From positions 1 to 27,859 of the IMG/VR virus record IMGVR_UViG_3300031759_000122: a DNA stretch of 27,859 bases, one strand, 5' to 3'. This stretch comes from a virus. A program made the translations under genes and the position numbers. Positions 1 through 27,859 of this stretch are shown here, one piece after another (the first letter of the stretch is position 1; each line of letters opens with the position of its first letter). The notes beneath the pieces were generated by a model that was not told the origin of the DNA, did no database searches, and saw nothing but the letters and a program-made list of their open reading frames with translations.

Positions 1-595
1 CTTGTAAGTTTGAAAAAGCTTCACTCGATATAGTTAAAGACGTACCATTTGTTATAATTGACGGAAAAAGATTTATACCGTCAAATACCCCTGGGGTGGT
101 TACAGAAACACTAGCTACAGTACCATGAGTAGGGGTAGGGGTAGGAGAAGGATATGGGGCTGTAGGGGTAGGTGTTGGAGTAAGAGATGCACCAGGTGTA
201 CCACTAACACTAGGTGGTGGGGTTACAGTAGGGGTGTTTGTCGGTGTAAATGTTGGAGTAGGACTATGAGTAGGTGGCGGTGTTGGGGTAGGTGTTGGGG
301 TAGAATATAAATTCCTAAATATATTCTTTAAATCGTTACCACCAATACCAACGTTCGGTGTTGTGTTAACAGCAAAATCTGTAGGGTTTGCTATTTGATC
401 GCTAATTACATTAGAACGATCAAACAAATCATTTAAATCATGTTGTATACCACCAGAAAGTACTTTATAACCTGTTACAGGGGCTTGATTTACCCCTGAA
501 TACGGAGCAAATGCAGAAACTAAATCTACATAAGTAGCCGAAGCGCCTTGCACGCCTAGGTTTACATTATAAAGATAACCTGTAGCAGATAACAT
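1..595 (-). CDS. Pro/Thr-repeat virion protein, 3' end cut by the window edge
   Basis: Open frame running off the left edge; 198 residues are visible from the ATG at 595. The start overlaps the stop of the S74 mini-fibre gene (TAATG), which supports the start and suggests translational coupling. Residues 1-95 are an ordinary mixed domain I do not recognise. Residues about 97-160 are a low-complexity linker of TPTP, PPPT and SPTP units. A new ordered segment begins after it and continues beyond the edge. The architecture (small N-terminal domain, PT-rich stalk, C-terminal domain) is the same as in the 590-aa gene two positions upstream, so it is probably a second member of a fibre or decoration set at the end of the tail operon. 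The function is inferred from context only. A computed plus-strand reading at 125-310 is the antisense shadow of the repeat. Confidence 0.75.
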
Positions 596-1167
596 TAGGA
601 TTTAGCTTCAAGAGCTTGTACTCTTAGAGTTAGTTCTTTAATTGCGTTGATTAAAACTGGTACTAACTTACTATAATCTATAGATTCACATTCCCCTACA
701 GGTCCTTTACCTACAGCTTCAGGTATAATTAAATTAACTTGTTCTGCTATTAAACCAATATCATTAGTAATAGGTTTTTCAATCCAATCAAACCTTACAG
801 ATTGTAACTGTTGTACACATGCTAAAGAGTATTCTAAAGGTCTAATATTTGTTTTATATCTTTCAGAAGACTGAGATTGAAAGCCTGTAGCATATATAAT
901 AGCATTACCATCAATTTGTGTACCAGGATTATCTTGGAATCCAGAACCACCAGTTGTAAATGTAACTATATCCCGCGCATTACCAGAAAAATTGGAAACT
1001 ACTGGATAAAAATAGTTAGAGCCGACATTGTTAAAGAAGTCGTTAACAGATATTCTACGACCACCAGCATTACTGCTTTCAATCGGCAAATAGTCTATGT
1101 TCGTACCTTGAATAACAGCTGTATTCGTTAAAGGTAACTGGATAATTCTAATTTGTGGATTTGCCAT
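595..1167 (-). CDS. Mini tail-fibre protein with C-terminal S74 intramolecular chaperone
   Basis: 190 aa. The C-terminal half (about 100-190) matches the Peptidase_S74 intramolecular chaperone autoprocessing domain of phage fibres and endosialidases. It has the hallmark SSERYKTNI at 100-108, aligning with the usual SDxRxKxxI, so Ser100 and Lys105 would be the self-cleavage pair. It continues through DIGLIAEQV (136-144) and a C-terminal helix ([12 protein letters not shown]) that normally forms a trimeric coiled coil. In known members the chaperone folds the fibre trimer and is then released by cleavage before the Ser. Here that would leave only about 99 residues of mature protein. The N-terminus ([24 protein letters not shown]) resembles short fibre-attachment segments. 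A late-type motif AGTAAATA lies 6 bases before the ATG. The S74 call is firm; the fibre role is inferred. Confidence 0.85.
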
Positions 1168-1173
1168 ATATAT

Positions 1174-1181
1174 TATTTACT
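1174..1181 (-). promoter_or_regulatory. Late-type motif AGTAAATA before the S74 mini-fibre
   Basis: Followed by ATATAT and ATG at 1167, with 6-base spacing; same arrangement as at 20069. Confidence 0.5.
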
Positions 1182-1193
1182 AGGTTAGCGTTA

Positions 1194-2966
1194 TTATAAA
1201 CATGTACAACTACCATATGTACGAGTGTTTTCTAGGTTCACTGAACATGTAGCACTTCCAGTTACACCATAGACTGTATCGTAAACGTCGCATCTAGCAG
1301 TGCCATACTGTACTGTATCACCGCATTCCCAACAGAATACTGCTGCAGTAAAGCTTGTAGAACTACTTGAAGGAGAAACTATATTAATATTGCCGTTGTC
1401 TATAGACCAACTATAAGTGTAAGAACCTGAACCACCTCCTACGCTTACAGAGTTAGATGTACTTGCGGTACATTCATTAGTGTTAGTACAAGAACCAATA
1501 GCATCCCCGGTACTCATTGTAACTGTTAAGGATACAGGGGACGGAGTAGGTGTTGTTGTAGAAGCTGGGGTTGGGGTAGGATCAGGAGTGCTAGGTGGTG
1601 TGTTAGGTGGTGTAGAAGCTGGGGTATTAGAAGGTACCGGTGTTGGAGTTGGGGTTGAAGTTGGAGTACTTGCTGGGGTAGAAGTAGGTGTAGATGTCGG
1701 TGTTGAAGCTGGGGTACTTGGAGGTGTTCTTGTAGGTGTAGATGTCGGTGTTGAAGCAGGAGTGTTAGGCGGCGTACTTGGTGGTGTATGAGAAGGCGTT
1801 ACAGAAGAACCAGGGGTTTGAGTAGGTGTTTGCGAAGGTGTTGATGGAGGAGTGCTTGGCGGTGTTGAAGTCGGAGTAGAAGTAGGAGTAGAGGCCGGTG
1901 TACCGGTTGGTGTTACTGTTAAAGTAGGGGTAGGTGTAGCAGTAGCTGTTTGAGAAGGCGGTGGTGTAGGTGTTGGAGTAGATGTCGGAGAAGCAGGCGG
2001 TGTAGAAACCGGTGTTACGCTGTTCGTAGGGGTTAATGTAGGAGTATATGTTACTGAAGGTGTTAACGATATAGTAGGTGTTACTGTAGGTGTATATGTA
2101 GGTGTTACCGTTGGAGTAGAAGTGAAAGTAACGGTCGGGGTAACTGTAGGTGTTGCACCTGGTGTTAAACTTATAGTAGGCGTTACTGCTGGGGTGTTCG
2201 TAACTGAAGGTGTTACAGTAACTGAAGGGGTATGAGTAGAAGTAGGTGTTACCGTTGGAGTAGACGTAAATGTAGGTGTTACTGTTGGGGTATAAGTCGG
2301 GGTAGCAGTTGGCGTTAAAGTCGGTGTAGTTGTAGGTGTTAAAGAAGGGGTAAGAGTAGGGGTGATGGACGGAGTTGGAGTAAGAGATATATTTGGAGAT
2401 AACGGAATATAATTTACTACACCAGCTTGATCTTGAGTGTTAAAGAAAAATGCTTGATTTGTATAGTTAGATAACCCTTCAGCAACAATAATTTGCTTAT
2501 TGTTAGTACCCCATGCTCTATTTTTTAATAAATGAACAGAATCAAAAGAAGCAGGAGCCTGAGGTGTTGTAGCAATAGGGTTATATGTTAACCATGTAGA
2601 ATCTGCTTCTACTAATAGATTATATGTATAAGCTGTAAGACTTGGAAACATTGTAGCCGATACAACTACAGATGTTACAGAAGTACCACTTGCTGTATTA
2701 TAAAATGTCCAAACGAAATTACTTCTACTATCAATACCAGCAGTTGCACCTGTAAGAGCGTCTTGTAAACTACTATACGTGTAGTTACGCGTTATAACCT
2801 TTTGAAAGTTAAAAGCTGATAATATATATGTAATTCTTCCAACAGTGTCATTACCAAAATTAATCGCGCTTGGTTGAAACACAACAGTAAGTGGAGAGTA
2901 ACCTGTTAAAGTTACCAATGGAGAGGCCTGATCTGGCTGCGGAAAATTATATGCTAATACAGACAT
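1194..2966 (-). CDS. Pro/Thr-repeat fibre protein with Cys-rich C-terminal domain
   Basis: 590 aa. Residues 1-189 form a globular N-terminal domain I do not recognise. Residues about 190-478 are almost purely Pro, Thr, Ser and Val in units such as TPTVTPT, TPSVT and PPSTP, an extended stalk that could also be glycosylated. Residues 479-590 are a separate Ig/PKD-like domain. It contains [13 protein letters not shown], reminiscent of SprB-type repeats of Bacteroidota adhesins, and eight cysteines (GSC, NEC, FCWEC, RCD, TCS, SCTC), which suggests disulfides or metal binding outside the cell. The start overlaps the stop of the upstream gene (TAATG). The position downstream of baseplate genes and next to an S74 fibre supports a role in host adhesion; no catalytic motif is seen. 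Confidence 0.8.
1533..2396 (-). repeat. Degenerate minisatellite encoding the Pro/Thr stalk
   Basis: This stretch encodes about 288 residues of Pro/Thr-rich units. At DNA level it is a degenerate array of 6-, 12- and 18-base units (for example gtaggtgttactgt on the plus strand). Near-identical longer blocks recur, such as the one around 1675-1770 that reads as [11 protein letters not shown]. Such arrays change length easily by slippage or recombination, so stalk length may vary between relatives. The repetition also creates long spurious readings on the plus strand (1480-1791). Confidence 0.8.
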
Positions 2967-4465
2967 TAATATTGTACTTTATAGGTAATAAGGTTTAATT
3001 TTTGAGTTTGATATGGAAAACTAATAAATGTAATAACGTAAGTTTGAGTATCCTCGTTATAACAAAATACAGGGGCTTCCATATAACTTACCGTACCTAG
3101 TGGGTAAACATACTCTTTAAATACGTTAGGGTCGGTAGTGTTTGTTGGATAAATTCTAGTTCTATCTTTCGGATTGTTAAGATCAAGTCGATACAATACA
3201 GGTACAACTACACTAGAAAGGCCGTTGTTACCTATAATAGATGTAGAGCCTCCTGTTATAGTGCTTGAAACCAACGTACAAATGGTGATATTATTGTTTA
3301 TATCATCATACCAATTACCACCATAATAAGTTACAGCATTAGGAGAAAGATTACCTATACTACTATTAAAATAATTAGTTAATATGGCATTACTTGCTGT
3401 AGACCCGGCAGATAATGGTAAATAGTTTTGTAGGGATTTTTGTATTGTGTAGGTATTATAATCAAATGTAACCTTTTCGTACAATATAGTACTAGAAAGC
3501 TGTATAACTAACGTATCATAAAACACTTCAAAGTTTACAATATTGTTTGCAGTTAATTGACTATAAATTGTACTATCATATATGTAGTTATTATATATTA
3601 AATTTAAAGCAGATGGCCCTATGTTAATAGTACCATCAACTGTTTTTGTCCACAAAGCTCCAGTAGCAGTAACCATGGAATACATACTGTATGGTCTTGT
3701 AAACGGTTTATATAAACCGTATTGATTACCAAACACATCTGTACACCAAGAGTAAAGCTCTCTTCCTGGGGTAAACACCAAATTGGTTATTCTTTGATTT
3801 AAATTAAAGTAATTAAACTCATCTAAACTGTTAGCACCATTATTTTGGTTCCATATATTTTTATAAGGGCCTTCCCAAAATTCAAAATCATATTCTGCAG
3901 TAACTATACCGTTGTTACTAGATTTTGTGGTTTCATAAAAAGACTGATACGGAACAAATTTTTGATATGTGTCTGTATTAACAACTGTACCGTCATATAG
4001 GTTTGATATACCTATAGCTTTCATCCAGTTGGTATTGGTGTTATGAGTTACTACTTTAGAATCAAGATTGCTACTACCTATCGTAAAGCCTTTATTAAAA
4101 CGTGTTGGATCAATATATCTGTAACCTGTACCTATAGCTACTTGAGTGGAGTCAATACTATATATTATATTTTTAGTTAAATAGATTGACGCACCAAGAT
4201 TACTCGGTACAAAATAACCACCAAGTTGATCGCTCGTAACAATGTTCTCGTTTAATTGGGGTGCAAGTGCAACTGTAGGGTAATACCTGTTTGTTAAATT
4301 AGCAAAAGGAGCAATAGGTATAACGCTAGAAGAAATCAGTCCAGTACTTGTACTAGAAAGTAGATACTCGCTATTACCTAAATACTTCTGAGATAAAGTA
4401 TTTAAATCAGAATTTATTTGGTCTTGTGTAGCAAAACTATCTACAACTGTATTACCGGTATCCAT
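2966..4465 (-). CDS. Structural protein of unknown function in the tail-fibre operon
   Basis: 499 aa; no family recognised. The composition is typical of a phage virion protein: rich in Asn, Thr, Ser, Tyr and Ile, few charges, many short beta-prone segments, no transmembrane segment, signal peptide or catalytic motif. The N-terminus ([23 protein letters not shown]) looks like an attachment helix, followed by what could be beta-propeller or beta-sandwich material. It lies between the collagen-like fibre gene and the PT-repeat fibre gene. It overlaps the latter (TAATG at 2964-2968). A canonical T4-like late box TATAAATA ends 9 bases before its ATG, so the last fibre genes may have their own promoter. 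It is probably a tail-fibre or baseplate-attached protein, on context only. Confidence 0.75.
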
Positions 4466-4474
4466 TAATGATAA

Positions 4475-4482
4475 TATTTATA
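4475..4482 (-). promoter_or_regulatory. Exact T4 late box TATAAATA before the 499-aa gene
   Basis: The only perfect TATAAATA among the start-proximal motifs. It lies in the 26-base gap between the collagen-like fibre and the 499-aa gene, 9 bases before the ATG. Confidence 0.6.
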
Positions 4483-4491
4483 ACCGGTGCA

Positions 4492-6372
4492 TTAACTACC
4501 AACCATTAATTTATAAGTACTTCCAGAAGAATCTTGTATTGTAATATATCCGTTATTGGTAACTGGAGTGTTTACAAATGAACTGTTTAATAGTATATTA
4601 GAAGCACTCAATGTTACCCCAGTTATTGCCCCGCCGGTAATATTAACATTGTTTGCATTTTGTAACGACATACTACCATAAGAAGAAGCTATTGTTATAC
4701 CTCTCATGTTTACAACCACCCCGGTAGTTGTACTTGTAGCTACTAACATTGGTTTGGAAACTTGCCCCACTGTTACAGGTGCTGTAGATGTTAGAGTACC
4801 TGTACTTGTGGGCGATAAGAAGTAGACTGCACCATCTGTTAAACCGGATAAACCTGAAATATAACCATGATATACTATAGTAAATGTGCTACCTGTAGAA
4901 GACTGTACAATGCCAAGTGCTTCAGCATCGGAAGAAGTATCTGCTTCTGCTAATACATAACTACCACCACCAGAAGCTCTTGCAACTACTTGACCGGCAG
5001 AAAAGGAATTTGAGAAAGTAATGGTTTGTATTGTATTACCACCAAACCCGCTATACCCCGATATACCAGAGTAACCAGAAGTTCCTTGACCTGAATACCC
5101 TGAAATACCACTATAACCGGAATACCCAGAAATACCACTAGCAGCATAAGCACCAGGGAGTCCACTATAACCTGAAAAACCTGAAATACCGCTATAGCCA
5201 GAAATGCCACTATAACCGGAATACCCAGAAATACCGCTATAACCAGAGATACCGCTATAACCGGAGTAACCACTAAATCCTGAAATGCCGCTCCATCCAG
5301 AATAACCACTAATACCACTATACCCAGATGTACCTATACCTGAATACCCAGATTTACCAGAGTAACCAGAAACACCTGAACCACTAAATCCTGAAATACC
5401 ACTATACCCGGATGTACCTATACCTGAATAACCGGACGCCCCAGAAACACCTTGCCCTATAGGTGTACGTACCACTGTAAACACTGAACTACCATTATAC
5501 TGATAGGCAGCTGTAATTGGTGAAACGCTTGACGTATAAGCAGAAACCTGTAATAGTATTCTATCAGTAGAAGATAGAGTAGTAATACTTGATGTGGCGT
5601 AAGAAACTTTTTGATACGTAGAAGTAGTATCATTCACTGCTCCACTATCGGCACTTAAAATAAAAGTACCAGTAGAACTAGTGGTCATTGAATATGTATA
5701 TATGCTAAATACAAAATTTGCTGAACCACCCAGCACATAACGATAAAATTCAACATCCCACAAACCAGCGGGTATCTCTGTCACTCCCGGTTCTCCAATT
5801 GGTGTTAGGTACCAACCAAATGCAGTCACCCCGGCGCTAGAAGTAATTATAGCATAATCATCATTAATTGTCGAGCCACCACCGCCTGGCTGTAAAGCCA
5901 TTACTTCATATAAAGCAGGGTTTTGATCGCTGTTAACCTCTTGTAAAAAATATGTTCTACCATAAACAGATGCTCCAACTTGTCCGCTAAAGCCTGAATA
6001 ACCGCTAGGGCCACTATAACCGGAGTAACTAGAGTAACCACTATATCCAGAATAGCTTGAATAACCACTATATCCAGAATAGCTTGAATAACCGCTGTAA
6101 CCGGAATAGCTAGAGTAACCACTATATCCAGACCAACCTGACGTACCAGAATAACCAGAAGTACCCGAGCCAGAATAACCAGACCAACCCGATATACCTG
6201 ATCTACCAGAATAACCAGACCAACCTGAGTTTCCATTACTACCATTTGCTCCTGCCGGGCCAGAATAACCACTGTAACCGGAGTAGGTACCACTAAAACC
6301 ACTCTTACCAGAGTAACCACTGGTACCAGCGCTATTAACTAACATTGATGTATCTACTTTTACTAATGCCAT
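4492..6372 (-). CDS. Collagen-like tail fibre protein with Gly-X-Ser repeats
   Basis: 626 aa in alternating domains. Residues about 16-133 and 310-444 are collagen-type tripeptide arrays, mostly G-Y-S, G-I-S, G-W-S and G-F-S, with local 9-residue units containing YSSYSGYSG. Between them (about 134-309) is a globular, probably beta-sandwich domain beginning YGRTYFL. After the second array comes a C-terminal domain (about 445-626) of a type common in phage fibres: SFSAGQVVARASGG, then LGIVQSS, then LTDGAVYFLSPT and a quickly varying tail. Phage collagen-like segments form triple helices and trimerise fibres. Here Pro is almost absent and Ser is fixed in the third position, unlike animal collagen. 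The gene follows the 333-aa gene by 4 bases, in the baseplate and fibre operon. Two long readings in other minus frames (4986-5318, 5901-6320) are shadows of the repeats. Confidence 0.88.
   Translation of the reverse strand: MALVKVDTSMLVNSAGTSGYSGKSGFSGTYSGYSGYSGPAGANGSNGNSGWSGYSGRSGISGWSGYSGSGTSGYSGTSGWSGYSGYSSYSGYSGYSSYSGYSGYSSYSGYSGYSSYSGYSGPSGYSGFSGQVGASVYGRTYFLQEVNSDQNPALYEVMALQPGGGGSTINDDYAIITSSAGVTAFGWYLTPIGEPGVTEIPAGLWDVEFYRYVLGGSANFVFSIYTYSMTTSSTGTFILSADSGAVNDTTSTYQKVSYATSSITTLSSTDRILLQVSAYTSSVSPITAAYQYNGSSVFTVVRTPIGQGVSGASGYSGIGTSGYSGISGFSGSGVSGYSGKSGYSGIGTSGYSGISGYSGWSGISGFSGYSGYSGISGYSGISGYSGYSGISGYSGISGFSGYSGLPGAYAASGISGYSGYSGISGYSGQGTSGYSGISGYSGFGGNTIQTITFSNSFSAGQVVARASGGGSYVLAEADTSSDAEALGIVQSSTGSTFTIVYHGYISGLSGLTDGAVYFLSPTSTGTLTSTAPVTVGQVSKPMLVATSTTTGVVVNMRGITIASSYGSMSLQNANNVNITGGAITGVTLSASNILLNSSFVNTPVTNNGYITIQDSSGSTYKLMVGS
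5041..5445 (-). repeat. Second Gly-X-Ser (collagen-like) coding array
   Basis: Encodes residues 310-444 of the fibre. The plus strand shows recurrent 9- and 18-base units such as ccagaaataccgctata. The array is interrupted by ASGAS, LPGAYAAS and QGTS, which may be kinks or registration points in a triple helix. Confidence 0.8.
5974..6327 (-). repeat. First Gly-X-Ser (collagen-like) coding array with 27-base tandem units
   Basis: Encodes residues 16-133 of the fibre. Around 6015-6130 a 27-base unit (starting aataaccactatatccaga) is repeated about four times with few changes. Each unit encodes nine residues of the YSGYSSYSG type. Near-identity between neighbouring copies points to recent duplication or homogenisation. 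Confidence 0.8.
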
Positions 6373-6376
6373 ATTA

Positions 6377-7378
6377 TTAACGTATTACTATCACTATAAT
6401 TGTATTAACAGGTGGTGGCCCGCTAAAGGTTATGGTTTGATTTTGAGAGCTAATTGTATAGCTACTGTCTGGAGTCTGTACAATACCATCAATAGTAACT
6501 TGATAAGCACTTGAAGTACTTGAAGTTATATTATTTAAGGCAAAGGTGGTTGTATTACCGTCGCCTATAAAAGTAAAATATGTTGGTAAAGTAGATGCCA
6601 TCGTAAGAGAGGTTGATGTTGCTACGGATGCTATAACATTAGAAAATAGATAATCTGTTGGTATATCATATTGACCAGCGTTATAAACATCTGCAGGAAC
6701 TGTTAAATTTGTACCAATATTTACTGTTGCGCTAACGCTAGTGGCATCTGTTAATTGTAAATCGTAATATTCATTAGTATCGTATAACTCTTGTATTTGT
6801 ACGTTAAATTTAGGGGCTACTGTAACCAAATATGGCAAGTATTGTAAAATATTAGGATCTGTAACAACTAAGCTGGTAATTAATCCGTCCGGGGTTGTTT
6901 TACGAGTAAATGATGTTAATAGGAAATTATAAAACAAACGCTCTAAAGATAGAGCAGTACCTGTTAAATTATATTTTAATTTAGTGTAAGTTAAATGATT
7001 ACGAGTATTAGCTAGATAAATTGCTATATCTTTAAGTCTACGTGCATAGCCAGTAATAACAGATTGTACACTTAAAGGATCATCAAAGTTTACGTTATTA
7101 AACAATTGCTTTTCGTCGTTATTACGAGCCGTAACCCCTAAAGACTGTAAAAATGCTTTATAATAATTTTGTACAGCATTAATAGCTGTTGAATTGGCTA
7201 AAGCATGATTAATATACCAGTTCTGTACATACGCATTGTATTGAGCATATGGATCTACAGGAGAAACGCTACTATTACGAATAATCCAATCTTGATAAGA
7301 ATAAGGTTGAGTCAAATCTTGATTCGTTGACGTATTTGACGACGTTGTTAAAGCGTTAATTGTGTTAAAGACTGGCAT
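6377..7378 (-). CDS. Baseplate-region structural protein with fibre-type C-terminal domain
   Basis: 333 aa. The N-terminal two-thirds is largely helical (HALANSTAINAVQNYYKAFLQSLG at about 54-76, then ARRLKDIAIYLANTRNHL) and is not a family I recognise. The last 60 residues or so (TTFALNNIT, VTIDGIVQTPDSSYTIS, ITFSGPPP) match a small beta domain common at the ends of phage fibre and baseplate proteins. By order it sits two genes after gp6, the place of gp8 in T4, and its length is close to T4 gp8. I cannot see gp8 sequence motifs, so that link is positional only. It is separated by 4 bases from the genes on both sides, so it is clearly inside the operon. Confidence 0.75.
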   Translation of the reverse strand: MPVFNTINALTTSSNTSTNQDLTQPYSYQDWIIRNSSVSPVDPYAQYNAYVQNWYINHALANSTAINAVQNYYKAFLQSLGVTARNNDEKQLFNNVNFDDPLSVQSVITGYARRLKDIAIYLANTRNHLTYTKLKYNLTGTALSLERLFYNFLLTSFTRKTTPDGLITSLVVTDPNILQYLPYLVTVAPKFNVQIQELYDTNEYYDLQLTDATSVSATVNIGTNLTVPADVYNAGQYDIPTDYLFSNVIASVATSTSLTMASTLPTYFTFIGDGNTTTFALNNITSSTSSAYQVTIDGIVQTPDSSYTISSQNQTITFSGPPPVNTIIVIVIR

Positions 7379-7382
7379 ATTA

Positions 7383-9791
7383 TTAATTTATTAAACCCAA
7401 TCCTTTATGTATATAGTAACTAAAGATTTTTTCTAAAGTACCACCATCGTTAACCCAAGCAGCATGGGAAGAAGCCTGTTCAGATAAAGTCGTCAGCGGG
7501 TCATCCCAGTTAACTAACCCAGCTACCTGTTGTTGATTAGTAACAGGACTATATACAAAGAAACGATAATTGTATTGTACTGGCGTCTTTAATCCCCAAC
7601 CATAAAACGCACTTAACGGATATGTTGTTAAAGGATAAGAAGATAAAGGATAAGCGGTTGTTGGTAAAAAGTTTTGCAGATTGCGGGCTGTTATAGATGC
7701 ATACGATGTAATTGCAGGTACTTCTAATAACTCGTAATATTGAGAGTTAAACATATCATTAACCACTATCTTTTGTCCTGCAGATACCATTGTCGTGCTT
7801 ATATTGTATTCGGTTAATATTCCTCCTAAATTAGGAAAACCAGCACTTAAAGTAAAGTTACGGGCATCTTGAGAACGTGCACCCCACACTCTACTTTGTT
7901 GTACTGAATACAAATCATAAATTTTACCTAACCCTGGCGGTATGTTAGTATAATTAAAGTCATTAAGATTTAAATCTAACATTTCTGACAAAGAGTAAAA
8001 TTGATTTACGTTTGATGTGAGCGGGTCTGAAGTGTTTTCTACAAAGTTAGTTATTTTTTCGTATAGCACCCCACCAAACGTATCTTCATTAGTTGCACTA
8101 GTACCTGCAATAGCAGATAAATAATCATTAAAAAATACTGTATTTTGAGCAATTGTTGGTTGTAATGCGTAGGATTTTAATTGAGCACCGAAATCAAAAC
8201 CAGCTCCAAATTTACGTGCAAAATAAGTACTATTAAAATCTACAATGTCAAATTGCGGACTATAACCTGAAAAATGCTGACTGTATTTTACACTAGTTAT
8301 TGTATTTGTAAGGGTGTAAGGGTAGAACCCTGATACAGGGTTTGCAGTCAAATCGTTTACATAATACAAGCCCGATATTGCTGTACTGTAGAGATAGGAT
8401 TCAGCAGTACCAGCAGTTACATATGGTGTAAAAGCTGCTATATAAAACCCGCTGTTAAAGGCTACACTATTAAGGGTGTATGCAAATGTTTGTAAATCGT
8501 AAGAAGTATTGTATGTGTTTATTACACCACTAACAGGGGTTTCAAAATATATTTGTACGTTGCCTTGACCGCTTGGAGAAAATGTAATCGTAAATAAAGG
8601 AGCCCCACTTAAAATGTTTAATGGATAATTTAATAAAGGAGTATCTGAAAGGTAAGAATTTGTACCTGTTAAAACAGGGCTGTTAATTGTCATTACAAAC
8701 CTACTAGATACCCCGGACCAATATGTACTTTCAAAAGGTACTTTACCGTTTAATGTAAAATCTATATGGTCTGGAATTAAACTCTGTACGTAATAATAAG
8801 CAGATAAGCTTACTGCTGTATTAGCATAGGCTGGAGTGTCTATGTAATCGTAATCTCTAGCAGGCGGGTTAGGTATATTTAAAGTGTCTAAATTTACCCA
8901 TAATGTAGTAGGGTTTACGTAAGAACTAGAAACACTATTTACAACCATTGAAGGTAAGTCGTCTACATAGTAAAAATTAAATGAGCCAGATAAACCTACT
9001 TGTGTTCCTGAAGATGAAGGACGTCCATTATTATCAATTAATACCGGAGTACTGCTTATTGGTTGGTAGTTTAATAAAACAACTTCATTATCTAAAGAGG
9101 TTGCAGAAGCCGATGTAAATCTCCACCTTGGTCGTAAATTAATTAATTGACCATCAGGTACTTCTGTCCAAGGCTGAGATAAAGAATTATCAGCATAAAA
9201 AGTGAAATTAATGTTATTATTGTCCTGTAAACTAGTAAAATAATTTATTGTTAAAGGTACTGGTCCAGCTGAATTACCTGAATAATTAGATTGATAACCG
9301 TAAAACGTATAAATGTCGGTTGAAGGTATAGAAGTAGGAGTACCTGAAGATAACCACCCACTGGTAGACCAGTATAATTTATCTACAATAAAATTACTAG
9401 CTGTTACTGTTGTAGAAAACGTAAAAGGGTTAACACCAGCACGAGTGGTGAGTATCCAGTTAGCGTTATCTACGTTCACATCAAGAGAAGATGTTGGGTT
9501 TGCACCTGTAGAGAGATCTCCTGGATTATTATTATATAAACCTATTTTTATTTCATAAACTCCAGGCCAGTTATAAGTGTGGGTCGGAGCATATTCTGTA
9601 CTATATGTACCATCCCCGAACCACCAAATAATGTTATAATTTGAAGTTATTGCAGCTTCAGTTATACCGGGCTGAGCACTTAAAGCACATGTAAAAGGAG
9701 TAGCTAGGGTAAAACCGCTTAATGGATTAGCTGTTAACCCACTAACAGTAATACCATAAAATGCACTTAGCGGTATTAACGAAATAGCCAT
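7383..9791 (-). CDS. Large baseplate-region protein with N-terminal PKD domain
   Basis: 802 aa. A PKD (Ig-like) domain is visible at about 20-105, with the signature WWFGDG at 56-61, HTY at 71-73 and PGVYEIKIG at 76-84. The remainder is Ser/Thr/Tyr/Asn-rich, apparently beta-rich material with no catalytic motif. A PLSAFYG motif occurs near both ends (residues 8-13 and close to the C-terminus). The last 60 residues (VNWDDPLTTLSEQASSHAAW...IFSYYIHKGLG) look like a conserved docking tail. It follows gp6 with 1 base between stop and start, the position of gp7 in T4. It may be the gp7-like baseplate wedge component or a protein replacing it. The PKD call is good; the baseplate role is by context. 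Confidence 0.78.
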   Translation of the reverse strand: MAISLIPLSAFYGITVSGLTANPLSGFTLATPFTCALSAQPGITEAAITSNYNIIWWFGDGTYSTEYAPTHTYNWPGVYEIKIGLYNNNPGDLSTGANPTSSLDVNVDNANWILTTRAGVNPFTFSTTVTASNFIVDKLYWSTSGWLSSGTPTSIPSTDIYTFYGYQSNYSGNSAGPVPLTINYFTSLQDNNNINFTFYADNSLSQPWTEVPDGQLINLRPRWRFTSASATSLDNEVVLLNYQPISSTPVLIDNNGRPSSSGTQVGLSGSFNFYYVDDLPSMVVNSVSSSYVNPTTLWVNLDTLNIPNPPARDYDYIDTPAYANTAVSLSAYYYVQSLIPDHIDFTLNGKVPFESTYWSGVSSRFVMTINSPVLTGTNSYLSDTPLLNYPLNILSGAPLFTITFSPSGQGNVQIYFETPVSGVINTYNTSYDLQTFAYTLNSVAFNSGFYIAAFTPYVTAGTAESYLYSTAISGLYYVNDLTANPVSGFYPYTLTNTITSVKYSQHFSGYSPQFDIVDFNSTYFARKFGAGFDFGAQLKSYALQPTIAQNTVFFNDYLSAIAGTSATNEDTFGGVLYEKITNFVENTSDPLTSNVNQFYSLSEMLDLNLNDFNYTNIPPGLGKIYDLYSVQQSRVWGARSQDARNFTLSAGFPNLGGILTEYNISTTMVSAGQKIVVNDMFNSQYYELLEVPAITSYASITARNLQNFLPTTAYPLSSYPLTTYPLSAFYGWGLKTPVQYNYRFFVYSPVTNQQQVAGLVNWDDPLTTLSEQASSHAAWVNDGGTLEKIFSYYIHKGLGLIN

Positions 9792-9792
9792 A

Positions 9793-11628
9793 TTAGAAGT
9801 TTACTATAGAAGTGCTTTGTGTTACACCAACATTTACTACTACTCTAGATAAAATATCGTTAATATTGTTTAAATATACAGTTTGAAAGTCTAATGTAGT
9901 AAATGTATGAGTTGTTGATCTTATATCGTTGTAAGGATAAGATGGGTTAAACACTATTAATGAAACTCCATTTATTTGATCCCCGCTACTTGTGTTTTGA
10001 GTTGCTATAGATTGTACTCCAGGTATAGCTAGTATTTGACCGGTTAAATCAGGTATATCTACAGTATAACCAAGAGTAATATTGGAAGGATTAAAATAGT
10101 TTTCTAATATTGTCTGTACATTACTTAATACTGTTGAAGCAGCTACTTTAGAATTGCTTGCCATATTAATAACTAAATTAGAGTTTGCTATATCACTATA
10201 TACAACCCCGCTTGGTGAACCCAAACCTATAGTAATTGCAAGATAGACTGGATCCATAACAATAACTTCAGTGGTTAAACCTTTTACATTATTAAGAGAT
10301 GAATTGATTAACTGTTTTTGAGCTGGAGTTAAATAGTTTACTGTACTATTAGATAGTAATGCAGTTGCTTTAGGCATTACATAAACATATACATTATTAA
10401 AATTTACCGCATCAGCAAAAGCCATTTGATTATATAGCACTCTATAATCTGTACCAGGGCTAGTCAAACCAATACTGTAAAGGTATTGTAAGTGTTGACT
10501 TACATATTGATTATTATTTAAAACTGCAACACTGTTAATAATGTTTGCAAAATTATTTGTTACATATGCTTCATAATCCCCTGGGGTGACCACTCTAAAT
10601 TGAGATCTAAATGAAGCAGGCGCGTTTTTACGTATACTAGCTACTGTTTCTACATCTGTAAAAGTAGTAGAAATAGTATTATTAGAAAATTGTAGGCTTA
10701 TTATATTAGCATCGTTTAATAGAGTTAAATCGCTGCTGATAACGTCAGGAGAAATAGAATTAAACTGAGCAGTATTGTAAATGGCAGGTATTTGGCCGTT
10801 TAATGCCCCTACACCTACTTGACCTGCGGTGCCTGCTGTTTGTAGATAATAAACTGCTACCTGATCTCCCGCTCCAAGTTGTATACCGTTAATACCGTCG
10901 CCAAATTTAATTTCATAATGCAAATCACTATTTAACCGTATTTCATAAGAAGAATCTGTTGCGTTTTGCAAATATAAAGATTCAGTCTTGTTCCACTGGG
11001 TCCATTTGCCAGTAGTGGCTTGTTTTACATAAACATCTATATTAAAATGATCAATTGTTACATTAGTACCTGGAACTAAGTACAATATTTCATTAGATTC
11101 CCCGGCAGCTGTATAAAGCGGGTATTCAATATAACTACCTTGATATAACAGATACTGATTAGCTACATCACCTAGTTCCTGTATGCCTGAAATTGTTTTA
11201 GTAAACGTAACATCACTATTAAAAGAATAAGAAGCATTACCTAAACGTAAAAATGTATAACGCGGTATTGTATATGTACCTACAGCTAAATTAGCTGTTG
11301 CAGACACGTCAAAGGATAAAGTCGATGTTTGAGCACCTATAGGGGAATAGTTAATAACATTAACAATACGGTTAATGTTTTCATAAAGTTGAGCTTCCGT
11401 AAACATCGTTTCTGTTGATGTTTGGTTCATATAATACATTAATGTATGAAAAGCATACGAAATAATGTTATTAACAGCTGTAATATTCGAACCCTGAAAG
11501 TTTTGATCTGTAAATAAACCTTCTGTGTTTAAACGAGAAATAATGAAATCTCTTAACGAAAGCGCATCAAACGCAACGTATTGGTTGGATGTGATGTTGA
11601 GATTACTTGCGTCTGTAGTGGTATTCAT
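9793..11628 (-). CDS. gp6: Baseplate wedge protein, gp6 / Baseplate_J type
   Basis: 611 aa, about the size of T4 gp6. The N-terminus (FDALSLRDFIISRLN, then YAFHTLMYYMNQTSTETMFTEAQLYENINRIVNVINY at about 53-95) is characteristic of gp6-like wedge proteins: helical, followed by FDVSATANLAVGTYTIPRYT. The middle has VATSSIRKNAP-type sequence (here VETVASIRKNAPASFRSQFRVVTPGDYEAYV, about 325-355), the conserved Baseplate_J/gp6 block. Later come VKGLTTEVIVMDPVYLAITI and DLTGQILAIPGV, both normal for the family. The gene overlaps gp25 by one base at 11628. gp6 joins gp7 and gp53/gp25 to build the wedges and holds the baseplate together during sheath contraction. Confidence in the family is high; the T4 number is by homology of architecture. 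Confidence 0.88.
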   Translation of the reverse strand: MNTTTDASNLNITSNQYVAFDALSLRDFIISRLNTEGLFTDQNFQGSNITAVNNIISYAFHTLMYYMNQTSTETMFTEAQLYENINRIVNVINYSPIGAQTSTLSFDVSATANLAVGTYTIPRYTFLRLGNASYSFNSDVTFTKTISGIQELGDVANQYLLYQGSYIEYPLYTAAGESNEILYLVPGTNVTIDHFNIDVYVKQATTGKWTQWNKTESLYLQNATDSSYEIRLNSDLHYEIKFGDGINGIQLGAGDQVAVYYLQTAGTAGQVGVGALNGQIPAIYNTAQFNSISPDVISSDLTLLNDANIISLQFSNNTISTTFTDVETVASIRKNAPASFRSQFRVVTPGDYEAYVTNNFANIINSVAVLNNNQYVSQHLQYLYSIGLTSPGTDYRVLYNQMAFADAVNFNNVYVYVMPKATALLSNSTVNYLTPAQKQLINSSLNNVKGLTTEVIVMDPVYLAITIGLGSPSGVVYSDIANSNLVINMASNSKVAASTVLSNVQTILENYFNPSNITLGYTVDIPDLTGQILAIPGVQSIATQNTSSGDQINGVSLIVFNPSYPYNDIRSTTHTFTTLDFQTVYLNNINDILSRVVVNVGVTQSTSIVNF

Positions 11629-12074
11629 TATTGTATTGGAAGAAGGGTATACCCGTTATTGGTTAAAGTGCCTGGGATATTAATAGTTGTATTCAATGAC
11701 GGGATTAAGATACTTAATGTAATTGCCATAGAATTATCGTCCGGGTTAACACTTATGTCTATATTCTTTACAGAAACCCTCGGTTCAAAAAAAGTAAGAT
11801 TTTTTAATATTGTTTGACCAACTAAGTTTGCAGTAGTATTAGTAGCTGGCATAAACAAGTACTGCATTAAGTTTAAACCATATTCTGGATTTAATAAGTT
11901 TTGGCCAGGTATTGTATTAAATAGATTGTTAATAGAGTTAACAATGGCTGCTTGATCATAATCTATTGCAACATCTCTTTGAACTGGCTTATTGAAATCC
12001 AAGTGCAGATCTACAAAGTCATATTTGTTGACTGTTTGTATATTTTGTAGACCGCTAAAAGTAATACTTGCCAT
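11628..12074 (-). CDS. gp25: Baseplate wedge protein gp25-like
   Basis: 148 aa, the usual size for GPW/gp25-family baseplate proteins. The conserved EPR motif is at 97-99 (FFEPRV). It is preceded by the typical segment DYDQAAIVNSINNLFNT (38-54) and PEYGLNLMQYLF (63-74), and followed by a beta hairpin (ISVNPDDNSMAITLSILIP). gp25 sits at the inner baseplate and nucleates the tail sheath. It is the first gene of the minus-strand tail block. Its ATG lies 6 bases after a CCTAAGTA late-type motif and faces a divergent plus-strand gene 51 bases away. Confidence 0.93.
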   Translation of the reverse strand: MASITFSGLQNIQTVNKYDFVDLHLDFNKPVQRDVAIDYDQAAIVNSINNLFNTIPGQNLLNPEYGLNLMQYLFMPATNTTANLVGQTILKNLTFFEPRVSVKNIDISVNPDDNSMAITLSILIPSLNTTINIPGTLTNNGYTLLPIQ

Positions 12075-12080
12075 ATAAAT

Positions 12081-12088
12081 TACTTAGG
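12081..12088 (-). promoter_or_regulatory. Late-type motif CCTAAGTA before gp25
   Basis: Fits NNTAARTA and ends 6 bases before the gp25 ATG. With T4 late geometry (-13 to -6) transcription would begin at the base before the ATG. It would serve the whole tail operon. Confidence 0.5.
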
Positions 12089-12103
12089 AACAAAGTATAA
12101 AAA

Positions 12104-12111
12104 CGTAAGTA
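12104..12111 (+). promoter_or_regulatory. Late-type motif CGTAAGTA before the 386-aa gene
   Basis: Fits NNTAARTA, 14 bases before the ATG at 12126. It is divergent from the gp25 motif, the two sharing a 51-base intergenic region. Confidence 0.5.
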
Positions 12112-12125
12112 ATAATATACCTTTT

Positions 12126-13286
12126 ATGAAGAACAGCAAGTTTATACATCTTTACGAAACCGTTTATAATCGTTACAAGCAAGGCGCCGGCTTTTTAGAG
12201 GGCGATGTGGTTAAGCTTAAATCCGATTATAAATCTATGGATTGTTATAAATCGTTAAACGAAACGATTAAAATACGTATTGAAACTGCTGCTAAATCTG
12301 GTTTTAATATGCGCTTAGGTCGTTTACATACACCTAATGCTCAATTCGGTTCTTTAGGTTATGAAAAACTACCAGCTACTCATGCTGATGTTTATTCTGA
12401 AATGTCTCCAGGTAATGTTGGTAATTTAATGACAGTACCAATAGATATTTTAGAAGAAATAGACACAGGGGTAAATCTACCCCCTGTTTCGCCAAATAAC
12501 AAGCGCCCTAATGGTGCATCTCAAGATGCTGCTGAATGGGAATCAAATCCTGATACTCCAGAAACAAAAGAACAAAATCATTTAGGTCACGAACAAAATT
12601 GGATTAAAAAAGGTGATTATAAATTAGCAGAAAAAGATAAAAAGTCTTCAGTTGGTGCTAATGAGCATGATGATTCAAAACCATCAGAAGAATACGAACC
12701 ATTACCTAAAAACAAGATGAAACCAAAGACTTTAAAAGAGTCAGAAGAAATTTTGAGCGGTCTTTATATTAAAATACTTAATGAAGACGTAGGTATGATG
12801 GGATCTGGTGCAGAATCAAGCTATAGTGAAGAGGCAGATGTGTGCCCAACTTGTCATCATAATCCATGCACATGTGATGAAGCACCTGTTGGTATGGCAG
12901 AAGAAGAAATATGTCCAGCTTGCGGTGCAGAAGTTTGCGGTTGCACTCATAGACAAATGTTTAGTGATGGACGTTTAAAAATTGAACCACATCATGTAAA
13001 AGATGAATGTTGGAACATGGAAGAAAACAAAATGATTGACGAATGTTGGGGAATGGATGGCAATATTAAAGAAGAGTGCTGGAGAATGGAAGAAGGCACA
13101 GGTATGCCAACCAATCCTGAAGTAAGTCAAGAAACAGGACAACAAAGCCCTACACAGGGAGAAGATGGACCTTTAGAAGAAGTTAATAAAGTTGCTAAAA
13201 ACCAACCAAAAAGAGGCTATCTACCAGGTGGCCATCCAGATGATGGTGTTACTATTAAAGCGCACCCAAATTCTTACCTATCATAA
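12126..13286 (+). CDS. Acidic protein of unknown function with twin CPxC-x4-CxC motifs
   Basis: 386 aa; family not recognised. Residues 1-115 look folded and partly basic (FIHLYETVYNRYKQGAGFLEGDVVKLK; SGFNMRLGRLHTPNAQFGSLGYEKLP). Residues 120-210 are polar and probably disordered. Two copies of CPxC-x4-C-x-C follow, with Cys240, 243, 248, 250 and Cys263, 266, 271, 273. These are good candidates for zinc or iron-sulfur binding or a redox-active knuckle. Then come three repeats of [DE]ECWxM at 293-298, 305-310 and 316-321, spaced 11-12 residues. The tail is disordered (QETGQQSPTQGEDG) and ends PKRGYLPGGHPDDGVTIKAHPNSYL. The gene stands alone on the plus strand and is convergent with the clamp loader, their stop codons overlapping (13281-13286). 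A late-type motif 14 bases upstream suggests a virion or assembly protein; that is inference. Confidence 0.8.
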   Translation: MKNSKFIHLYETVYNRYKQGAGFLEGDVVKLKSDYKSMDCYKSLNETIKIRIETAAKSGFNMRLGRLHTPNAQFGSLGYEKLPATHADVYSEMSPGNVGNLMTVPIDILEEIDTGVNLPPVSPNNKRPNGASQDAAEWESNPDTPETKEQNHLGHEQNWIKKGDYKLAEKDKKSSVGANEHDDSKPSEEYEPLPKNKMKPKTLKESEEILSGLYIKILNEDVGMMGSGAESSYSEEADVCPTCHHNPCTCDEAPVGMAEEEICPACGAEVCGCTHRQMFSDGRLKIEPHHVKDECWNMEENKMIDECWGMDGNIKEECWRMEEGTGMPTNPEVSQETGQQSPTQGEDGPLEEVNKVAKNQPKRGYLPGGHPDDGVTIKAHPNSYLS

Positions 13287-14222
13287 TTGACTTAATGCTA
13301 TAAGACAAGAAAAGAAATTAATTTCTTGATCCATAACTAAAGCCGAACGATACAAATATTCAGAGACTTGCAGTAATGCAAGTCTTTTTTTATCTTCTGC
13401 TAACGAGCCTTTATATATAGCATTAAATAGGTCTTTCATTAACTTTGGGTAGTCGTTACCGAATGTTTGCTCCGATTCTATAACAAACTTACGTAGAGAC
13501 ATTAAGTCTTCTCTATTAGTAAGTTTAATTAGGATATCTTCAGCGAATCCCTCGTTATTAATAGTGCTCTGTAGTTGTAATACGCCGTTAATAACACTAC
13601 GTTGTATATGATTAATAATTCTACGTAAATCTGGATAATAGTACCGTATTACTTCTTTAATACGTTCTGCTTGTTCGTTATTAATCTTAACGTTTTCTTC
13701 CTTTAATATATGTACTATACGTTTAGCGTATTCTCTAATAGGGGGTGTGAAATCAGTAAAAACCTGACAACGAGATTGTATTGGTTGAATAATACGATGT
13801 AAGTAATTACCAGTAAGAATAAAACGAGTGTTACCAGCATATTCTTCCATAACATTACGTAATGCTCTTTGACCAGCATCAGTAAAGTTATCAAATTCGT
13901 CAAGAAATATGACTTTAAGTTTACCGTCAATACTCTTGGTTTGAGCAAACGTTAAAATAGAAGTACGTACCTCATCAATACCGTTTTTTTCGCTAGCGTT
14001 TATATACAGATATTGAGCGTCTAGTATTTCATTAATAATTACCTTAGCTAATGTGGTTTTACCGGTACCGGCATTACCTACAAGTAGTATGTTAGGTATT
14101 TCTTGTTTACGTCTACATTCTTCTATAAATTGACGTAAATAATCAGAAAGTACCATATCGGCCAGTTTAGATGGCCTGTATCGTTCCGTCCATATTGATA
14201 GTAACTGTTCATTAATTGTCAT
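13281..14222 (-). CDS. gp44: Sliding-clamp loader ATPase, gp44 / RFC small subunit type
   Basis: 313 aa AAA+ ATPase. It opens with WTERYRPSKLADMV (11-24), the conserved clamp-loader start. Walker A is GNAGTGKT (49-56), Walker B VIFLDEFD (104-111), and sensor 1 is ILTGN (135-139). The SRC arginine-finger motif is at 150-152 (SRCQVF). A C-terminal helical collar domain follows. T4 gp44 forms a heteropentamer with gp62 and loads the gp45 clamp on primer-template DNA; no gp62 or gp45 gene is in this window. The Walker B box reads DEFD rather than the more usual DEAD. The gene is coupled to dUTPase by a TAATG overlap at 14222, so both are probably expressed together in the replication phase. Confidence 0.93.
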   Translation of the reverse strand: MTINEQLLSIWTERYRPSKLADMVLSDYLRQFIEECRRKQEIPNILLVGNAGTGKTTLAKVIINEILDAQYLYINASEKNGIDEVRTSILTFAQTKSIDGKLKVIFLDEFDNFTDAGQRALRNVMEEYAGNTRFILTGNYLHRIIQPIQSRCQVFTDFTPPIREYAKRIVHILKEENVKINNEQAERIKEVIRYYYPDLRRIINHIQRSVINGVLQLQSTINNEGFAEDILIKLTNREDLMSLRKFVIESEQTFGNDYPKLMKDLFNAIYKGSLAEDKKRLALLQVSEYLYRSALVMDQEINFFSCLIALSQL

Positions 14223-14743
14223 TATATAGTAAAGCTGAACGAACCATCGTTATTAGCTGTCATTTTTTTGTTGTACGTATCTACTGGAGTTGCTAGATTA
14301 TCAGAAGAGCCAAACCCCTTTTCCCCACGAGTTGTTTCGCTTACTTGTTCGGTCCATTCAATGTCGGCCTGAATAAGAGGGTAAACAATTAATTGAGCGA
14401 TCTTATCGCCTGGTTCAAAGGTTTGATCACCAAAACCAAAATTATAAAGCTTAATACCCATATCCCCTCTATAAGGATTATCAATAATACCAAAATGAGG
14501 GAATATATGCTTCTTAAACCCAACACCAGATCGGCCTTCAACACGAATCCAATAACCTGGGGTAATGTAACCAAGCTTTAAACCAACTGGAACTGTAGCC
14601 CAGCCTTTACCAGGTATTGTAACCTTTTCTACTGCTGTAAGATCTAATCCAGAATCGCCTGTATAAGGGTCTGAATGATTAAACTTTGGTAACACAGCTA
14701 AATTGTGTGTTTTAACGAATTTAATATTAACTGGGAATGACAT
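14222..14743 (-). CDS. dut: dUTP diphosphatase (dUTPase)
   Basis: 173 aa. All five trimeric-dUTPase motifs are present: motif 1 DSGLDLTA (30-37), motif 2 GRSGVG (70-75), motif 3 GIIDNPYRG (85-93) with catalytic Asp88 and Tyr91, motif 4 PGDKIAQLIV (111-120), and motif 5 RGEKGFGSSD (139-148) with the P-loop-like Gly-rich tail and the Phe that stacks on the base. It hydrolyses dUTP to dUMP and pyrophosphate, keeping uracil out of DNA and supplying dUMP for dTMP. The roughly 25-residue tail after motif 5 (TPVDTYNKKMTANNDGSFSFTI) is longer than usual. The upstream region lacks the NNTAARTA motif seen before virion genes, in keeping with earlier expression. Confidence 0.96.
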   Translation of the reverse strand: MSFPVNIKFVKTHNLAVLPKFNHSDPYTGDSGLDLTAVEKVTIPGKGWATVPVGLKLGYITPGYWIRVEGRSGVGFKKHIFPHFGIIDNPYRGDMGIKLYNFGFGDQTFEPGDKIAQLIVYPLIQADIEWTEQVSETTRGEKGFGSSDNLATPVDTYNKKMTANNDGSFSFTI

Positions 14744-14786
14744 AATGTATGAGTATAAAGTATATTATTGATAAATCAATGGCTTA

Positions 14787-14794
14787 CATAAATA
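14787..14794 (+). promoter_or_regulatory. Late-type motif CATAAATA before the small-terminase-like gene
   Basis: Seven of eight bases match T4 TATAAATA. It ends 6 bases before the ATG at 14801, so transcription with T4 geometry would begin at about 14800. Confidence 0.55.
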
Positions 14795-14800
14795 TTATTA

Positions 14801-15373
14801 ATGAATCCTCCGTTACCGGATAATAAGCCATCAGATAATCAACAGATAATAGATCAAATAGATGATTTTATTGACGGTTTAAATATAACTAAAGAGGAAC
14901 CACAAGCAACTTCTGAAACAGTTACAATTCCAATTAATGTACCTAAAACACCAGAAGATATGCAAGCTTTTGTGTTGCAACACTCAGCAGGTTTGGTAGA
15001 AAACAGTGTTAAAAGCATAATGGAATTACAAAAATTGACAGTGGCTACCGGTGACCCGGAAATGATGGCTGGTTTGGCTAGTTTAATTGCTGCAAGTACC
15101 GGTGCTATAGAAACAGTTAATAAAATACATTTACAGCATAAAAAGGCTGAAACCATTAAAGAGGTTAAGAAAATTGAAATAGAAGGCAAGAAAGAAATAC
15201 AAAAACTTAAAAATGATGGGTATCTTAACTTGCCAGCTGGTCAAACAAACATACTAGTAGCTACTAGAGAAGAAATTATAGCACAATTAACTGGTAAGGC
15301 TAAAGCTAAAGCAGTAGAAACTAATGTTATTGAACTGTCGGCGTCTGAACAGATTGTGGTGCCTGCTGTTTAG
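14801..15373 (+). CDS. Probable terminase small subunit, gp16-like
   Basis: 190 aa. The layout resembles T4 gp16 (164 aa): an acidic disordered N-terminus, a central helical hairpin (about 55-130: HSAGLVENSVKSIMELQKL, then GDPEMMAGLASLIAASTGAIETVNKIHLQHKK) and a charged helix. Near the C-terminus is a segment QTNILVATREEIIAQL (147-162), comparable to the QMNIQNATVFMGSPTELM region of gp16. In T4, gp16 forms rings that recognise DNA and stimulate the gp17 packaging motor. No large terminase is present here, so the gene is apart from its usual partner. It is alone on the plus strand and its 3' end overlaps the end of the opposite lipoprotein gene by 47 bases. The assignment rests on pattern memory, not on a search. 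Confidence 0.55.
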   Translation: MNPPLPDNKPSDNQQIIDQIDDFIDGLNITKEEPQATSETVTIPINVPKTPEDMQAFVLQHSAGLVENSVKSIMELQKLTVATGDPEMMAGLASLIAASTGAIETVNKIHLQHKKAETIKEVKKIEIEGKKEIQKLKNDGYLNLPAGQTNILVATREEIIAQLTGKAKAKAVETNVIELSASEQIVVPAV

Positions 15374-16295
15374 TGATTTTATCCTTTACAGCTTTATAGT
15401 GAGCGTTAATTAACATTAATAGCACTAAACCACCTATTACAGCACCTACTACCCACATAGGTATAGTAGCAGCTACATAGGCTAAACCTAAAGAAGCTAA
15501 GCATCCGATACCCAAAGTCACACTCTTTAATAGTACTGCGAGTATTAAGAATAAAATACCTACACCTACTAAAGCTTTAATAATGTAACCAAGCATTTCT
15601 GCTTTTTGATTAGCTTTAGCAATTTCAACTTGATCAGCAGTATCTTTTTTAATTTTTTCTAATTGAGCTTTTTGTTCAGCTTCTAGTTTATTAATAGTTA
15701 AACGCTGTTCTTCTCTAATTTGCTGTTTTTCTTTTTCTTTTTGCTCTATAAGAGCCTCGGCTTTATCTAAATCAGCTTTTTGACTAATAGCTAACTCTAC
15801 ACTAGCGTTATACTTTTCATATAATTGATCAATTGTCTTAGTTTTTTCATCATCTACCTCTTTGGCTATTTTTGCTTTATCTTCTACAGATAATTTATCT
15901 GTTCGAGCTAAAATCTCTTTTGCTCTTAAATGAGCTACAAGAGTATTAATGTCTTGTTTCTTTTTCTCTTGAGTAACTATATAAATTCCGTAATCTAGCG
16001 CTCCAATCTTAGCAAAGTTTTCATCGTCTTTCTTTTTAGCGTCATCATACGCTTTTTGTAAATCAGCTCTAAATTTTGCATACTGTAATTCTAATTGATT
16101 GCGTGTATCATCAACCTTTTTATTGGCTTCAGCCATTTGATCGACTTGCTTGACTGTATTTTCTGCTTTGACTACAGCTGCAGCAGATGTAGTGGTGTCA
16201 ACTTTGTCAGGGTTTAATTTAAACCCTAATTTAGGAAACCCAACACACCCTGCAAAGAATAAAGATGCCAACGCTACTACGAAATACTTTTTCAT
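15327..16295 (-). CDS. Phage lipoprotein with long coiled coil and C-terminal membrane segments
   Basis: 322 aa from the chosen ATG. A GTG at 16310 would add five residues. The ATG gives a clean MKK start with a hydrophobic core and lipobox FFAGC (lipidated Cys17), and a GGTAAGTA motif lies 5 bases upstream. A polar region follows, then a long charged helix rich in K, E, Q and A (about 60-230, probable coiled coil). Two or three hydrophobic segments come next (GYIIKALVGVGILFLILAVLL, TLGIGCLASLGLAYVAATI, WVVGAVIGGLVLLMLINA) and a short polar tail. A lipid-anchored N-terminus plus C-terminal membrane helices suggests an envelope-spanning protein. It could act in lysis, superinfection exclusion or envelope remodelling; none is proven. 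It follows the ferredoxin-like gene directly (TAGTG) and overlaps the opposite small-terminase gene. Confidence 0.72.
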   Translation of the reverse strand: MKKYFVVALASLFFAGCVGFPKLGFKLNPDKVDTTTSAAAVVKAENTVKQVDQMAEANKKVDDTRNQLELQYAKFRADLQKAYDDAKKKDDENFAKIGALDYGIYIVTQEKKKQDINTLVAHLRAKEILARTDKLSVEDKAKIAKEVDDEKTKTIDQLYEKYNASVELAISQKADLDKAEALIEQKEKEKQQIREEQRLTINKLEAEQKAQLEKIKKDTADQVEIAKANQKAEMLGYIIKALVGVGILFLILAVLLKSVTLGIGCLASLGLAYVAATIPMWVVGAVIGGLVLLMLINAHYKAVKDKITKQQAPQSVQTPTVQ

Positions 16296-16300
16296 AAAAG

Positions 16301-16308
16301 TACTTACC
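16301..16308 (-). promoter_or_regulatory. Late-type motif GGTAAGTA before the lipoprotein
   Basis: Fits NNTAARTA, 5 bases before the ATG at 16295. It lies just inside the end of the preceding gene. It helps choose ATG 16295 over GTG 16310 and may allow the lipoprotein to be expressed late and apart from the RNR genes. Confidence 0.4.
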
Positions 16309-16309
16309 A

Positions 16310-16504
16310 CTATCTAATGTGTTTAAAGTGATCAATAATTTTTTGTACATCGGATTCACAATAACTACATCTATCTGCACAATGGCAATATTGCTGCAGA
16401 TCTTTGATCGTTTTTATATCTTCATGTTTATCAACAAGATGTATAATCTCTTTAAATGAAACGTTATTGCAAACACAGTGTGTGCCGTCTAATTCAAGAC
16501 TCAT
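16310..16504 (-). CDS. BFD-like [2Fe-2S] ferredoxin, stand-alone
   Basis: 64 aa. Cysteines at 10, 12, 46 and 49 give C-x-C-x33-C-x2-C, the spacing of the BFD-type [2Fe-2S] fold (bacterioferritin-associated ferredoxin and the matching domains of NirB and NasB). The typical surrounding helices are present (CVCNNVSFKEIIHLVDKH; TIKDLQQY; YCESDVQKIIDHF). Two more cysteines (40, 42) lie just before the second pair. In bacteria BFD releases iron from bacterioferritin by passing electrons to it. Here the start overlaps the NrdA stop (TAATG), so it is made with the ribonucleotide reductase. It could donate electrons to the NrdB metal centre or NrdA, or mobilise host iron for NrdB; these are inferences. 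The fold call rests on cysteine spacing and length. Confidence 0.75.
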   Translation of the reverse strand: MSLELDGTHCVCNNVSFKEIIHLVDKHEDIKTIKDLQQYCHCADRCSYCESDVQKIIDHFKHIR

Positions 16505-18156
16505 TAGGATTCACAACTAGCACAAGATAGTATTGAACGTGCAAGCTCCTGTGCAGGGTTAGCTGAACGTTGATAGTAAAGACTCTTAATACCGTTTTCC
16601 CAAGCAAATACTATTAGTTCGTTGACATCTTTTGGTTTAGTGTTAGGTGGAATCATTAGGTTTAATGATTGACCTTGATCAATATACTTTTGACGAGCTG
16701 CAGCTTGAATTACTATTTCTTTTTGGCTAATTTCGCCGAAAGTTTTGAATACAGCCTTTTCTTCTGGGGTAAGAAACTCTAAGTGTTGTACAGAACCACC
16801 TTTTACGAGAATGGACTTCCAAACGCCTTCTGTATTCTTCTTCTTTGTTTCAAGTAAAGCTTCAAGATAAGGGTTCTTATACGTAAACTTACCTTTAGCT
16901 AAGTCTTTTACAAAGTAGTTAGAGTTGAGAGGCTCAACTGAAGGAGAAGCTTGACCGAGAATAAACGAACTGGAGGTAGTAGGTGCTACGGCAAGTGTAG
17001 TTACATTGCGGCGACCGTAACCTTTGAGTAAAGGTGGTTCACCGTATTCTACAGCCATTTGAGCGGTAGCAGCATCTGCTTTCTTACGAACAAAGCTCCA
17101 TATCTGAGTATTAAGTAGCTTTGCTTCCATTGTCTCAAACCCAATCATCTTAGATTGAAGATATGTATGCCAACCAAGAGCACCAATACCGAGTGCTCGC
17201 TGATTAATAGCGAAGTTTCTTGGATGTACCATAAACTTCATCTTTTCGGTCTTATTAATAAACTCGGTCATTACAGCATCAAGGAAGTATACTAATGTTT
17301 CTACTGCATCGGTATTCTTCCAGTTGTCCCACTGCTCAAAGTTAAGAGAAGACAAATCACAAACGAACGATTCTTCATTGTCGTTTGATAGCATAATCTC
17401 CGTACAGAGATTGCTTTGATTAATCTTAATGTTCTTGTCTTTGTATACTTGTGGTGCCTGGTTGTTAGCGTTATCAGTAAAGAAGATATAAGGATAACCA
17501 GACTCGAAACGCTTTTTAATAACTAAACCCCAAATACGACGCTTTTCTTTATCACCATCAAGCATAGACTTTAACCATTCATCAGTAACACAAACACCAA
17601 TAGAAAGGTTTTGAATATCATCACCTTCACCTTTAATCTTTAAAAACTCTTCAATATCTTTATGATCAACAGGTAAATACGCTGCAAACGAACCACGGCG
17701 TACATTACCTTGTGAAATATAATCTGTTAATGATTCAAATACAGTTAACTGATGATGTACACCGGTAGATTCGCCACCGGACGAGATAGGTGCACCACGA
17801 GGACGTATTTTACCGAAGTAAGCAGATGTACCACCGCCGGCTTTTGACATAGTACCTATTTCTGAAATCTTATACAGAATAGCGTCCATATCATCGTCAA
17901 TGTATGAACCGAAACAGGAAATAGGTAATCCACGTTTACGGCCAAAGTTTGACCATATAGGAGAAGCTAAGGAGTAGAATCCTTGATGCATATAGCTTTC
18001 AAACTTATCTGCAAAGCCTTTTAACTTAAGATAATCTTCAGCTGTTTCAGCTATATCTCTTATACGCTTTTCGGCAGTCTCTCCATCTAGAAGATAACCA
18101 CGTTCAAGGAATTTGCGGGAGTCGCTATTTAACCAGTAAATGTTCTTGTTACTCAT
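16504..18156 (-). CDS. nrdA: Class I ribonucleotide reductase large subunit (NrdA), short form without ATP cone
   Basis: 550 aa against about 760 in E. coli. Catalytic residues are all present: Cys81 (PISCF) and Cys266 (FVCDLSSLN) as the redox pair; Asn249, Cys251 and Glu253 in NLCTE, the thiyl-radical finger loop; and Tyr527-Tyr528 (SLYYQRS) for radical transfer. The C-terminal CASC at 545-548 is the swinging thiol pair reduced by thioredoxin or glutaredoxin. The protein begins about 140 residues later than the E. coli enzyme relative to the first active-site Cys, so the N-terminal ATP-cone that senses dATP is missing and overall activity is presumably not shut off by dATP. It converts ribonucleoside diphosphates to deoxy forms for phage DNA. 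NrdB is immediately upstream (26 bases) and the BFD-like gene overlaps downstream. Confidence 0.96.
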   Translation of the reverse strand: MSNKNIYWLNSDSRKFLERGYLLDGETAEKRIRDIAETAEDYLKLKGFADKFESYMHQGFYSLASPIWSNFGRKRGLPISCFGSYIDDDMDAILYKISEIGTMSKAGGGTSAYFGKIRPRGAPISSGGESTGVHHQLTVFESLTDYISQGNVRRGSFAAYLPVDHKDIEEFLKIKGEGDDIQNLSIGVCVTDEWLKSMLDGDKEKRRIWGLVIKKRFESGYPYIFFTDNANNQAPQVYKDKNIKINQSNLCTEIMLSNDNEESFVCDLSSLNFEQWDNWKNTDAVETLVYFLDAVMTEFINKTEKMKFMVHPRNFAINQRALGIGALGWHTYLQSKMIGFETMEAKLLNTQIWSFVRKKADAATAQMAVEYGEPPLLKGYGRRNVTTLAVAPTTSSSFILGQASPSVEPLNSNYFVKDLAKGKFTYKNPYLEALLETKKKNTEGVWKSILVKGGSVQHLEFLTPEEKAVFKTFGEISQKEIVIQAAARQKYIDQGQSLNLMIPPNTKPKDVNELIVFAWENGIKSLYYQRSANPAQELARSILSCASCES

Positions 18157-18182
18157 TTTTATTTATTATACTATACTTTTTA

Positions 18183-19154
18183 TTAAAATAAATCGTCTTC
18201 TGAAAAGCTTTGGGACTTTTTAGAGTACTCTACAGGACGAGAATGGAAGAAGTCAGTCATATTGTTACCGAGTAATTCTTCGTTAAACCAGGATGTATCT
18301 TTGAGAAGCTTAGAATCCGTTTCATACGCCTCTGGAAAACCAATACCCTTGAGAGATTCATTGATACGATCCTTTACGAACTCTTTAAGATGAGCTGCAG
18401 TTAATCCGTCTTCATTAATACCATTAACCATCCAGTCAATAATCTTTGCTTCGCTTTCATATGCTTCTTTAGCTTCAGCAAGAATTCTTTCTGTAAGCTC
18501 TTCATCAAAGAGTTCTGGGTGTTCTTCTCTAATAGTGTTAATAATCTTCATACCAACAAGAGCATGAATATGCTCTTCGTTACGAGTGTATTTAACCTGT
18601 TGATCAGTATCCTTAAGCAGATTCTTATTACGTGCAAACCAGTTAATAATGTAGAACTGGCTCATAAGAGAAACGTTCTCTACAAACAACGTAAAGAGTA
18701 TAATAGCATAAAGATATTGTTTCTTTTTATCTTTATAATAACGATGTGTATACTTTTTAAGATATTTTACACGACCCTGTATCCATTCCAGTTTAAGGTT
18801 CTCTTCAAACACATCTTCAAGACCAAGTACAGTAAGCAATCTTTCATAAGCATTGTTATGTATTACCTCTGTATTAGCCATTACATAACCAAGATCCTGT
18901 AAGGATGGGTGTGGCAAGTTTTCACCGAGCTTAGCCCAGAACGTTTTTACAGCCACTTCAATCTGACCAATAGCGGATAAAGTACGGATAATAATCTCTC
19001 TTTCTTGATCATTTAACTTAACTTTAAACTGCTGTACGTCTGATTTAAAGCTGAACTCTTTATGAGTCCAAAAACCATTGTGCATGGATTCGATAAATTC
19101 CTCTGTCCAAGGATAGTGATTAGGTTTACGAGAGATTTGTTCGTCGAAGATCAT
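18183..19154 (-). CDS. nrdB: Class I ribonucleotide reductase small subunit (NrdB)
   Basis: 323 aa. The dinuclear metal site reads Glu66 (QIEVAVKTFW), Glu96 and His99 (NTEVIHNNAY), Glu159 (FVENVSLMSQF), and Glu194 and His197 (EEHIHALVG). Tyr103 is at the radical position (four after His99), so a tyrosyl radical is expected. The first ligand is Glu where E. coli has Asp84. By memory the spacing is that of the Flavobacterium johnsoniae type enzyme (class Id, dimanganese). The C-terminus (SFSEDDLF) is the acidic, aromatic-ended tail that docks on NrdA. The subunit generates the radical used by NrdA. A CGTAAATA motif lies 25 bases upstream. It heads the NrdB-NrdA-BFD-lipoprotein group. Confidence 0.96.
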   Translation of the reverse strand: MIFDEQISRKPNHYPWTEEFIESMHNGFWTHKEFSFKSDVQQFKVKLNDQEREIIIRTLSAIGQIEVAVKTFWAKLGENLPHPSLQDLGYVMANTEVIHNNAYERLLTVLGLEDVFEENLKLEWIQGRVKYLKKYTHRYYKDKKKQYLYAIILFTLFVENVSLMSQFYIINWFARNKNLLKDTDQQVKYTRNEEHIHALVGMKIINTIREEHPELFDEELTERILAEAKEAYESEAKIIDWMVNGINEDGLTAAHLKEFVKDRINESLKGIGFPEAYETDSKLLKDTSWFNEELLGNNMTDFFHSRPVEYSKKSQSFSEDDLF

Positions 19155-19267
19155 AGTTAGTTTTAGTTACAGGGAATATTATTTACGTATTGTAAATGTT
19201 TTTACGTTTTTATCTATAAAGAAAAAATATTTTTTTCTCGCCAGTGCGCTTGACTGAGTTAGAAAAG
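19155..19267. other. Intergenic region between PhoH and NrdB
   Basis: 113 bases, the second longest gene-free stretch here. It holds the CGTAAATA motif for NrdB (19180-19187) and an AT-only inverted repeat on the minus strand at about 19221-19237 (GAAAAAA-ATA-TTTTTTC). The latter could act as a weak terminator for PhoH. No ORF or RNA gene seen. Confidence 0.5.
19180..19187 (-). promoter_or_regulatory. Late-type motif CGTAAATA before nrdB
   Basis: Fits NNTAARTA, followed by ATATT as at several other sites. It is 25 bases before the ATG, giving a leader of about 19 bases. Confidence 0.45.
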
Positions 19268-20047
19268 TTAGTTTTTCTTATTATACAATTCTAGTTTTTT
19301 TACAATGTATCGTACAATCTCGCTTCGTACGATATCAGCTTCTGTCAACGTAAAGACATGGATACCCATTTCTCGGCTTTCATTATCATTAAAAACGTTA
19401 CACATTTTTTCAAATCCAGATTTACCATTAATATCGGATTGCATTGGGTCTCCGCAAACAAAAAGCTTGCTAAATTGTCCAACACGAGTCATTAAAGTTG
19501 TAAGCTCTCTAAATGTACTGTTTTGTGCTTCGTCCATAATGATAGCTTTAGCATTCCAAGAAAGCCCACGAAGATAACCTGTTGGTTTACCTTCAATACG
19601 GTTTTCTTTCATTAAAGTATTAATATCAGATTTGCAAAGTAATTCATCGAGTTTTTCCATTAACGGTTCAAGATATGGGGTCAGTTTTTCGTTTGCGTCT
19701 CCTGGGAGATATCCCATTTTATTATCTGAACTCTCAACGATACTACGAATATATATTAAGTCAGAAACCTTTTTTAGGTTCAATAATTCCAAAGCAACCA
19801 GTGTTGCTAAGAAGCTTTTACTACTGCCCGATGGCCCTGTGATAAAAACAATCTTAGTGTGGTTGTCTAAAGCTAGTTTAAGAAATTCTTTTTGTTTATT
19901 TGTCAAATCCGGCCTCTGTCGGATTTGCACTGGTCTTTCTAATTTATCACCTTGATGTACTATAAGACTTTTGTCTTTTGTAACATTATTGTTGTTGTTA
20001 TTGTTTTGAGATTGCTTCTGTTTTAACAAACGCTTTTTTTTACTCAT
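19268..20047 (-). CDS. phoH: PhoH-like P-loop ATPase
   Basis: 259 aa from the ATG at 20047. A longer reading from 20071 adds eight residues but leaves 11 bases to the divergent gene, whereas 20047 has AGTAAGTA 7 bases upstream like other genes here. After a Lys/Gln- and Asn-rich tail (seven Asn in a row) comes the PhoH ATPase: LTNKQKEFLKLAL, a Walker A variant GPSGSSKS (about 71-78, Ser in place of the Gly before Lys), IYIRSIVESSDNKMGYLPGD, Walker B AIIMDEAQNS (about 168-177), and VCGDPMQSDI. PhoH proteins are common in T4-like and marine phages. Their role is unsettled; RNA helicase or nuclease-linked functions and phosphate stress have been proposed. Here it lies upstream of the RNR genes. 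Confidence 0.92.
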   Translation of the reverse strand: MSKKKRLLKQKQSQNNNNNNNVTKDKSLIVHQGDKLERPVQIRQRPDLTNKQKEFLKLALDNHTKIVFITGPSGSSKSFLATLVALELLNLKKVSDLIYIRSIVESSDNKMGYLPGDANEKLTPYLEPLMEKLDELLCKSDINTLMKENRIEGKPTGYLRGLSWNAKAIIMDEAQNSTFRELTTLMTRVGQFSKLFVCGDPMQSDINGKSGFEKMCNVFNDNESREMGIHVFTLTEADIVRSEIVRYIVKKLELYNKKN

Positions 20048-20054
20048 CTGTAGA

Positions 20055-20062
20055 TACTTACT
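20055..20062 (-). promoter_or_regulatory. Late-type motif AGTAAGTA before phoH
   Basis: Fits NNTAARTA, 7 bases before ATG 20047. It is used here to prefer this start over ATG 20071. Confidence 0.45.
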
Positions 20063-20068
20063 ACAAAA

Positions 20069-20076
20069 CATAAATA
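20069..20076 (+). promoter_or_regulatory. Late-type motif CATAAATA before the DUF6321-like gene
   Basis: Followed by ATATAT and then ATG at 20083, a spacing of 6 bases identical to that at 14787 and 1174. Confidence 0.55.
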
Positions 20077-20082
20077 ATATAT

Positions 20083-20427
20083 ATGTTTAAACAATTTGAA
20101 GCAAAATATAATAGCTTACTGAAAGAATTTACAGAGTCTTTTCCTGTAGAAGGACACGCTCCTACGTGGCAGAAAAAAGCTGGTAAATCCCCTTCTGGAG
20201 GTCTTAACAGAAAAGGTATTATGAGCTACCGTAGACAGCACCCTGGTAGTCATTTATCTATGGCTGTTACCACTAAACCAAGTAAACTTAAACCTGGTAG
20301 TAAAGCCGCTAAGCGTCGTAAGAGTTTTTGTGCCCGTATGAAGGGTGTGAAGGGACCAATGAAGAAACCTAACGGTAAACCTACCCGTAAAGCCTTAGCT
20401 TTGCGTAAATGGAATTGCCACGAGTAA
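20083..20427 (+). CDS. Small basic DUF6321-like phage protein
   Basis: 114 aa, strongly basic. It carries the signature blocks I associate with DUF6321-type phage proteins: GGLNRKGIMSYRRQHPGS (39-56), AAKRRKSFCARMKGVKGPM (75-93) and ALRKWNC at the C-terminus (106-112). The two conserved cysteines (83 and 112) may bind metal or form a disulfide. Function unknown; high Lys/Arg content suggests nucleic acid or virion DNA contact, which is inference. It is a single plus-strand gene between PhoH and the major capsid gene. A start-proximal CATAAATA motif and a strong hairpin terminator right after its stop make it a self-contained late transcription unit. Confidence 0.82.
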   Translation: MFKQFEAKYNSLLKEFTESFPVEGHAPTWQKKAGKSPSGGLNRKGIMSYRRQHPGSHLSMAVTTKPSKLKPGSKAAKRRKSFCARMKGVKGPMKKPNGKPTRKALALRKWNCHE

Positions 20428-20449
20428 AAAACATTTACATACAATAAGA

Positions 20450-20480
20450 AACCCGCCTATTGCTAGGCGGGTTCTTTTTT
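20450..20480 (+). terminator. Intrinsic terminator, probably used from both sides
   Basis: Perfect 10-bp stem AACCCGCCTA / TAGGCGGGTT with loop TTGC, followed by C and six T on the plus strand. It lies 22 bases after the DUF6321-like stop. On the minus strand it comes 28 bases after the capsid gene stop, with a run of A before and a weaker T-rich tail, so it may end both convergent transcripts. A second small inverted repeat (ACACTT/AAGTGT, about 20483-20500) lies next to it. Confidence 0.85.
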
Positions 20481-20507
20481 GAACACTTTTTACTAAGTGT
20501 ATTACTC

Positions 20508-21950
20508 TTAGAGGAATACGCTTTGTGTACCAGGTGTAAACGAAACGTGTAGACCTGTTACAATAATTAAGTGGTAGTATAATGCTGCACCGAAGATGTG
20601 GTCAATAACACCATAACGGGTCATTAAACCAACACGTGGGCTGAAGTCATTAGGTCCGATTGTACGTTGTACCAATACTGGAATGTATGGGCAGTATACA
20701 ATACCTGTATCATAGTATTCAGCACCCTTGTAACCTAATAGAGCATACTCTAATGGGTTAGCACGTGTACCAACTTGATACTGAGCTTCTGTACGTGTAT
20801 CACGGTAAACATTGAAACGTCCGCCAACTGTACCGACTTTAGCGATACCAACTGGCTGTGTGTTTACGTTGCCTTGTACTGCGAACCATTGGAACTCAGG
20901 TAGCATTTCTAACATTGCACAAACGCGAGGTGTAGCAACAATGAAGTTTGCAGCGCCACGACGGTTACGAATAGCAACACGATTTGCTTCAACGATAATA
21001 CGTGCATAGAAGTCACGATTACGTTCACCTAACCAACGACCATCAGCAGAAGCTGGTGACCATACTGAATATCCTTGACCGAAGCCTGCATTGATTGCAA
21101 CTTGGCACATACGGATAATCATTTCACGGTCGATTTCAGCCTGAATTTCGTACGACATAGCGTTCGTTAATTCATTGTCAACGTCGATACCGTTCATGTT
21201 CTTGAGATCTTGCTCAAGTTCAACGGACCAACGAGCTGCTAACCTACGAGTACCAGCTTCAACAGCTGTTTTCTGGAAGTTAACAACCATCTGAGGAATG
21301 TTTGAACTTAATTCAAAGTTTTGAAGTAAGTTAGCAACACCTTGATCGAAGCCAGGAATGTTAAATGATTCTGAACCTGTGATTGCTGTAGCACCACCGG
21401 ATAACCATGAAGCAGAAGTACCTGTATAAGCTGTATTTAAATAGTTCCAGCCTACTTCAGTACCTTCTGAATCTTCTGTCCAACCCTGTGGGGTGTTACT
21501 GGTTGCACCATAACCGCCATCTGGACTTGTAGCTCCGAGTGGAGTAGCTTCGTAAGAATAACGAAGTGCAAATGCGAGACCGACTGGACCACTCATAGGT
21601 TGAACACCAACGATTTCGTTTGTGATCAATTCTGGGAAAGTACGGCGGATCATCGGAATGAGGATCTTTGGTAGACGAGCATCACCAGTAGCATAGAAGT
21701 CACTTGATGGCTTACCACCGTAGCTGGTACCCTGGCCGAATACGCCGTTAGCACCTGCTGTGTTGGAAGCTTCATTTAAGCACCACTGTTCTTGATTTTC
21801 AAGAAGGATAGCAGTGTTTAATTTCGTGTGTTCATCTTTGATTTCTGGAGTCGCAGCATCTGAGTGCTCAAGCAACGGAGCCCACTTTTTAAGTAAGCTA
21901 GCTGCACGATCCTGATTGATGTAAGATTGTGAAGGTTTGATTGATTTCAT
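20508..21950 (-). CDS. gp23: Major capsid protein, gp23 type
   Basis: 480 aa. The N-terminus aligns with T4 gp23: LLKKWAPLLEHSD (19-31), then ILLENQEQW (48-56). It continues through LIPMIRRTFPELITNEIVGVQPMSGPVGLAFALRYSYE (about 97-134), the signature block of the family. The probable maturation cleavage is LNE60|A61, fitting the gp21 rule (L/I)-x-E, at nearly the same place as in T4 (after residue 65). The remainder has the HK97-like fold regions, for example VEAGTRRLAARWSVELEQDL, NRRGAANFIVATPRVCAMLE and GPNDFSPRVGLMTRYGV. It builds the capsid hexamers. It has its own promoter-like motif directly after the gp22 terminator, consistent with very high expression. Confidence 0.97.
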   Translation of the reverse strand: MKSIKPSQSYINQDRAASLLKKWAPLLEHSDAATPEIKDEHTKLNTAILLENQEQWCLNEASNTAGANGVFGQGTSYGGKPSSDFYATGDARLPKILIPMIRRTFPELITNEIVGVQPMSGPVGLAFALRYSYEATPLGATSPDGGYGATSNTPQGWTEDSEGTEVGWNYLNTAYTGTSASWLSGGATAITGSESFNIPGFDQGVANLLQNFELSSNIPQMVVNFQKTAVEAGTRRLAARWSVELEQDLKNMNGIDVDNELTNAMSYEIQAEIDREMIIRMCQVAINAGFGQGYSVWSPASADGRWLGERNRDFYARIIVEANRVAIRNRRGAANFIVATPRVCAMLEMLPEFQWFAVQGNVNTQPVGIAKVGTVGGRFNVYRDTRTEAQYQVGTRANPLEYALLGYKGAEYYDTGIVYCPYIPVLVQRTIGPNDFSPRVGLMTRYGVIDHIFGAALYYHLIIVTGLHVSFTPGTQSVFL

Positions 21951-22011
21951 AACTAATAATTTTTTAAACTAACAATATCTCAAGTACTTAACAGTACTTC
22001 AACGTTAGATA

Positions 22012-22019
22012 TACTTATA
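22012..22019 (-). promoter_or_regulatory. Late-type promoter TATAAGTA for the capsid gene
   Basis: One base from T4 TATAAATA. It is 61 bases before the capsid ATG, the longest leader in the set, and starts where the upstream terminator's T tract ends. Confidence 0.6.
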
Positions 22020-22050
22020 AAAAAAGCCCCCATTTCTGGAGGCTTTTTAA
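22019..22050 (-). terminator. Intrinsic terminator after gp22
   Basis: On the minus strand AAAAAGCCTCC pairs with GGGGGCTTTTT (11 pairs, one T-G) around loop AGAAAT, ending in seven T. It lies about 20 bases after the gp22 stop and abuts the capsid promoter motif. Confidence 0.85.
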
Positions 22051-22069
22051 AAAAAATTATCCGATTTTA

Positions 22070-23026
22070 TTAATATTTCTTTTTAGTAAACTCAGATACG
22101 TAAAGGCTTGCAACTTGCTGTGCACCTTCTTCAGCAAACGATTCAGCTGAAGAATAAGACTTAGATTCACTTAGTACTTCTTTTGGAGCTGTACGATCAA
22201 CACCTTTTGTAACAGGTTGAACGGATTCCTTAAGAACTTGTACTTCATCTTCTTCTTTCTTGTCATACATTTCAGCTACATAATTGAAGTTTTCTTTAAT
22301 ATCTTCAATTTTCTTTTCGCCAAGAACGCGGACCATATAGTCTTTCTTAGCTTTTGGGAAGTTAGTTAATTTTCTTTCTAAGAATAATTGCTTTTCTGTG
22401 TTGTTAGTCTTTTCTGTAACTAACTGAAGTTGTTTTTCAAGTTTCTTTACTTGTTCATTAGCTTCATCAATTTGACGTTTACCGTCAATTAATGCATCTT
22501 TAATGTTTTCGTTAACGAAATCATCGCTAACTGCTACTAAACGTTTAATTTCACTTACAATCTTCTTAGAACGGGTATTTTCAGTAGCTTCAGCAATTTG
22601 CTGTGCTGGAATTACCTTATCAATATAAAGATCAATATAATTGGAAAGTTGTTCTACAAGAGCGTTCTTGAAGTTTGAAGCTTCTAGGCCTAATGCCCGT
22701 TCATATAGTTTAACAATATGTAAAAGTTTCTTGCTATGAGATTCATCGATAACACGTAATGCATGCTTAAACTTAGTAGCATGTGATTCATCAATACGAG
22801 ACACAATCTTGTCAAGTTTTTCAGTGTGGTCAGCGTCAATAGCTTCTAATACCTGTTCAAGCTTAGATGCATATTCTTCATCCTGTTTAACAAGAGCTGC
22901 TTCAACAGTTAGCTGGATTTTTGCTTCAGCTTTCTTCTCGACAGCCTCGGAAATTGCTTTAAGGGTTTCATCTGAAAGAAGATCCTTAGTGGCTTCTTTT
23001 AAAAGAGTTGTGATATCTTGGCTCAT
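22070..23026 (-). CDS. gp22: Prohead core scaffolding protein, gp22 type
   Basis: 318 aa, highly charged and helical, between protease and capsid genes exactly as gp22 in T4. Residues 50-109 are four 15-residue repeats (EEYASKLEQVLEAID / ADHTEKLDKIVSRID / ESHATKFKHALRVID / ESHSKKLLHIVKLYE), implying a regular coiled coil of unusual periodicity. A second coiled coil runs about 182-220. A segment NFPKAKKDYMVRVLGEKKIEDIKENFNYVAEMY (222-254) is the conserved C-terminal block of this family. Two (L)-x-E sites, LKE267|S and LSE287|S, suit cleavage by gp21 when the core is digested. It forms the internal scaffold around which gp23 assembles. A TATAAGTA motif lies 13 bases before its ATG. Confidence 0.9.
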   Translation of the reverse strand: MSQDITTLLKEATKDLLSDETLKAISEAVEKKAEAKIQLTVEAALVKQDEEYASKLEQVLEAIDADHTEKLDKIVSRIDESHATKFKHALRVIDESHSKKLLHIVKLYERALGLEASNFKNALVEQLSNYIDLYIDKVIPAQQIAEATENTRSKKIVSEIKRLVAVSDDFVNENIKDALIDGKRQIDEANEQVKKLEKQLQLVTEKTNNTEKQLFLERKLTNFPKAKKDYMVRVLGEKKIEDIKENFNYVAEMYDKKEEDEVQVLKESVQPVTKGVDRTAPKEVLSESKSYSSAESFAEEGAQQVASLYVSEFTKKKY

Positions 23027-23039
23027 ATATGATGTTTAT

Positions 23040-23047
23040 TACTTATA
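23040..23047 (-). promoter_or_regulatory. Late-type motif TATAAGTA before gp22
   Basis: Same 8-mer as the capsid promoter, 13 bases before the gp22 ATG. Confidence 0.5.
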
Positions 23048-23084
23048 TAAATTGATGGTGAAAATTAGGACTAAAATCCAAAAT

Positions 23085-23237
23085 TTACCGTTTAGGGGTT
23101 GAAAGTTTCTGATCTGCTGTGCGAACACGTTGTTGAATCTTTTCGTTTACCACTGCAGCAAGTGCTTCATTGGCTTTCTTAAAGTTGTTATTAGCTACGT
23201 TGCTAATGAATCTTGCTATGTTTTTCTGTTTGTTCAT
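23085..23237 (-). CDS. Small 50-aa protein between protease and scaffold genes
   Basis: ATG at 23237, one base after the gp21 stop (TAATATG), running 50 codons to TAA at 23085. The peptide is basic and helical, beginning MNKQKNIARFISNVANNNF and ending RTADQKLSTPKR. It fills nearly all the space between gp21 and gp22 with no internal stop, and the coupling to gp21 supports translation. T4 has two small core proteins (gp67, gp68) just before gp21, so a minor prohead-core role is possible, but I see no sequence proof. Other reading frames here are short. Confidence 0.65.
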   Translation of the reverse strand: MNKQKNIARFISNVANNNFKKANEALAAVVNEKIQQRVRTADQKLSTPKR

Positions 23238-23238
23238 A

Positions 23239-23898
23239 TTATTTTAAAGAGTTAATAAAGTTAATGATGTGCTCTCTTAAATAGATGTCTACATCCTTTT
23301 TAGGTAAGTTAGAAAGCTTGCCTTCAAGTGTGTTGTACACTTCTTCATAAAAACCGTTGCCTTTTATAATAAAAGATTTGGATTCTAAAATACCTTCTAC
23401 AAACGCACCAGGAGCGGAAGGATCTGCTACAACGTCAATTGTAATGAGTTTCATGTTTTTGACGTAATTGACTCCGTTTCTTTCTTCAAGCTCTCCAAGA
23501 GCTCTTGAAGATACTCCAACCTTTACTCCATCTCTAATTAAGCTTTTTAAGATTTCTCCCAATGGAGTACTGAGTACTTTACTCTTTCCACGGCAAATGT
23601 TGCCGTCCATTCGTAATTCACTTATAAGATGACAGGCACGTTCACTATTGACTGTAGCGCTTTGTGGGTGTTCAAGCTCTCCAAGAGAACGATTTTGTTT
23701 AATAAATTCTTTATTGTAACGCTCAACCTCTTGAGCCATTTCATTAATATCGTAAATACGGTTGTTACGGTTCTTTTCACCAGCTACCATATAAGTACCA
23801 GCAATGTACATTGTAGCTGGTTTATCCTTGTTACCTTCTTCAATTAAGTAATCAAGACCTTCTGTAATTGGATTTTGCGTTATAAGCTTGAGTAACAT
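23239..23898 (-). CDS. gp21: Prohead maturation protease, gp21 type
   Basis: 219 aa, the usual size. The serine-protease elements of the T4 gp21 / herpesvirus assemblin-like fold are present: catalytic His77 in LGELEHPQSATVN (72-84), Ser130-Ser131 in VKVGVSSRALGEL (125-137), and the following strand ITIDVVADPSAPGAFV (152-167), which normally completes the active site. After GILE172|SKS the tail (173-219) has a basic, helical character and probably anchors the enzyme to the core; self-cleavage there fits the (I/L)-x-E rule. It digests the scaffold and trims gp23 before DNA packaging. It is the first gene of the head operon, with CATAAATA 11 bases upstream. Confidence 0.95.
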   Translation of the reverse strand: MLLKLITQNPITEGLDYLIEEGNKDKPATMYIAGTYMVAGEKNRNNRIYDINEMAQEVERYNKEFIKQNRSLGELEHPQSATVNSERACHLISELRMDGNICRGKSKVLSTPLGEILKSLIRDGVKVGVSSRALGELEERNGVNYVKNMKLITIDVVADPSAPGAFVEGILESKSFIIKGNGFYEEVYNTLEGKLSNLPKKDVDIYLREHIINFINSLK

Positions 23899-23909
23899 GT
23901 TGCTTATAT

Positions 23910-23917
23910 TATTTATG
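23910..23917 (-). promoter_or_regulatory. Late-type motif CATAAATA before gp21
   Basis: Followed by ATAT as at 20069 and 14787; ends 11 bases before the gp21 ATG. It would drive the gp21, small-ORF and gp22 genes. Confidence 0.55.
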
Positions 23918-23958
23918 TAACTCCTTGCTTTTTCTATATACTCTTATAATATTAATGT

Positions 23959-25014
23959 ATGGTTAAACCCAAATATAGTGTAGTTATTCCAACTTATAAC
24001 CACTTGGAAGACTTTTTAAAGCCATGTTTACAGAGTATAATACATTATACGGATTTAACTAATGTAGAAATTATAGTAGTAGCAAATGGATGTGTGGACC
24101 TTACCCATCAGTATGTAGAAGCTCTATCTTATGCATATCCAAGTATTAAGCTCATTAGAGAGAAAGACGGTATTGGGTATACTAAAGCTACAAACCTCGG
24201 CATTAAAGCTGCTCAAGGAGAGTATATCATACTACTGAACAACGATACTCAGCTTTTGTCTCAAGAAAAAAATCAATGGTTACAAATGCTAGAAGCCCCA
24301 TTTCAGGAAGATCCAAGAATGGGTATTACTGGTCCCTTACTACTACATGATAAAATTACACGTTCTAGGTTTGTAGTGTTCTTCTGTGCAATGATACCAA
24401 GGACAATGTTTGATGAAATTGGTTTGTTGGATGAAATATACTCTCCAGGCAGCGGTGAAGATATAGACTTTAGTGTTAAAGTACAAGAAAGAGGGTACAG
24501 AATACATATTGTACCAACAGATCAACTTTCTAAAGTAGATAGTAAAATTATATCTGGAGCGTTTCCAATATATCACTATGCAGAAGGTACCTTCGAGGGT
24601 ATTGAAACATATAGTAACGTTACATTTAAACGTAATAGTTTAATTAACATAAAGAAGTACAATAAAGATATAAAGTTGCACTTGACTGCTGAAAATGATA
24701 ATAATTTACCGGAACATGTAAGAGTACATGGTACTAGCAAATATAGTGAATTAATATTAGACTGGAATAAACTAGACTTTAATGACAATACTGTAAGTGA
24801 AATTGCTATGAATAAGAGTATCGAGCATATATCTTATGCAGATCTAAATACTCACGTAAAGGAGTGGTATAGAGTGTTAAAACCTGAGGGCAGACTGCTG
24901 TTGAAGTTTCATGGCACGCTGAGTGATAGCATTAACGAAGTATTAAAATTAAACCAATTTAAAACCAATATGAATTGGAGCGGTACAGACATAAATTTAA
25001 TAGCATACAAATGA
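23959..25014 (+). CDS. GT2 glycosyltransferase fused to a partial methyltransferase domain
   Basis: 351 aa. Residues 5-190 are a GT-A family 2 glycosyltransferase: YSVVIPTYNHLEDFLKPCL (6-24), VEIIVVANGCVD (36-47), GYTKATNLGIKAAQGEYIILLNNDT (73-97, NND as the metal/nucleotide-sugar site), and GEDIDFSVKVQERGY (166-180, catalytic base region). Residues about 262-350 resemble the second half of a class I methyltransferase: LDFNDNTVSEI (272-282), EHISYADLNTHVKEWYRVLKPEGRLLL (289-315). The SAM-binding GxGxG motif that should come before it is missing, so methyl transfer is doubtful. It probably transfers a sugar to a host surface glycan or to a virion protein. It is first of a three-gene plus-strand cassette, with the stop overlapping the next start (ATGA at 25011). 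Confidence 0.85.
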   Translation: MVKPKYSVVIPTYNHLEDFLKPCLQSIIHYTDLTNVEIIVVANGCVDLTHQYVEALSYAYPSIKLIREKDGIGYTKATNLGIKAAQGEYIILLNNDTQLLSQEKNQWLQMLEAPFQEDPRMGITGPLLLHDKITRSRFVVFFCAMIPRTMFDEIGLLDEIYSPGSGEDIDFSVKVQERGYRIHIVPTDQLSKVDSKIISGAFPIYHYAEGTFEGIETYSNVTFKRNSLINIKKYNKDIKLHLTAENDNNLPEHVRVHGTSKYSELILDWNKLDFNDNTVSEIAMNKSIEHISYADLNTHVKEWYRVLKPEGRLLLKFHGTLSDSINEVLKLNQFKTNMNWSGTDINLIAYK

Positions 25015-26060
25015 TTACAACAAAAGTAACAGCTACAGTTTCAACTAAGGGTAGATTTCATACTACCTTTCCTTTAGTATTAACCTCTTTAGCTAATCAA
25101 ACACTTAAACCTTCCCGTCTTATTATATATGATGATAATGATACTATGGAAGATTTAAGAGATAATGAAATATATAAAAATTTGTTTTGTTTGTTAAATA
25201 GAGTAGGTATTGCATGGGAAGTAACGCCCGGTGCCCATAAAGGTCAAATATGGAACCATCAACAAGCCTTGACAGATGTTACAAGTGAGTATATTTGGCG
25301 TTTAGATGATGATAATGTAATGGCTACTAACACATTAGAGGAGTTATACAATTACATACAAACCGATCCTAAAATAGGTGCGGTTGGGCCTCTTATTCTT
25401 GACCCTAAAGCAGATATTGGACATAAGTTAGCTTCTAATAAAATAGAAGATATATTTTTAGGTGTTAATATACAATGGTGTGATACTGACCGTCATGCAT
25501 TTATAGATGTAGATCATTTACAGGGTAGTACGTTTTTGTACCGTAAAGAAGCTGGTAAACATGGTTATGAATTAAAACTATCAAAAGTAGGTCATAGAGA
25601 AGAAACTATCTTTACATATGAAATGAAAAGAGCCGGCTGGAGATTAGTTGTACTAACCGGAATAAAAACCTGGCACATGCGCTTTGGTGCCGGGGGTATA
25701 AGAAGCTACCAACAAATTAAAATGTTTGAAGAAGATGAAAAGATATTCCACGATTATATTAAAAAATGGAATGTAAAACCAGCTTTAGTAAAAGTTATAC
25801 CTTTAGATTCGGGTATTGGTGACCATTTTGCGTTTAGAAGCATATTACCCGATGTAAAAAAGAAATATAAAAACCATAGAATTATTATCGGGGCTTGTTT
25901 TCCAGAAGCATTCGAGGGCGAAGAAGGCATTGAAATAGTAAGTTTAGCTGAATCTGCAGCATTTACTAAAGTAGAAGAATATAACATATACGCCTGGATG
26001 GATAATAATAATTGGAAAGGTTCTTTAGCAGAAGCATACAAAACAGCACTTACTCGATGA
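25011..26060 (+). CDS. GT2-like glycosyltransferase with N-terminal half of a GT9-like domain
   Basis: 349 aa. The start is set at 25011 because this ATG overlaps the previous stop (ATGA); a longer reading from 24975 lies inside the upstream gene. Residues 1-250 are a GT-A fold: VTATVSTKGRFHTTFPLVLTSL, IIYDDNDT, YIWRLDDDNVM (94-104, DxD motif), and then a GHREETIFTYEMKRAGWRLVV region (194-214) typical of GT2 enzymes. From about 258 a different domain begins, VKVIPLDSGIGDHFAFRSILPDV, the nucleotide-fold start of GT9/heptosyltransferase-type GT-B enzymes (GxGD followed by a helix). It stops after about 90 residues, just where the second GT-B half would begin. That half is the next gene, which overlaps by ATGA. 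Confidence 0.83.
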   Translation: MITTKVTATVSTKGRFHTTFPLVLTSLANQTLKPSRLIIYDDNDTMEDLRDNEIYKNLFCLLNRVGIAWEVTPGAHKGQIWNHQQALTDVTSEYIWRLDDDNVMATNTLEELYNYIQTDPKIGAVGPLILDPKADIGHKLASNKIEDIFLGVNIQWCDTDRHAFIDVDHLQGSTFLYRKEAGKHGYELKLSKVGHREETIFTYEMKRAGWRLVVLTGIKTWHMRFGAGGIRSYQQIKMFEEDEKIFHDYIKKWNVKPALVKVIPLDSGIGDHFAFRSILPDVKKKYKNHRIIIGACFPEAFEGEEGIEIVSLAESAAFTKVEEYNIYAWMDNNNWKGSLAEAYKTALTR

Positions 26061-26521
26061 AACAAGTACTCATAAGTCCATTTGCACAAAATTTACGTAA
26101 CGGTAAAGAAAACCCTAAAAACTTTCCACACTGGAAAGAGTTGGTAGCTTTAATGCAAGCTAATGACATTAAAGTAATTCAAATAGGAGCAGCTAAAGAC
26201 AAACCCGTAGAGGGGGTAACTGATTTTAGGCAAGGTCTAAAACTATCTCAAATAAAAGACTTAGTAAATGAATGTGATTGTTGGATTTCTGTAGATAGCT
26301 TTTTACAACACATGTGCGCTTATTATAAACTTAAAAGAGGTATTGTTATATTTGCACAATCAGACCCTAAGATTTTTGGATATACTCGTAATATTAATTT
26401 GTTAAAGAACAAATCGTATTTGAGAGATAAACAGTTTTGGTTATGGGAACAATGCGACTATAAACAAGAAGCATTTGTTAGTGCTCAAGAAGTACTGGAT
26501 ACTTTACTAAAACTATTGTAG
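26057..26521 (+). CDS. C-terminal half of a GT9-like (heptosyltransferase-type) glycosyltransferase
   Basis: 154 aa. The start at 26057 is chosen because its ATG overlaps the upstream stop (ATGA); an in-frame ATG at 26012 lies inside the upstream gene. The sequence is the donor-binding Rossmann half of GT9 enzymes: LISPFAQN (5-12), FPHWKELVALMQANDIKVIQIGA (23-45), then SQIKDLVNECDCWISVDSFLQHMCAYY (64-90, the DSxxxH donor-site block) and GIVIFAQSDPKIFGY. No first half is encoded in this gene. The missing half is the end of the gene before, so the two chains probably associate to form one GT-B enzyme. Alternatively the pair is a decaying fusion. Both readings are inference; the family resemblance is clear. 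Confidence 0.82.
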   Translation: MKQVLISPFAQNLRNGKENPKNFPHWKELVALMQANDIKVIQIGAAKDKPVEGVTDFRQGLKLSQIKDLVNECDCWISVDSFLQHMCAYYKLKRGIVIFAQSDPKIFGYTRNINLLKNKSYLRDKQFWLWEQCDYKQEAFVSAQEVLDTLLKLL

Positions 26522-26525
26522 ACGC

Positions 26526-26533
26526 TGTAAGTA
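26526..26533 (+). promoter_or_regulatory. Late-type motif TGTAAGTA before the neck protein gene
   Basis: Fits NNTAARTA, in the 21-base gap between the GT9-like gene and the ATG at 26543, 9 bases from that ATG. It suggests the neck gene can be expressed late and independently of the glycosyltransferases. Confidence 0.45.
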
Positions 26534-26542
26534 TTAGCGACT

Positions 26543-27436
26543 ATGGCTAATCCTAACAGCACTGTAGGTCCACAAGACTTTCTATCTACAAATTTAAATA
26601 GCAGAATTTCAAGCTATGATATGCTTGCGGAGCGTATCTTTTTTCAGCTCGGTGCGCCTGTAATTAATCTTGAAATAGCATGCGTAGCTACATACGACAT
26701 GATAGCCTATGCTATTGAAATGTATTCAAAGTTTACCCCTGGTACGGAAGAGTTAATTGCGTTTGATAGTTCTCTTTATACAGCAGGTCAAGGTATAAAG
26801 ATGGATACTCTTATTAATAATACTTTAAACCCAGAAGTATCAGCTTTAAGTTCTACTTTCCAATCAGGCTGGGATGTTGATTTAAATAGTTATAGAAAAG
26901 TAATAGATGTAACATCGTTTAATGTAGGTACTAATAACGGTGTTAATACATTGTTTACTATTGAACAATCAATGGCTCAACAAATGCACTTTGCTTATTC
27001 TTTAGGTAGTAAAGCATTTGACGTTATTTCATGGCATATTTTAAAGGATTGGTTAAAAACACGTGAAAAGGTATTCGCACAACAGCCTTATTTCCGTTTT
27101 GACCCACGTACACAAGTTTTACGTATTACCCCTGACCCAGCACAGCAAAACTATATGGGTAATGATCAATATTGGGCTATTGTTGCCTGTCGCATGGAAC
27201 GCCCAATTAAGGATCTAGTTAAAGAGCGTTGGGTAATGGAGTATGCAAAAGCTCTTGTTAAGATTAACATAGCAAATACTCGTGGTAAGTTTCAAAACAC
27301 TCAATTATTCGGTAGTGGTACTTTACAATACCAAGAGTTAATGACTCAAGGTACTACAGAAAAGAAAGAACTGGAAGATCAGTTAATGACTACCCGTCAA
27401 GAAGATCAAGAACCCCCCGGATTTTTTATGGGCTGA
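26543..27436 (+). CDS. Probable neck protein, gp13-like
   Basis: 297 aa, close to T4 gp13 (309). The N-terminus contains ERIFFQLGAPVINLEIACVATYDMIAYAIEMYSKFTPGTEELIAFD (about 30-75). This matches the LGAPxINVEL...D.I..ALE.Y.EY motif of gp13-type neck proteins in T4-like phages. The middle is beta-rich, then comes KTREKVFAQQPYFRFDPRTQVLRITPDP, and a conserved helix VKERWVMEYAKALVKINIANTRGKFQN (about 225-252) followed by a disordered Glu/Gln-rich tail ending PPGFFMG. gp13 with gp14 closes the head-to-tail junction. It is transcribed opposite to the head genes and directly after the glycosyltransferase cassette. Confidence 0.7.
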   Translation: MANPNSTVGPQDFLSTNLNSRISSYDMLAERIFFQLGAPVINLEIACVATYDMIAYAIEMYSKFTPGTEELIAFDSSLYTAGQGIKMDTLINNTLNPEVSALSSTFQSGWDVDLNSYRKVIDVTSFNVGTNNGVNTLFTIEQSMAQQMHFAYSLGSKAFDVISWHILKDWLKTREKVFAQQPYFRFDPRTQVLRITPDPAQQNYMGNDQYWAIVACRMERPIKDLVKERWVMEYAKALVKINIANTRGKFQNTQLFGSGTLQYQELMTQGTTEKKELEDQLMTTRQEDQEPPGFFMG

Positions 27437-27555
27437 ACTTGTTCTTTATCAAGTAGTTATACATTTAAGTCTATAACCTTTTCGAGTTGGACCGCCAATA
27501 TTATTATACAGCTCGCAAGCAGAACTATCATCCATTATACCAGTCAAGGTAGTAA
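27437..27555. other. Gap between convergent genes, with one marginal 28-codon ORF
   Basis: 119 bases without a firm gene. On the minus strand ATG at 27535 opens 28 codons to TGA at 27449 (MDDSSACELYNNIGGPTRKG...). It is too short and lacks a late-type motif, so I do not call it a gene. A weak ACTTG/CAAGT inverted repeat follows the neck gene stop; it is not a convincing terminator. Confidence 0.4.
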
Positions 27556-27859
27556 TTAAGTTGCTGGAGGTAAAGCACTTGGTGCACTACCAGCAGGTTC
27601 AGGTGTAGCTCCACCCGGAGCATTACCAGCTTCAGGTGCTGCAGCACCTGCTTCAGGAGCTTCTCCACCTAAAGGAGGCAGTTCGCTACCACCGCCACCT
27701 GGAGGAGGACCAAAAGAAGGAGGTGTAGCACCTCCACCGCCACCACCTGGAGGCTTACCGCCAGGGCCAGCTGCACCACCATCTGCTGTAATAGCTTGAC
27801 GCCAATTAGGTCCAGCATTAGTGATTTGTGAAATTTCAAAGTTAAATGCAGCGTCTTTC
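27556..27859 (-). CDS. C-terminus of a Gly/Pro/Ala-rich protein cut by the right edge (possibly portal)
   Basis: The minus frame is open from the right edge to TAA at 27556, giving 101 residues. It begins DAAFNFEISQITNAGPNWRQAITADG, apparently the end of a folded domain. It then becomes a low-complexity tail rich in Gly, Pro and Ala (GGKPPGGGGGG, FGPPPGGGGSELPP, EAPEAGAAAPEAG, ending SALPPAT). In T4 the portal gene 20 precedes the 21-22-23 head genes on the same strand, and this gene is the next minus-strand gene upstream of gp21, so portal is a positional guess. No portal motif falls inside the visible part, so the identity is open. Codon periodicity and lack of stops make it coding with good confidence. 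Confidence 0.65.
   Translation of the reverse strand, partial: KDAAFNFEISQITNAGPNWRQAITADGGAAGPGGKPPGGGGGGATPPSFGPPPGGGGSELPPLGGEAPEAGAAAPEAGNAPGGATPEPAGSAPSALPPAT

Follow-up and report, generated by a model that had tools for sequence, protein, structure and literature searches.

A small BFD-type protein gene directly behind nrdA in two phage clades with an apparently class Id-like ribonucleotide reductase

Introduction

YfaE of Escherichia coli (b2236) is a plant-type ferredoxin. It is encoded by the last gene of a class I ribonucleotide reductase (RNR) operon, and its reading frame begins with the final base of nrdB (2348514). In the phages described here a BFD-type protein, likewise a small protein of ferredoxin type, is encoded at the end of a class I RNR operon, and in one group of them (clade A) its gene overlaps nrdA by one base, as yfaE overlaps nrdB. 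Unlike YfaE, it belongs to the BFD and not to the Fer2 family, follows nrdA instead of nrdB, and accompanies an RNR that appears class Id-like and not class Ia. With NrdI, the flavodoxin-like activase of class Ib RNR, it would share the proposed redox help for a dimanganese NrdB, the two proteins belonging to unrelated families. It has in common with Bfd of E. coli (b3337; PF04324) the CxC...CxxC ligand set, the length of 64 aa and 48 alignable columns, but is set apart by an identity of 23%, a place beside nrdA and not bfr, a spacing of 33 instead of 32, the extra Cys40 and Cys42, the absence of glycine from the CGxC motif and a variable docking residue.

BFD genes in phages as such are already known, Klebsiella phage FBKp34 being annotated with one. 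In the Klebsiella phages FBKp34 and KP13-16 a BFD-domain protein is encoded within about 2 kb of the class III RNR gene nrdG; these proteins differ from the one described here in being canonical Bfds (with CLC and CGKC), in lying several genes away from nrdG, and in that the RNR concerned is anaerobic. No paper tying a phage BFD gene to RNR was found in the open-licence literature.

Class Id RNRs, as represented by the enzymes of Flavobacterium johnsoniae, Leeuwenhoekiella blandensis and Facklamia ignava, are defined in one review by a Tyr/Glu pair, a lysine in an unwound helix and a threonine holding the tyrosine (PMC8463856). The members studied are reported to carry a Mn2(IV,III) cofactor without a tyrosyl radical, to respond to superoxide as activator, to have no adjoining NrdI and to become active in vitro without any activase (PMC8463856; PMC6754362). 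The former source also reports ready conversion of the cofactor to Mn2(II,II) by three-electron reduction (PMC8463856), and the latter terms cofactor assembly in vivo still to be elucidated (PMC6754362). The phage RNR resembles these enzymes in the Glu/Lys/Tyr/Thr set of NrdB and in an NrdA without ATP cone.

Results

The window, i.e. the whole stretch of DNA analysed, is a virus record of 27,859 bases with genes for a major head protein, a head protease, baseplate wedge subunits, a clamp loader, PhoH and dUTPase. The head, baseplate and clamp loader gene set is presumably T4-like. On the minus strand, phoH (19268-20071) is followed by nrdB (18183-19154), nrdA (16504-18156), the gene of the 64-aa BFD-type protein (16310-16504) and a lipoprotein-like gene (15327-16310). 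NrdB, of 323 aa, is a class Id-like small subunit as judged from its PDB matches and from residues Glu66, Lys70, Tyr103 and Thr190, and NrdA, of 550 aa, is a class I large subunit of the NrdE-prime type (TIGR02510) with C545-x2-C548 at its C-terminus. The small protein has the cysteines C10-x-C12-x33-C46-x2-C49 and, in addition, C40 and C42. At the junction TAATG (16502-16506) the stop codon TAA of nrdA (16504-16506) and the start codon ATG of the BFD gene (16502-16504) have one base in common, which is a reinitiation geometry. The preliminary description, i.e. a 64-aa C-x-C-x33-C-x2-C protein that follows nrdB-nrdA and overlaps the nrdA stop codon, is borne out by this reading frame (16310-16504, minus strand). 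The lipoprotein-like gene, with a lipobox (LFFAGC) recognised by eye, forms the right-hand border of the variable island of clade A and is not thought to be part of the RNR module.

The TAATG overlap of nrdA and the BFD gene is confined to clade A carriers. In clade B the BFD gene likely starts with GTG 11 or 23 bases past the nrdA stop, and at locus L048 its start overlaps nrdA. Since locus L025 also has TAATG at the nrdA stop without having a BFD gene, the string alone is no mark of such a gene.

In Pfam, Fer2_BFD (PF04324) is the only family that reaches its cut-off with the window protein (31.4 bits, cut-off 26, E 2.4e-7); Fer2 (PF00111) stays below its own, and glutaredoxin (PF00462) and NrdI (PF07972) are unlisted at E ≤ 1. 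Fer2_BFD is matched at E ≤ 0.01 by all 19 distinct family members scanned and is the sole Pfam family common to them. The NCBIfam equivalog model of Bfd (NF007803), with 21.5 bits for the window protein, does not reach its cut-off of 75. The protein is therefore of the BFD type, as had been proposed, and no orthologue of Bfd.

The ligand cysteines (CxC and CxxC) are invariant, and always spaced by 33 residues, in all 20 distinct members. Cys42, four residues before the third ligand, is also invariant (20/20) and Cys40 is present in 19 of the 20, whereas none of 16 comparator stretches has a cysteine at either place; these stretches are E. coli Bfd and phage and bacterial BFD domains, from which overlapping-locus repeats were dropped and several of which are paired domains of one protein. 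At the place of Cys42 the comparators have V, L, A, T or N, with V, L or A in 13 of the 16. The glycine of CGxC is missing from every one of the 20 members, and CGxC is found in 14 of the 16 comparators. The residue between the first two cysteines is V in seven members, S in seven, T in three, and N, G and Y in one each; the window protein has V. This position is that of Leu5 in Pseudomonas aeruginosa Bfd, a hotspot for bacterioferritin (Bfr), which is described as Leu, Ile or Val among the Bfds compared in one study (PMC12363616); the Bfd of Brucella has S5, according to another (PMC13136788). In the former, the cluster of a true Bfd is described as withstanding O2 for an hour, its damage coming mainly from peroxide (PMC12363616).

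The AlphaFold2 model, built on 19 sequences (pLDDT 79, pTM 0.62), has helices at residues 17-26, 33-36 and 47-63, and each cysteine pair sits ahead of a helix. We take this to be the arrangement of Bfd. A check for a zinc-binding fold, which had been suggested earlier, thus gave a three-helical model with each cysteine pair ahead of a helix, and for this 64-residue model no convincing PDB match. Foldseek returned nine PDB matches, none at E ≤ 0.001 and none a Bfd chain, and VIA-align 2 on 40 chains gave a best Z of 4.7 (AAV Rep helicases), again with no Bfd chain; for so short a model both results are weak either way. Nor was a Bfd chain listed when PDB was searched by sequence, using either the protein alone or the family profile. 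In a profile comparison with E. coli Bfd, 48 columns were aligned with a probability of 74.8% (E 2.6e-5). A match to PtuB (PADLOC; 17.1 bits, residues 34-63) represents a brief CxxC likeness and was dismissed as chance, as were matches to ATG5, DUF7833 and Ral.

The window NrdA scores 743.9 bits against the NrdE-prime model TIGR02510 (cut-off 602.25), has 6dqx and 6dqw as its best PDB matches, and has no ATP cone listed by Pfam. From these PDB matches, class Id NrdAs would seem to belong in TIGR02510. C545 and C548 are invariant in A2 (9 sequences). The best PDB matches of NrdB are 6sf4, 5olk and 6cwo, which we take to be the L. blandensis and F. johnsoniae class Id enzymes, in agreement with the papers cited above. 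Each of the 52 distinct viral NrdBs has all four residues E66, K70, Y103 and T190; of 80 other distinct NrdBs, taken from loci of named phages and of the genome collection, all have E, Y and T and 79 have K. Judged by these residues, the phage RNR is class Id-like and looks manganese-dependent. Because the class Id members studied use manganese, a role in iron supply or at a diferric-tyrosyl centre loses its basis, and the idea that the small protein mobilises iron for NrdB is not supported. Neither the NrdE-prime type of NrdA nor the class Id-likeness of NrdB had been mentioned in the preliminary description.

The BFD gene lies directly after nrdA in all 33 IMG/VR contigs found with the protein, 32 of them recovered by the family profile (including 23 by the protein query) and one, L048, by way of nrdA; in four of the 33 (L003, L007, L015 and L016) nrdA is represented by its 3' part alone. 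No further BFD contigs came from scans that used the L048 protein or the clade B NrdA (best 80 of 127). A search of whole records found exactly one BFD match in each of 11 carriers and none in 13 non-carriers (up to 199 kb). dN/dS (NG86), calculated on 18 rows with the window row omitted as equal to L001, stays below 1 throughout the 74 BFD pairs, out of 153, that were usable (range 0.06-0.49, median 0.16), the other 79, with dS outside 0.05-2 or undefined, being set aside. The BFD gene is under purifying selection; given this range of dN/dS and the placement after nrdA in 33 of 33 contigs, it is not a chance reading frame. The supposed linkage to RNR in relatives was thus confirmed, and since relatives have the same linkage to nrdBA, phage RNRs accompanied by a BFD-type accessory gene of their own do exist.

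The gene is not general, either among related nrdA loci or among bacterial ones. The gene is present in 23 and absent from 43 of 66 non-redundant related nrdA loci, which were drawn from the best 80 of a longer list and from the BFD loci; the nrdA match had to reach residue 545 on the plus strand, and of copies that shared the same 400 bases around the stop one was kept. Bacterial class Id-type loci differ from those of the phages in that, by profile and by CxC/CxxC pattern, this BFD gene directly follows nrdA in none of the 80 examined; some of these 80 lie on contigs that stop no more than a few hundred bases from nrdA, and one (L128) may be phage DNA. Nine reading frames near bacterial nrdA fit the loose CxC/CxxC pattern; none is directly after nrdA, and by eye they are not BFD. 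Any BFD domain at all was found in 6 of 22 of the bacterial genomes with class Id-type loci.

No convincing match was obtained by tblastn with three family members against 50,697 cultured-phage records, one query giving none at E ≤ 1 and the others only matches at E of about 7-10. The E. coli Bfd query matched 15 of these records, including Klebsiella and Stenotrophomonas phage Bfds; six of the 15 regions were inspected. Among the other matches, Salmonella contigs, Y5 (unannotated) and an Acinetobacter contig in which bfd adjoins bfr have the look of host DNA, and some seem to be nitrite-reductase-like genes.

The carriers represent two phage clades with unlike flanking genes, as seen when four clade B loci were compared with L001, and the nrdB-nrdA-BFD unit is kept while both flanks differ. 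The clade A order is nrdB, nrdA, BFD, zero to four cargo genes, lipoprotein gene, dUTPase and clamp loader, where the contig extends that far; in the four clade B loci small ORFs are followed by nrdB, nrdA, BFD (then an Hsp20-like gene in L056) and an opposite-strand ORF of 778-836 aa. The interval between nrdA and the lipoprotein gene holds changing sets of cargo, with Hsp20-like, glycosyltransferase-like and more genes (labels by eye), or nothing. The BFD gene precedes all cargo in six of six clade A loci with both (L011, L013, L017, L019, L021 and L023), and is also ahead of cargo in L056 of clade B. In seven related non-carriers (L025, L026, L027, L029, L031, L037 and L038) a cargo gene takes this place, its start 8-28 bases beyond the final sense codon of nrdA, and in further non-carriers an Hsp20-like or lipoprotein gene is next to nrdA.

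On a tree of 66 near-complete nrdA sequences (identical ones removed, 22 with BFD, a set different from the 66 loci above), the presence of BFD needs at least six changes, of which well supported branches force four; over 500 shuffles the mean was about 18.5 changes, and no shuffle came as low as six. Across 14 carriers the nucleotide distances of BFD and nrdA are correlated (Spearman 0.68, a value that none of 2000 permutations reached). For nine clade A carriers taken alone the coefficient is -0.33, a value reached or exceeded in 1916 of 2000 permutations, and this lack of a link indicates that BFD recombines between nrdA alleles inside the clade.

Partner genes were sought in 26 related virus records of 13 to 199 kb, 13 carriers and 13 without BFD, many of them fragments and none rated complete. 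Ferritin, NrdI and plant-type ferredoxin (Fer2) were found in none of the 26, and neither was glutaredoxin, in carriers and non-carriers alike, with the control phage RcXuper being detected; thioredoxin was found in one, a non-carrier, and in none of the 13 carriers. Matches to Pyr_redox_2 (ferredoxin reductase) in three records were all below the cut-off and were not used. Among six named phages with this NrdA type, picked from the first 60 of 2465 records, glutaredoxin is encoded directly after nrdA in Atu_ph07, Phosso and DSS3P8 and one gene later in RcXuper, a Staphylococcus phage has thioredoxin before nrdB, and for a Sporosarcina phage the stretch shown has no redox gene annotated. When two unrelated phages infected the same host, over-expression is reported to have lasted throughout both infections for no host genes other than nrdA, nrdB and the ferredoxin of their operon (PMC7082346).

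Discussion

The reading preferred here, tentatively and at somewhat less than an even chance, is that the divergent BFD-type protein is a [2Fe-2S] carrier and the dedicated one-electron partner of the phage class Id RNR, in a role like that of YfaE taken over by another family. A host ferredoxin/NAD(P)H reductase would be the source of its electrons, which it would hand singly to NrdB, where they might reduce inactive oxidised Mn centres to Mn2(II,II); in addition or instead, the protein may supply superoxide or electrons for rebuilding active Mn2(IV,III). It would thus do for class Id what YfaE does for class Ia of E. coli and NrdI for class Ib. The [2Fe-2S] cluster, the contact with NrdB and the direction of electron flow we infer, as also that a reduced [2Fe-2S] protein could make superoxide. 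Of the earlier suggestion of an electron donor for the metal-radical cofactor, the YfaE-like donor to RNR survives in this preferred reading; the rebuilding of a diferric-tyrosyl centre does not, given the class Id residues.

NrdB as the partner is favoured by the Fer2_BFD score over the cut-off and the four invariant ligand cysteines, by the position immediately behind nrdA in each of the 33 contigs, ahead of cargo and under purifying selection, by the class Id signature in 52 of 52 viral NrdBs, and by the one-base overlap in clade A, which has the geometry of nrdB/yfaE in E. coli. A place that stays fixed in two genome contexts, together with a class Id partner, argues for a helper of RNR rather than for iron release. 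As none of the 26 records has NrdI, plant-type ferredoxin or glutaredoxin, no rival donor is seen in the carriers, and the glutaredoxin genes next to nrdA or one gene on in four of the six named phages indicate that redox helpers do sit there. The over-expression of host nrdA, nrdB and ferredoxin reported for two phage infections points the same way (PMC7082346).

On the other hand, activation in vitro without an activase and the easy conversion to Mn2(II,II), both reported in one source, imply that a dedicated reductase may be unneeded (PMC8463856). Also counting against the NrdB partner are the 43 of 66 phage loci and 80 of 80 bacterial loci without BFD, any BFD domain occurring in 6 of 22 genomes; the exchange of BFD between nrdA alleles at a site that is a cargo hotspot; the absence of the CGxC glycine (20/20) and, though weak either way, of any Bfd chain from the fold searches; and a pyridine-nucleotide reductase over the cut-off in none of the 26 records. 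A bolder proposal, that phages evolved an Fe-S activase for class Id RNR from a BFD-type protein with an added invariant cysteine, making superoxide or delivering electrons at the Mn site of NrdB, is somewhat unlikely; if true, it would be, to our knowledge, the first known activase of this class.

Class Id RNRs are described in two papers as drawing superoxide from the surroundings without a helper (PMC8463856; PMC6754362), and the BFD protein is a concrete candidate for such a helper. A phage must make DNA fast, and here it keeps a small Fe-S-type gene fixed to class Id nrdBA. If the preferred reading is true, unrelated small redox proteins (plant-type ferredoxin, NrdI, glutaredoxin and BFD) joined RNR operons repeatedly.

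That the protein replaces glutaredoxin, its cluster with Cys40 and Cys42 passing electrons to C545-x2-C548 of NrdA and so re-reducing the large subunit at each turnover, is unlikely, although several findings would fit: glutaredoxin is encoded behind such an nrdA in Atu_ph07, Phosso and DSS3P8 (directly) and RcXuper (one gene later), Cys42 (20/20) and Cys40 (19/20) are conserved in the family and found in 0 of 16 comparators, and glutaredoxin is missing from all 26 records and thioredoxin from the 13 BFD carriers. A [2Fe-2S] carrier, however, moves just one electron, and known ferredoxin-driven disulfide reduction employs a special [4Fe-4S] enzyme, which counts against such a replacement. The 13 records without BFD are also without glutaredoxin, so that host redoxins seem to serve, most of the records are fragments, and with V, L or A at the place of Cys42 in 13 of 16 comparators this cysteine may be a matter of core packing. 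A further view is that BFD is mobile cargo in a hotspot behind nrdA, gaining from nrdA expression with no action on RNR. The changing content of the nrdA-lipoprotein interval, at times nothing, the presence changes on the nrdA tree (at least six) and the uncorrelated BFD and nrdA distances within clade A are as expected of cargo; yet BFD is always first, even where other cargo follows, is found exactly once in each of 11 carriers and in none of 13 non-carriers, and is carried by clade B in a different context, which makes this view distinctly unlikely.

With the four BFD ligand cysteines invariant at constant spacing in 20 of 20 members, and Fer2_BFD the sole Pfam family matched by all 19 members scanned, it is quite improbable that the protein is a small zinc protein on a BFD-derived frame, acting as an adaptor or regulator of RNR and not as an electron carrier. 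In line with such a protein are the extra invariant Cys42, the lost glycine of CGxC, the weak PtuB likeness of residues 34-63 (17.1 bits), the lack of a PDB fold match and the zinc-ribbon/rubredoxin-like small proteins near the same place in some other phages. Very doubtful is a role like that of cellular Bfd, in which the protein would dock on host bacterioferritin and free iron for RNR or host enzymes during infection. The case for bacterioferritin as the partner, put forward in the preliminary description, is weak: the Bfd model scores 21.5 bits where 75 are required, E. coli Bfd is 23% identical, no ferritin occurs in the 26 records and the partner RNR looks manganese-dependent, although the domain is of BFD type, the profile comparison with E. 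coli Bfd spans 48 columns (74.8%, E 2.6e-5), and the Klebsiella phages FBKp34 and KP13-16 encode, close to their class III RNR genes, a protein much nearer to Bfd. The position of Leu5, described as Leu, Ile or Val in the Bfds compared (PMC12363616), is occupied by V in just 7 of the 20 members, though S5 is found in the Bfd of Brucella (PMC13136788).

Small proteins resembling rubredoxin or zinc ribbons, all below the Pfam cut-offs, are encoded soon after nrdA in L128, L265, L266 and L282, and 70 of 94 non-redundant phage-type loci have no Cys-rich small ORF after nrdA. A HiPIP-like protein after nrdA in L271 (21.3 bits, cut-off 22) was considered as a parallel redox partner and dropped, its N-terminus being like that of other small proteins of these phages. 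The same N-terminus presumably also resembles a capsid-targeting peptide.

Other possible redox-type proteins in related loci and other phages

Small proteins with a CxxC...CPFCG pattern, rubredoxin- or zinc-ribbon-like, are encoded shortly after a class Id-type nrdA at four loci from other phages (L128:3776-3973, L265:2122-2322, L266:7847-8047 and L282:5283-5486). The Pfam scan covered those of L128, L265 and L282, all of which remained under the cut-offs. The database lists L128 under Flavobacteriales, but this contig may be phage DNA. Directly after the class Id-type nrdA of L271 lies a gene for a HiPIP-like small protein (L271:7671-7883; PF01355, 21.3 bits, below the cut-off of 22), the N-terminus of which resembles that of other small proteins of these phages. 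In Agrobacterium phage Atu_ph07, the gene after nrdA (L122:5648-5884), annotated as "hypothetical" in the record, encodes a glutaredoxin (PF00462, 52.4 bits).

Canonical Bfd-like ORFs were found in the cultured Klebsiella phages FBKp34 and KP13-16 (L222, L223), at most about 2 kb from nrdG, and in Stenotrophomonas phage RAS14 (L224); the ORF has no gene annotation in KP13-16 and RAS14. Among the 26 related virus records searched, weak, below-cut-off matches to PF07992 (FAD/NAD-binding) were confined to carriers of the BFD gene, in ORFs of about 500 aa in G001, G004 and G005, the records behind L002, L017 and L020.

Genomic surroundings

The interval from nrdA to a lipoprotein-like gene (window 15327-16310) forms a gene-exchange island in the window and the related loci L011, L017, L019, L021, L023 and L025-L033, its content differing by locus (Hsp20-like, glycosyltransferase-like and other genes, labelled by eye). 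The long proteins encoded at window positions 1-6372 carry repeats of the Thr/Pro-rich and SGYSG types and were judged by eye to be likely tail fibre or adhesin proteins.

Follow-up and report, generated by a model that had tools for sequence, protein, structure and literature searches.

The window, the whole 27,859-nucleotide stretch of viral DNA that was analysed, encodes a GT9-type glycosyltransferase divided between two overlapping genes, and this two-gene arrangement is real and conserved. We infer, with high confidence, that the two products assemble into one active GT9 (heptosyltransferase)-type GT-B enzyme whose acceptor lobe is tethered to a GT-A enzyme. The pair belongs to a block of three close-packed genes on the + strand (23959-26521), both junctions of which are ATGA overlaps (Table 1). 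At the second junction the ATG of chain 2 (26057-26059) overlaps the TGA of chain 1 (26058-26060); chain 2 ends with the TAG at 26519-26521. Two tailed-phage genes flank the block, one for a head maturation protease at 23239-23898 (- strand) and one for a head-tail adaptor protein at 26543-27436. A preliminary description of this DNA had reported the split, and its coordinates, frame and motifs proved correct. The first half lies at the C-terminus of a GT2-type protein (GT2 by Pfam, with GIGDHFAFRSILPDV at 25812-25856), and the second is a separate 154-aa gene in the -1 frame that starts at the ATGA at 26057, contains VDSFLQHM and has a C-terminal match to Pfam Glyco_transf_9.

Table 1. Features of the split glycosyltransferase locus and of a repeat protein in the window.
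Feature	Position	Strand	Basis
SGYSG-repeat protein, 626 aa, collagen-like/tail-fibre-like	4492-6372	-	Pfam Collagen 2e-22; PHROG tail fibre
GT2 glycosyltransferase with C-terminal methyltransferase-like segment, upstream neighbour	23959-25014	+	Pfam Glycos_transf_2 1e-20, Methyltransf_11 3.9e-06
ATGA overlap, upstream GT2 gene to chain 1 gene	25011	+	Sequence
Chain 1: GT2 (GT-A) domain (~residues 1-259) and C-terminal GT9-type N-lobe (~260-349)	25011-26060	+	Pfam, AlphaFold2, GT-A matches
GT9-type N-lobe (acceptor side), end of chain 1	25788-26057	+	Alignment A3; fused to C-lobe in L263, L278
GIGDHFAFRSILPDV motif, C-terminus of chain 1	25812-25856	+	Asp at 25821-25823 matches D13, the catalytic base of WaaC
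ATGA stop/start overlap of chains 1 and 2, second gene in -1 frame	26057-26060	+	Sequence
Chain 2: GT9-type C-lobe (donor side), separate gene, 154 aa	26057-26521	+	Pfam GT9 2.6e-06
Lys21 of chain 2 (NPKNFP), corresponds to WaaC K192	26117-26119	+	Invariant in alignment A1; profile alignment; codon checked
DSFLQH motif of chain 2, Asp80 corresponds to WaaC D261	26294-26311	+	D80 and H85 invariant in alignment A1

Residues 1-259 of chain 1 carry all the marks of a GT2 enzyme: a match to Pfam Glycos_transf_2 (PF00535; residues 23-136, 1e-10, 42.1 bits versus a cut-off of 23.3), GT-A fold matches of up to Z 19.9 and a DxD-like motif, RLDDDN. The AlphaFold2 model of chain 1 has a pLDDT of 90.6 and a pTM of 0.85. 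Chain 2 matches Pfam Glyco_transf_9 (PF01075) at 2.6e-06 (27.4 bits versus a curated cut-off of 22) over profile positions 117-226 of 247, i.e. the C-terminal part only, and 26 of 31 relatives match the same family (E <= 0.01). The N-lobe, when searched alone against Pfam, gave no GT9 match; its identity is therefore taken from the natural fusions and from structure (see below). WaaC was dropped as a label for the split enzyme, since its score against the LPS heptosyltransferase I equivalog (NCBIfam TIGR02193) was 19.8 bits, far under the cut-off of 185.3. GT9 enzymes are usually single polypeptides; here there are two genes, both in the window and in nearly all relatives, and among the matches listed only two relatives (L263 and L278) have a single chain.

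A change of frame within an apparent single enzyme often signals an indel, and an assembly indel near 26057 had been named at the outset as a result that would overturn the split. The probability that the split stems from faulty assembly or sequencing, or from a gene in decay, is nevertheless negligible. Six independent contigs from different samples have a C-half 100% identical to that of the window and an identical junction, and dozens of diverged contigs keep the junction too. The cultured Methylophilaceae phage P19250A, whose genome is complete, carries the same pair with the ATGA overlap (P19250A_0025 and P19250A_0026, both annotated as hypothetical proteins and preceded by a methyltransferase-like gene). 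Values of dN/dS are ~ 0.07-0.18 for chain 2 among close relatives and well below 1 in both parts, both of which are under purifying selection. Conservation thus refutes an indel or pseudogene. A bacterial origin of the pair was also rejected: the genome collection yielded only two loci, both split and both with phage-like flanks.

Viral contigs were scanned with the C-lobe (80 loci), with a C-lobe profile (the best 80 of > 560 confirmed relatives) and twice with the N-lobe (80 loci each, with some repeats among them). Among the matches listed, 160 of the 161 loci from the C-lobe searches contain an N-lobe gene, fused to the C-lobe in none; the one locus that lacks it, L119, runs into the end of its contig. 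All scans together gave, again among the matches listed, 183 non-redundant split pairs, 150 of them with the exact 4-nt overlap. This recurrence, like the identical junctions of the six contigs, goes far past what chance would give. When the C-lobes listed were clustered at 70% identity (n = 72), the split was retained in 70 clusters: 51 have the 4-nt overlap, 10 are separated, 7 show other close spacing and 2 other arrangements, the remaining 2 being fused. A 4-nt overlap is also seen upstream, where the preceding gene runs into the GT2 gene, in 58 of 167 cases listed. These phages thus tend in general to pack their genes with tight overlaps, but such overlaps are commoner between N-lobe and C-lobe. 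Different partners for the two halves had been put forward as a second possible refutation; we found no systematic change of partner, and the pair is almost always together.

The fused homologues that the preliminary description had proposed to look for do exist. In two phage contigs, L278 and L263, one chain comprises GT2, N-lobe and C-lobe. They are sisters (support 0.998) and are placed among split lineages in a midpoint-rooted tree; this nesting suggests one re-fusion, with the root of the tree being uncertain. The N + C part of L278 (259 residues) was modelled with AlphaFold2 from an alignment of 57 rows, six of which span both lobes (the two natural fusions and four that read through TAA), giving a pLDDT of 95.9 and a pTM of 0.90 for what is another phage's single chain, 30-39% identical over its halves to the two chains of the window. 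All 30 Foldseek matches of this model with E < 0.001 are GT9 heptosyltransferases (TibC, WaaC, WaaF and a Veillonella GT9). In VIA-align the model aligned over both lobes with TibC (4rap; Z 18.0, 240 residues, rmsd 3.8), WaaC (2h1f; Z 17.3, 227 residues, rmsd 4.0), the Veillonella GT9 (3tov; Z 17.2) and WaaF (1psw; Z 16.4). Lower scores were obtained for two chloroplast NDH-complex chains (Z 12.7-12.9), for epimerases and other GT-B chains (~ Z 9-11) and for MurG (Z 9.7, C-lobe only). The model of the natural fusion therefore has the two-lobe GT-B fold of WaaC/WaaF (Z 16.4-18.0) and aligns across both lobes with complete GT9 enzymes. The split falls at the domain boundary.

In WaaC, the mutations D13A, D261A and K192A reduce activity by ~ 4700-, ~ 2000- and ~ 900-fold respectively (PMC5713226). 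Counterparts of D13 (25821, chain 1), K192 (26117) and D261 (26294, both chain 2) are all present and are invariant in our alignments. In 28 N-lobe relatives (31-77% identity) the residues G-D-H are invariant, and GxGDH occurs in nearly all of the 182 non-redundant N-lobes among the matches listed. Residue 7 of the L278 model meets residue 1 of WaaC, which places the GxGDH Asp (19) on D13 if the stretch is ungapped. The alignment of the C-lobe profile to WaaC starts at residue 192 and pairs the Lys of NPK with K192 and the Asp of DSF with D261, as counted from the printed profile alignment, with the DSF motif of chain 2 aligned to VDTGLSH. Of 195 C-lobe matches listed, 190 have the DSFLQH motif. 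Exceptions are three C-lobes (L269-L271) whose motif Asp is replaced by Glu and a paralogue in L116 with GMDDH. Because the D13 counterpart sits on chain 1 and those of K192 and D261 on chain 2, each chain by itself lacks part of the site. The L116 paralogue (L116:1813-2885) is a second, adjacent GT2-N-lobe copy in which GMDDH replaces GMGDH; behind it comes a shortened C-lobe start (ORF 2775-2885), and it is likely a decaying duplicate.

These data are consistent with a model in which the compact N-lobe of chain 1 would contribute the acceptor side and, in the Asp of GIGDH, the catalytic base, the C-lobe of chain 2 would bind the nucleotide sugar and contribute the counterparts of WaaC K192 and D261, and the active site would lie in the cleft between the two polypeptides. 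Since the N-lobe is covalently joined to the GT2 enzyme, the complex would hold two different, adjoining sugar-transfer sites, and it probably adds consecutive sugars, in a presumed order, to one acceptor, for which a phage structural protein and a host surface glycan are candidates. The idea, first suggested from the gene layout, that both chains make up a single GT-B enzyme attached to a GT-A enzyme is supported by the fusions, the fold of L278, the divided residues and the way the two genes travel together; the complex itself we infer. We think it improbable that the lobes are made separately and share no active site, the N-lobe being a GT2 remnant or docking tail and the C-lobe working alone or with another partner. 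Such an explanation would accommodate the pairs parted by other genes and two contigs (L244 and L274; 38 and 29 kb, probably fragments) that have an N-lobe without a C-lobe. It does not explain the GxGDH Asp, which a remnant would not need and which is kept almost without exception, nor the natural fusions or the near-perfect co-occurrence of the lobes. N- and C-lobe distances are moreover correlated (r = 0.84, 196 pairs), some of which would arise from genome linkage alone. Co-occurrence and the conserved N-lobe Asp also make it unlikely that the C-lobe is an ordinary stand-alone enzyme. On the same contig as L122, L323:982-1911 encodes a distinct protein of 309 aa that matches the C-lobe profile weakly; it may be a GT9-like relative in single-chain form, in a phage that has the split pair as well.

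For the shared-site enzyme, the ATGA overlap probably couples the synthesis of chain 2 to that of chain 1 during translation. The preliminary description went further and saw in stop/start coupling a means of making equal amounts of the two chains. For the clusters that have the 4-nt overlap (51 of 72) this is plausible, but coupling is not essential, given the separated lineages. We examined the gene between the lobes in nine loci. In six (L139, L142, L153, L154, L155 and L124) a methyltransferase-like gene of ~ 163 aa sits exactly between them, overlapping each neighbour by 4 nt, and in L122 the intervening gene is GT2-like. In some lineages the lobe genes are up to ~ 1.1 kb apart and both lobes are still present, so a direct stop/start link from one lobe to the other is not essential. 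One further contig (L037:96-4979) has a 1627-aa ORF, a phage glycosylation mega-enzyme with several GT2-like and methyltransferase-like domains and the GT9 N-lobe, and its C-lobe is a separate gene.

The -1 frame of the second gene in the window and the single-chain fusions in two relatives raise the question of whether programmed frameshifting joins the frames, so that some GT2-N-C fusion is also produced. We regard this as very improbable. No slippery heptamer is evident by eye at the junction in the window, and the junction sequence differs among relatives. In L246 and L250 the lobes share a frame and are separated by a stop, with AGGAG-like sites ahead of the second ATG; other pairs have a whole gene in between. 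Same-frame stops and intervening genes mean that a fusion product is not needed. Since the junction sequence is not conserved and the genes of many pairs are not direct neighbours, a programmed frameshift was rejected.

Genes for Ser-Gly-repeat proteins (SGYSG type) lie near the split pair in 77 of 290 loci, drawn from partly overlapping sets among the matches listed, and 75 are on the same strand. None was found around the major head protein in 80 control loci of related phages; as the control is a different genome region, this speaks for local enrichment, not function. The Ser-Gly-repeat neighbours fit a virion-fibre acceptor. Long Thr/Pro/Ser repeats (TPTPT-like) occur in tail-region proteins of the window (1194-2966 and 2-595, both - strand), another possible target of O-glycosylation. 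Phage enzymes of this sort are usually proposed to modify the host surface (PMC7029224). We speculate, while holding it rather unlikely as a whole, that a phage-made assembly line, an obligate two-chain GT9-type enzyme tethered to a GT-A enzyme, places one sugar after another on the phage's own tail fibre with its Ser-Gly (collagen-like) repeats, the gene junction being a slot for further sugar-modifying modules.

Aquatic T4-like phages (pelagimyophages) likewise have glycosyltransferase genes in or near the structural, host-recognition module; that source names mainly GT8, and the passages considered describe no split GT-B (PMC7029224). Our search of open-licence literature found no split or heterodimeric glycosyltransferase under such a name, and earlier reports are possible. 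The LPS core enzymes WaaC and WaaF resemble the L278 model over both lobes (Z 16.4-17.3), and D13, K192 and D261 have counterparts; they are, however, single chains of ~ 320-350 aa with only ~ 15% identity, and ADP-heptose is not indicated as the donor here. TibC, of the TibC/Aah autotransporter heptosyltransferases, is the top structural match (Z 18.0) and has a similarly compact N-lobe (~ 98 residues, catalytic Asp-110; PMC4358343). TibC/Aah enzymes are single-chain and dodecameric, with an iron finger and a β-barrel domain, both of which are absent from the 259-residue L278 model.

The eukaryotic GlcNAc transferase Alg13/Alg14 and bacterial EpsE/EpsF are split GT-B enzymes; among them the split form is widespread and has been re-fused independently (PMC8993221). 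Like these, the phage enzyme would be a GT-B cut at the domain boundary into an acceptor-lobe and a donor-lobe chain with the site between them, and its lobes are indeed on separate genes. Alg13/Alg14 and EpsE/EpsF are GT1/GT28-related and cellular, whereas the phage pair is GT9-type; Alg14 is membrane-anchored and has no GT-A fusion, whereas the phage N-lobe is only ~ 85 aa and lies within a GT2 protein. Since the closest structures are GT9 (Z 16-18) and MurG scores lower, the pair may work like Alg13/Alg14 but is not classed as one. The rare re-fused and gene-separated relatives offer a natural series for asking why the enzyme stays split, and P19250A a laboratory phage for testing it. If the model is correct, split GT-B enzymes, familiar from Alg13/Alg14 and EpsE/EpsF, would also occur in the GT9 family and in phages, where a minimal acceptor lobe is borne on another glycosyltransferase.
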